This document shows, piece by piece, positions 1 to 40,616 of a stretch of 40,616 nucleotides of DNA; position 1 is the first letter of the stretch; the number at the start of each line of letters is the position of its first letter. Below the pieces are notes generated by a model that saw nothing but the letters and a program-made list of their open reading frames with translations, was not told the origin of the DNA and ran no database searches. A program made the position numbers and the translations under genes. Location of the stretch: assembly GCF_964222135.1 (NCBI RefSeq), contig NZ_CAXQBR010000066.1, positions 1 through 40,616 on the forward strand, in the 5' to 3' direction. This stretch comes from Euzebya sp. (lineage in GTDB: Bacteria; Actinomycetota; Nitriliruptoria; Euzebyales; Euzebyaceae).

Positions 1-74
1 CACCAAGGAGGCAGATCGTTGACAGCCGTCATCGCGTTCATGACCCTGCTACTACGACCCTCACCCCGGCCGAG

Positions 75-272
75 GTGGTCCCTAGCAACTGGCAACACCC
101 TGGTCCCATCGTGGTGGCAGGTGACAACAAGACGTTCGGAGAGGTCCGGCGGGTGCCGGGTCGGCACGGCTACGACCACTACGTCCCGCGTCGGATCCCG
201 CGAGCCCTCGACCTCGATCAGCGGACGGTGCGCAAGCTGTCAACCGCGGACCGTGCCCTCGGTCGGCTGAAC
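75..272 (+). pseudogene. Fic-family N-terminal fragment (remnant)
   Basis: Reading from a GTG at 75, about residues 30-66 look like the N-terminal region that precedes the catalytic domain in Fic (AMP-transferase) proteins: a YVPRRIP stretch, an LDLD stretch and then ADRALGRL. The catalytic HPFxxGNGR motif is absent. After about 272 the frame runs into sequence that is coding on the other strand, so only an N-terminal piece remains. It lies beside three other broken genes. Positions 1-74 show no convincing gene. The family assignment rests on short motifs and is tentative. Confidence 0.4.
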
Positions 273-326
273 AGCCATGACCAACCCATGACCAACCAGT
301 TCGTGAGACAACCAACGGGCTGGTGG

Positions 327-854
327 TCAGGGCTCGTCGGACGCGATGATCGCCTCGCGCAGCGCGCCGGCCACGTCGGGCGACGCCTTCCCCGTGATGG
401 CCTGTGCGATCTCCCGCAGCTGTGCGACTTGATCCCGGTCCAGGACGTCGAAGACGAGGCGCCGTGCCTCGCGCACGTGTCCGGGGCGCTGCCCCTTCCA
501 CGAACGTCGTGCCGTTCTCGGTCAGGGACAGCTCCGTGCACCGCGACTCGCCGGTGATGACGAGCCCGCGCTCCTCCAGCCGGCTACGCCGCGTGCGACA
601 GCCGTGACAACGATCCGCCGGCCAGCTGGGCGAGCCGGGTCATCTGCAACCGGCAGCCAGGCGCTCCCGAGAGCTGGGACAGGATCGAGTACTCGAAGAA
701 GTTCACGCCGGAGTCCCGCTTGAGCTGCGCGTCGATCGCGGTCGGGACGCTCATCAACATCGCCATCAGGGACATCCATGCGATGCCGCTCGTCGCGATC
801 GAGCCACTCCGCGAGCAGCGAGCTCGCCGACCTCGCCGAGGACGGGTGGACCAC
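327..854 (-). pseudogene. MarR-family transcriptional regulator, frameshifted
   Basis: The minus strand reads as a MarR-type winged-helix repressor if three single-base shifts are allowed, near 780, 585 and 484. In order, the pieces carry a WLDRDE helix, the dimerisation/recognition segment (FFEYSILSQLS, then LAQLAGGSLSRLSH), the wing (RLEERGLVITGE) and a C-terminal dimerisation helix ending at a TGA at 327-329. Each shift is explained by one extra base, one of them in a short C run. The most upstream plausible start is a GTG at 854, but the N-terminus overlaps an azoreductase remnant on the other strand, so the original start was probably lost. Before decay it was probably the divergent regulator of the azoreductase. 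Sequencing error is an alternative to true decay. Confidence 0.65.
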
Positions 855-1077
855 CGCACGACCCGCCACCAGGGTCGTCCGCCGACACATCGGCGCAGAC
901 CCCCTCCCCGCCTCCACCTGGCAGGCAGCGATCACCAGCGGGTTCACGCCTGAGGAGCAGCGCTCGCCCGAGCAGCGCGACGCACTCGGCCTCGCCCAGA
1001 CCCTTGCCGACGAGCTGCGCCTCGCCGACGGCGCGATCCTCGCCCTGCCCCTCTACGACTGGGGCGTGTCCCAGCAC
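826..1077 (+). pseudogene. FMN-dependent NADH-azoreductase / flavodoxin-fold fragment
   Basis: This frame contains TRVVRRHIGADPLP, then a helix (LGLAQTLADELRLAD) and GAILALPLYDWGVSQH, typical of the flavodoxin_2 fold of azoreductases and NAD(P)H quinone reductases. The Y-x-W-G-V segment is the flavin-binding loop. The first beta strand with the phosphate-binding loop (usually LxxxxSPRxxxS) is missing upstream. The sequence stops matching after the QH at about 1077, where it joins the membrane segment of a histidine kinase in another frame. It is a central piece of a gene that lost both ends by deletion. It lies divergent to a frameshifted MarR gene, a usual arrangement for MarR-controlled reductases. 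Confidence 0.55.
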
Positions 1078-1925
1078 GCCGATCCTGCTGGTCGTCACCT
1101 CGACGTTGAGCGCCCACGTCGTCGGACGGCGGGCCACCGGGATGATCGTCGCCGGCAACACCGCGATCGTCGGGCTCGCCGCGGCGATGGCCGGCAACGG
1201 CGCCGCCGGGGTCGTGCTGACCGCCGGCGTGTACCTCCTCCTGCAGGGCGTCAGCGTCCTCGGCGTGGTCAGCGAGCAGCGCCACAAGGCGGCCCGCCTC
1301 CAGCTGGCCCAGGCGCACACCGAGCTGCGGGCCACCACCGCGTTGCTCGACGTGAGCAGCCGCACCGCCGAGCGGCTGCGCATCTCGAGGGATCTGCACG
1401 ACGTCATCGGCCACCAGGTGACCGCGCTGGCGCTCGAGCTCGAGGTCGCCAGCCACCACGCCCAACCGCCGGCGTCGGCGCACGTCGCCCGGGCTCGGTC
1501 GATCGCCAAGGACCTGCTCACCGACCTGCGGGCCACCGTCGGGGCGCTGCGCGACACCGTGCCGGAGCTCGCGCCCGCCCTCGAGGCGGTGACCGCCGAC
1601 CTCCCGAGCCCCCGCGTCCACCTGCAGGTCGAGGAGGGCGCGATGGTGGGTGAGGATCGCCGCACCGCCGTCGTCCGGTGCGTCCAGGAGATCGTCACCA
1701 ACGCCATCCGCCACTCCGACGCCGACAACCTGTGGATCGACGTGACCGTCGACGGCGACGGTCGGCTGGTGCTGTCCGCGCACGACGACGGGCGTGGGGC
1801 GCGCGACCTGGCCGCTGGGCAACGGGCTGACGGGCCTGCGCGAGCGGGTCGAGGCGCTCGGCGGCCAGGCCAGGTTCAGCGGCGGCGACGGGTTCTGCGT
1901 CGTCGCGACGGTGCCGGCGCCGTGA
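1078..1925 (+). pseudogene. Sensor histidine kinase (HisKA_3 type), N-terminally truncated and frameshifted
   Basis: This is the 3' part of a NarL-system sensor kinase. It starts abruptly inside a hydrophobic segment (PILLVVTSTLSAHVV) and has one more hydrophobic stretch. A linker helix leads to the phospho-acceptor box (RDLHDVIGHQVTAL, His at about 1400), an N-box (ITNAIRHSDADN) and a G1 box (DDGRGA). A +1 shift between about 1805 and 1818 follows: the G2 box (GNGLTGLRERV) and the C-terminus ending at TGA 1923-1925 lie in the next frame. Because of the shift, the upstream frame runs open straight into the response regulator. The first membrane helices are missing and replaced by an azoreductase remnant. 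As read it cannot make a functional kinase. Confidence 0.7.
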
Positions 1926-2590
1926 TCCGCGTGCTCGTCGTGGATGACCAGACCCTGGTGCGCCAGGGCATCCGCAGCCTGCTCGAGCTGGCCGACAACG
2001 TGACCGTCGTGGCCGAGGCCGACGACGGTGACGCGGCGCTCGAGGCGGTCGAGGCGCACCACCCCGACGTGGTCCTGCTGGACCTGCGCATGCCCGGCCG
2101 CGACGGCATCGCCACCATGGCGGCGCTGCGGGACCGGGGGGTGGAGGTGCCGGTGCTGGTCCTGACCACCTTCGACGACGACGACCTGGTGCTGCAGGCC
2201 ATCCGCGCCGGTGCGAGGGGGTACCTGCTGAAGGACGTCACCCTCGAGCAGCTCGTGGGTGCCGTCCGCACCCTCGCCGCGGGCCAGACCCTCGTGCAAC
2301 CGGCGATCACCGATCGGCTGCTGCGCGCTGCGCGCGGGCTCGGCACCTCGGCGGGCAAGGAGGGGCCGATGACCGCGCCGGTCGACCCCCTCACCCCCCG
2401 CGAGCTCGAGGTCCTGCGCCTGCTGGCCAGCGGGTACGCGAACCGGGAGATCGCCACCGCCCTGCACCTCGCGGAGGGGACGGTGAAGAACCACGTGTCC
2501 AACGTCCTCCTGAAGCTCGGTGTCCGCGACCGCACGCGGGCGGTCATGCGGGCCCTGCACCTCGGCCTCCTCGGCGACCCCGACCGGTAG
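1922..2590 (+). CDS. NarL/FixJ-family response regulator
   Basis: The 222-residue protein has a complete receiver domain (acidic pair D8-D9, phospho-acceptor D54 in VVLLDLRMPG, T in VLVLTTFD, K in YLLKD) and a C-terminal LuxR-type HTH (LTPRELEVLRLLASG, then NREIATALHLAEGTVKNHVSNVL). The GTG start overlaps the stop of the kinase gene in a GTGA, so the two were translationally coupled. The gene looks intact while its kinase is broken, which makes this an orphan regulator unless another kinase or a small phosphodonor drives it. Its targets cannot be seen; in such systems they are often adjacent ABC transporters, and none lies next to it here. Confidence 0.88.
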   Translation: MIRVLVVDDQTLVRQGIRSLLELADNVTVVAEADDGDAALEAVEAHHPDVVLLDLRMPGRDGIATMAALRDRGVEVPVLVLTTFDDDDLVLQAIRAGARGYLLKDVTLEQLVGAVRTLAAGQTLVQPAITDRLLRAARGLGTSAGKEGPMTAPVDPLTPRELEVLRLLASGYANREIATALHLAEGTVKNHVSNVLLKLGVRDRTRAVMRALHLGLLGDPDR

Positions 2591-2623
2591 GCACGCTCGG
2601 GAGAGCCGGGGTCGATCGCCGCG

Positions 2624-3193
2624 TCAGGCGGGGTCCGGCCGGGGCCGGTAGCGCATGGCCACCGCACCGGACCGCAGCTCGCGGCGATCGACCAGCTCGA
2701 GCTCGATGCGCCCGCGCAGACCGGCGAGCAGCGTCGGCCCGTGGCCGGCGAGGACGGGCTGGACCAGGAACTCGTACTCGTCGATCAACCCCGCGTCGGC
2801 GAGCGCCGCGGGGAGCGTGACGCCACCGACCCACAGCCCCTCGCCCGGCTCCTCCTTCAGCCGTCGGACGGCCTCGACGACGTCGCCGCGCACCAGGTCG
2901 GCGTTCCAGTCGACCTCGTCGAGCGTGCTCGACACGACGTGCTTCCGCGCGCGGTCCATGCCCTCGGCGAACGGGGTCTGCCACTCCTCGACCCAGTCCG
3001 GCCACGCGCCGCTGGCCGGCCGCCGCCACGCCGACTCCATCATCTCATACGTCACGCGGCCGAAGAGCAGCGCGTCGGCCCGCTCCACCTCTGCGGTCCA
3101 GTACCGCATCGACTCCTCGTCCGGGGGCAGCCCCGCCTCGTGGTGGCAGCAACCGTCGAGGGTGACGTTGATCGAGTAGCGGAGCGGTCTCAT
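2624..3193 (-). CDS. RibD C-terminal/dihydrofolate-reductase-fold protein
   Basis: The 189-residue protein starts MRPLRYSINVTLDGC and carries family landmarks: LLFGRVTYEMM, a KHVVSSTL strand, GLWVGGVTLPAALADAGLIDEY, and FLVQPVLAGHGPTLL. This is the RibD_C fold, which uses NADPH to reduce small heterocycles. Most stand-alone actinobacterial copies have no known substrate. ATG 3193 is the start that gives the family N-terminus; the longer open frame upstream overlaps the SRPBCC gene. It is the third gene of a minus-strand run (ArsR 4040, SRPBCC 3696, then this gene) with a gap of about 35 bases, so it probably belongs to that operon. A second copy lies divergently at 4062 and a third at the right edge of the window. 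Confidence 0.85.
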   Translation of the reverse strand: MRPLRYSINVTLDGCCHHEAGLPPDEESMRYWTAEVERADALLFGRVTYEMMESAWRRPASGAWPDWVEEWQTPFAEGMDRARKHVVSSTLDEVDWNADLVRGDVVEAVRRLKEEPGEGLWVGGVTLPAALADAGLIDEYEFLVQPVLAGHGPTLLAGLRGRIELELVDRRELRSGAVAMRYRPRPDPA

Positions 3194-3228
3194 CTGTGCA
3201 GGCCCTCTCGGATGTCGGCGTCTCCGGC

Positions 3229-3696
3229 TCACATGACTCCGGTGACATCGTGTGCGGTGGCGCAGGATCGGGCGAGACCCTCGACGAACCCGATGTGCAC
3301 GGCGTGCCGCATCGCCTCCTCGGACGTGAAGTGCGCGGTGACCTCCATCGCCGTCCGCGACCCTCCGGCGTCGGAGATCTCGACGGTGATCTCGGTCACG
3401 TCGAGCCCGTCGCTCGTGAAGGTGAACCGCAGGAGGTGGGGCGGGACGACCTCGTGGACCGTCCACCGGCCTCGCACCTCGCCAGCCGGCGTCTGCACCG
3501 TGATCTCGACGCGTCCGCCCGGGCGCAGATCGTGGTGCTCCACCGCCATCGGCATCCCGGGTGGACCCCACCACCGGGCGAGCGCCAGCGGGTCCGAGAA
3601 CAGCGACCACACCGCCTCGGCCGGGCGATCGAACTCGGTGACGACGACCGCCGCCCGAGCCGCGCCGTCGATGCGTGAGCGCACGGCCGGCCTCAT
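3229..3696 (-). CDS. SRPBCC / AHSA1-type START-like protein
   Basis: The 155-residue protein has the SRPBCC fold signature: an N-terminal VVVTEFDRPAEAVWSLFSDP, a WWGPPG loop, GGRVEITVQT, and a C-terminal helix (EEAMRHAVHIGFVEGLARS). These are small hydrophobic-ligand pocket proteins, and in this context they are usually co-encoded with an ArsR regulator. ATG 3696 overlaps the ArsR stop in an ATGA, giving direct translational coupling. The ligand cannot be deduced. The pairing with ArsR is repeated at 5098-5897 in this window. Confidence 0.85.
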   Translation of the reverse strand: MRPAVRSRIDGAARAAVVVTEFDRPAEAVWSLFSDPLALARWWGPPGMPMAVEHHDLRPGGRVEITVQTPAGEVRGRWTVHEVVPPHLLRFTFTSDGLDVTEITVEISDAGGSRTAMEVTAHFTSEEAMRHAVHIGFVEGLARSCATAHDVTGVM

Positions 3697-4040
3697 CGCT
3701 CGCCCCCTCCGTCGAGCACGTCGTGCATCCGCTCGACCCGCTCGTGCCACTGGTCGCGGAGATCGCTGAGGGCCTGCTGGACCTCGTCGAGGGCGTCCGG
3801 GCGGGCCCGGACGAACCGGTGCCGGTGCGCGGGTCGCTTGACCACGAGTCCGGCCTCTTCGAGGACCGCCACGTGGCGCTGCACGGCGGCGAAGCTCATC
3901 GGGTACGCGGCGGCGAGATCGCCGACCGAGCGCTCCTCGCGCATCGTGCGCGCGACGATGTCGCGGCGTGTCGGGTCGGCGAGGGCGCGCAACCGCCGAT
4001 CCACTCGATCGGCATCTGCGGTCGGACCTGATACAAGCAT
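3693..4040 (-). CDS. ArsR-family winged-helix repressor
   Basis: The 115-residue protein shows the ArsR core: RRLRALADPTRRDIVARTM, SVGDLAAAYPMSFAAVQRHVAVLEEAGLVV as the HTH, and the wing KRPAHRHRFVRARP. No cysteine metal-sensing motif is present, so it belongs to the SRPBCC-associated ArsR group rather than the arsenic/cadmium sensors. ATG 4040 is chosen because a TATCAT -10 lies just upstream and a palindrome overlaps the start, which fits a leaderless, self-repressed gene. It probably controls both its own operon (SRPBCC, RibD_C) and the divergent RibD_C gene at 4062. Confidence 0.88.
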   Translation of the reverse strand: MLVSGPTADADRVDRRLRALADPTRRDIVARTMREERSVGDLAAAYPMSFAAVQRHVAVLEEAGLVVKRPAHRHRFVRARPDALDEVQQALSDLRDQWHERVERMHDVLDGGGER

Positions 4041-4050
4041 CTTGTTGTAT
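4031..4050. promoter_or_regulatory. Shared ArsR operator palindrome between divergent genes
   Basis: ATACAA (4031-4036) and TTGTAT (4045-4050) form a perfect inverted repeat around 8 bases. A second, offset pair, ACAAG (4033-4037) and CTTGT (4041-4045), has its centre on the ArsR start codon. Overlapping -10 hexamers for the two directions lie beside it: TATGAT at 4048-4053 (plus) and TATCAT at 4054-4049 (minus). Both would place transcription starts at or next to the two ATG codons (4040 and 4062). An ArsR dimer bound here would block both promoters. The site is seen in the sequence; its role is inferred from ArsR practice. Confidence 0.6.
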
Positions 4051-4061
4051 GATAACTCGGC

Positions 4062-4691
4062 ATGCGCATCGTGTTCATGACGTTCACCTCCCTCGACGGG
4101 GTCACTCAGGGTCCTGGATCCCCCGACGAGGACACCAGCGGCGGCTTCGACCGGGGCGGGTGGTTCGTCCCCTTCCTCGACGACACCTTCCTCGGCATCG
4201 TGGAGGGCTGGGCGGACGCCGCCGACGCGTACCTGTTCGGCCGTCGCACCTACACCGCGTTCGCCGAGGCGTGGCCGAACATGCCGGACCCCGATGACCC
4301 GGTCGCCCGGAGCCTCAACGGCTGCCACAAGTACGTGGTGTCAGGCACCTTGGACGACACGGAGGCCACGTGGGGGCCGGCGACGGTGCTCCGCGGCGAC
4401 GTCGTCGCTGCGGTCAGGGCGCTGAAGGCGCAGACGGGCGGGGAGCTGCAGATCCACGGCAGCACCACGCTGGGCCGTTCGATGCTCGATGCCGGGTTGG
4501 TCGACGAGCTCCGGCTCGTCTGCGCCCCCGTGGTCGTCGGTGACGGCCGCCGGCTCTTCGAGCGGTCCGATCACGCCACCGGCTTGCGCCTCCTCGATCT
4601 GGCTGCGACGCCAGGCGGTCTCGCCGTGCAGACCTACGCCGTCGACGGACCGGCGACCACCGGCTCGTACCATCCCGCGGCTCGGTCCTGA
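4062..4691 (+). CDS. RibD C-terminal/dihydrofolate-reductase-fold protein
   Basis: The 209-residue protein starts MRIVFMTFTSLDGVTQGPG, then has AYLFGRRTYTAF, CHKYVVSGTL, ELQIHGSTTLGRSMLDAGLVDELRL, and APVVVGDGRRLF, the full RibD_C/DHFR-like fold. It is transcribed divergently from ArsR (start 4040) with only 21 bases between start codons, and its -10 (TATGAT) is 8 bases from the ATG, so the mRNA is probably leaderless. It is convergent with the SnoaL-like gene that ends at 4725. The substrate is unknown; an NADPH-dependent reduction is the family expectation. Confidence 0.87.
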   Translation: MRIVFMTFTSLDGVTQGPGSPDEDTSGGFDRGGWFVPFLDDTFLGIVEGWADAADAYLFGRRTYTAFAEAWPNMPDPDDPVARSLNGCHKYVVSGTLDDTEATWGPATVLRGDVVAAVRALKAQTGGELQIHGSTTLGRSMLDAGLVDELRLVCAPVVVGDGRRLFERSDHATGLRLLDLAATPGGLAVQTYAVDGPATTGSYHPAARS

Positions 4692-4724
4692 CCGGTGCGC
4701 CGCGCGCCGCGGGCGTGCTCGCGC

Positions 4725-5075
4725 TCAGTCGATCGGGACGACGTAGGAGTCGACCTCGGCGATCCGGCCGTCGCGGAAGGTGAAGATGTCGTTGTAGGCG
4801 AACTCGACGCGTCCGGCGCCCCGGTGGTGCGCGACGCCGGTGCCCGCGGTGACGACGACGCCCTCGGCCTCGATGGTCCGCTCCACGACGAGCTCCGGGC
4901 TGCCCTCGTCCGAGGGGTTCTCGATCTCGTCGTCGAACTCGGCCTTGCCGACCGTCGTCCGGTGCCCGTGGATGCGCCACACGACGTCATCGGTGAGGCA
5001 GTCGAGGATCGCCCGGTGGTCGCTCCGGCGGAAGCCGTCCATGTAGCGGTCGACGAGATCGGTCTGGGTGGTCAC
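4725..5075 (-). CDS. SnoaL-like / NTF2-fold protein
   Basis: The 116-residue protein has the NTF2-like pattern: an N-terminal helix (DLVDRYMDGFRRSDHRAILDCL), a strand (DDVVWRIHG), and a C-terminal FAYNDIFTFRDGRIAEVDSYVVP typical of SnoaL_3/ketosteroid-isomerase-like proteins. The general role is binding or isomerising a small hydrophobic molecule; no specific activity can be assigned. It lies 22 bases downstream of the SRPBCC gene on the same strand, so it is the last gene of an ArsR-SRPBCC-SnoaL operon starting at 5897. Confidence 0.82.
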   Translation of the reverse strand: MTTQTDLVDRYMDGFRRSDHRAILDCLTDDVVWRIHGHRTTVGKAEFDDEIENPSDEGSPELVVERTIEAEGVVVTAGTGVAHHRGAGRVEFAYNDIFTFRDGRIAEVDSYVVPID

Positions 5076-5097
5076 GTCAGGTCTCCGGTCTCGGTGG

Positions 5098-5538
5098 TCA
5101 GATGGTCTGGAGGGCGGTGTCGAGCCGGTCGAGGATCCCGGCGAGGCCGGTCGCGGCGTGCTCGGTCTGCAGCTCGGGTGGGAGCCGGCGCTGGTTGACC
5201 ACGACCCGGGTGCCGGTGCTCGTCGGCTCGAACCGGATGTCCGTCGTGATGCCCGTCAGCGGTTCGAGCATCGACAGTCGGGTGGGCGGCTCCACCACGT
5301 CATAGCGGAACCGCAACCGCCGGCTGGTGCCGTCCGCACCTCGCGTCTCGAGCTCGAAGCCGCCGCCGACCCGCAGGTCGACCGAGACCGAGCCAGGCCG
5401 GACCGTGGCGTGGTGCCCGCCCCAGAACGCAGCGAGGTGCTGCGGCGTGGTGAACGCGAGCCAGACCAGATCGACATCCGCCTGCAGGTCTCGGATCGCG
5501 ATGAGCTCGTCCCCGTCGAGGCGGGTGCGTGCGGTCAT
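5098..5538 (-). CDS. SRPBCC / AHSA1-type protein
   Basis: The 146-residue protein has an SRPBCC fold: LIAIRDLQADVDLVWLAFTTPQHLAAFWGG, GGGFELETRG, FRYDVVEPPTRLSML, and a C-terminal GLAGILDRLDTALQ helix. Its ATG at 5538 overlaps the upstream ArsR stop in an ATGA, the same coupling as at 3693-3696. Together with the SnoaL-like gene downstream it suggests handling of a small hydrophobic ligand sensed by, or acting with, the ArsR regulator. Confidence 0.84.
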   Translation of the reverse strand: MTARTRLDGDELIAIRDLQADVDLVWLAFTTPQHLAAFWGGHHATVRPGSVSVDLRVGGGFELETRGADGTSRRLRFRYDVVEPPTRLSMLEPLTGITTDIRFEPTSTGTRVVVNQRRLPPELQTEHAATGLAGILDRLDTALQTI

Positions 5539-5897
5539 CGCGCTTCCCCCTCCTCGAGGGCCGACAGGTGCTCGTCGAGGCGGCTGAGCCGCGACTCCCA
5601 CTCCCGCTGCTGCTCGGTGATCCAACCAGTCAGCTCCTGGAGGCGCTCCAGATCCAGGCGGCACGGCCGTCGCTGCCCATCCACGCGCTGCTGGATGAGG
5701 CCACACCGTCGAAGGACGCCCACGTGGCGGGAGATGGCCTGGTGCGTCAGGTCGAACGGTGCGGCCAGCTCGCCGACGGTCGCCTCCCCTCGAGTGAGGC
5801 GGCTGATGATGGCCCGGCGGGTCCGGTCCCCCAAGGCAGCGAACGCTGCATCCAGCTCCGCGTCTCGGTCTGCGTCGGCGGGTGCGGGGACGACCAT
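5535..5897 (-). CDS. ArsR-family winged-helix repressor
   Basis: The 120-residue protein contains AAFAALGDRTRRAIISRLTRGEATVGELAAPF, the recognition segment LTHQAISRHVGVLRRCGLI and the wing QRVDGQRRPCRLDLERL. A C-terminal coiled segment (TEQQREWESRLSRLDEHL) is typical of the SRPBCC-linked ArsR group. It has no CxC metal motif. The start at ATG 5897 fits a promoter a few bases upstream (TTGCAC, 16 bases, TAGTGT), which again gives a nearly leaderless transcript. Confidence 0.87.
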   Translation of the reverse strand: MVVPAPADADRDAELDAAFAALGDRTRRAIISRLTRGEATVGELAAPFDLTHQAISRHVGVLRRCGLIQQRVDGQRRPCRLDLERLQELTGWITEQQREWESRLSRLDEHLSALEEGEAR

Positions 5898-5905
5898 CGG
5901 TCCGA

Positions 5906-5933
5906 CACTATCTGCAACTGATCACTTGTGCAA
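5906..5933 (-). promoter_or_regulatory. Promoter and operator of the second ArsR operon
   Basis: On the minus strand TTGCAC (5933-5928) and TAGTGT (5911-5906) are separated by 16 bases and are followed by ATG at 5897, so the transcript would have almost no leader. Between and overlapping the hexamers lies CAACTGATCACTTG (5915-5928), a palindrome around TGATCA with one mismatched pair, of the size expected for an ArsR dimer site. CTATC/GATAG arms flank it. Autorepression is inferred. Confidence 0.5.
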
Positions 5934-6041
5934 CGGATAGCTTGCAGACCATCGTCGAGTTGATCGGATTCGTCCAGGTCGACGCGATTCGCTGAGCGCG
6001 GCGTCGCGGGTCGTGGACGCATCGGGTGCGAGGCTGGCGGC

Positions 6042-7325
6042 GTGCGCAGGCTCCTCCCGCTGCTGGCCCGATTGGTCGCCCTGTTCCTCTACCGCCGCCT
6101 CGAGGTCGCCGGCCGGCAGCACGTGCCGGCGGGCCGACCGGTCCTCATCGTCGCCAACCACGCCGGCGGGTTCCTCGACCCGCTGCTGCTGGCCGCCGCC
6201 CTGCCGCGGGCGCCACGGTTCCTCGCGAAGGCCACCCTGGCCCGCATCCCCGGCGTCGGTCCGCTGCTGCGCGTCCTCGGCGTCATCTTCGTCCACCGCC
6301 GCGTCGACGGGCCCGCCGGCACGGCCAACGAGGGTGCGTTCGCGGCCGCACACGCGGCGCTGGTCAGCCGTGACCTCGTGGCGATCTTCCCCGAGGGGAC
6401 GACCCACGACCGGCCCCACCTCGAGCCGCTGCGGACCGGTGCCGCCCGCATCGCCCTGGGTGCCCGTGCAGCCGGGGCCACCGACCTGGTCGTCGTCCCG
6501 GCCGGGCTGACGTTCACCGACAAGGTCTCCCTGAGGGCCAGCGCGCTCGTGCAGTTCGGCTCGCCGCTGGCGCTCGACGACCTCGCTGCCGCGGACGTCG
6601 GCGTGGACGACGTCGAGGCGGTCCGCGCCCTCACCGCGCGGTTCGAGCAGGCGCTCGAGGCCGTCGCGCCCGACTTCCCCGACGTTGAGACGTGGTTGGC
6701 GTTCGACCAGGCGGCGGAGATCGCCACCCGCAGCCGACGACGGCTCGAGCCCCCGCTGGCCGAGCGCGCCGCACTGGCACGCCGGCTCGGCACGGTCCCC
6801 GAGGCCGCCCAGCGGGCCGTCCGCGACTCGGTCGGCCGGTACGCCACCGTCCTGGCAGGCCTGCGCATCGACGACCGGGACGTCGTCGCCCCGGTGGACA
6901 CCGCCGGGGTGGCACGACGTGCCGTCTACACCGGCGTGCTCATCGCCGTGCTGGGCTCGCTCGTCACCGCCACCGCGGTGGTCAACGCGATCCCGGCGCT
7001 GCTGGTCGCGGCCGTGTCGCTGCTGGTGACCCGCCCGGTGTCCAAGGGCACCGTCCGGGTCCTCGTCGGGCTGGTCGCGTTCCCCGCCTCGTGGGGGACC
7101 GCCGCCGCGCTGGCGGTCGACGGTGCCGCGGCCATCGCCTGGCTGGTCGTGGTGTTCATCACCGGTGCGGTCGCGAGCCTGGTGCTGCTCGACCGCGCGG
7201 GGTCGCTCGTCGGCGCGCTGCTGCGCTGGCGCCTGACCCGCGAGCGGATCGCGACCCTGGGTGACGCGGCGGTGCTCCGCCAGCAGGTGGTGGACGCCGT
7301 GTACGCCGCCGAGGGGATGTCGTGA
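6042..7325 (+). CDS. PlsC/GPAT-type lysophospholipid acyltransferase with C-terminal membrane domain
   Basis: The 427-residue protein has acyltransferase block I NHAGGFLDP (N39-H40 to D46) and block III FPEGTTHDRPHLEPLRTG (from about residue 116), with a block IV-like VVVPAGLTF. The H-x5-D spacing and the FPEGTTHD form match the glycerol-3-phosphate/dihydroxyacetone-phosphate acyltransferase-like subgroup. Residues from about 285 on contain several hydrophobic segments, so the enzyme is membrane-anchored at its C-terminus. The likely role is acylation of a glycerolipid precursor or lysolipid in the inner membrane. GTG 6042 is used because an MRRLLPLLARL amphipathic start follows. Its stop overlaps the start of the CREST-like gene (GTGA), so the two lipid-type enzymes are co-expressed. 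Confidence 0.85.
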   Translation: MRRLLPLLARLVALFLYRRLEVAGRQHVPAGRPVLIVANHAGGFLDPLLLAAALPRAPRFLAKATLARIPGVGPLLRVLGVIFVHRRVDGPAGTANEGAFAAAHAALVSRDLVAIFPEGTTHDRPHLEPLRTGAARIALGARAAGATDLVVVPAGLTFTDKVSLRASALVQFGSPLALDDLAAADVGVDDVEAVRALTARFEQALEAVAPDFPDVETWLAFDQAAEIATRSRRRLEPPLAERAALARRLGTVPEAAQRAVRDSVGRYATVLAGLRIDDRDVVAPVDTAGVARRAVYTGVLIAVLGSLVTATAVVNAIPALLVAAVSLLVTRPVSKGTVRVLVGLVAFPASWGTAAALAVDGAAAIAWLVVVFITGAVASLVLLDRAGSLVGALLRWRLTRERIATLGDAAVLRQQVVDAVYAAEGMS

Positions 7326-7795
7326 CCGAGCACGTGGCGTGCGGCGACTGCGAGCGGATCCGGCCCGGCTCGTTCGCCCAGCCCGCCAACACGGTCAGCA
7401 GCCTGGCGCTGGCAGCCGTCGCCCCCGCGATCTGGCGGGGCGCGCGGCGCGCCGGCGACCGGCCGTGGCAGGTCGTGGCCGCCACCACGTTCGCCGCGGG
7501 GGTCGGCAGCGTCGCCTACCACGGCCCCGGCGGCCGCGTGGGGAAGGCCGTGCACGACGGCGCGGTCGCCGCCCTGGCCGTGTCGCTCGCGGCCGCCGTC
7601 GGCCACCGTCCCCCCGCCCATCGGTGGCCTGCCGCCGTCGGCGTGCTCGCCGGCGCGCTGCACGCGACCAGCCGCACCGGCGGCTCGTTGTGCCGCCCGG
7701 ACTCGTGGCTGCAGGGCCACGCGGCGTGGCACGTCGCGGCCGCCGTGGCGGTGGCCGGCGCCGCCCGGTCGGCCGTCTCGCCTCAGGGGGGCTGA
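7322..7795 (+). CDS. CREST-superfamily membrane hydrolase (alkaline ceramidase-like)
   Basis: The 157-residue, very hydrophobic protein has the spaced residues of the CREST superfamily (alkaline ceramidases, Per1, PAQR receptors): CE near the N-terminus (E11), QPANTVSSLA, S63-x3-H67 (SVAYH), D79 in VHDGA, and H133-x3-H137 (HAAWH). In alkaline ceramidases the three His and the Asp hold a catalytic zinc in the membrane and the Ser assists. All are present here, so it is probably an active amidase or other hydrolase on a lipid. It is shorter than eukaryotic ceramidases. The start GTG 7322 overlaps the acyltransferase stop at 7323-7325, which links it to phospholipid or acyl-chain remodelling. 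The substrate is unknown. Confidence 0.75.
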   Translation: MTEHVACGDCERIRPGSFAQPANTVSSLALAAVAPAIWRGARRAGDRPWQVVAATTFAAGVGSVAYHGPGGRVGKAVHDGAVAALAVSLAAAVGHRPPAHRWPAAVGVLAGALHATSRTGGSLCRPDSWLQGHAAWHVAAAVAVAGAARSAVSPQGG

Positions 7796-7800
7796 GCGGT

Positions 7801-8220
7801 TCAGGGGATCAGGTCCTGCCGGCCGAGCTTCCGCAGTTCGCTCCACAGCGCCTTGCGGGCCCGCCGCGCCCCGCCGTGCTCGCGCACCCGCTCGGCCATG
7901 CGCACCAGCGCCGCCTCGATCACGTCGGGGCGCGGCGACCGTCCGCGGAGGCGCACCTCCTCGAGCCACTGCACCGGGGTCGCGTGACCCCGCTCGCGGT
8001 TGCAGCGCGCGCAGGCGGCGACCTCGTTCTCGAGCCAGCTCGGCCCGCCCTTGACCCGCGGGATGACGTGCTCGCGCGTCGGCGGCGTGCGGTCGTCGAA
8101 CGGCCGGGCGCACCACACGCAGCCGTCGCCGTCGCGCACCACGATCACGCCCAGCCGGGCGCTCGAGGACAGCTGGTCGCCACCCGGCGGGGTGCCGTCG
8201 CGCGTGGGCATGGCCAGCAC
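7801..8220 (-). CDS. HNH endonuclease
   Basis: The 139-residue protein has a compact HNH domain: CVWC knuckle, REHVIPRVKGG (the H-V-I-P-R motif), ENEVAACARCNRERGH with the second zinc CxxC and the Asn. The C-terminal 60 residues are a basic helical extension. Stand-alone HNH proteins of this size cut or nick DNA, but many have no assigned role. Two starts are possible: GTG 8220 or ATG 8211. Nothing next to it indicates a phage or restriction system; it lies convergent with the CREST gene and 34 bases downstream of the CWB2 protein gene on the same strand. Confidence 0.85.
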   Translation of the reverse strand: MLAMPTRDGTPPGGDQLSSSARLGVIVVRDGDGCVWCARPFDDRTPPTREHVIPRVKGGPSWLENEVAACARCNRERGHATPVQWLEEVRLRGRSPRPDVIEAALVRMAERVREHGGARRARKALWSELRKLGRQDLIP

Positions 8221-8254
8221 CGTCCCCCTCGCCGGTGCTGTGGAACCCCTCGGC

Positions 8255-10426
8255 CTAGCCCGAGCACGCCCCGGAGTCAGCCCCGTCGAGCGCGGACATC
8301 ACCGCGTCGTCGACCGGTCCCGCGGGGATCAGCGCCACCTGCTCACCGCAGCCCTCGACCGCGGCGGCGCTCTCGGGCGGCACCTGGTCGCCGACCGCCA
8401 GCAGTGGCGCGTCCAGGTCCGCCGCCAGGCCCGCTGCCGGCAGCCCGAACGCCCAGCCGGACGGCGTGGTGGCGTCCAGGACCAGGTACGTGCGCGGCCC
8501 CTCCTCCGCCTGACCCCATAGCTGCGCGGCGATCTGCCGGGCGGTGTCGAACCGGGTGTCGCCGGCGGTGCGACTCGCCCCGGGCAGCTCGTCGAAGTCG
8601 GCCGACAGGGCGGCGGACCCCCCGAGCAGGTGGGTGACGTCCGGCTGGTCGTCGTCGACCCAGGCGGCCACGGCGGGGTGCAGGGCGTCGGACGTCGTCA
8701 GCACCACGGGCGTGCCGGTGTCGGCGGCCCACCCGCCGCCCGTCACCGAGTCCGCCCAGGCCGCGGTCGGGTTGCCCTCGGGGCCGAACGCGCGGGCCAA
8801 GGCGATCTCGCCCGTGTCGCCGTAGCGCTCGCGGGCTGCCGTGGCGATGGCCGTGGAGGTCTCGAAGCGGGAGGCGCCGGCCAGCCGCTCGACGTCGTAG
8901 CCCGCCGCGGACAGCTCGTCGACGACCGCGGTCGAGATCGCCGACTCGCCGCCGAGGACGTACACCGTCCCGGAGCGGCCGAGCACCCGGTCGACCTCGC
9001 CGGCCACCGCCGGGTCCAGCGACGCGGTGGGGGTCAGCAGCAGCGGGCCGTCCTGGGCCAGGACGGCACCGGACAACGCGTCGGCGAACCCCTCCACGGT
9101 GGCGATGACCACGTGCGACGCAGGGGCGCCATGCGTCCCCGCACCCCCGGCCCACGCGCCGCCGAAGTCCGGCGAGGGCGGGAAGCGCTGCTGGCTCACG
9201 TCGACCGCCGCCGCGGCGGGTTGCGGCGGGGACGCGCACCTGGTGCTCGCGCAGCGCACCACCACGAGGTCGCCGTCCGGCTGGTCGTAGGAGGCGACCA
9301 CCAACCCGCCATCCGGCGTGGTGACGATGTCGGCGAACAGCCCGTGCCCCGGACCCCCGCGCGACGGCGTGGAGGTCGAGGAGCCGCCGCAGCCCGCGTC
9401 GGCGCAGTCGACCACCTGGAGCTCGCCGCTGGGCTGGTTGAACGCCACGACGGGGTGCCCGTCGTCCGCCAGGGCCATGTCCCCCTGCACGACGGCGAAG
9501 TCCTCGGTGGCGCTGAGCGTCGTGGTCGAGGCCGTGCCGCACCCGGGGTCGCCGCAGCGGGCGACCACGATGCCGGAGGGGTCCACGGTCGCGAGGAGGA
9601 TCGTGGGCACGCCGTCGGCGGTGACGACGACGTCCTGCACCGACGCCGCACCCACCGCCGGCCCGATGTCGAGCGCGTCCCGCTGGGCGCTCGTGCACCC
9701 GGGGTCGCCGCAGGTGACGACCACGGTCTGCGCCGCGGCGGTGCCGTCGCCGGCCACCCCGTGGACGACGACCGGGTTCCCCTGGGGGGTGAGGGCCATG
9801 GCCACCGTCCCGACGGCGCCCTCTGCGGTGACGACGACGGGGCTGTCACCGCTGCAGGCCGGGTCGTCGCAGTCGACGACGACCGCGACCCCGTCGTCGG
9901 GTCCGGACCAGGCCAGGATCGGGTGGCCGTCGGCACCGATCTGCAGGTCGAGGGCGAAGGCCGAGGAGGTCGTGGCGGGGAGGAACGTCCGGGTCGCCGG
10001 ACCCGCGCAGCGCGGATCGCCGCAGTGGAGGACGACGACTCCCTCCGCCAGGTCCGGCGCGTCCTGGCTCGCGAGGGTGTGGTAGGCGACGATCGGGTTC
10101 CCCGCCGGGTCGAGGGCGATGCGCGGGGCGAGGCCGGTCCGGCCAGCGGAGTCCGGCACGCTCGCGGGCTCGGTGCCGCCGCACACCGGGTCGTCGCAGT
10201 GGAGCACCCGCAGGTCGTCCTGGTCGCGATCGCGGTGGGCGATCACCGGGTTCCCCGCCGCGTCGAGCGCGATCGCGGGCGACCAGCCGACGTTCCCCCC
10301 GGTGTCAGGGGTGGTGACCTCGGTCTGAGCCAGGGCCGCACCCGCCGTGACGAGGAGCAGGATCCCCACGAAGCCGGCCACGAGGGGTCGTCGGGCTGCG
10401 GCTCTGGACGTCGGTGTGCTGGTCAT
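8255..10426 (-). CDS. Secreted seven-repeat Cys-pair propeller protein with three CWB2 modules
   Basis: The 723-residue exported protein has a signal peptide ending ALAQ (cut about 33/34). From about residue 47 to 405 it has seven repeats of 45-55 residues, each with a D-x-x-G-x-P-x-[IV] segment, a strand and a C-x4-C pair: CDDPVC, CGDPRC, CDDPAC, CGDPGC, CGDPGC, CADAGC, CASTRC. Seven such units fit a closed seven-bladed beta-propeller with a disulfide in each blade. From about 410 to the end there are three CWB2 modules (VYVLGGESAIS, HLLGGSAALS and a final degenerate one), which in Firmicutes and actinobacteria attach proteins to wall polymers. ATG 10426 is chosen for its signal peptide and a GAGGAG ribosome site; the longer frame would precede the signal peptide. 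Function is unknown; a cell-surface binding role is inferred. Confidence 0.85.
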   Translation of the reverse strand: MTSTPTSRAAARRPLVAGFVGILLLVTAGAALAQTEVTTPDTGGNVGWSPAIALDAAGNPVIAHRDRDQDDLRVLHCDDPVCGGTEPASVPDSAGRTGLAPRIALDPAGNPIVAYHTLASQDAPDLAEGVVVLHCGDPRCAGPATRTFLPATTSSAFALDLQIGADGHPILAWSGPDDGVAVVVDCDDPACSGDSPVVVTAEGAVGTVAMALTPQGNPVVVHGVAGDGTAAAQTVVVTCGDPGCTSAQRDALDIGPAVGAASVQDVVVTADGVPTILLATVDPSGIVVARCGDPGCGTASTTTLSATEDFAVVQGDMALADDGHPVVAFNQPSGELQVVDCADAGCGGSSTSTPSRGGPGHGLFADIVTTPDGGLVVASYDQPDGDLVVVRCASTRCASPPQPAAAAVDVSQQRFPPSPDFGGAWAGGAGTHGAPASHVVIATVEGFADALSGAVLAQDGPLLLTPTASLDPAVAGEVDRVLGRSGTVYVLGGESAISTAVVDELSAAGYDVERLAGASRFETSTAIATAARERYGDTGEIALARAFGPEGNPTAAWADSVTGGGWAADTGTPVVLTTSDALHPAVAAWVDDDQPDVTHLLGGSAALSADFDELPGASRTAGDTRFDTARQIAAQLWGQAEEGPRTYLVLDATTPSGWAFGLPAAGLAADLDAPLLAVGDQVPPESAAAVEGCGEQVALIPAGPVDDAVMSALDGADSGACSG

Positions 10427-10602
10427 GCCGCGCTCCTCGCTCGATCCCCGCTCCATCCCGACGGGATCGTAGGCAGGGCGCCGACCCGTCCCTCCGGTGT
10501 CGTTAGCCCGTCGTTGGTGCCACGCGGCCCTCGACGCCTGTCGTCGCCTGGGGCAGGATCCCCCACACCGTCGACCCGCGAGCACCACCCCCGGAGGACC
10601 AC

Positions 10603-10818
10603 ATGATCGAGCAGCTGAAGGCGGCCCTCGCGAAGGGGGTGGACGGCCTCGACGACCGGCAGGCCGAGCAGGCGGCGCGCACCGCGGTCGACTTCATGAA
10701 GGACCGCCTCCCCCCGCCGATCGCCGACCGGCTGGAGGAGCTGGTGGACGGCGACGGGGAGGGCGACGTCGACTTCGGCCAGCTCGGATCGACGATCAAG
10801 GGGTTCCTCGGCCGCTGA
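10603..10818 (+). CDS. Small helical protein of unknown function
   Basis: The 71-residue acidic protein is predicted fully helical: a first helix (MIEQLKAALAKGV), a second (DRQAEQAARTAVDFMKDRLPPPIADRLEELV), an acidic glycine linker (DGDGEGDVD) and a last helix (FGQLGSTIKGFLGR). The FMKDRLPPPIADRLEELV block resembles small uncharacterised bacterial proteins with a K-x-x-LPEPIA core. It has a good ribosome site (GGAGG ending 8 bases before ATG 10603). It is divergent from the CWB2 gene and 48 bases upstream of the GAF-ANTAR gene. Function unknown. Confidence 0.75.
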   Translation: MIEQLKAALAKGVDGLDDRQAEQAARTAVDFMKDRLPPPIADRLEELVDGDGEGDVDFGQLGSTIKGFLGR

Positions 10819-10866
10819 TCGACCCGGCGGGAGGGGCGCGGGAGGGCCATGTGATACTCGGGCGCC

Positions 10867-11571
10867 ATGACCTCCTCCACCCCCCTCGTCGATGCGCTGC
10901 ACGACCTGGCCACGATGATGGCCGAGCCGGTCACCGTCGAGGGCCTGCTCGACCGCGTGGGCCACTGGACCGCCGAGGTGCTGCCCGTGGACGGCGTCGG
11001 CGTGCTCGTCCGCCAACCCGACGGGCACCTCTCGGTCGCGACCGCGAGCAGCGAGACCGGTCGACGGATCGAGGAGCTCGAGGCGCTGCTGCAGGAGGGG
11101 CCGTGCTCCCGCGCGTTCCTGGAGGGGACGCAGGTCCTCACACCCGACCTGCGGGACCACGTGGAGGAGTACCCCGAGTTCGCGCCGCGGGCCCTCGAGC
11201 TCGGCGTCCGCTCGATCCACGCGGTGCCGATGCGGGCCGGGTCCGCGATGATCGGGGCACTCGACCTCATCGCGCGGGACGCCGTCCGGCTCGACGCCGA
11301 GCAGCTGGCGACGGCCCAGCTGCTCGGCGACGTCACCGGCGCCTACCTGATGACGAGCCGGATGCTCGGCGAGGCCACGGAGCTGGCCTCGGCCCTGCAG
11401 CACGCCCTCGACAACAGCACGGTGATCGAGCAGGCCAAGGGCGTGCTCGCCGAACGGCACGGCGAGGCGCCGACCGCGGCCTTCGAACGGCTCCGCGGCC
11501 ACGCCCGCGCCAACCGCATCAAGGTGGCTGACGTGGCGGCCGGGGTGGTGTCGGGCGAGCTGAGGCTGTAG
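10867..11571 (+). CDS. GAF-ANTAR antitermination regulator
   Basis: The 234-residue protein has an N-terminal GAF domain (about residues 10-160, with LLQEGPCSRAFLEG and VRSIHAVPMRAG) and a C-terminal ANTAR RNA-binding domain (about 175-230, with ALDNSTVIEQAKGVLAERHG and AFERLRGHARANR). ANTAR proteins bind tandem RNA hairpins to prevent transcription termination; the GAF domain is the presumed sensor input. An extended -10 (TGT then GATACT, 10853-10858) lies 8 bases upstream of ATG 10867, so it is probably leaderless. Its target RNA is not evident here. It is convergent with the iron operon that ends at 11599. Confidence 0.87.
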   Translation: MTSSTPLVDALHDLATMMAEPVTVEGLLDRVGHWTAEVLPVDGVGVLVRQPDGHLSVATASSETGRRIEELEALLQEGPCSRAFLEGTQVLTPDLRDHVEEYPEFAPRALELGVRSIHAVPMRAGSAMIGALDLIARDAVRLDAEQLATAQLLGDVTGAYLMTSRMLGEATELASALQHALDNSTVIEQAKGVLAERHGEAPTAAFERLRGHARANRIKVADVAAGVVSGELRL

Positions 11572-11598
11572 GGCCGACGTCGCCGACCTCGGCGATGG

Positions 11599-12408
11599 TC
11601 AGCGCACGTCCCGCTCGACGTCGGCGTTCCAGTCCCGCTTGACCGCGCGCCACGCCTCGTCGGTCATGGTCCGGCGCCAGTACCCGGACGCCGACAGCTG
11701 CGCCCGGTCGAGCCCGCGGTCGGCCAGCAGGTGGCGGCGGACCCCGCGGACCTCGCCGGCCTCGCCGTGGACGAACGCGTCGACCCGTCCCGCGGGCCAC
11801 TCGAGCGCCCGGACCGCGTCGAGGAGCAGGTCGGCGGCGGCCGCCGAGCCGACGCGGTGGCACCAGATCACCTCGAGGTCGCCGGGGCAGTCGAGCGGCA
11901 CCTCGTCGGCCGGCCCGTCGCAGACCAGCACCGCGGTCGCCCGCCGGCCGGCGGGCAGGACCTCGAGGGACGCCGCGATCGCCGGCAGCGCGGACTCGTC
12001 GCCGACCAGCAGGTGGAAGTCCGCGTCCGGGTCGGGCCGGTACGCGCCGCCCGGCAGGGACACGACGACCCGGTCACCCGGCTGAGCCGATGCGGCCCAC
12101 GGACCGGCGACCCCCTCGTCGCCGTGGACGACGAAGTCGATCGTCAGCTCCCCGGCGGCCGCGTCCCAGCGCCGCACGGTGTAGTGGCGGTGGATCGGCC
12201 AGCGCTCCGGGGGGTGGCCGGCCTTGACCGACTCGACGTCGAACGGTGCGGCGTAGGGGGCGTCCGCCGGCGGGAACCACAGGACCAGGTACGCGTCGGT
12301 GAACCCGTTCGGTGCCCACCCCCGCAACCCCTCCCCGCCGAGGACGACCCGGACCATGTGGTCGCTCAGCCGCTCGGTGCGGACGACCGTCCCGTGCGGC
12401 GTCGCCAT
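11599..12408 (-). CDS. Siderophore-interacting protein (FAD-dependent ferric-siderophore reductase)
   Basis: The protein has about 269 residues: an N-terminal FAD-binding barrel (HMVRVVLGGEGL, then RHYTVRRWD as the flavin-binding RxYTxR, then DFVVHGDEGVAGPWAASAQPGD) and a C-terminal NAD(P)H-binding SIP domain (LLVGDESALPAIAASLEVLP and a VDAFVHGEAGEVRGVRRHL strand-helix). SIP proteins such as ViuB reduce and release iron from imported siderophores in the cytoplasm. A GTG at 12411 and an ATG at 12408 are both in frame; the ATG has the better spacing from GGAGG and overlaps the ATPase stop as TGATG. It is the last gene of the five-gene iron operon. Confidence 0.88.
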   Translation of the reverse strand: MATPHGTVVRTERLSDHMVRVVLGGEGLRGWAPNGFTDAYLVLWFPPADAPYAAPFDVESVKAGHPPERWPIHRHYTVRRWDAAAGELTIDFVVHGDEGVAGPWAASAQPGDRVVVSLPGGAYRPDPDADFHLLVGDESALPAIAASLEVLPAGRRATAVLVCDGPADEVPLDCPGDLEVIWCHRVGSAAAADLLLDAVRALEWPAGRVDAFVHGEAGEVRGVRRHLLADRGLDRAQLSASGYWRRTMTDEAWRAVKRDWNADVERDVR

Positions 12409-13196
12409 CACGCCACCTCCGGCGCGGTGGAGCGGCTGGCGGCGAAGTGCAGCGCGACCGGTCGGCCGCCGACGTCCACGACCTCGACGTCGTGGTCGAA
12501 GACCTCGCGCAGCACCTCGCGGGTCACGACCTCGCCCGGGCGGCCGTCGGCGACGACCCGCCCCTCCCGCATGGCCACGATCCGGTCGGCGTGGTGGCTC
12601 GCGACGTTGACGTCGTGGAGGACGACCACGACGGTGCGGCCGTGCTCGTCGGCCAGCCGCCTGACGACGTCCATCGTCTGGGCGGCGTGGCGCAGGTCGA
12701 GGTTGTTGAGGGGCTCGTCCAGCAGCACGTGCGGCGTCTCCTGGGCCAGGACCATCGCGATGAACGCCCGCTGGCGCTGCCCGCCGGACAGCTGGTCGAG
12801 CCGACGTCCGCGGAACCCCTCCAGACCCATCGCCGCGATCGCGGCGTCGCAGGCGGCGCGGTCCTCGTCACCGAGGTGCCCGCCGGTGTGGGGGTGGCGG
12901 CCGAAGGCGACCAGATCGGCGACGGTGAGGCGGACCGCGACGTGGTTCTCCTGGCGCAGGATCGACAGGCGGGTGGCGATGGTCCGCGAGTCCGTCGTCG
13001 CGACGTCGTCCCCGTCGACCAGCACGCGGCCCGCGTCGGCGTCGAGCAGCCGCCCGGCGATCGACAGCAGCGTCGACTTGCCGGCCCCGTTCGGACCGAT
13101 CAGGGCGACCACGCCCCCGTCGGGCACGACGAGGTCCACGGCATCGACCACCGTCGTGTCGCCGTACCGCTTGGTGACGCCCTCCATGCTGATCAC
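12408..13196 (-). CDS. Iron-siderophore ABC transporter ATPase (FepC-type)
   Basis: The 262-residue protein has Walker A GPNGAGKST, a Q-loop (RQENH), the signature LSGGQRQRAF, Walker B VLLDEP and the switch histidine LHDVN. The order and the family-specific FGRHPHTG segment match the iron-siderophore subfamily. GTG 13196 overlaps the permease stop in GTGA and gives MISMEG; an ATG three codons later is also possible. It energises the two FecCD-type permeases encoded just upstream. Confidence 0.92.
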   Translation of the reverse strand: MISMEGVTKRYGDTTVVDAVDLVVPDGGVVALIGPNGAGKSTLLSIAGRLLDADAGRVLVDGDDVATTDSRTIATRLSILRQENHVAVRLTVADLVAFGRHPHTGGHLGDEDRAACDAAIAAMGLEGFRGRRLDQLSGGQRQRAFIAMVLAQETPHVLLDEPLNNLDLRHAAQTMDVVRRLADEHGRTVVVVLHDVNVASHHADRIVAMREGRVVADGRPGEVVTREVLREVFDHDVEVVDVGGRPVALHFAASRSTAPEVA

Positions 13197-14212
13197 GTGC
13201 GTGCCTCCCTGAGCACCAGGACGAGGAAGACCACCCCGCCGACGAAGCTGACGACGATGCTGGCGCGGGTCTGGAACGCCAGCAGCTCCTCGAGCATGAA
13301 CTGCGCCGCGACCAGCGTGGTGACGCCGAGCAGCGCGGCGGCGGGGATCGTGACCCGGTGCCGGAACGTGCCGGTGACCTGGTAGGCCAGGTTGGACACG
13401 AGCAGCCCGAGGAAGGTCACCGGCCCCACCAGCGCCGTCGGCACCGCCACCAGGATCGCCACCGCGACCATCGTCCGGTCGACGACGCGGCGGTGGTCCA
13501 CACCCAGCTCGACCGCCAGGTCCCGGCCGAGGGCGACGACGTCGAGGGTGTCGGCCATCCGCCACACCGCCGTCAGCGCGATCGCCATCACCGCCACGGC
13601 CACGACCAGCAGCCGGTCGTCGACGCCGGCGAAGTCGGCGTAGAAGCGGTCGACGAGGATGGTGAACTCGCTCGGCTCGATCAGCCGGATCACGAGGGCG
13701 CTGAGCGAGGTGAACACCGCGCCGAAGACCACGCCGACCAGGAGCATCCGGTGCAGGTCGGTGGCGGTGCGGCGCAGGAAGACCCGGGTGAGGGCGAGGG
13801 TGAAGCCGATCAGCACCAGCGCCTCGCCGAGGAACCGCACGCGCACGTCGATCTGGAGGAACACGAGGACGCCGAGCAGCCACGCGGCGGCGGACTGGAT
13901 CAGCTCGTAGAGGCGGTCGAGGCCGATGATCGAGGGGGAGAGGATCCGGTTCGCCGTGACGGTGTGGAAGATCACCGTCGCGACGCCGAGGCCCGTCCCC
14001 ATCAGCGCCATGGCCGCGAGCTTCGTGCCGCGCAGCCGCAGCGCGAAGGACAGCGAGCCCTGCAGGTCCCACGTCATGAACAGCGTGGCCATCGCGAGCG
14101 CCAGGACCGCGAGCCCACCCAGCACCAGGCCGGCCGGCCTGCGCCGCGACCCGCGGTCCTGGGCTGCGGCCGGTGTGCCGACGACACCGGCGGGGGAGGG
14201 GCGTTCAGCCAT
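13193..14212 (-). CDS. FecCD-type siderophore permease (second subunit)
   Basis: The 339-residue integral membrane protein has the FecCD fold: RGTKLAAMALMGTGLGVATVIFHTVTANRILSPS near the N-terminus, ALGRDLAVELGVDHRRV as the cytoplasmic coupling segment, and VGPVTFLGLLVSNLAYQVTG. It has a longer hydrophilic N-terminus (about 28 residues) than usual. Its ATG overlaps the end of the first permease by 8 bases. It lacks the usual RLPR motif in the first loop, which is present in its partner; this is normal for the YclO/FatC-type second subunit. Confidence 0.9.
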   Translation of the reverse strand: MAERPSPAGVVGTPAAAQDRGSRRRPAGLVLGGLAVLALAMATLFMTWDLQGSLSFALRLRGTKLAAMALMGTGLGVATVIFHTVTANRILSPSIIGLDRLYELIQSAAAWLLGVLVFLQIDVRVRFLGEALVLIGFTLALTRVFLRRTATDLHRMLLVGVVFGAVFTSLSALVIRLIEPSEFTILVDRFYADFAGVDDRLLVVAVAVMAIALTAVWRMADTLDVVALGRDLAVELGVDHRRVVDRTMVAVAILVAVPTALVGPVTFLGLLVSNLAYQVTGTFRHRVTIPAAALLGVTTLVAAQFMLEELLAFQTRASIVVSFVGGVVFLVLVLREART

Positions 14213-15197
14213 CCCGGCCCCGCAGCAGCATGGACAGGAAGATCGTGCCGCCGACGACGCCGGCGACCGTGCCGACCGGCATCTCGAAGGGGTGGCGGAT
14301 CGTGCGGCTGACCAGGTCGGTGGCGAGCAGGAACACGGCGCCGCCGATCGCGGTCAGGGGGATCACGCGCTCGAGGCGGTCGCCGTGGCGCATCGTCACG
14401 AGGTTCGGCACCACCAGGCCGAGGAACGGGATCACGCCGATCACGACCACCACGACCGCGGTGACCACGGCGACCATCGCCAGGCCGAGCAGCACCGTGC
14501 GGGTGTGGTCGACGCCGAGGTTGACCGACACCTCCCGCCCCAGGGAGGCGATCGTGAACCGCTGGGCGTAGAGCCAGGCGACCACGCAGACGACCGCGAC
14601 CAGCCACAGCAGCTCGTACCGCCCGCGGATGGTGGCCGAGAAGTCCGCGTTCGTCCAGCTCGCCAGGGTCTGCAGCAGGTCCCAGCGGTAGGCGACGAAG
14701 GTCGTGATCGCCATGATGACGCCGCCGAGCATGATGCCGACGAGGGGCACCATGACGAGGTCCGCGAAGCGGATCCGCTCGATCAGCCACAGGAACAGCC
14801 CCGTCCCGAGCAGCGAGGCGATCGCGGCGATCGCCATCTTCACCCCGATGGGCGCGCCCGGTGCGGCGACGGTCGCGATCAGGAGGCCGAAGGTCGCGGA
14901 CTCGAGGGTCCCGGCCGTGGAGGGGGCGACGAACCGGTTGCGGGTCAGCGCCTGCATGACCAGACCGGTCACGCCCATCGCCGCCCCGGCGAGGACGACC
15001 GCGACGGTCCGCGGCAGGCGCGCGGTCCACAGGACGGTCAGCTGCGCCTCGTCACCCCGCACCAGACCGACGGGGTCGACGGCGCTGACCCCGACGAAGA
15101 TCGAGGTCAGGGCCAGGACGACCAGGGCGGCCAGGCCGAGCGGGATCGCTCGTCCGACTCCAGCCGGACGGCGATCCGCCGCGGTCGTCGTCGCCAC
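14205..15197 (-). CDS. FecCD-type siderophore permease (first subunit)
   Basis: The 330-residue membrane protein contains WTARLPRTVAVVLAGAAMGVTGLVMQALTRNRFVAPSTAGT, ASLGREVSVNLGVDHTRT (the coupling helix) and VVVIGVIPFLGLVVPNLV, a standard FecCD permease. GTG 15197 is chosen because it directly follows the binding-protein stop with 5 bases between; no closer ATG fits. With the second permease it forms the heterodimeric channel for ferric siderophore across the membrane. Confidence 0.9.
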   Translation of the reverse strand: MATTTAADRRPAGVGRAIPLGLAALVVLALTSIFVGVSAVDPVGLVRGDEAQLTVLWTARLPRTVAVVLAGAAMGVTGLVMQALTRNRFVAPSTAGTLESATFGLLIATVAAPGAPIGVKMAIAAIASLLGTGLFLWLIERIRFADLVMVPLVGIMLGGVIMAITTFVAYRWDLLQTLASWTNADFSATIRGRYELLWLVAVVCVVAWLYAQRFTIASLGREVSVNLGVDHTRTVLLGLAMVAVVTAVVVVVIGVIPFLGLVVPNLVTMRHGDRLERVIPLTAIGGAVFLLATDLVSRTIRHPFEMPVGTVAGVVGGTIFLSMLLRGRDG

Positions 15198-15202
15198 GCC
15201 CG

Positions 15203-16198
15203 CTAGCCGAGTGCATCCTCGACGTCGTCGAGGATGCCCTGGACGCCCGGGATCGAGTTGAACGCCAGGTACCAGTCGGCCCCGTCCACGTAGTGGATCT
15301 GCCCCTCCACAGCGGCGGGGGTCTGGGCGACCAGGTCGTTGTCGAGGATCGCCTCGGCGCTCTCCGCCCCCTCCTCGCCGATCGCCGCGGAGCGGTCGAT
15401 CACGAACATGACGTCGGGTTCGGCCTCGAGGATGAACTCGAAGGACACCGCCTCGCCGTGGGTCTCGTCCCGGGCGAGCGACTCGTCGGCCGGGGCGAAG
15501 CCGAGCACGTCGTGGACCAGTCCGAAGCGCGACCCAGGCCCGTAGGCGGACACCTCGGTGCCGGCGGTCAGCACGACCAGCGCCTCGCCGGCGTCCCCGG
15601 TCTGCGCGGCGATCTCCTCGATGCGCCGGTCCATCTCGTCGAGCTGGGCGGCGACCTCGTCCTCGACCCCGAAGATCTCGCCGATCTGGGTGTGCCGGTC
15701 CCGGAAGGCGGTCATGAAGTCGACGTCCTCGGCGAAGGTGAGGTCGACGGTCGGCGCGATCTCGCTCATGTCCGGGTACGTGGCGGAGGAGCGGGTGGCG
15801 ACCAGGATGAGGTCGGGCTCGAGGGCGTTGATCGCCTCGTAGTCGGGCTCGAAGGCCGTGCCGACGGGGGCGAAGTCGGGGTTCTCCGCGACCTCGGCGT
15901 AGCCCGGCGGCAGGGGCGTGCCGAGGGACCCGAACGCGTCCGGGGTGATCCCGAGGGCATCGAGGGACATGAGGACGCCGAGGTCCATCACGACGACGGT
16001 CTCGGGGTCCACCGGCACCTCGTCGGTGCCGGAGTAGTGCTCGATCGTGACGGTCCCCCCGTCGGCCGCCTCCTCCTCTGCGGGTTCGGTCTCCTCTGCG
16101 GGTTCGGCGACCTCGGTCGAGGACGTGTCGTCGGCGCCGCCGCAGGCGGAGACGACCAGGAGCAGGACGGCGAGCAGGCTCAGCAGGGTGCGTGACAT
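15203..16198 (-). CDS. Ferric-siderophore-binding lipoprotein
   Basis: The 331-residue protein has a lipoprotein signal (SLLAVLLLVVSAC, lipidated C19), then an acidic Glu/Pro/Ala linker to about residue 47 and a periplasmic-binding-protein class III fold: VVVMDLGVLMSLDALGI, EAINALEPDLILVATRSSA, IAPTVDLTF and a C-terminal WYLAFNSIPGVQGILDDV. The sequence type resembles the FatB/YclQ/VctP group that binds catechol or petrobactin siderophores; the exact ligand is inferred. It is the first gene of the iron operon and its ATG lies just after a -10 (TAGGGT), so the mRNA is nearly leaderless. No siderophore synthesis genes are present, so it may import xenosiderophores. Confidence 0.9.
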   Translation of the reverse strand: MSRTLLSLLAVLLLVVSACGGADDTSSTEVAEPAEETEPAEEEAADGGTVTIEHYSGTDEVPVDPETVVVMDLGVLMSLDALGITPDAFGSLGTPLPPGYAEVAENPDFAPVGTAFEPDYEAINALEPDLILVATRSSATYPDMSEIAPTVDLTFAEDVDFMTAFRDRHTQIGEIFGVEDEVAAQLDEMDRRIEEIAAQTGDAGEALVVLTAGTEVSAYGPGSRFGLVHDVLGFAPADESLARDETHGEAVSFEFILEAEPDVMFVIDRSAAIGEEGAESAEAILDNDLVAQTPAAVEGQIHYVDGADWYLAFNSIPGVQGILDDVEDALG

Positions 16199-16206
16199 GG
16201 CGGGGC

Positions 16207-16236
16207 ACCCTACGCTCCTTAGGACAACCTAACCAA
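16207..16236 (-). promoter_or_regulatory. Iron-regulated promoter with DtxR/IdeR-like box
   Basis: TTAGG-ACAA-CCTAA (16219-16232) is a perfect 5-bp inverted repeat equal in layout to the inner 14 bases of the IdeR/DtxR consensus (TTAGG-CTAA-CCTAA). On the minus strand a -35 (TTGGTT, 16236-16231) and a -10 (TAGGGT, 16212-16207) are 18 bases apart, so the box fills the spacer and touches the -35. Binding of iron-loaded DtxR/IdeR would switch off the siderophore operon that starts at 16198. The repeat is seen; the regulator is inferred from actinobacterial iron control. Confidence 0.65.
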
Positions 16237-16482
16237 ATCTGTGTCTCAGGGGCGATCGGACGTACAGGGTGCACTCGCCGTCCTCGTCCGCGAACGTCCC
16301 CCGGACCGCGAACCCCGCCGCCGCGAGCGCACGGCACGACGCGACGTTCGCCGCGTACTGCGATGCGCACACCTGGGTCCAGGCCGGGTGCAGGGGGAAC
16401 ACGGCTCGTTGAGCCAGCGGTGCAGCAGCGGCAGGTCGTCGTCGCCCAGGCGGCGGAAGCCGAGCTCCTCGGTCGTCGCCAC
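16229..16482 (-). pseudogene. GNAT acetyltransferase with internal deletion (remnant)
   Basis: From GTG 16482 the first 26 residues (LGFRRLGDDDLPLLHRWLNEP) are the N-terminus of an aminoglycoside-6'-type GNAT acetyltransferase. At about 16402 the frame shifts, and the rest reads FPLHPAWTQVCASQYAANVASCRALAAAGFAVRGTF, the C-terminal acetyl-CoA/helix-4 region of the same family, to a TAG at 16231-16229. Roughly 80 middle residues, including the pyrophosphate-binding R/Q-x-x-G-x-G/A loop, are missing. A deletion therefore fused both ends out of frame. The stop codon lies inside the iron box of the next operon. It is 10 bases downstream of an 86-residue gene. Confidence 0.65.
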
Positions 16483-16492
16483 GACCCCCCCG

Positions 16493-16753
16493 TCAGGCAC
16501 GGGACCGCGCCCACGCCAGGGCACCCGGTGCCATCCCCTTGAACTTCGGCACCTCGTGCAGCTCGGCGACCAGCAGCGGCGTGCCCGACGGGAGGTGGTC
16601 CTTCAGGGCGTGGTAGACCCGCGACCGCGACTGGTCGCTGTCGAGGAACGCGAGTCCGGGGGCGAGCGGGAACACCTCGCGCCACGGCCCGTCGGGGTCG
16701 CTCGCGAGGACGTCGTCGGGATGGTCACCCGCGACGTGGGCGAGGAAGAGCAT
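16493..16753 (-). CDS. Small protein of unknown function
   Basis: The 86-residue protein starts MLFLAHVAGDHPDDVL and contains FPLAPGLAFLDSDQSRSRVYHALKDHLPSGTPLLVAELHEVPKFKGMAPG. It looks like an alternating alpha/beta domain with no signal peptide. An AGGAG ribosome site lies 7-11 bases before ATG 16753. I do not recognise the family. It is co-oriented with the GNAT remnant, so it may once have been part of a two-gene unit, and divergent from the lipoprotein at 16852. Confidence 0.7.
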   Translation of the reverse strand: MLFLAHVAGDHPDDVLASDPDGPWREVFPLAPGLAFLDSDQSRSRVYHALKDHLPSGTPLLVAELHEVPKFKGMAPGALAWARSRA

Positions 16754-16851
16754 CGGCTGGCTCCTGGCCGGAGGGGTGCGACGCCATCATGCCCGCCTGA
16801 CGCCACCAGGACGTCACCACTCCGCTGCCCGTCGGGTGCCAGGCTCTGACC

Positions 16852-18135
16852 ATGCGCCACCTGATCGTCCTGCCCCTCCTCCTGCTGGCGGCGGCCTGCG
16901 CCCCCGCGCCGACCGGCGCCACCGCGGCCACCCTGCCCGACGCACCGGACTGCCCCGTGCTGCCCGCGGACTCGGTCTGGAACACCCCGGTCGACGACCT
17001 CGACGTGCACCCCCGCTCCGCGGACTGGGTGGCGGCCATCGGCGCGGACGATCCGATCCACCCCGACTTCGGCTCCGGCACCTACGACGGCGGGCCCATC
17101 GGCATCCCCTACGACGTCGTCGACGCCGACACCGAGCGGGTGCCCGTGACGTTCACCTACGCCGACGAGAGCGACCCCGGCCCCTACCCGATCCCCCCCG
17201 ACCCGAGCATCGAGGGCGGCCCCGACGCCGACGGCGACCGGCACGTCCTGATCGTGGACCGCGACACCTGCACGCTCTACGAGCTGTTCGACGCCCACCC
17301 GCCGGCGGCAGGGGAGGGGTGGACCGCCGGATCGGGTGCGGTGTTCGACCTGAACTCGAACGACCTGCGGCCGGAGGGCTGGACCTCGGCGGACGCTGCC
17401 GGCCTGCCGATCCTCCCCGGCCTGGTCCGCTACGACGAGGTGGCGAGCGGGGTCATCGACCACGCGATCCGGATCACCGCGCCGCAGACCGACCGGTCCC
17501 ACATCTGGCCCGCCCGCCACCAGGCGGGGGCGGCGGACGACCCGAGCCTGCCGCCGATGGGCGCCCGGTTCCGGCTCTCGGCGGCCATCGACCCCGCGGA
17601 CTTCCCCGACCAGGTCCGCCCGATCGTCGTCGCGCTGCAGACCCACGGCGCGATCCTCGCCGACAACGGGTCGCCGTGGTTCATCTCCGGCGTCCCGGAC
17701 GAGCGCTGGGCGAACGACGACCTGCGCACCCTCCGCGAGATCCCCGGGTCGGCCTGGGAGGCGGTCGACACCGCGCCGCTGCAGGTCGCCGCGGACTCCG
17801 GGGCGGCACGCCAGGTGGGGGAGGGGCCGGACACCAGCCTCCGGGACGGCGGTCGTCTGGCCGGCCCGACCCGGATCGACACGGCCATCGCCATCTCCCA
17901 GCGGCAGTTCCCCGCGGGGGCCGCGACGGCCTATCTGGCGCGCGCCGACGTCGTCGTCGACGCGGTCGCCGGCGGCGTGCTCACCGACGGCCCGATCCTG
18001 CTGGTCCCGAGCTGCGGGACGCTCCCGCCGCAGGTCGCCGAGGAGATCGCCCGCCTCGACCCCGCCCGGGTGCTGGCGCTCGGCGGGGAGTCGGCGGTGT
18101 GCCAGGCCGTGCTCGACGCCGCCCGGGGCTCCTGA
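16852..18135 (+). CDS. Lipoprotein with uncharacterised domain and a single CWB2 module
   Basis: The 427-residue protein starts with a lipoprotein signal (LPLLLLAAAC, C16). Residues about 35-305 form an uncharacterised secreted domain with CPVLPADSVWNTPVDDLDVHPRS, GGPIGIPYDVV, HVLIVDRDTCTLYELFDAH and HAIRITAPQTDRSHIWPARH. I recognise it only as a domain seen in hypothetical secreted proteins. Residues from about 336 are one CWB2 module (AGPTRIDTAIAISQRQFP, then ILLVPSCGTLPPQVAEEI and VLALGGESAVCQAVLDAA). CWB2 modules normally occur as three; here there is one, on a protein that is also lipid-anchored. The ATG has only a weak upstream promoter. Confidence 0.82.
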   Translation: MRHLIVLPLLLLAAACAPAPTGATAATLPDAPDCPVLPADSVWNTPVDDLDVHPRSADWVAAIGADDPIHPDFGSGTYDGGPIGIPYDVVDADTERVPVTFTYADESDPGPYPIPPDPSIEGGPDADGDRHVLIVDRDTCTLYELFDAHPPAAGEGWTAGSGAVFDLNSNDLRPEGWTSADAAGLPILPGLVRYDEVASGVIDHAIRITAPQTDRSHIWPARHQAGAADDPSLPPMGARFRLSAAIDPADFPDQVRPIVVALQTHGAILADNGSPWFISGVPDERWANDDLRTLREIPGSAWEAVDTAPLQVAADSGAARQVGEGPDTSLRDGGRLAGPTRIDTAIAISQRQFPAGAATAYLARADVVVDAVAGGVLTDGPILLVPSCGTLPPQVAEEIARLDPARVLALGGESAVCQAVLDAARGS

Positions 18136-18162
18136 GCGGGGTCGCACCCGCACGCCGTCCCG

Positions 18163-18543
18163 TCAGCGGGCGTCCGGCGGGTCGTCGCCGAAGGGCAGGC
18201 GGACCGAGTCCGGGTCGCCGACCACCACGCGGGTGCGCCGTCGCCACGTCGTGGTCCTGACCTGCTCGACGGCGATCGGCAGCCCGCCGAGCTGACGGCG
18301 GGCGATGAACCCGACCGACCGGAGCGGGACCCCGACGACGTGGACGCCGACGACGTCAGGGGCGCGGGTGATGCCGTCGGGTGTCACGACCCACCGCCGC
18401 ATCGTCCCGCGGATGGCCGCCGGGCCGCCCTGGGGGAGGTGGAGGACGACGCCGGTCAGGTGGCTGATCTCCACCCGACGTGCGCGCCCGATCGCCGACG
18501 GCGCGCGCCCCCGCGCCGGCGACCGCCGCCGCCACCACCTCAT
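18163..18543 (-). CDS. Protein of unknown function
   Basis: The 126-residue basic protein reads WRRRSPARGRAP at the N-terminus, then mostly beta strands: VEISHLTGVVLHLPQGGPAAIRGTMRRWVVTPDGITRAPDVVGVHVVGVPLRS, and a proline-rich acidic C-terminus (PDSVRLPFGDDPPDAR). There is no signal peptide. The strand pattern could be a PH-like fold, but I cannot name a family. It is convergent with the CWB2 lipoprotein and divergent from the PPOX gene at 18668. Confidence 0.6.
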   Translation of the reverse strand: MRWWRRRSPARGRAPSAIGRARRVEISHLTGVVLHLPQGGPAAIRGTMRRWVVTPDGITRAPDVVGVHVVGVPLRSVGFIARRQLGGLPIAVEQVRTTTWRRRTRVVVGDPDSVRLPFGDDPPDAR

Positions 18544-18667
18544 GTCCGCACGCTACGCCTCACCGGGAACCGGGTCGATGGTCCCGTCGGGAGCGGGACC
18601 TCGGACCCCTCCCCCTCCTCGTCCGATCGGACACGATGGGCAGACGACGAGACACCCCGGAGGCGAC

Positions 18668-19060
18668 ATGGCCGAGCTGTACGAGATGACCGTCGACGAG
18701 TGCCTCCGGTTGCTCCAGTCGCACCCGACCCACGTGGGGCGGCTGGGCTTCACCACCGAGGACGGGCCGACCGTCCTGCCGGTCAACTACCGGGTCGTCG
18801 GGGGCGAGATCGTCTTCCACACCGACGCCGGCTCGATGTGGAGCGCGGCGATCATGAACGAGCGAGTCGCCTTCGAGGTCGATGACGTCGATCCCGCCTG
18901 GCAGGAGGGGTGGAGCGTGCTGGTGCGCGGCAAGGCCCGCGAGGTCCGGGACAGCGAGGAGCGCGCCGGGTTGACCGAGCTGCTGCGGTCCTGGGCCGAC
19001 CGGCACAGCCGCACCGTCGCGGTCACCCCCGCCAGCATCACCGGACGTCGGATCGTCTGA
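18668..19060 (+). CDS. Pyridoxamine-5'-phosphate-oxidase-fold flavin/F420-binding protein
   Basis: The 130-residue protein has the split-barrel pattern: ECLRLLQSHPTHVGRLGF, PTVLPVNYRVVGGEIVFHTDAGSMWSAAI, VAFEVDDVDPAWQEGWSVLVRGKAREV. This is the Pyridox_ox_2 group, small flavin-, F420- or heme-binding proteins common in actinobacteria; cofactor and substrate cannot be told apart from sequence alone. A GGAGG ends 5 bases before ATG 18668. Its 3' end overlaps the convergent GAF-ANTAR gene by 23 bases. Confidence 0.85.
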   Translation: MAELYEMTVDECLRLLQSHPTHVGRLGFTTEDGPTVLPVNYRVVGGEIVFHTDAGSMWSAAIMNERVAFEVDDVDPAWQEGWSVLVRGKAREVRDSEERAGLTELLRSWADRHSRTVAVTPASITGRRIV

Positions 19061-20372
19061 CCTCGTCGTCGGTCCGGTCGGCTCCAGCGACCCGCTCGGC
19101 GACGTCCACCGCGCCGCGGAGGACCTCCTCGGCCAGGAGGTAGACCGACTGCCGGCGGGCACGGGCGGCGGCGCGGAGCGGCTCGAAGGCCTCGTCCGGC
19201 GTGACCGCGAGGCGGGCGGCCAGCACGCCCTTCGCCTGCTCGACGACGACCCGGTTGCGGAGAGCCCGCTCGAGGTTCTCCGTCAGCTCCAGCCGGTCGG
19301 AGTGCATCCGCGCGTTGGCGAGGGACAGCGCGGCCCGGCCTGCGAGGTCCTCGGCCAGCGCGAGGTCGGTGGGGCCCAGTCGCCGGTCAGACGTGGTGGT
19401 CATCAGGATCAGCACGCCGAGGCGCTGCTCGCGGGCGACGAGCGGAGCCGCCAGCGCCGACGTCACCTCGAGCGCGGACAGCAGCGAGCGGTGCTCGGCG
19501 TCCTCGGCGGCGGCGACGGCGGCGGTCCAGTCGACCTCGGCGGTCACCGTCGCCTCGCCCTCGCGCCACAGGGCGATGAGCCCCTCGTGGGTGACCATCT
19601 CCGAGCGCGCCGCGAGGTGCTCGACGACGGGCTGGCGATCGGGGTCGGCGTGGGCGATGGCCGCCACCCGCAGGGCGTCGCCGTCCCCCAGGCACACCGC
19701 GCAGATGTCGGCGACGGCGGGTACCGCGAGCCGGGCGACCTGGTCCATGACCTCGGTCGGGTCGAGGGAGCTGATCAGCAGCGCGCCGGCGTCGGCCAGG
19801 AACCGCTGCTGGACGAGGACCTCCCGGAGCTGGTCCTCCACCCGGATCCGGTGCAGGGCCTGTGCGCACATGTCGGCCAGGCCCTGGATGAACTGCATCG
19901 TCGGCGCGTCGACCTCGCGCCCCTCCTCGGCGAACCCGATCGAGAGGATCCCGACCGCGCTCCCGTCCGGCGCGCGCAGGGGGGCCACGACCATCGAGGC
20001 GGGCATCGGCACGTCCGCGAGGACCGGGTAGCGGCGGTCGAGCTCGGCGCGGCTGCGGGTCACGAACAGCTCGCCCGTGCGCACGACCTCGCTCGCCGGC
20101 AGGTCCGCGGCGACGTCCACGTCCCCGTACACCTCGACCACCAGCGGGTCCACGCCGGCGGTCGCGATCATCCGCAGCTGGTCGCCGGACTCGTCGACGA
20201 CCATCACGGCGACCCGCTGTGCCGAGAGCTCCTCGGCGCTCGCGTCCACCACCTCGCGCGAGACGGCCTCGGTGGACCCGGCGGTGCTCAACCGGCCGGC
20301 GATGGCCACCAGGCGCTCGAGGCGGTCCCCCGCCCTGTCGACCGCTCCCCCGTCCCCGACCGTCTGACCCAC
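19038..20372 (-). CDS. Double-GAF ANTAR antitermination regulator
   Basis: The 444-residue protein has a first GAF domain (about residues 20-170, LFVTRSRAELDRRYP and MVVAPLRAPDGSAVGILSIGF), a linker helix, a second GAF domain (about 190-370, SALAAPLVAREQRLGVLILMTTT) and a C-terminal ANTAR domain (ERALRNRVVVEQAKGVLAARLAVTPDEAFEPLRAAARARR). The ANTAR binds RNA double hairpins and the GAF domains sense small molecules or redox. It is the second ANTAR protein in the window. GTG 20372 gives a soluble protein with no membrane segment. It is divergent from the methyltransferase gene at 20470. Confidence 0.87.
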   Translation of the reverse strand: MGQTVGDGGAVDRAGDRLERLVAIAGRLSTAGSTEAVSREVVDASAEELSAQRVAVMVVDESGDQLRMIATAGVDPLVVEVYGDVDVAADLPASEVVRTGELFVTRSRAELDRRYPVLADVPMPASMVVAPLRAPDGSAVGILSIGFAEEGREVDAPTMQFIQGLADMCAQALHRIRVEDQLREVLVQQRFLADAGALLISSLDPTEVMDQVARLAVPAVADICAVCLGDGDALRVAAIAHADPDRQPVVEHLAARSEMVTHEGLIALWREGEATVTAEVDWTAAVAAAEDAEHRSLLSALEVTSALAAPLVAREQRLGVLILMTTTSDRRLGPTDLALAEDLAGRAALSLANARMHSDRLELTENLERALRNRVVVEQAKGVLAARLAVTPDEAFEPLRAAARARRQSVYLLAEEVLRGAVDVAERVAGADRTDDEVRRSDVR

Positions 20373-20469
20373 CTATCCCCACCTTCCGTGCACCCGACCT
20401 GACGCTGTGAAGTCTAGGACTGCGCCGTGCCACCGCACCCGCCCCGATGGCCTGGCGTACGCTGCCGCG

Positions 20470-21171
20470 GTGGACGAGCGGGCGGCGCTGCGACAGGCCG
20501 GTGCGGCGGCCCTGGCCGTGAACGCGCCGGCTTCGCCTGCGCGCATCGACGCGATCGCCGATGGCCTGGCCGTCGAGGCCCCCGGCACGGTCCTCGACGT
20601 GGGCTGCGGCCGCGGGGACCTGCTCCTGCGCGTCCTCGCCGCCGCGCCCGGCACGCGCGGCATCGGGGTGGACCTCGACCGGGCCGCGCTGGATGCCGCC
20701 CGCGATCGCGCGCGCGAGGCGGGGCTCGCCGGACGGGTCACCTTCGCCGAGGCCGATGCGGCGGAGTGGGAGGGGTCCTGTGACGCCGCGATCTGCGTCG
20801 CGTCCTCGCACGCCTTGGGCGGCACCGCCGCGATGCTGCTGCGCCTGGCAGAGCTCGTGCCGAGCGGCGGGTTGGCGCTCGTCGGTGACGGCGTGTGGGA
20901 GCGGCGGCCGGACGCCTGGCACCGGGAGGTGTTCGGCGACATGCCCGACACCGACCAGCTGCTCGAGTGGGCGGCCATGGAGTCGTGGACCGTCGAGGAC
21001 GTGGACCGCTCCACCGCGGAGGAGTGGGACGCCTTCGAAGCCGCGTGGACCGCCGGGGTGGAGGCGGTCGGGACCGACGCCGCCCGCGCCTACGCCGCGG
21101 AGCGCCGCGAGGAGTACCGGCGCTACCGGGGCGTCGTCGGGTTCGCCTGGCTGGTGCTGCGCCGCACCTGA
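20470..21171 (+). CDS. Class I SAM-dependent methyltransferase
   Basis: The 233-residue protein has motif I GTVLDVGCGRGDLLLRVLAA, an acidic loop VDLDRAALDAARDRA, motif II CDAAICVASSHALGG and a strand-rich C-terminus with VERRPDAW-type segments. This is a small-molecule or protein methyltransferase of the UbiE/cyclopropane-synthase-like fold; the substrate is unknown. GTG 20470 is preferred over the longer frame from 20407 because a TACGCT -10 (20458-20463) lies 6 bases upstream of it, which fits a leaderless transcript, and because the upstream extension is not conserved-looking. Confidence 0.83.
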   Translation: MDERAALRQAGAAALAVNAPASPARIDAIADGLAVEAPGTVLDVGCGRGDLLLRVLAAAPGTRGIGVDLDRAALDAARDRAREAGLAGRVTFAEADAAEWEGSCDAAICVASSHALGGTAAMLLRLAELVPSGGLALVGDGVWERRPDAWHREVFGDMPDTDQLLEWAAMESWTVEDVDRSTAEEWDAFEAAWTAGVEAVGTDAARAYAAERREEYRRYRGVVGFAWLVLRRT

Positions 21172-21252
21172 TCGCCCCGCCCGCCGGAGCTTGATCAGCG
21201 GACGCCGTCGCAGGGAAGGGTGCGCGGGTAGCCGCACAGATCGGAGCAACGC

Positions 21253-21756
21253 ATGCCATCGACCATCCGACGGATCATCGCCGGCGCCGCCGCCGGGGTG
21301 ATCGGCACCGCCGCCATGGACGCGGTGTGGTACCGCCGCTACCGCCAGGGCGGTGGGGATGCCGGTCCGGTCGAGTGGGACCTCTCGACCGGATCGACGG
21401 GGTCCTTCGACGAGGCCTCCACCCCCGGCCAGGTCGGGGAGGCGGTGGCCGAGGCCATCGGCGTGGACCTGCCCGACGACGCGGCCGGCGTGACCACCGA
21501 CGTGGTCCACTGGCTGACCGGGATCAGCTACGGCGTCGGGCACGCGCTGCTGCACGACGAGCGCGGCGTGGTCACCGGCGGGCTCGCCACCGGCATGACC
21601 GCCTTCCTCAACAGCTACCTGACCCTCGGCGCCGCCGGCTTCTACCAGCCGATCTGGGACTACGAGGCGGAGGAGCTCGCCAAGGACCTCGGCGCGCACC
21701 TGGCGTACGGGCTGGCCGCGGCGGCGGCGTACCGGGTGCTGCGGCGCCGAGGCTGA
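21253..21756 (+). CDS. Membrane-associated protein of unknown function
   Basis: The 167-residue protein begins with a glycine-rich hydrophobic helix (RRIIAGAAAGVIGTAAMDAVWYRRYRQGG), has a polar middle (TPGQVGEAVAEAIGVDLPDD) and two more hydrophobic stretches (VVHWLTGISYGVGHALLH and GGLATGMTAFLNSYLTLGAAGFYQPIW), ending LAYGLAAAAAYRVLRRRG. Three to four membrane helices are likely. It resembles uncharacterised DUF1440-type membrane proteins in layout, but I cannot assign a function. A GGAGCAAC ribosome site precedes ATG 21253. Confidence 0.72.
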   Translation: MPSTIRRIIAGAAAGVIGTAAMDAVWYRRYRQGGGDAGPVEWDLSTGSTGSFDEASTPGQVGEAVAEAIGVDLPDDAAGVTTDVVHWLTGISYGVGHALLHDERGVVTGGLATGMTAFLNSYLTLGAAGFYQPIWDYEAEELAKDLGAHLAYGLAAAAAYRVLRRRG

Positions 21757-21847
21757 CCAGACGGCCATCCGTCCGTGGGTCGGCCGGCCACGTGACCCGG
21801 CCCCCGTGCGGGGAGAGGGTGGGATCACCACCACGGGAGGGCGAGCC

Positions 21848-22084
21848 ATGAGCCAGCGAGACCCCAGCAGCCAGGTCGGACGCAGCCAGGTCGGACCGGT
21901 TCCCGAGTCCCCGCGCGTCCCGGACGGGCGGGCGCCGGACGAGGCCGACACCGCCGAGATCGCGATCCCCCAGGACGACCAGACCCTCCACGACCACGGG
22001 ATGACCGACCACGCCCTCCGACGGGCAGCGGAGGAGCGGCGACGCGCCGAGCAGGCCGTCTGGCTGGCGGCCATCCCCCGCTAG
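21848..22084 (+). CDS. Small charged protein of unknown function
   Basis: The 78-residue hydrophilic protein is Ser/Gln/Asp-rich at the N-terminus (MSQRDPSSQVGRSQVGPVPES) and ends in a helix (HALRRAAEERRRAEQAVWLAAIPR). It is probably disordered with a C-terminal helix. A GGGAGGG ribosome site lies just before ATG 21848. No family is recognised. A perfect hairpin terminator at 22141-22165 follows its stop after 56 bases. Confidence 0.6.
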   Translation: MSQRDPSSQVGRSQVGPVPESPRVPDGRAPDEADTAEIAIPQDDQTLHDHGMTDHALRRAAEERRRAEQAVWLAAIPR

Positions 22085-22140
22085 GGGCCGCCAGCGTCCC
22101 CACGGGGGCGGTGGCGCAGGAGGCCATCACCCCGTTCCCC

Positions 22141-22165
22141 GCCCCGGCACTGCCCGTGCCGGGGC
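22141..22165 (+). terminator. Perfect 10-bp hairpin terminator
   Basis: GCCCCGGCAC (22141-22150), loop TGCCC, GTGCCGGGGC (22156-22165) form a fully paired GC-rich hairpin followed by TTCCCCC rather than a T run, the usual actinobacterial intrinsic form. It lies after the 78-residue gene and before the Nur-family gene and so insulates the nickel locus. Confidence 0.75.
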
Positions 22166-22199
22166 TTCCCCCGTCTGCGCCGGTACCATTCGCTCGAGC

Positions 22200-22628
22200 A
22201 TGGCAGCACCCGATGTCGCCGCGATCCTCCGCGCTGGGGGGCACCGGGTCACCGGTCCCCGGAGGGCCGTGTGGCGCGCGCTCTCGGAGTCCCAGGGGCA
22301 CCTGACGGCCGACGAGCTGGCCGAGCGCGTCGCTCGCATCGACGCGACCGTCAACCTCGCGTCGGTCTACCGCTCGCTCAGCCTCTTCGAGGAGCTCGAC
22401 CTGGTCCGCCAGTCGCGGCTGGCCGGCGACCAGGCGAGCCGCTGGGAGCTCGCCCACCCCGACGAGCACTTCCACCTGGTGTGCCGGACCTGCGGCACGG
22501 TGGACCACCACCGCGGGACGCTGGTGCAGTCGGTGCGCGACCACCTGGCGTCCGGGCACGGCTTCGACGCGGAGTCCGTGGAGCTGAGCGTCACCGGCGT
22601 CTGCGCGGACTGCGCCGACGGCCCGTGA
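22200..22628 (+). CDS. Fur-family repressor, probably Nur (nickel uptake regulator)
   Basis: The 142-residue protein has the Fur-family winged helix (LRAGGHRVTGPRRAVWRALSE, HLTADELAERV, VNLASVYRSLSLFEELDLV) and the metal domain HPDEHFHLVCRTCGTVDHHRG with two CxxC pairs (CRTC and CADC) for structural zinc. Fur, Zur and Nur share these features. Assignment to Nur rests on context: it sits 64 bases upstream of an ECF cobalt/nickel transporter whose promoter holds a TGCGA-N5-TCGCA repeat, the spacing of the Streptomyces Nur box. Zur is the main alternative. A TACCAT -10 (22184-22189) is 10 bases before ATG 22200, a probable leaderless start. Confidence 0.85.
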   Translation: MAAPDVAAILRAGGHRVTGPRRAVWRALSESQGHLTADELAERVARIDATVNLASVYRSLSLFEELDLVRQSRLAGDQASRWELAHPDEHFHLVCRTCGTVDHHRGTLVQSVRDHLASGHGFDAESVELSVTGVCADCADGP

Positions 22629-22654
22629 CAACTGCGAACAGATCGCAGTAAGCT
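22625..22654 (+). promoter_or_regulatory. Nur-box-like operator within the ECF transporter promoter
   Basis: ACTGCGA (22631-22637), ACAGA, TCGCAGT (22643-22649) is a perfect 7-bp inverted repeat with a 5-base spacer, the layout of the Nur box (TTGCAA-N5-TTGCAA form). It fills the 18-base spacer between a -35 (GTGACA, 22625-22630, which overlaps the repressor's stop codon) and a -10 (TAAGCT, 22649-22654). Binding there would block the promoter completely. The geometry is directly seen; nickel responsiveness is inferred. Confidence 0.65.
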
Positions 22655-22692
22655 TCGCGCCGACCCGCTCCCGATGACAGGACGACGACGCC

Positions 22693-23730
22693 ATGCACGC
22701 ACCTGACGGGTTCCTGACCGTCGGCACCGCCGCAGCCACCGGAGCCATCTCGATCGGCGCGGTCGGCGCCTCCCTCGCGAGCCAGGCGAAGGACCGGCTG
22801 TCGGAGTCCCAGATCCCGCTGGCCGGCATCGCGGCGGCCTTCATCTTCGCCGCGCAGATGGTCAACTTCCCCGTCGCCGCGGGCACGACCGGGCACCTCC
22901 TGGGCGGCGCCCTCGCCGCGATCCTGCTGGGCCCGGCGATGGGGACGCTCGCCGTGACCGTGGTCGTCGTGGTCCAGGCGTTCGGGTTCGCCGACGGCGG
23001 GTTGACGGCCCTGGGCTACAACGTCCTCAACATGGCGGTCGTCACCAGCTTCGGCGGCTACGCGGCCTTCCGGCTGCTGCGGCGCATCCTCCCCGCCAAC
23101 GGGGGAGGGGTGGTCGTGGCCGCCGGCCTCGCGGGCGGGATCAGCGTCGTGCTCAGCGCCGCGGCCTTCAGCCTCGAGTGGCTCTTCGGCGCCTCCGCCC
23201 CGATCCCCTTCGACACCGTCTTCGGCGCGATGGTGGGCGTCCACCTCCTCATCGGCATCGGCGAGGGGATCATCACCGGGATGGCCGTCGGCGCGGTCCT
23301 CGCGGCACGCCCCGACCTGGTCCACGGCGCGTCCGACCTCGATCGGCTCCAGCTCGCGGACCGCCCCCGGCTGGGCCTGCGTGCGTTCGCCCTGACGGGG
23401 CTGGCCGTCACCGTGGTCATCGCGACCGTCGTCAGCCAGTTCGCCGTCGACGACCCCGACGGGCTGGAGCGGGTCGCGGAGGACCAGGGCTTCATCTCCG
23501 CTGCGGAGGAGCACGCCCTCGGCTCGTCGATCTTCGCGGACTACGCCACCGCCGGCGTCGACGACGAGCAGCTCAGCCTGGCAGTCGCCGGGGTGACGGG
23601 CGTGCTGCTCACCCTCCTCGTCACCGGCGGGCTGGTCCTCGCCCTGCGCGACCGAGGTCCCCCGCGGCGGCACGCCGGGCGAGCCGCAGCCGACCGACCG
23701 GCCAGCACCCGCATGACCCGCGGACGCTGA
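22693..23730 (+). CDS. cbiMN: ECF nickel/cobalt transporter substrate-binding component (CbiM/NikM fused to CbiN)
   Basis: The 345-residue membrane protein starts MHAPDGFL, the metal-binding N-terminus of the M subunit (H2; the PDG form is commoner in NikM, MEG in CbiM). It continues with AAAFIFAAQMVNFPVAAGTTGHLLGGALAAILLGPAMG, GYNVLNMAVVTSFGGY and HLLIGIGEGIITG. After about residue 220 there is a second unit with two membrane segments and PDGLERVAEDQGF between them, the CbiN-like domain. So M and N are one polypeptide. It binds Ni2+ or Co2+ at its extracellular face. ATG 22693 follows the operator by 40 bases. Nickel is favoured by the Nur context. Confidence 0.88.
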   Translation: MHAPDGFLTVGTAAATGAISIGAVGASLASQAKDRLSESQIPLAGIAAAFIFAAQMVNFPVAAGTTGHLLGGALAAILLGPAMGTLAVTVVVVVQAFGFADGGLTALGYNVLNMAVVTSFGGYAAFRLLRRILPANGGGVVVAAGLAGGISVVLSAAAFSLEWLFGASAPIPFDTVFGAMVGVHLLIGIGEGIITGMAVGAVLAARPDLVHGASDLDRLQLADRPRLGLRAFALTGLAVTVVIATVVSQFAVDDPDGLERVAEDQGFISAAEEHALGSSIFADYATAGVDDEQLSLAVAGVTGVLLTLLVTGGLVLALRDRGPPRRHAGRAAADRPASTRMTRGR

Positions 23731-24509
23731 TGGGCGCCGGCCACGCCCACGCCCTGTACGTCCACGGGCACTCGCGCGTGCACGCGATGGCGCCCGAGGC
23801 GAAGGTCGCCGCGGCGCTCGGGTTCGTGACCGTCGTCGCCCTCACCCCCGCCGACCTCGGCTGGGCGTTCGCCGGGCATGCCGTCGTGCTGGCCGCCGTC
23901 GCACGGACGGCCCGGCTGTCCGTGCGCTTCGTCGCGAGCCGCGCCCTCGTCGTCGTCCCCTTCATCGCCTTCGTCGCGCTGATCCCGTTCGTGGCCACCG
24001 GCCCGCGGACCGAGGTGCTCGGCGTGGCGGTGTCCGCCGAGGGGCTCGTCGCCGCCCGGACGATCCTGTGCAAGGCCGTGCTGGGGGTCACGACGACCGT
24101 GGTCCTGGCGGCCACGACGGAGACCACCGCGATCATGCGGGGCCTGAACCGCCTTCGCGTCCCGACGGTGATGACGGCGATCGCCACGTTCATGCTGCGC
24201 TACCTCGAGGTGCTCACCGGCGAGCTCGGCCGCATGCGCACCGCGATGACCGCCCGCGGCTATGACCCGCGCTGGCTGTGGCAGGCCCGCCCGATCGCCA
24301 GCTCGGCCGGCGCCCTGTTCGTCCGCTCCTACGAGCGGGGTGAGCGGGTCCACGCGGCGATGCTGGCCCGCGGCTTCGACGGGACCATGCCCGTGCTCGA
24401 CGACCGGCGCGCGGGGCGGGGCGAGTGGGCCGCCGCGGCCGCCCTGCCCCTGCTCGCGCTCCTCGCCCTCCTCGCGGCCGCCGCCACCCGTACCCTGGGC
24501 GGCCTGTGA
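23730..24509 (+). CDS. cbiQ: ECF transporter transmembrane coupling protein (CbiQ-type)
   Basis: The 259-residue protein has an N-terminal HAHALYVHGHSRVHAMAPEAKV, then several membrane helices and the cytoplasmic coupling motifs of CbiQ: ATTETTAIMRGLNRLRVP and YERGERVHAAMLARGFDG (the A-R-G box). It joins the ATPase to the substrate-binding M subunit. ATG 23730 overlaps the CbiMN stop TGA by one base. The His-rich N-terminus (five His in the first 19 residues) is unusual and could bind metal. Confidence 0.88.
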   Translation: MGAGHAHALYVHGHSRVHAMAPEAKVAAALGFVTVVALTPADLGWAFAGHAVVLAAVARTARLSVRFVASRALVVVPFIAFVALIPFVATGPRTEVLGVAVSAEGLVAARTILCKAVLGVTTTVVLAATTETTAIMRGLNRLRVPTVMTAIATFMLRYLEVLTGELGRMRTAMTARGYDPRWLWQARPIASSAGALFVRSYERGERVHAAMLARGFDGTMPVLDDRRAGRGEWAAAAALPLLALLALLAAAATRTLGGL

Positions 24510-25264
24510 CGCCGCCCACGCTCCGCATCGCCGACCTGGCGTTCACCTACCCCGACGGGCGCCGGGCGCTCGACGGCGTGGACCTCGAGGTCGGCGTCGG
24601 CGAGCGGATCGCCCTGCTCGGTCCCAACGGCGCGGGCAAGACGACGCTGGCGCTGCACCTCAACGGCATCCACGCAGTGCAGGAGGGCGTCGTCGAGGTC
24701 AGCGGCATGCCCGTGGTGCCGGCGAACCTCGGGGAGATCCGCCGTCGGGTCGGGATGGTCTTCCAGGACACCGACGACCAGCTGTTCATGCCCCGCGTCG
24801 CCGACGACGTGGCCTTCGGACCCGCCAACCTGGGGCTGCGCGGACCCGACCTCGAGCTGCGGGTCAAGGAGGCCCTCGACGCGGTGGGGGCCGCCGACCT
24901 CGCGTCCCGCGCCCCCCACCACCTGAGCGGCGGGGAGCGGCGCCGGGTCGCCCTGGCGACCGTCCTGGCGATGCGGCCTGACGTGCTGGTGCTCGACGAG
25001 CCGACGTCCGGGTTGGACCCCGCCGGCCGGCGGGAGCTCGCCGAGGTCCTCGCCGGCCTGGCGATCACCCAGGTGCTGATCACCCACGACCTGCCCTTCG
25101 CCCTGGAGCTGTGCGACCGGGCGGCGATCGTCAACGCCGGCCGGGTGGTCGCCGACGGGAGGGTGGTGGACGTCCTGTCCGACGAGGCCGTGCTGGCCGC
25201 CAACCGGCTCGAGCTGCCCCTGGGGTTCGACCCCCGCCTCGGCTTCGAGCGGCGCCGGCGCTAG
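24506..25264 (+). CDS. cbiO: ECF nickel/cobalt transporter ATPase (CbiO)
   Basis: The 252-residue ATPase has Walker A GPNGAGKTT, Q-loop (FQDTDDQLF, typical of CbiO), signature LSGGERRRVALA, Walker B VLVLDEPTSGLDP and switch His LITHDLP. GTG 24506 overlaps the CbiQ stop as GTGA. The C-terminal 40 residues end in a basic tail (ERRRR). It completes a three-gene MN-Q-O operon; a single ATPase is presumed to act as a homodimer. Confidence 0.92.
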   Translation: MTPPTLRIADLAFTYPDGRRALDGVDLEVGVGERIALLGPNGAGKTTLALHLNGIHAVQEGVVEVSGMPVVPANLGEIRRRVGMVFQDTDDQLFMPRVADDVAFGPANLGLRGPDLELRVKEALDAVGAADLASRAPHHLSGGERRRVALATVLAMRPDVLVLDEPTSGLDPAGRRELAEVLAGLAITQVLITHDLPFALELCDRAAIVNAGRVVADGRVVDVLSDEAVLAANRLELPLGFDPRLGFERRRR

Positions 25265-25319
25265 CCCGTCGCGTGCCGCGCTGCTGCGCCGTCGCGCCGG
25301 ACCGGTCACACTGCCGGCG

Positions 25320-26042
25320 ATGCCCAGACCTGATGCGGAGATCGAGCGCGCCCTCGTCGTGGGCGCCCACCCCGACGACATCGACTTCGGCTGCGCGGGA
25401 ACGGTGGCCCGCTGGGTCCGGGCCGGTGTCGACGTCACCTACCTGCTCATCACCCGCGGGGACCAGGGCGGGTTCGACGACACCCCGCGCGAGCTGATGG
25501 GCGGCATCCGCGAGGCCGAGCAGACGGCGGCCGCGGCCGTCCTCGGCGTCACCGACGTCCGGTTCCTCGACGGCTACCGGGACGGCTGGGTGGAGCCGAC
25601 GGCGTACCTGGTGCGCGACATCTCCCGCGTCATCCGGGAGGTCCGCCCCCAGCGGATGCTGATCCAGTCGCCGGAGCGGAACTACGACCGGCTGCCGGCC
25701 AGCCACCCCGACCACATGGCCGCCGGCGAGGCGTGCATCCGCGCGATCTACCCGGCCGCGCGCAACCCGTTCGCGTTCCCCGAGCTGCTCGAGGAGGGGC
25801 TCGACCCGTGGGTGGTGCAGGAGGTCTTCGTCATGGCCCACCCCGGGGCCCGGCACGCCGTCGACGTCACCGATGCCTTCGACGACAAGATCGCGGCGCT
25901 GCGCGAGCACGTCAGCCAGACCGCCCACCGCGTCGACGAGATGGCCGACCGGGTCCGCGCCTGGATGGCCGACTCCGCGGCGGCCGGGGGTCTGGCTGAG
26001 GGCCGCCTGGCCGAGCTCTACCACGTCATCGAGCTCGAGTGA
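25320..26042 (+). CDS. LmbE/PIG-L-family N-acetylglucosaminyl deacetylase
   Basis: The 240-residue protein has the zinc motif AHPDDIDFG (residues 16-24; AHPDDE in most), the second motif SHPDHMAAGE and a GGIREAEQTAAAAVLGV helix. These are the zinc ligands and catalytic Asp of LmbE deacetylases; MshB and Mca of mycothiol metabolism are the best-known actinobacterial members. This one is shorter than MshB (about 300) and lacks its extension, so the substrate is open. ATG 25320 is used with no clear ribosome site. It overlaps the next gene by one base (TGATG). Confidence 0.85.
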   Translation: MPRPDAEIERALVVGAHPDDIDFGCAGTVARWVRAGVDVTYLLITRGDQGGFDDTPRELMGGIREAEQTAAAAVLGVTDVRFLDGYRDGWVEPTAYLVRDISRVIREVRPQRMLIQSPERNYDRLPASHPDHMAAGEACIRAIYPAARNPFAFPELLEEGLDPWVVQEVFVMAHPGARHAVDVTDAFDDKIAALREHVSQTAHRVDEMADRVRAWMADSAAAGGLAEGRLAELYHVIELE

Positions 26043-26722
26043 TGGCCGACCGCCTGACGGCCCACCTGCGCGCCTGGGTGGGGGAGTGGCCGCCGCGCGC
26101 CACCGTCCAGGTCGTGGGCGACCCCGCCCGGGACCGCCCGACCTGGGACGGGTCCGTCCGCCCGCTGCTCGGGGTCGGGGACGGCGAGCGCCACGTGATC
26201 GCGGTCCCGCCCTCTGCGGTCGACGACGTCCGGCGGGTGATCGGGACCGACCTCGCCGACCCGGGGTTGGGTGACCGGCTGGCCCCGCTGCTCGGGATGG
26301 ACGGCGCGGTGTTCGGCACCGGCGTCTTCCGCTGGACCCACCTGCCCGCGCCCCTGCCGTCGACCGGGACCTGGGTGCCGACCCAGGACGCCCGCCTGCC
26401 GTCGTGGCTCGCGCCGTTCAACGGGCCGCGGCTGGTGGCGATGGACCCGCGCGGGGGGTACCTGGCCGGCGTCGGCATCAAGGTCCACGACCCGGTGGGT
26501 CGGGAGATCGCCGTGGTCACCTCGCCGGCCGCGCGGGGGAAGGGCCTCGCCCGCCGGCTCGTGGTGACCGCCACCCGCCGGATCCTGGCCGACGGCGGCG
26601 TCCCCACCTACTTGCACGACCCGGCCAACACCGCGTCGGCCCGCGTCGCCGACGCCGCCGGCTTCCACGACCGCGGCTGGACCGTCCACGGACTGTGGCG
26701 GCGCCCTGCCGAGGGCCGCTGA
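26042..26722 (+). CDS. GNAT-family acetyltransferase
   Basis: The 226-residue protein has a C-terminal GNAT domain: GVGIKVHDPVGREIAVVTSPAARGKGLARRLVVTATRRIL with the R-x-x-G-x-A acetyl-CoA loop (ARGKGLA), then ANTASARVADAAGFHDRGW. The N-terminal 110 residues (AVPPSAVDDVRRVIG and so on) are not a recognised domain, as in FR47-like or DUF3 N-acetyltransferases. ATG 26042 shares a base with the LmbE stop; a GTG at 26039 is an alternative. The target is unknown. The pairing with LmbE suggests a deacetylation/acetylation couple on an amino-sugar, which is only inference. Confidence 0.83.
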   Translation: MADRLTAHLRAWVGEWPPRATVQVVGDPARDRPTWDGSVRPLLGVGDGERHVIAVPPSAVDDVRRVIGTDLADPGLGDRLAPLLGMDGAVFGTGVFRWTHLPAPLPSTGTWVPTQDARLPSWLAPFNGPRLVAMDPRGGYLAGVGIKVHDPVGREIAVVTSPAARGKGLARRLVVTATRRILADGGVPTYLHDPANTASARVADAAGFHDRGWTVHGLWRRPAEGR

Positions 26723-26763
26723 CGTCGCCGCCGGGGGATCGGTGACGAAGCGATCACAGGCCG

Positions 26764-26792
26764 TTGTGCCTGCTCCGGGTCGGGCGTAGCGT
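26764..26792 (+). promoter_or_regulatory. Promoter of the TolB-like/CWB2 protein gene
   Basis: TTGTGC (26764-26769) and TAGCGT (26787-26792) are separated by 17 bases, upstream of GTG 26830. Here there is a leader of about 30 bases with an AGGGG ribosome site, in contrast to the leaderless promoters elsewhere in the window. Just upstream GTGA and TCAC (within 26741-26756) form a short inverted repeat with 8 bases between. Confidence 0.45.
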
Positions 26793-26829
26793 CCGCTCGT
26801 CTCGCAGCCGACACCAGAGGGGTGGACCC

Positions 26830-28947
26830 GTGGGCATGACATCGAGCCGTACTCGCGCGACGGGCGCATCCGTCGCCGCCATCGCCGTCGCGCTGGTCGC
26901 CGCCGTCCTCGTCGCGGTTCCGGCGAGCGCCGCGGCCACGGGGAGCATCGTCTTCACCCGTGACCACGACGTCTGGATCATGGCGGCCGACGACCCCTCC
27001 ACCGCGCGGCCCGTCACGACCGACGGGACCGCCGCGGCGCCCTACCTGTTCCCGTCCCAGGACGACCAGGGCCGCATCGTCGCGGTCACGGGTGGTGAGG
27101 GCGGGCAGGTCGTGCGGATGGACCAGGAGGGGACGGTCCTCGACGGCCCGTTCAGCGTCCCCGGCGGCAACTTCCAGGACCTCGACGTGCGCGCCGAAGG
27201 GGAGGTGTTCACCTACACCACCTACCAGAGCTACCAGACGCCCGAGGGCTTCGTCGTGGCCCCGACCGTCGACTTCGCCTACGCCGACGGCCGGGACCCG
27301 GCGCCGGTCGCCAACCCGGCGTTCGACTCCGCGGACGCGACCTACTCGACCGATCGGGCGTTCCTCATCGACTACGACGACGACAGCACCCCCTGGGTGG
27401 CGACCTACGGCCCGTCGGGCGCGGCGCTGCAGAACTGGTTCCAGCCGTGCACCGCCCCCACCCAGGCCGGGGACGACAACCTCGGCTGCTTCCCGTCGAT
27501 GGCGGACGTCACGACCGCGCAGGACCGCGTCGTCGTCGCCCTGCCCGGCATCGCCTGGGTGCCGGTCGGCTCCCGCCTCTACGTCTTCGAGATGACCGGC
27601 CCGCCACCCGCCGCGCCGACCTTCTCGTGTGAGATCGTCGGCCCCGAGCCGAGCTTCTCCGACACCCGGTCCTTCCGGAACCCCGAGTGGTCGCCCGACG
27701 GGTCCTCGCTCGTGTGGGAGCTCGTGCGCGAGGGCGAGGAGGGCACCGGCTCCGGGGAGCTGTTCATGGCCACCGGGCTCGACACCGACTGCGAGGGCGG
27801 GTTCGCCGCTGCCGTGTCGCTGGGCGTCGGCGGTTCGCCGGACTGGAGCGCCGCACCCCTCGGTGCCGCCCCCGGCGAGCCGACGGACCCGCCGACCGAG
27901 CCGACGGACCCGCCGACCGAGCCCCTCCCCCCGGGTGCGGTGCCGGAGCCGAGCCCGGTCGACCCGACGGAGCCGCGTGGCGCGTTCGACGGCAACCCCG
28001 CCACGACCGAGCGGGTCAACGTCAGCGACCCGATCGCCATGGGCCTCGCGATCTCCCGCGCGCGCTTCGCCGACGGCGCAGCCGGCCGCGTCGTGCTCTC
28101 CCGCGACGACGAGTTCCCCGACTCCCTCGCCGGGGCGACGCTCACCGCCGACGGACCCCTGCTGTTCACCCCGACCGGGCAGCTGCACGCCGGCACCCGG
28201 ATGGAGATCCAGCGGGTCCTGCCGCCCGGCGGCACCGTCCACGTCCTCGGCGGAGTGAACGCGGTGTCGGAGGAGGTCGAGGCCGAGCTGACCGCCCTCG
28301 GCTACGTCGTGGACCGCCTGGCCGGTCCCTCCCGCGTGCAGACCGCGATCGCCGTCGCGGACCGGGTGCGCCAGGTCGCACCCGGCACGACCGCGGTGGC
28401 GCTCGCCCGCGCCGGCGGACCCGCGGACAACCCGACCGCCGGGTGGGCGGACTCGGTCACCGGAGGGGCGTGGGGCGCGGCCACCGGCGTCCCCACGCTG
28501 GTGACGGACACCGCGGCCCTGCACCCCGACGTCGCCGCGTGGCTGTCCGCCAACGGCATCGACCGGACCGTGCTGTTCGGCGGAACCGCCGCGCTGTCCG
28601 ACGCGGTGGCCGGCGCCGTGCCGAACCCGGTCCGGATCGCCGCCTCCGAGCGGACCGGCACCGCCGCGGCGATCGCCGCCTCCCTGTGGCAGGCCGCGGA
28701 CTCCGGCCCGCGCCGCTTCACGATCATCGACGGGTTCGACCCCGACGGCTGGGCCTACGGGCTGGCCGCCGCCGGGATGGCGTCGGACGCCGGTGCCCCG
28801 CTGCTGATGGTCAACGGCGACGTCGTCCCGGACCCGACCGCGGCGATGGTCACGGGCTGCACCGAGGTCGACCTGGCCCTCATCGGCGCCGGCTCGGTCA
28901 TCAGCCACCCCGCCGCGGTCCAGCTCGACGAGCTCGACACCTGCTGA
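26830..28947 (+). CDS. Secreted TolB-like propeller protein with three CWB2 modules
   Basis: The 705-residue protein has a signal peptide (AAIAVALVAAVLVAVPASA, cut about 34/35), a TolB/WD40-like beta-propeller region (about 38-345: SIVFTRDHDVWIMAADD, PEWSPDGSSLVWELV and similar), a proline-threonine linker with PTDPPTE repeated (about 348-370) and three CWB2 modules (about 395-705: VHVLGGVNAVSEEV, VLFGGTAALSDAV and a last degenerate one). Its architecture parallels the minus-strand protein at 8255-10426: signal, propeller, three CWB2. GTG 26830 fits a ribosome site; an ATG two codons later is possible. It presumably binds the cell wall and displays the propeller. Confidence 0.85.
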   Translation: MGMTSSRTRATGASVAAIAVALVAAVLVAVPASAAATGSIVFTRDHDVWIMAADDPSTARPVTTDGTAAAPYLFPSQDDQGRIVAVTGGEGGQVVRMDQEGTVLDGPFSVPGGNFQDLDVRAEGEVFTYTTYQSYQTPEGFVVAPTVDFAYADGRDPAPVANPAFDSADATYSTDRAFLIDYDDDSTPWVATYGPSGAALQNWFQPCTAPTQAGDDNLGCFPSMADVTTAQDRVVVALPGIAWVPVGSRLYVFEMTGPPPAAPTFSCEIVGPEPSFSDTRSFRNPEWSPDGSSLVWELVREGEEGTGSGELFMATGLDTDCEGGFAAAVSLGVGGSPDWSAAPLGAAPGEPTDPPTEPTDPPTEPLPPGAVPEPSPVDPTEPRGAFDGNPATTERVNVSDPIAMGLAISRARFADGAAGRVVLSRDDEFPDSLAGATLTADGPLLFTPTGQLHAGTRMEIQRVLPPGGTVHVLGGVNAVSEEVEAELTALGYVVDRLAGPSRVQTAIAVADRVRQVAPGTTAVALARAGGPADNPTAGWADSVTGGAWGAATGVPTLVTDTAALHPDVAAWLSANGIDRTVLFGGTAALSDAVAGAVPNPVRIAASERTGTAAAIAASLWQAADSGPRRFTIIDGFDPDGWAYGLAAAGMASDAGAPLLMVNGDVVPDPTAAMVTGCTEVDLALIGAGSVISHPAAVQLDELDTC

Positions 28948-28962
28948 CCGCACCCGCACCCG

Positions 28963-29014
28963 CCCCAACCCCCCACCCCAACCCCCCACCCCAACCCCCC
29001 ACCCCACCCCCCCA
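28963..29014. repeat. Tandem 13-base C-rich repeat (G-quadruplex-capable on minus strand)
   Basis: CCCCAACCCCCCA is repeated four times (28963-28975, 28976-28988, 28989-29001, and 29002-29014 with one A-to-C change). The flanks are also C-rich, so the tract is 28951-29019. The minus strand carries runs of 4 to 7 G every few bases, enough for several alternative quadruplexes, and the plus strand could form an i-motif. It lies between two convergent genes, just after the stop at 28945-28947. Confidence 0.85.
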
Positions 29015-29025
29015 CCCCAAACGCA

Positions 29026-29075
29026 CGGATCGACCACTGGAGAGGTGTGAGGAGGTCGCCGGCGTGGTCGATCCG
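29026..29075. repeat. 12-bp inverted repeat in a convergent gap, with a third copy at 29137-29148
   Basis: CGGATCGACCAC (29026-29037) and GTGGTCGATCCG (29064-29075) are exact inverted copies with a 26-base loop. A third exact copy of GTGGTCGATCCG lies at 29137-29148, inside the last codons (RIDHH) of the DNA methyltransferase gene. As RNA the pair would fold into a long stem and could end transcription from either side. Apart from these elements the 177-base gap holds no gene. Confidence 0.7.
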
Positions 29076-29124
29076 TGGAGCCCCGTGCCCGTGACCTGCG
29101 CGGATCACCCCCCGGAGGTGGGTC

Positions 29125-30738
29125 TCACCCCTCGTGGTGGTCGATCCGTGCGGCGCGGCGGGGCAACCGGGCAACCCACCACCTGACCAGCGCCTCGTCA
29201 TCGACGTCGAACGCGGCCACCATCGCCCGTCCGCAGGCCACGACGAGCTCGTGCCGGGCCACAGGATCGTCTGCGTCGTGGGCCCGGCGGTAGGCGTCCG
29301 CGGCGGCGTCCCATGCGGGTGACGGACCACGGGGGAGGGGGAGGGACAGGACCTGCGCCGCGCTCAGCTTCAGCGCGCCGCGGGCTCGGGCGGCACCGGC
29401 GTGGCGTCGTGCCGCGACGGCGGTCAGGACGGGACTCGTCAGCGCGGCGCCGACGTGCCACGGCCTGTCCGTCCGGACCGTGATGACCGGCGTCGACGGG
29501 ATCCACCCGCCGTCGGCGTCCACGACCGCCTCGAGCACCCGGCTCTGGGTCGCCACCAGCACCTTCGGGCCCAGCCGCGCCGCTGCGAACCCCGCCGGCA
29601 GGGCACGCGCCGCGGGCGCCCGCCAACGCCGCTTCGCGAACCGCGCCGGCACCTCACCCCAGCGGAGGTGCGCGGGGTCGATCAGCCCGGCGGTCACGAC
29701 GGGGCGGCCCTCGGGGGCCTCGGCCGCCTCGACCACGTGGTCGGCCAGGAGGTAGTAGGCGTCGCGGAAGTCCGCCGAGGCCATCGCGACGTCGCCGATC
29801 ACCCGCGCTCCGGGGACCGCCACGGCGGGGACATCCGCAGCGAGCAGGGGGGTCCACGTCCCCGGCGGAGTCCCCGGCCCACCCTCGCGCCGCCTGACCA
29901 GCCGCACGGCGCAGGTGGGCACCCCCGGGAAGGCGCCGTCGCGGTCGCGCCACACGACCTCCACGTCACACGTGGAACCGACCGACTCACGGACCGCCTG
30001 CGCACCGGCTGCGGCCAGCACCGCCTCCGGCACGACGAGCACAGCGACCCCTCCGACCTCCAGGTCCCGGGCGACCGCCAGCAGGAACAGGCCGGCGTCG
30101 TCGACGTACCCGCGGGCCGCGGGGCCCAGCCACGCCTCCAGCTGCCGACGCCGGTCCGGCGACCGTGCCGTCCGGGCGCTCAGCTGGGAGCGGAACGGCG
30201 GGTTGGTGAGGACGAGGTCGCCCGGCATCGCCTCCCGCGGCGCCAGCCCGTCGCCGACGCGCACGTGGACGTCGGTCGCGCCGGCGAGGTCGAGCGCCCG
30301 CCGGGTCGTCTCCACCGCCAACGGGTCGACGTCGACGCCGACGAGTTCGACCGCCGGCCACCGCTCGTGCGCCGCCAGCAGGAACGCGCCACCGCCGCAG
30401 GCGGGGTCCACCACCCGGGCGGGCGGGTCGGACGTGGCGCACGCCACCAGCTCCCTGGCCACGTCCGGCGGGGTGAACCACGCGCCGAGCGCGGTCCGGG
30501 CCGCCGGGTCGTGCAGGACCTCCCGGGCCCGGCCCAGCAGCCACGGCGTCCGCACGTCCGTGGGGAGGCGGGCCACCAGCGCGTCGACCGCGGGCAGCCG
30601 GTCGGCCGATCCTCCGAGGGCCGCGGCCAGCGCGGCGAGGATCAGCTCGGGCGGCTCGTCCAGCCGGGACAGCGCGGCCAGCACCTCGGCGGCGGTGACG
30701 TCGTCGTGGGGACCCACCCCGCCAGTGTGTCGGGACAC
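29125..30738 (-). CDS. N6-adenine DNA methyltransferase (N-6_DNA_Mtase/Eco57I-like), solitary
   Basis: The 537-residue protein has an N-terminal helical region (about 1-80), motif X-like LGAWFTPPDVARELV, SAM motif I VVDPACGGGAFLLAAHERWP, the acidic loop VGVDVDPLAVETT, and catalytic motif IV LTNPPFRSQ (N-P-P-F marks N6-adenine methylation). A C-terminal region of 250 residues is probably the target-recognition part. There is no restriction subunit beside it. GTG 30738 has AGGA 6 bases upstream but lies inside a large hairpin; GTG 30717 is the alternative. Divergent from the HTH/Clp-N pair and convergent with the CWB2 gene. It may be an orphan regulatory methyltransferase or the remaining half of a defence system. 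Confidence 0.85.
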   Translation of the reverse strand: MSRHTGGVGPHDDVTAAEVLAALSRLDEPPELILAALAAALGGSADRLPAVDALVARLPTDVRTPWLLGRAREVLHDPAARTALGAWFTPPDVARELVACATSDPPARVVDPACGGGAFLLAAHERWPAVELVGVDVDPLAVETTRRALDLAGATDVHVRVGDGLAPREAMPGDLVLTNPPFRSQLSARTARSPDRRRQLEAWLGPAARGYVDDAGLFLLAVARDLEVGGVAVLVVPEAVLAAAGAQAVRESVGSTCDVEVVWRDRDGAFPGVPTCAVRLVRRREGGPGTPPGTWTPLLAADVPAVAVPGARVIGDVAMASADFRDAYYLLADHVVEAAEAPEGRPVVTAGLIDPAHLRWGEVPARFAKRRWRAPAARALPAGFAAARLGPKVLVATQSRVLEAVVDADGGWIPSTPVITVRTDRPWHVGAALTSPVLTAVAARRHAGAARARGALKLSAAQVLSLPLPRGPSPAWDAAADAYRRAHDADDPVARHELVVACGRAMVAAFDVDDEALVRWWVARLPRRAARIDHHEG

Positions 30739-30767
30739 CCGTCATCCTGACGGGTCTCCCGACACAC
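30725..30767 (-). promoter_or_regulatory. Compound hairpin over the methyltransferase start
   Basis: Outer arms (30725-30735 and 30757-30767; core TGTGTCGGGA/TCCCGACACA) and inner arms (30737-30744 and 30748-30755; ACCCGTCA/TGACGGGT) form a 19-bp stem with a single C-C mismatch (G-G on the minus-strand RNA) and a 3-base loop. On the minus-strand mRNA the AGGA ribosome site falls in the loop, and the GTG start codon (30738-30736) falls at the inner stem and mismatch. The fold could hide the start or act as a DNA operator. Role inferred. Confidence 0.6.
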
Positions 30768-30791
30768 CGAGGGCGGGTCGTGCGGCACGCC

Positions 30792-30835
30792 GTCAACGGT
30801 GGTTGACACTCCATCGGCCGTCAACTACAGTTGAC
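30792..30835 (+). promoter_or_regulatory. Twin palindromic operators in the HTH/Clp-N promoter
   Basis: GTCAAC-N4-GTTGAC occurs twice, at 30792-30807 and 30820-30835, with centres 28 bases apart. The first palindrome contains most of a consensus -35 (TTGACA, 30803-30808), and 17 bases later the second contains the -10 (TACAGT, 30826-30831). Transcription would start at about 30838, the A of the ATG, so the transcript is leaderless. Two dimers bound to these sites would occlude the promoter completely. The HTH protein encoded by the first gene is the obvious candidate to bind here. Confidence 0.75.
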
Positions 30836-30837
30836 AC

Positions 30838-31068
30838 ATGACCGCACCACCGGTGATGACCGCCGCAGGGGAGGCGTCGAGCCGCGACCCCGCCATCGGC
30901 CTCCGCGCCGTCGCCGCGCTCCGGGACCTGACCGATGACCTCGAGGTCCTGCAGGTCGACAACGCCCGCGAGCAGGGCTGGTCGTGGCAGCAGATCGCCG
31001 ATGCGCTCGGGGTCTCCAAGCAGGCGGTCCACAAGAAGCACGCGCGCAGCCGGCTGCGGAGGAGATGA
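30838..31068 (+). CDS. Small HTH DNA-binding protein (regulator of the Clp-N gene)
   Basis: The 76-residue protein has a helix pair (IGLRAVAALRDLTDDLEVLQVDNARE) and then a clear helix-turn-helix, WSWQQIADALGVSKQAVHKKHARS, close to sigma-70 region 4-like/MerR-type HTH. It has no ligand domain. It is followed 4 bases later by the Clp-N gene and preceded by two palindromes overlapping the promoter, so autorepression is likely. HTH plus Clp-N gene pairs of this kind occur widely in actinobacteria and are usually taken as stress-response modules; the signal is unknown. Confidence 0.85.
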   Translation: MTAPPVMTAAGEASSRDPAIGLRAVAALRDLTDDLEVLQVDNAREQGWSWQQIADALGVSKQAVHKKHARSRLRRR

Positions 31069-31072
31069 GGAC

Positions 31073-31591
31073 GTGTTCGAGCGGTTCACCGACAACGCCC
31101 GCGACGTGGTCGTCCGGGCCCAGCAGGTCGCCCGCGACCTCGGCCAGCGGACCATCCGCCCGACCGACATCCTGCTCGCCATGGCGGAGGGGACCGACCA
31201 GATGGCCGGCGACATCCTGCGCACCGCCGGGCTGGACGGGCCCCGGCTCCGCGAGCACCTGCGACACGCCTCGGACGCGGCGGTCCTGCGCACGCTGGGC
31301 ATCGACCTCGACGCCGTCCGCGACCAGGTCGCCGAGACCTTCGGCGATGGCGCCCTCGAGCGCGCTGCCCGCAAGCCCAAGGGCCACATCCCCTTCACCA
31401 AGCCGGCGAAGAAGGTGCTCGAGCTGTCCCTCCGCGAGTCCCTCGCCCGCAAGGACGGGTACATCGGCACCGAGCACATCCTGCTCGCGCTGTTCCGGGA
31501 GGGCGGCGAGGCGGCGGACCTCCTCCGCGCGTCCGGCATCGACCGCGGCCTGGTCGAGCAGGGGATCGCCGAACGGCGCGCCGCGGCCTGA
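31073..31591 (+). CDS. Stand-alone Clp N-terminal domain protein
   Basis: The 172-residue protein has two Clp_N repeats: FERFTDNARDVVVRAQQVARDLGQRTIRPTDILLAM and, after a linker, FTKPAKKVLELSLRESLARKDGYIGTEHILLALF. In ClpA/ClpC these repeats bind adaptors and substrates (or phosphoarginine); here there is no AAA+ domain, so it is an adaptor-like or decoy protein. Its GTG is 4 bases after the HTH gene, so the two are co-transcribed and co-regulated. The combination suggests control of ClpC-dependent proteolysis, by inference. Confidence 0.87.
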   Translation: MFERFTDNARDVVVRAQQVARDLGQRTIRPTDILLAMAEGTDQMAGDILRTAGLDGPRLREHLRHASDAAVLRTLGIDLDAVRDQVAETFGDGALERAARKPKGHIPFTKPAKKVLELSLRESLARKDGYIGTEHILLALFREGGEAADLLRASGIDRGLVEQGIAERRAAA

Positions 31592-31667
31592 GCTCACCGG
31601 GGTCCGGGCGCGGGCCGCGCGGCTACGGTCGGGCGACGGCGACCGCGACGATCCCCCGGAGGACGCG

Positions 31668-32465
31668 ATGACCCTGACCCTCGGCGACGGCCCCCTCACG
31701 ACCACCCCGCCCGAGCAGACGAACTACACCGTCGACGGGCCGCCGCACCGGCTGCTCCTGTCGCCGTTCCCGCGGCGGGTGCGCGCGGTGTTCGCCGGCC
31801 AGGTGGTGCTCGACACCGTCGAGGGGCGGCTGCTGCACGAGTCGAACATGCTGCCCGTCCTCTACGTCCCCACCGCCGACGTCAGCGCGGACCTGCTGGT
31901 CGACTCCGACCACACCACTCACTGCCCGTTCAAGGGCGACGCCCGCTACTGGTCGATCCGCGTGGGCGACCGCACCGCCACCGACGCGGTGTGGGGCTAC
32001 CCCGACCCGAAGGCAGCGGCCGCCTGGCTCGAGGGGTACCAGGCCTTCTACTGGGACCGCCTCGACGCCTGGTTCGACGAGGACGAGCAGGTGCACGGCC
32101 ACCTCCGCGACCCCTACCACCGGGTCGACGCGCGGCGGTCCAGCCGGCACGTCGTGGTCCGCCACGGCGACGTGGTCCTGGCCGAGTCGACCCGCCCGGT
32201 CGTCGTCAGCGAGACGGGTCTGCCGAACCGGTTCTACCTGCCCGCCGGCGACGTGCGCACCGACCTGCTGACCTCGTCCACCACGCGGACCCACTGCCCC
32301 TACAAGGGGGATGCCTCCTACTGGTCACTGCGTGACGGCTCGGGCCACGACATCGCGTGGAGCTACGAGACGCCGTTCGCCGAGGCCCTCCCCGCCGCCG
32401 GCCACCTGTGCCTCCTCGGCGACGGCGTGACCACCGAGGTCGACGGGGTCGAGCTGCCCGGCTGA
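31668..32465 (+). CDS. Double-DUF427 protein
   Basis: The 265-residue protein has two DUF427 units. The first (about 35-110) has RAVFAGQVVLDTVEGRLLHESNMLPVLYVPTADV and HCPFKGDARYWSI; the second (about 165-245) has VVRHGDVVLAESTRPVVVSETGLPNRFYLPAGDV and HCPYKGDASYWSL. The repeated H-C-P-[FY]-K-G motif is the family signature. Function of DUF427 is not known. A CCGGAGG ribosome site precedes ATG 31668. It is 76 bases after the Clp-N gene and may be in the same unit. Confidence 0.85.
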   Translation: MTLTLGDGPLTTTPPEQTNYTVDGPPHRLLLSPFPRRVRAVFAGQVVLDTVEGRLLHESNMLPVLYVPTADVSADLLVDSDHTTHCPFKGDARYWSIRVGDRTATDAVWGYPDPKAAAAWLEGYQAFYWDRLDAWFDEDEQVHGHLRDPYHRVDARRSSRHVVVRHGDVVLAESTRPVVVSETGLPNRFYLPAGDVRTDLLTSSTTRTHCPYKGDASYWSLRDGSGHDIAWSYETPFAEALPAAGHLCLLGDGVTTEVDGVELPG

Positions 32466-32494
32466 TCACGCCGCTCGGGTGGAGGGGGGACCGG

Positions 32495-32917
32495 TCACCG
32501 CTCCTGGTCGTGCGCCCTCCGCGGCATGGGGTACCACTCGGCGCCGGCCGGCTCGCCGGCCAGGTTCCAGCTCCACGAGACCGTCGGCGTGATCCGCACG
32601 TACCAGCCGGGCCCGATGAGACCGGTCCGCTCGACGGGGTCATCGGCGTGGCCGTACACCCGGATGCCGCGGGCGACGAACGGGTCGAGCGAGGCGAGGT
32701 CGTCGACGACCAGCGCGACGTCCCTGCGGCCCGCCATCACGTTGCGGACCTTCCTCGTGGAGAGGAACGACTCGCCGCCGCCGCCGATCCACAGCACGTC
32801 GTCGTCGAGCTCGAACGCCACCGGCACGACGTCGGGCTGGCCCCCCGCGTCCACGGTGGCGATGCGGGCGAGGGGCTGCGCGGTGAGGTAGTCGCGCTCG
32901 GCCTGGGTGAAGCTCAT
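32495..32917 (-). CDS. PPOX-class F420/flavin-dependent oxidoreductase
   Basis: The 140-residue split-barrel protein reads AERDYLTAQPLARIATVDAGGQPDVVPVAFELDDDVLWIGG, then KVRNVMAGRRDVALVVDDLASLDPFVARGIRVYGHAD and a tail with ITPTVSWSWNL. This is the PPOX-class F420-dependent subfamily common in actinobacteria (the ARIATVDAxGxPxVVPV block and the IRVxGxA strand). The substrate is unknown. Its ATG at 32917 overlaps the VOC gene stop as ATGA. Confidence 0.88.
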   Translation of the reverse strand: MSFTQAERDYLTAQPLARIATVDAGGQPDVVPVAFELDDDVLWIGGGGESFLSTRKVRNVMAGRRDVALVVDDLASLDPFVARGIRVYGHADDPVERTGLIGPGWYVRITPTVSWSWNLAGEPAGAEWYPMPRRAHDQER

Positions 32918-33285
32918 CGGGAGGGTCCTTCCGGCGGAGGGGTGACGGGCATGTGCGAGCCGAACGACAGCAGGTTGCCGTCCGGGTCGGCGACGACGAA
33001 GGTGCGCTGGCCCCAGGGCTCACGGCGGAGGGGGTGGTGGAGCCGCGCCCCGCGCTCCCGCACCTCGAGGTAGAGAGCCCTGACGTCGTCGACCTCGAAC
33101 CGGACGGCGAGGAGATCGGGCTCGGGAGGGGGCGCCGGCCACGGCGGGTCGGTCTTCCGGCGCAGGTTGAGCGCCACGCCGTCACGGCTCAGCTGCGCGT
33201 GGAACGGCGGGACGCCGTAGACGTAGTCCACGCGGAAGGCCAGCACGTCGGCGTAGAACTCGATCGAGGGAGGGATCGCCCGCAC
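32914..33285 (-). CDS. VOC/glyoxalase-fold protein
   Basis: The 123-residue protein has a single VOC module: SIEFYADVLAFRVDYVYGVPPFHAQLSRDGVALNLRR and a second half with LLAVRFEVDDVRALYLEVRERGARLHHPLRREPWGQRTFVVADPDGNLLSFG, typical of bleomycin-resistance/dioxygenase-fold proteins that work as dimers. GTG 33285 starts close to the usual N-terminal strand; a few residues of that strand (QVFV) lie upstream, so an undetected start is possible. It is the middle gene of a three-gene minus-strand operon (33570 to 32495). Confidence 0.8.
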   Translation of the reverse strand: MRAIPPSIEFYADVLAFRVDYVYGVPPFHAQLSRDGVALNLRRKTDPPWPAPPPEPDLLAVRFEVDDVRALYLEVRERGARLHHPLRREPWGQRTFVVADPDGNLLSFGSHMPVTPPPEGPSR

Positions 33286-33306
33286 GAAGACCTGGGCGAA
33301 CGCCCG

Positions 33307-33570
33307 TCACGTCCCCCGCCACGGGGCCGGTCGAGCCTCCGGGAGATCGGTCGCGGCCGTCAGCTCCTCCCACGTGGGGAAACCGAGCTCGGCGGCCAGC
33401 ACCTGCTGTGCGTCCCGCAGCGTGAAGCGGGCGTCCAGGACCTCGAGGTCGGTCATGCCGGCGAACCGCGGCGCGTGCTGCCGGATCCGCTCCGGCACGG
33501 TGATCAGCCCCGCCCGGTGGTCGCGCACCAAGTGCTTCGCACGCTTGCGGATGTTCTCGAGTTCGTCCAT
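33307..33570 (-). CDS. Small helical protein (ankyrin-like N-terminal motif)
   Basis: The 87-residue protein reads MDELENIRKRAKHLVRDHRAG, then VPERIRQHAPRFAGMTDLEVLDARFTLRDAQQVLAAELGFPTWEELTA. The second half, with RDAQxVLAxExGFPxWxxL, is a helical motif often found at the start of ankyrin-repeat or glyoxalase proteins in actinobacteria; here it stands alone before a VOC gene. Perhaps a split of such a fusion. A GGGAGC-like site lies upstream of ATG 33570. Divergent from HerA. Confidence 0.7.
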   Translation of the reverse strand: MDELENIRKRAKHLVRDHRAGLITVPERIRQHAPRFAGMTDLEVLDARFTLRDAQQVLAAELGFPTWEELTAATDLPEARPAPWRGT

Positions 33571-33679
33571 GGGAGCCTCATGAACGAGTGGGCCGTGCCC
33601 TTCCCGGACGTCCCGGGCGCACCTCGACGCGTGCGGCGAGGTCACCATATCCCATGTCGACCCGTCTGGGACGACCGGT

Positions 33680-33716
33680 GCAGGTGCTCGGCGTTGTCGC
33701 ACCTGCTGCCTATCGT
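33680..33716 (+). promoter_or_regulatory. Inverted repeat and -10 upstream of the HerA-like gene
   Basis: GCAGGTG (33680-33686) and CACCTGC (33700-33706) form a perfect 7-bp inverted repeat. TATCGT (33711-33716) would be a -10 with a transcription start at or next to ATG 33724. No good -35 is seen at 17 bases. A regulator may take its place. Tentative. Confidence 0.35.
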
Positions 33717-33723
33717 GAGGGTC

Positions 33724-35457
33724 ATGGATGTCCCCACCCCCGATGCCCAGACCACGCCCGCCGGCCGCGTCATCGGGACCGAGGCCGCCCGGCCGCTCGA
33801 GTTCCACGTGCACGTGGGGCCCGGCCAGTTCCTCCAGCTCGACGACATCGTCGCGGTCCGCCGGCCCGTCCCGGGGCAGTCCGACATCGAGCTGTACGGC
33901 GTGGTCACCGAGGTGCGGGGCTTCCACGAGGGGCTCGAGCACCACTCCGACGTCGAGCGGGTCATGGCCGGGCAGATGTACGGCCGGGCATCGGAGGTCG
34001 CGACGATCCTCACCACCCGGATCGAGCCGGAGGTGTTCCTGCCGCCGATCCCCGGCAACGAGGTCCACAAGGTCGCCGGCCGTCAGCGCGACAAGGCGAT
34101 GTTCCTCGACAAGATCGAGCCGGGGCGACGCCTCGCGTCGGGTCTGCACCGCGCAGGTGGACCGGTCTTCGTGGACGCCGACTTCGTCGACGGGACCAGC
34201 GGCGCGCACGTGAACATCTCCGGCGTCTCCGGCGTGGCGACCAAGACGTCCTACGCCACGTTCCTGCTGCACGCGCTGTTCCACGACGGCTCGACCGTGC
34301 TCGGCCCCTCCGGAAAGCACGCCCGATCGCTGATCTTCAACGTGAAGGGCCAGGACCTGCTGTACCTGGACCAGCCGAACGCCCGGCTCAGCGTCGAGCA
34401 GCGGGCCAGATGGGCCGAGGTCGGCCTGCCCGCGCAACCCTTCGGCTCGGTCGCGTTCTGGTCGCCCCCGGTGAAGGGGGCGGCATCGCCCACCCCCGCC
34501 AGCGCCCGCAAGGACAAGGTCCGCGCCTACTGGTGGTCGCTGGCGGACTTCTGCGCCGAGGGCATGCTCAGCCTGCTCTTCGCCGACACCGACGACGAGC
34601 GCCAGCAGTACACCGCGGTCGCCCGCAACGTCGCGACCGCCCTCGAGCGGTTCGCCACCCCCCTCGCCCAGGGAGGGGTCCAGATCGGCGTGGAGCAGGC
34701 CACCACCTTCGCCGACCTGGTCCGGATCATCCGCGACTACGCCGAGGACGAGGACCCCCAGTGGGTCGGCCGGTTCGCCACCTCCGGGTCGATCGGGGCG
34801 TTCATGCGCCGGCTCGACTCCGCCGCGGACCACGTCGCCCACCTGATCCGCGGCGACCAGGACGGCTGGCAGCGCCACCGGGTCCGGGTCATGAGCTCCG
34901 ACGAGCAGGTCAACGTCGTCGACCTCACCCCGCTGTCCGGTCGGGCCCAGCGCTTCGTCGTCGGCGCGCTGCTGACCCAGGAGTTCGCGGCCAAGGAGGC
35001 GCGGGGCACCCGCGACCCGCTGCTGTTCGTCGTGCTCGACGAGCTCAACAAGTACGCCCCCCGGCAGGGCAACTCACCCATCAAGTCGACCCTCGTCGAG
35101 ATCGCCGAGCGCGGACGGTCCCTCGGGATGATCCTCATCGGCGCCCAGCAGACCGCCTCCGCGGTCGACGAGGCGATCATCACCAACGCCTCGATCAAGG
35201 TCGTCGGCCGCATGGACCCCGCCGAGGCGTCGAAGAACGAGTACCGCTGGATGCCCGAGTCCCAGCGCGACCGGGCGATGCTGATCAACCCGGGCACGAT
35301 GATCCTGAAGCAGCCGCGCGTCCCGGCGCCGCTCGTCGTGAACTTCCCGATGCCCGCGTGGGCGACCCGGGCGGAGGAGGTCGCGATGGACGTCGCGGGC
35401 GCGCCCGGCCTCGCGGGCGGCGACCCCTTCGACACCGACACGTTCACCCGCGGCTGA
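33724..35457 (+). CDS. HerA-like hexameric ATPase/helicase (DUF87)
   Basis: The 577-residue protein has an N-terminal barrel (about 15-150: GRVIGTEAARPLEFHVHV, DIVAVRRPVPGQSDIELYGVVTEVRG) and an ATPase core with a Walker A of form GVSGVATKTS (Thr where the usual Gly precedes Lys), Walker B LLFVVLDELNKYAP (about 435-450), AERGRSLGMILIGAQQTASAV as the sensor region and NASIKVVGRMDPAEA. This is the HerA/FtsK-like group that translocates DNA in repair with NurA nuclease. No NurA is next to it. ATG 33724 has a -10 7 bases upstream and no leader. It may be an accessory ATPase of unknown role. Confidence 0.83.
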   Translation: MDVPTPDAQTTPAGRVIGTEAARPLEFHVHVGPGQFLQLDDIVAVRRPVPGQSDIELYGVVTEVRGFHEGLEHHSDVERVMAGQMYGRASEVATILTTRIEPEVFLPPIPGNEVHKVAGRQRDKAMFLDKIEPGRRLASGLHRAGGPVFVDADFVDGTSGAHVNISGVSGVATKTSYATFLLHALFHDGSTVLGPSGKHARSLIFNVKGQDLLYLDQPNARLSVEQRARWAEVGLPAQPFGSVAFWSPPVKGAASPTPASARKDKVRAYWWSLADFCAEGMLSLLFADTDDERQQYTAVARNVATALERFATPLAQGGVQIGVEQATTFADLVRIIRDYAEDEDPQWVGRFATSGSIGAFMRRLDSAADHVAHLIRGDQDGWQRHRVRVMSSDEQVNVVDLTPLSGRAQRFVVGALLTQEFAAKEARGTRDPLLFVVLDELNKYAPRQGNSPIKSTLVEIAERGRSLGMILIGAQQTASAVDEAIITNASIKVVGRMDPAEASKNEYRWMPESQRDRAMLINPGTMILKQPRVPAPLVVNFPMPAWATRAEEVAMDVAGAPGLAGGDPFDTDTFTRG

Positions 35458-35492
35458 CCGTCCACGTCGGGGAACGCCCCGTCGGGGTCATG

Positions 35493-35508
35493 TGGGGGCG
35501 ATCCCCCA
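35493..35508 (+). terminator. Short hairpin after the HerA-like gene
   Basis: TGGGGG (35493-35498), loop CGAT, CCCCCA (35503-35508). It is a 6-bp stem with no T run, 35 bases after the HerA stop, and could end that transcript before the ABC cassette. Weak evidence. Confidence 0.35.
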
Positions 35509-35578
35509 TGGCTGGTCCGACCGCAGGCGGTGATGCTGTCGGTCGTCCTCCCCACGACCCCGACCGAGGAGATCCCGC

Positions 35579-36508
35579 GTGACCCTGATCGCCACCGACG
35601 GCCTCACCAAGCGCTTCGGCCAGGTGACCGCGGTGTCGGACCTGACCGTCGCCATCGGCGAGGGGGTCGTCGGGCTCATCGGCGCCAACGGAGCCGGCAA
35701 GTCGACGCTGATCAAGATGCTGCTCGGCCTGCTGCCGGCCACCAGCGGCACCGCGACCGTGCTCGACCTCGACGTGGCCGCGGACGGGCCCGCCATCCGC
35801 GAGCGCGTCGGGTACATGCCCGAGCACGACTGCCTCCCACCCGACGTCGCGGCGACCGAGCTCGTCGTGCACATGGCGCGGATGTCCGGCCTCCCGCCCA
35901 CCGCCGCCCGCGAGCGCACGGCCGACATCCTCCGCCACGTCGGGTTGTACGAGGAGCGGTACCGGCCCATCGGGGGCTACTCGACCGGCATGCGCCAGCG
36001 GGTCAAGCTCGCCCAGGCGCTGGTCCACGACCCCGAGGTGGTCCTGCTGGACGAGCCGACCAACGGGCTGGACCCCGCCGGTCGCGACGACATGCTCGGG
36101 CTGATCGCCCGGATCAGCGCCGAGTTCGGCATCTCGGTGCTGGTGACCTCCCACCTCCTCGGCGAGCTCGAGCGGGTGTGTGACCACGTCGTCGTCATCG
36201 ACGCCGGCCGGCTGCTCCGCGCCTCCTCCACCGCCGACGTCACCGCCGCCAGCCAGGTGCTGGTCGTCGAGGTCGACGACCGCCACGACGAGGTCGCCGC
36301 AGCCCTGCAGCGCGCCGGCCTCGACGTGCAGACCGCGGGGCGGCTCATCGAGGTGCAGCTGCGCGACGACGCGACCTACGACGCCGTCCGCGACGCGGTC
36401 GTCGCCGCCGGGCTCGGCCTGATCCGCATGGAGCGACGACGCCATCGGATGGCAGAGATCTTCACCGCTACCACGACCGCCGCGACGGGAGCTGCGACCC
36501 ATGGCTGA
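35579..36508 (+). CDS. ABC transporter ATPase (CcmA/NatA-type), first of two
   Basis: The 309-residue ATPase has Walker A GANGAGKST, a Q-loop (YMPEHDCL), signature YSTGMRQRVKLAQ, Walker B VVLLDEPTNGLDP and switch His VTSHLLGEL. The C-terminal 90 residues (VEVDDRHDEVAAALQRAGL) match the extension of ABC-2 exporter ATPases. GAGGAG ribosome site before GTG 35579. Its 3' end overlaps the permease start by 8 bases. It is the first gene of a four-gene exporter operon. Confidence 0.92.
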   Translation: MTLIATDGLTKRFGQVTAVSDLTVAIGEGVVGLIGANGAGKSTLIKMLLGLLPATSGTATVLDLDVAADGPAIRERVGYMPEHDCLPPDVAATELVVHMARMSGLPPTAARERTADILRHVGLYEERYRPIGGYSTGMRQRVKLAQALVHDPEVVLLDEPTNGLDPAGRDDMLGLIARISAEFGISVLVTSHLLGELERVCDHVVVIDAGRLLRASSTADVTAASQVLVVEVDDRHDEVAAALQRAGLDVQTAGRLIEVQLRDDATYDAVRDAVVAAGLGLIRMERRRHRMAEIFTATTTAATGAATHG

Positions 36509-37400
36509 GCAGACGGCCCCCGCCACCGCCGACGCCCAGGGCGTCATCCACGACATCGGCTACCGGCACTACGACGGCCCGCGGCTCGGCCGCGGCTACA
36601 TCCGCCGGTCGTTGTTCACCGAGAGCCTCCGCGCCGCCTACGGGCTCGGTCGCAGCACCCGGTCGAAGGTCATGCCGATGATCCTGCTGGCGGTGATGTG
36701 CCTCCCCGCCCTCGCGATCGTCGCGATCACCGCCGTCACCCGGTCCGACGAGCTCGTCGCCGACTACCTGTCCTACCAGCTCAACATGCAGGTGGTCATC
36801 TCGATCTTCGTCGCGGCCCAGGCGCCGGCGCTCGTGTCCCGCGACCTCCGCTTCGGGGTCATGTCGCTGTACTTCTCCCGACCGCTCGAACGCCCCGACT
36901 ACGTCCTCGCGAAGGTCGGTGCCATGGCCGCCGCGCTGCTGGTGCTCATGGGCACGCCGCTGGTGATCATGTTCCTCGGCGCCCTCGTCGTCGGGCTGCC
37001 GCTGGGCGACCAGGTCCCCGACCTCCTCCGCGCGCTCGCCGGCACCGCCCTGCTGGCCGGCATCCTCGCCGGGCTCGGCGCGCTCATCGCGGCGATCACG
37101 CCTCGCCGCGGCCTCGCCGTCGCGGCGATAGTGGCGGTCCTCGTCGTCCTGTCCGGCGTCCAGGCGGTCACCCAGGAGATCGCGATCGAGCAGGGGGCCG
37201 GTGAGGGCGTGGCCTACCTCGGCCTCCTCTCCCCCTACACCCTTGTCGACGGGGTGCAGAGCGGCCTGCTCGGCGCCACCAGCTCCCTCCCCGTCCCGCC
37301 CGGGGCCGGCAGTCTCGTCTTCCTCGGCGTCGGCCTGCTCCTCGTCGGCGGGTCGATCGCAGCCCTGCTGGCCCGCTACCGATCGGTGTCGGTGTCATGA
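36501..37400 (+). CDS. ABC-2-type permease, first of two
   Basis: The 299-residue protein starts with the conserved cytoplasmic stretch GVIHDIGYRHYDGPRLGRGYIRRSLF seen in actinobacterial ABC-2 permeases, then six hydrophobic segments (from about 60: MILLAVMCLPALAIVAI; 130-150: AAALLVLMGTPLVIMFLGALVVG; and so on) and a basic C-terminus. It pairs with the ATPase at 35579. Its stop overlaps the second ATPase start as ATGA. The substrate is unknown; lipid or peptide export is typical. Confidence 0.87.
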   Translation: MAEQTAPATADAQGVIHDIGYRHYDGPRLGRGYIRRSLFTESLRAAYGLGRSTRSKVMPMILLAVMCLPALAIVAITAVTRSDELVADYLSYQLNMQVVISIFVAAQAPALVSRDLRFGVMSLYFSRPLERPDYVLAKVGAMAAALLVLMGTPLVIMFLGALVVGLPLGDQVPDLLRALAGTALLAGILAGLGALIAAITPRRGLAVAAIVAVLVVLSGVQAVTQEIAIEQGAGEGVAYLGLLSPYTLVDGVQSGLLGATSSLPVPPGAGSLVFLGVGLLLVGGSIAALLARYRSVSVS

Positions 37401-38320
37401 GCGTCCTCACCCTCGACCAGGTGTCCCGCTGGTTCGGCAACGTCGTCGCCGTGAACGACGTCACGATGTCGATCGGCCCGGGTGTCACCGGCCTGCTCGG
37501 CCCCAACGGCGCGGGCAAGTCGACCCTCATCAACATGATGGCGGGCTTCCTCGCCCCCTCCGCCGGGACGGTGACCCTGGACGGCGAGGCGGTGTGGCGC
37601 AACGAGGCCATCTACACGCGCATCGGGCTGGTCCCCGAGCAGGAGGCCATGTACGACTCGGTGTCCGGGGGGCGGTTCGTGCTCGCGAACGCCGAGCTCC
37701 ACGGCCTGGCGGACCCCGAGGCCGCCGCGACGCGGGCCATCGAGACCGTGCACATGGCCGAGTTCGCCGACCGGGACATCGCCACGTACTCGAAGGGCAT
37801 GAAGCAGCGGATCAAGGTGGCGACCGCCCTGGTGCACGACCCGCCGGTGCTGCTCCTCGACGAGCCGTTCAACGGCATGGACCCGCGCCAGCGCCTCCAG
37901 CTGATGGACCTGCTCGACGAGATGGGCGCGGCCGGGCGGACGATCCTGTTCAGCTCCCACATCCTCGAGGAGGTCGAGCAGATCGCCGGGCAGATCCAGG
38001 TCATGGTCGCCGGCCGCCACGCGGCCTCGGGGGACTTCCGGCACATCCGCCGGCTCATGACCGAGCGACCCCACCGGTACGTCGTCCGCTCCGGCGACGA
38101 CCGCCAGCTCGCTGCCGCGATCATCGCCGGCACCGGCGCCACGGGGATCGAGCTGCTGGACGGCACCGACAGCGCCTTGCACGTGCAGGCCTCCGACGTC
38201 GCGACGTTCACCCGCGCGCTGCCCCGGCTCGCCGCCGACCACGGCATCCGCCTGTTCGAGGTCAGCCCGGCCGACGAATCCCTCGAGAGCGTCTTCTCCT
38301 ACCTGGTGGCACGCCCGTGA
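37397..38320 (+). CDS. ABC transporter ATPase, second of two
   Basis: The 307-residue ATPase has Walker A GPNGAGKST, signature YSKGMKQRIKVAT, Walker B VLLLDEPFNGMDP and switch His FSSHILEEV. DEPF rather than DEPT is a small change that some exporters share. The C-terminal extension (RYVVRSGDDRQLAAAII and ESVFSYLV) is the ABC-2 type. It overlaps its neighbours on both sides (ATGA and GTGA), so it is tightly coupled. Confidence 0.92.
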   Translation: MSVLTLDQVSRWFGNVVAVNDVTMSIGPGVTGLLGPNGAGKSTLINMMAGFLAPSAGTVTLDGEAVWRNEAIYTRIGLVPEQEAMYDSVSGGRFVLANAELHGLADPEAAATRAIETVHMAEFADRDIATYSKGMKQRIKVATALVHDPPVLLLDEPFNGMDPRQRLQLMDLLDEMGAAGRTILFSSHILEEVEQIAGQIQVMVAGRHAASGDFRHIRRLMTERPHRYVVRSGDDRQLAAAIIAGTGATGIELLDGTDSALHVQASDVATFTRALPRLAADHGIRLFEVSPADESLESVFSYLVARP

Positions 38321-39048
38321 ACGCAACCGTCGCCCAGCTGACCGCCCGCAGCCTCCTCGGCCGCCGCCGGGTCCTCGCACTCGCGATCCTCCCGCTCATC
38401 CTGCTGGTCCTGTCCGTGGTCATCCGATCCGTGGCCGGGGACGACCTCACGGTCACGGTCGCGCTGCTCAGCGGCTTCGCTCTCGGGACCGTCGTGCCGC
38501 TGCTGGCCCTGGTCGCCGGCACCGGCGCCATCGGCCCCGAGATCGACGACGGCTCGGTGGTCTACCTCCTCGCCAAGCCGCTCCCGCGCCCCACCATCGT
38601 CACCTCGAAGCTGGCCGTGGCGATCGGCGTGGTCACCGTCGTCGCGGCGGTGCCGACGCTGCTCGCCGGGGTGGTGGTGGCGGGGTTGGAGGACGGCCTC
38701 GCCGTCGCCTTCGGGGTGGGGGCCGTGGCCGCCGGCATCGCGTACTGCGCCCTCTTCCTCCTGCTGGCGGTCGTCAGCCGGAACGCCGTCGTCATCGGCC
38801 TTCTCTACGCCCTGATCTGGGAGTCCCTCATCGGCGGGTTCGTCCCCGGCGCGCAGGTGCTCAGCGTCCAGCAGTGGGGCCTCGCCGTGACCGAGGGGCT
38901 GCTCGGCGGACGCGCGGAGGCCCTCGGGGTGACCAGTGCGGTGAGCACCGGCACCGGCATCGCGCTGCTCGTCGTCGTCACGGTCGGGGCCACCGCCTAC
39001 GCCGGGCAGCGGCTCCGCTCGCTCCGGGTCGGCAGCGGGGAGAGCTGA
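38317..39048 (+). CDS. ABC-2-type permease, second of two
   Basis: The 243-residue protein has a short N-terminus (TARSLLGRRRVLALAI) and six hydrophobic segments, including LLALVAGTGAIGPEIDDGSVVYLLAKPLPRPTIVTSK (the loop with the conserved E-D-G-x-V-Y-L-L-K-P-L pattern) and ALFLLLAVVSRNAVVIGLLYALIWE. Together with the upstream ATPase it forms the second exporter. GTG 38317 overlaps the ATPase stop. The pattern ATPase-permease twice suggests either two transporters or one heterotetramer. Confidence 0.87.
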   Translation: MNATVAQLTARSLLGRRRVLALAILPLILLVLSVVIRSVAGDDLTVTVALLSGFALGTVVPLLALVAGTGAIGPEIDDGSVVYLLAKPLPRPTIVTSKLAVAIGVVTVVAAVPTLLAGVVVAGLEDGLAVAFGVGAVAAGIAYCALFLLLAVVSRNAVVIGLLYALIWESLIGGFVPGAQVLSVQQWGLAVTEGLLGGRAEALGVTSAVSTGTGIALLVVVTVGATAYAGQRLRSLRVGSGES

Positions 39049-39109
39049 CCCGCGAGGTGCGCAAGGACGGTCGGACCGCGGGGGTCGCCGGCGGGTCACA
39101 CTTCGACCC

Positions 39110-40075
39110 ATGACCTCGACCCCCGCCGGCCGCGACCGGCTGCGCGAGCTGCTCGACGCGGTGCTCGACGAGCACAACCGCTCGCTCGGCGAGATGGCGC
39201 GGGACGCGCACGCCTCGCCCTTCCACTTCGCGCGCCAGCTGCGCCGGGACGCGGGCGAGCCGCCGGTGGCGATGCGCCGCCGGGTGGCCCTCGAGCGGGC
39301 TGCGTGGCAGCTGGCCGGCGGCGCGGCGGTCCACGAGGCCGCCGAGGCCGCGGGCTACGACTCCGTCGACGGCTTCGCCAGGGCGTTCGCCCGCGCGTAC
39401 GGCTGCGCGCCCAGCGCCTACCGGGCCGCCGGGGAGGCGGCGCCCGCCGGGCGGACCGCGCACTGGCTGACCGCGCCCAACGGCATCCACTTCCACCCGC
39501 CGGCCTCGCTGTGGGTCGAGGGCGAGCCCGCGCCCGGCGGCGGGGCGGTCACGTCGCTCATGGTCACCCATGACCTCGAGGACACCCGTGCGCTGCTCGC
39601 CCTGGCGGTCGACCTCGACGACGAGGCGCTCCACGCGGTCCACCAGCCTGGTGACGCGATGCTCGACTGGGACGGCCCCGACGACACCCTCGCCGCGGTC
39701 CTCGCCCACCTCGTGTTCACCAAGGAGGTGTGGCTCGCGTCGATCGAGGGCGCCGACGTCCCGGCCCGCCCGGACGGCGACCCGACGGCGCTTCTGGACC
39801 GCCACGACGCCGTGGCCCCGCGCTGGCTGGCCGCGATCCGCGACATCGACCGCCGCGGCGCCTGGGGCGACCGGCTCGTCGACGCGCTGTGCGACCCGCC
39901 CGAGTCCTTCCTGCTGGCCGGCGTCGTCGCCCACGTCCTGACCTACTCCGCGGCCCGCCGGCAGCGGGCCCGCCTGCTGCTCCGCGCAGCGGGGGTGACC
40001 GCCGCCGGCGACGGCGACCCCCTGCAGTGGCTGATCGACCGCTCCGACGACCCCGCACCTGGAGGCACCCAGTGA
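39110..40075 (+). CDS. AraC-type HTH fused to a DinB-like domain
   Basis: The 321-residue protein has two AraC helix-turn-helix units (about 15-105: LGEMARDAHASPFHFARQLRRDAGEPPVAM, VHEAAEAAGYDSVDGFARAFARAYGCAPSAYR) and then a DinB/metal-helix-bundle-like domain (about 155-300: DLEDTRALLALAVDLDDEAL, HLVFTKEVWLASIEG, SFLLAGVVAHVLTYSAARRQRARLLL). The helix-bundle His residues fit DinB metal binding. It is coupled to the RibD_C gene by a GTGA overlap at 40072-40075 with a GGAGG site. It may be a regulator that senses damage or a small ligand. Confidence 0.8.
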   Translation: MTSTPAGRDRLRELLDAVLDEHNRSLGEMARDAHASPFHFARQLRRDAGEPPVAMRRRVALERAAWQLAGGAAVHEAAEAAGYDSVDGFARAFARAYGCAPSAYRAAGEAAPAGRTAHWLTAPNGIHFHPPASLWVEGEPAPGGGAVTSLMVTHDLEDTRALLALAVDLDDEALHAVHQPGDAMLDWDGPDDTLAAVLAHLVFTKEVWLASIEGADVPARPDGDPTALLDRHDAVAPRWLAAIRDIDRRGAWGDRLVDALCDPPESFLLAGVVAHVLTYSAARRQRARLLLRAAGVTAAGDGDPLQWLIDRSDDPAPGGTQ

Positions 40076-40616
40076 CCCGCACGCGCTACTACACGGCCAC
40101 CACGCTCGACGGCTTCCTCGCCGACCCCCACGACAGCCTCGACTGGCTCTTCGTCCAGGACCACGACCCCGACGGCCCCCTCGGCCACGCCGCCTTCATG
40201 GCCGACGTCGGGGCGCTGGTCATGGGCGCCACGACGTACGACTGGATCCGGGCCCACATGGACCAGACAGGGGAGGGGTGGGCCTACGACGTGCCGACCT
40301 GGGTGCTGACCCACCGCGACCTGCCACCGGTGGAGGGGGCCGACATCCGGTTCGCAGCAGCCGACGACGAGGCCGGCCTGGCGGCGGTGCACGCCGACCT
40401 CGTGGCGGCTGCCGACGGCCGCGACATCTGGGTCGTCGGCGGGGGCGGCCTGGCCGCCGACCTGGCCGCCGCGGGGCTGCTCGACGAGATCGCGGTGTCC
40501 ATCGCCGCGGTGACGCTCGGCGCGGGCAAGCCCCTGCTGCCCCGGCCGATCGACCTCCGCCTGACGTCGGTCGACCGCAACCGGGCTTTCGTCTGCGCCA
40601 CCTACGAGGTCGTCGG
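40072..40616 (+). CDS. RibD C-terminal/dihydrofolate-reductase-fold protein (3' end outside window)
   Basis: From GTG 40072 the protein starts MTRTRYYTATTLDGFLADPHDSLDWLF and continues with ALVMGATTYDWI, VPTWVLTHRDLPPV, DIWVVGGGGLAADLAAAGLLDEIAVSIAAVTLGAGKPLLP, a full RibD_C core. About 181 residues are visible; the stop lies beyond the window but the domain is nearly complete. It overlaps the AraC-DinB stop and has GGAGG 7 bases before the start. It is the third member of this family in the window; each is next to a transcription factor. Confidence 0.87.
   Translation, partial: MTRTRYYTATTLDGFLADPHDSLDWLFVQDHDPDGPLGHAAFMADVGALVMGATTYDWIRAHMDQTGEGWAYDVPTWVLTHRDLPPVEGADIRFAAADDEAGLAAVHADLVAAADGRDIWVVGGGGLAADLAAAGLLDEIAVSIAAVTLGAGKPLLPRPIDLRLTSVDRNRAFVCATYEVV

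Follow-up and report, generated by a model that had tools for sequence, protein, structure and literature searches.

A two-gene relative of the ClpC2 autoregulatory circuit in Euzebya sp. and other actinobacteria

Introduction

ClpC1 is a tuberculosis drug target, and ClpC2 blunts the action of cyclomarin-type drugs and degraders. The mycobacterial protein ClpC2 (Rv2667), a partial homologue of ClpC1, is an autorepressor that cyclomarin A releases from its promoter; acting as a sponge for this ClpC1-binding antibiotic, it shields the cell (PMC10030653). Its conserved operator, CGTCAAC-n5-GTTGACG, is repeated upstream of the gene in many species and overlaps both promoter elements, the -35 and the -10; the start is leaderless (PMC10030653; Taylor et al., 2023). 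Crystals were obtained of residues 4-72, called the dimerisation domain, and of residues 94-252, in which DNA binding was placed (PMC10030653). An HTH region in ClpC2 has already been pointed out in a 2026 paper (PMC13284704).

Here we describe a locus in Euzebya sp. in which an HTH protein and a Clp-N protein are encoded by two adjacent genes. The window is the whole stretch of DNA analyzed, positions 1-40,616 of contig NZ_CAXQBR010000066.1 (GCF_964222135.1; genome of 5.06 Mb). The module is the same kind of circuit as ClpC2, in a two-gene form and distinct from ClpC2 itself. Among open-licence papers we found no published account of this form; PDB entry 8b9o, considered as a possible two-gene Clp-N structure, was ruled out as it is the C-terminal domain of Mycobacterium smegmatis ClpC2.

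Results

Operators and promoter of the Euzebya locus

The preliminary description of this DNA, made from the sequence alone, had placed two identical GTCAAC-N4-GTTGAC palindromes on the -35 and -10 of a leaderless promoter, with centers 28 bp apart. The palindromes are present as described and the distance was borne out; the half-sites are the same in both copies, and the four-base cores differ (GGTG vs. TACA). The two promoter elements are separated by a 17-bp spacer and the ATG at 30838 follows the -10 by only 6 nt, so that a leaderless start is expected for the HTH gene. The features are collected in Table 1.

Table 1. Features of the HTH/Clp-N locus (positions in the window)
Feature	Position	Strand	Basis
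Operator site 1, GTCAAC-N4-GTTGAC, over the -35	30792..30807	.	GTCAACGGTGGTTGAC; kept in 80/80 homologous loci
-35 element, TTGACA	30803..30808	+	Read from the sequence; TTGAC-TAnnnT spacer of 17-18 in 142/155 two-gene loci
Operator site 2, GTCAAC-N4-GTTGAC, over the -10	30820..30835	.	GTCAACTACAGTTGAC; ends 2 nt before the ATG; kept in 80/80 homologous loci
-10 element, TACAGT (TAnnnT)	30826..30831	+	Read from the sequence; same 142/155 two-gene loci
Putative HTH repressor gene, 76 aa, leaderless	30838..31068	+	ORF; Pfam HTH_23, 6e-6; AlphaFold pLDDT 88, helices 50-57 and 61-75
Recognition helix, residues 61-68 (KQAVHKKH)	31018..31041	+	Q62, A63, V64, H65 and K67 do not vary in alignment A1; aligned counterpart of TKQAAQKR in the fused ClpC2 homologues
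Stand-alone Clp-N, 172 aa, GTG start, no AAA domain	31073..31591	+	Pfam Clp_N; model vs. ClpC1-NTD; follows the HTH gene in 152/155 loci
Extra conserved Clp-N segment, about residues 53-98, candidate HTH-docking element	31229..31366	+	Alignment, in which the ClpC NTD and the C-terminal domains of fused ClpC2 are shorter; L72, G76, D78 and G91 invariant in A2

Perfect GTCAAC-N4-GTTGAC sites occur twice in the 5.06-Mb genome, both times at this gene pair, where the dinucleotide make-up of the window predicts ~0.07 single perfect sites and ~1e-8 such close pairs by chance. A shuffle test of the window with two mismatches allowed was weak and uninformative alone (2 found vs. 1.0 expected), and the reality of the operators therefore rests on the genome-wide count and on the homologues. 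A wider regulon was not apparent, as no further perfect N4 site was found in the Euzebya genome; the one-mismatch near-matches (5 further, compared to 3 for a reversed control pattern) were dismissed as mostly chance, except for one beside an HTH paralogue.

The same genome encodes a second HTH paralogue of 84 aa and 54% identity (G000:C23:19899-20150; locus L090, ~1455-1720), with one imperfect site (ATCAACACATGTTGAC) over a possible start codon; downstream of it, a Clp-N-like open frame breaks off early, after 59 residues, and the whole looks like a decaying copy. Elsewhere in the window, a long open frame (32953-35457) has a C-terminal part that resembles a HerA-type ATPase by eye and gave no Pfam match, and a predicted protein (26764-28947) carries three cell-wall-binding CWB2 repeats (Pfam).

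Conservation of the gene pair and its operators in actinobacteria

A scan of a genome collection with the HTH protein yielded 80 actinobacterial loci, and the search for the palindrome before homologous pairs that the preliminary description had proposed was carried out on these. The twin sites, with at least 21 of the 24 half-site positions matched, are found at all 80, which supports the view that the operator is autoregulatory for the HTH/Clp-N pair. Nearly all of them have a TTGAC-to-TAnnnT spacer of 17 or 18; in some loci with shifted sites the -10 hexamer moves inside the second site. The centers lie 27 (38 loci), 28 (37 loci) or 29 bp (5 loci) apart, with no other values. Such distances would put the two dimers ~205-275 degrees apart around the helix, i.e., on different faces as first described; the spacing needs no special meaning, since operators placed over the -35 and over the -10 will lie this far apart wherever the promoter spacer is 17-18 bp. 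A significance of the 28-bp helical phase was thus dropped, as the distance varies and tracks promoter geometry.

In a larger set of 155 two-gene loci, the start codon lies 2-4 nt past site 2 in 152, and the Clp-N ORF directly follows the HTH gene in 152 as well (of the three exceptions, two lie where a contig ends). None of the three flanking window genes tested (methyltransferase-like, DUF427 and PPOX) turned up at any of the 80 loci, and no larger conserved operon was seen with them, which indicates that the HTH/Clp-N pair is a self-contained module. We concluded that the two ORFs are real, conserved as a pair and widespread in actinobacteria.

Spacer length separates two-gene and fused loci

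A phylum survey with the HTH profile returned two classes, a stand-alone HTH protein of ~70-90 aa with a separate Clp-N gene and a fused protein of ~240-260 aa. The fused ClpC2 homologues have the same HTH, half-sites, promoter overlap and leaderless start as the two-gene loci. The operator spacer differs: N4 is the best fit in 161 of 162 two-gene loci, whereas N5 is the best fit in 39 of 40 fused loci, the remaining one being a tie between N5 and N6. The fused sites carry C before and G after the palindrome at 91-100%; the two-gene sites are without these flanks and mostly have A following the TTGAC at the -35. Among the 31 genomes with both loci fetched, all lean toward N4 at the two-gene and N5 at the fused locus, 27 of them cleanly. 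When 20 whole genomes were scanned for perfect N4 and N5 sites, most of the sites were at the locus of the matching class and some were strays. When HTH and Clp-N sequences were concatenated for a tree, a single, fully supported branch split fused from two-gene forms, which argues that the link between architecture and spacer length goes back to one ancient event that has been retained since, and not to many independent ones. The interpretation given in the preliminary description was partly upheld, and it had missed the characterized fused relative ClpC2, with the same half-sites and a different spacer length.

Some relatives depart from the two classes. In one genome with both forms, an additional HTH paralogue stands alone and is preceded by a single perfect N4 site (G288:C1:1652713-1652957). 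At three loci (L149, L151 and L152) an HTH of the window family lies in open frames of ~190-235 aa, with neither Clp-N nor twin operators; these may correspond to the fusions with other domains noted in PMC13284704. A same-genus relative (L157; G247:C1:2385670-2387043) encodes a fused, ClpC2-like protein in which an acidic, low-complexity second half takes the place of the second Clp-N repeat.

The HTH protein as the probable reader of the operator

The HTH_23 match in the 76-aa protein is above the Pfam cut-off, and a structural search with its model gave best rows that were mostly DNA-binding HTH proteins, at a Z of only ~5. We found no matching phage record that would indicate a phage origin. 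The ClpC2 structure 8ada is absent from the structural list, and the HTH profile aligns with it as far as V72, where 8ada ends (E 0.011, weak alone). Past this position the fused homologues run on with TKQAAQKRF, the match of SKQAVHKKH in the window recognition helix; the recognition helix of ClpC2 would thus lie in the stretch seen in neither crystal. The salt-bridge residues of the ClpC2 dimer, D46 and R57, align with D33 and the invariant R44 of the window protein, so that the published "dimerisation" residue R57 falls inside the HTH by this alignment. Taken together, the helix in the gap between the crystals and R57 within the HTH point to the HTH as the likely reader, and the fact that the operator is just as well conserved where the HTH is a protein of its own speaks for the same assignment. 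Judged from the alignment and the published constructs, the HTH most likely reads the operator.

The alternative is that Clp-N itself binds DNA, as proposed for the C-terminal domain of ClpC2, with the HTH only a dimerisation partner. Its basis is that R185A/R189A weakens DNA binding in ClpC2 (PMC10030653). In the window Clp-N, however, the putative DNA-binding residue R185 corresponds to R121, which is also present in ClpC itself, and R189 corresponds to A125 in a variable column; the HTH recognition helix, by comparison, is near invariant, and in ClpC2 it follows V72, outside both crystals. We consider DNA binding by Clp-N very unlikely.

The stand-alone Clp-N protein

The GTG of the Clp-N gene begins 4 nt after the HTH stop, and the two ORFs are in different frames. 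The Clp_N domain (PF02861) scores 75.7 bits against a cut-off of 20.7. The model (pLDDT 92) superposes on the cyclomarin-bound M. tuberculosis ClpC1-NTD with a Z of 22.5 and 43% identity, nearer than to ClpC2 (Z 18.0). By alignment, the cyclomarin-contact residues F96, F172 and E181 of ClpC2 are F2, F108 and E117 here, with 97, 91 and 91% conservation across the Clp-N proteins of two-gene loci; the position of Q94 falls before the Clp-N start. Besides ClpC, the Euzebya genome encodes one further full-length Clp-N-bearing protein (ClpB-like), and no other stand-alone Clp-N above the Pfam cut-off was found in it.

The preliminary description had seen in this AAA-less protein an adaptor or decoy for ClpC. 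The decoy part gained support by likeness to ClpC2, for which it was shown experimentally (PMC10030653), and the protein likely acts as a competitor or sponge for ClpC ligands. As an adaptor or anti-adaptor, Clp-N would dock on ClpC or hand the HTH protein to ClpCP for degradation, and so sense free protease capacity. This would fit its homology to the ClpC N-domain; to our knowledge, however, the known ClpC adaptors bind the N-domain and none is itself an N-domain, and the conserved groove suits ligand competition. The adaptor reading thus seems to us distinctly improbable.

Between its repeats, the two-gene Clp-N has ~30-45 residues more than the ClpC domain, including a strongly conserved stretch (IGIDLDAVR...FGPGALD), the tail of which has no counterpart in fused ClpC2. 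As the two-gene form has no covalent link to the HTH, this insert is a candidate docking element. Since the 76-aa HTH protein leaves no room for a sensor domain, the Clp-N partner is the obvious sensor. It could be argued instead that the HTH protein is a constitutive or self-titrating autorepressor, with Clp-N only its regulated product (sponge, holdase or ClpC competitor) and no feedback: the HTH is complete, D33 and R44 are predicted dimer residues of its own, and conservation of the operator requires just the HTH. Against this stand the strict pairing and tight gene spacing, the presence of the insert only in the two-gene form, and the control of DNA binding in fused ClpC2 by ligand on the Clp-N domain (PMC10030653). 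We regard repression by the HTH alone as unlikely.

Discussion

The locus is probably a two-gene form of the ClpC2 autoregulator, in which the HTH protein represses its own operon and Clp-N senses and mops up ligand. The proposal is underpinned by the anatomy of the locus, the conservation of the operators and of the groove residues, and the pairing of the two genes. The HTH protein would dimerise and bind the two 16-bp operators over the -35 and -10 of its own leaderless promoter, and thereby silence the operon. The co-transcribed Clp-N, a likely copy of the ClpC substrate-binding groove, would most likely serve when free as a dissociable co-repressor in contact with the HTH protein. Filling of the groove by unfolded protein or a ClpC-directed natural product may lift repression, and Clp-N, then made in quantity, would mop up the ligand and spare ClpC.

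More tentatively, many actinobacteria may possess two parallel, insulated ClpC-guard circuits from one ancestor, ClpC2 on N5 and the two-protein form on N4, separated by one spacer base and the flanks, with Clp-N docking on the HTH via the conserved insert as a detachable co-repressor; we offer this as a possibility somewhat short of probable. Many members of the same family have the two-gene locus as well as ClpC2, and a second guard circuit of this kind would add a layer of tolerance. With sensor and DNA-reader split into two proteins, the operator-reading domain of ClpC2 becomes directly testable, and the N4/N5 pair offers a natural system of one-base operator discrimination.

Three known systems can be compared. 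The antitoxin RelI (Rv2664) belongs to the same wider family as the window HTH and is likewise small and stand-alone, and the HTH profile A1 finds its structure 9sdc at 1.4e-4; its partner is the RNase toxin RelS, whereas that of the window HTH is Clp-N, and its authors saw no evidence that the RelSI complex binds DNA (PMC13284704). No RelS/BrnT-like toxin was found beside the window HTH gene, which adjoins Clp-N within flanks formed by DUF427 and the methyltransferase-like gene. The ClpC N-terminal domain (PF02861) shares fold and ligand groove with the window Clp-N, which lacks the AAA modules. Closest is ClpC2, with an HTH-type domain and Clp-N, conserved cyclomarin-contact residues, twin GTCAAC/GTTGAC half-sites over the -35 and -10 and a leaderless start all in common; ClpC2, however, is one polypeptide under an N5 operator with conserved C...G flanks, whereas the window HTH and Clp-N are the products of two genes under an N4 operator without those flanks, and the Clp-N carries an extra segment.
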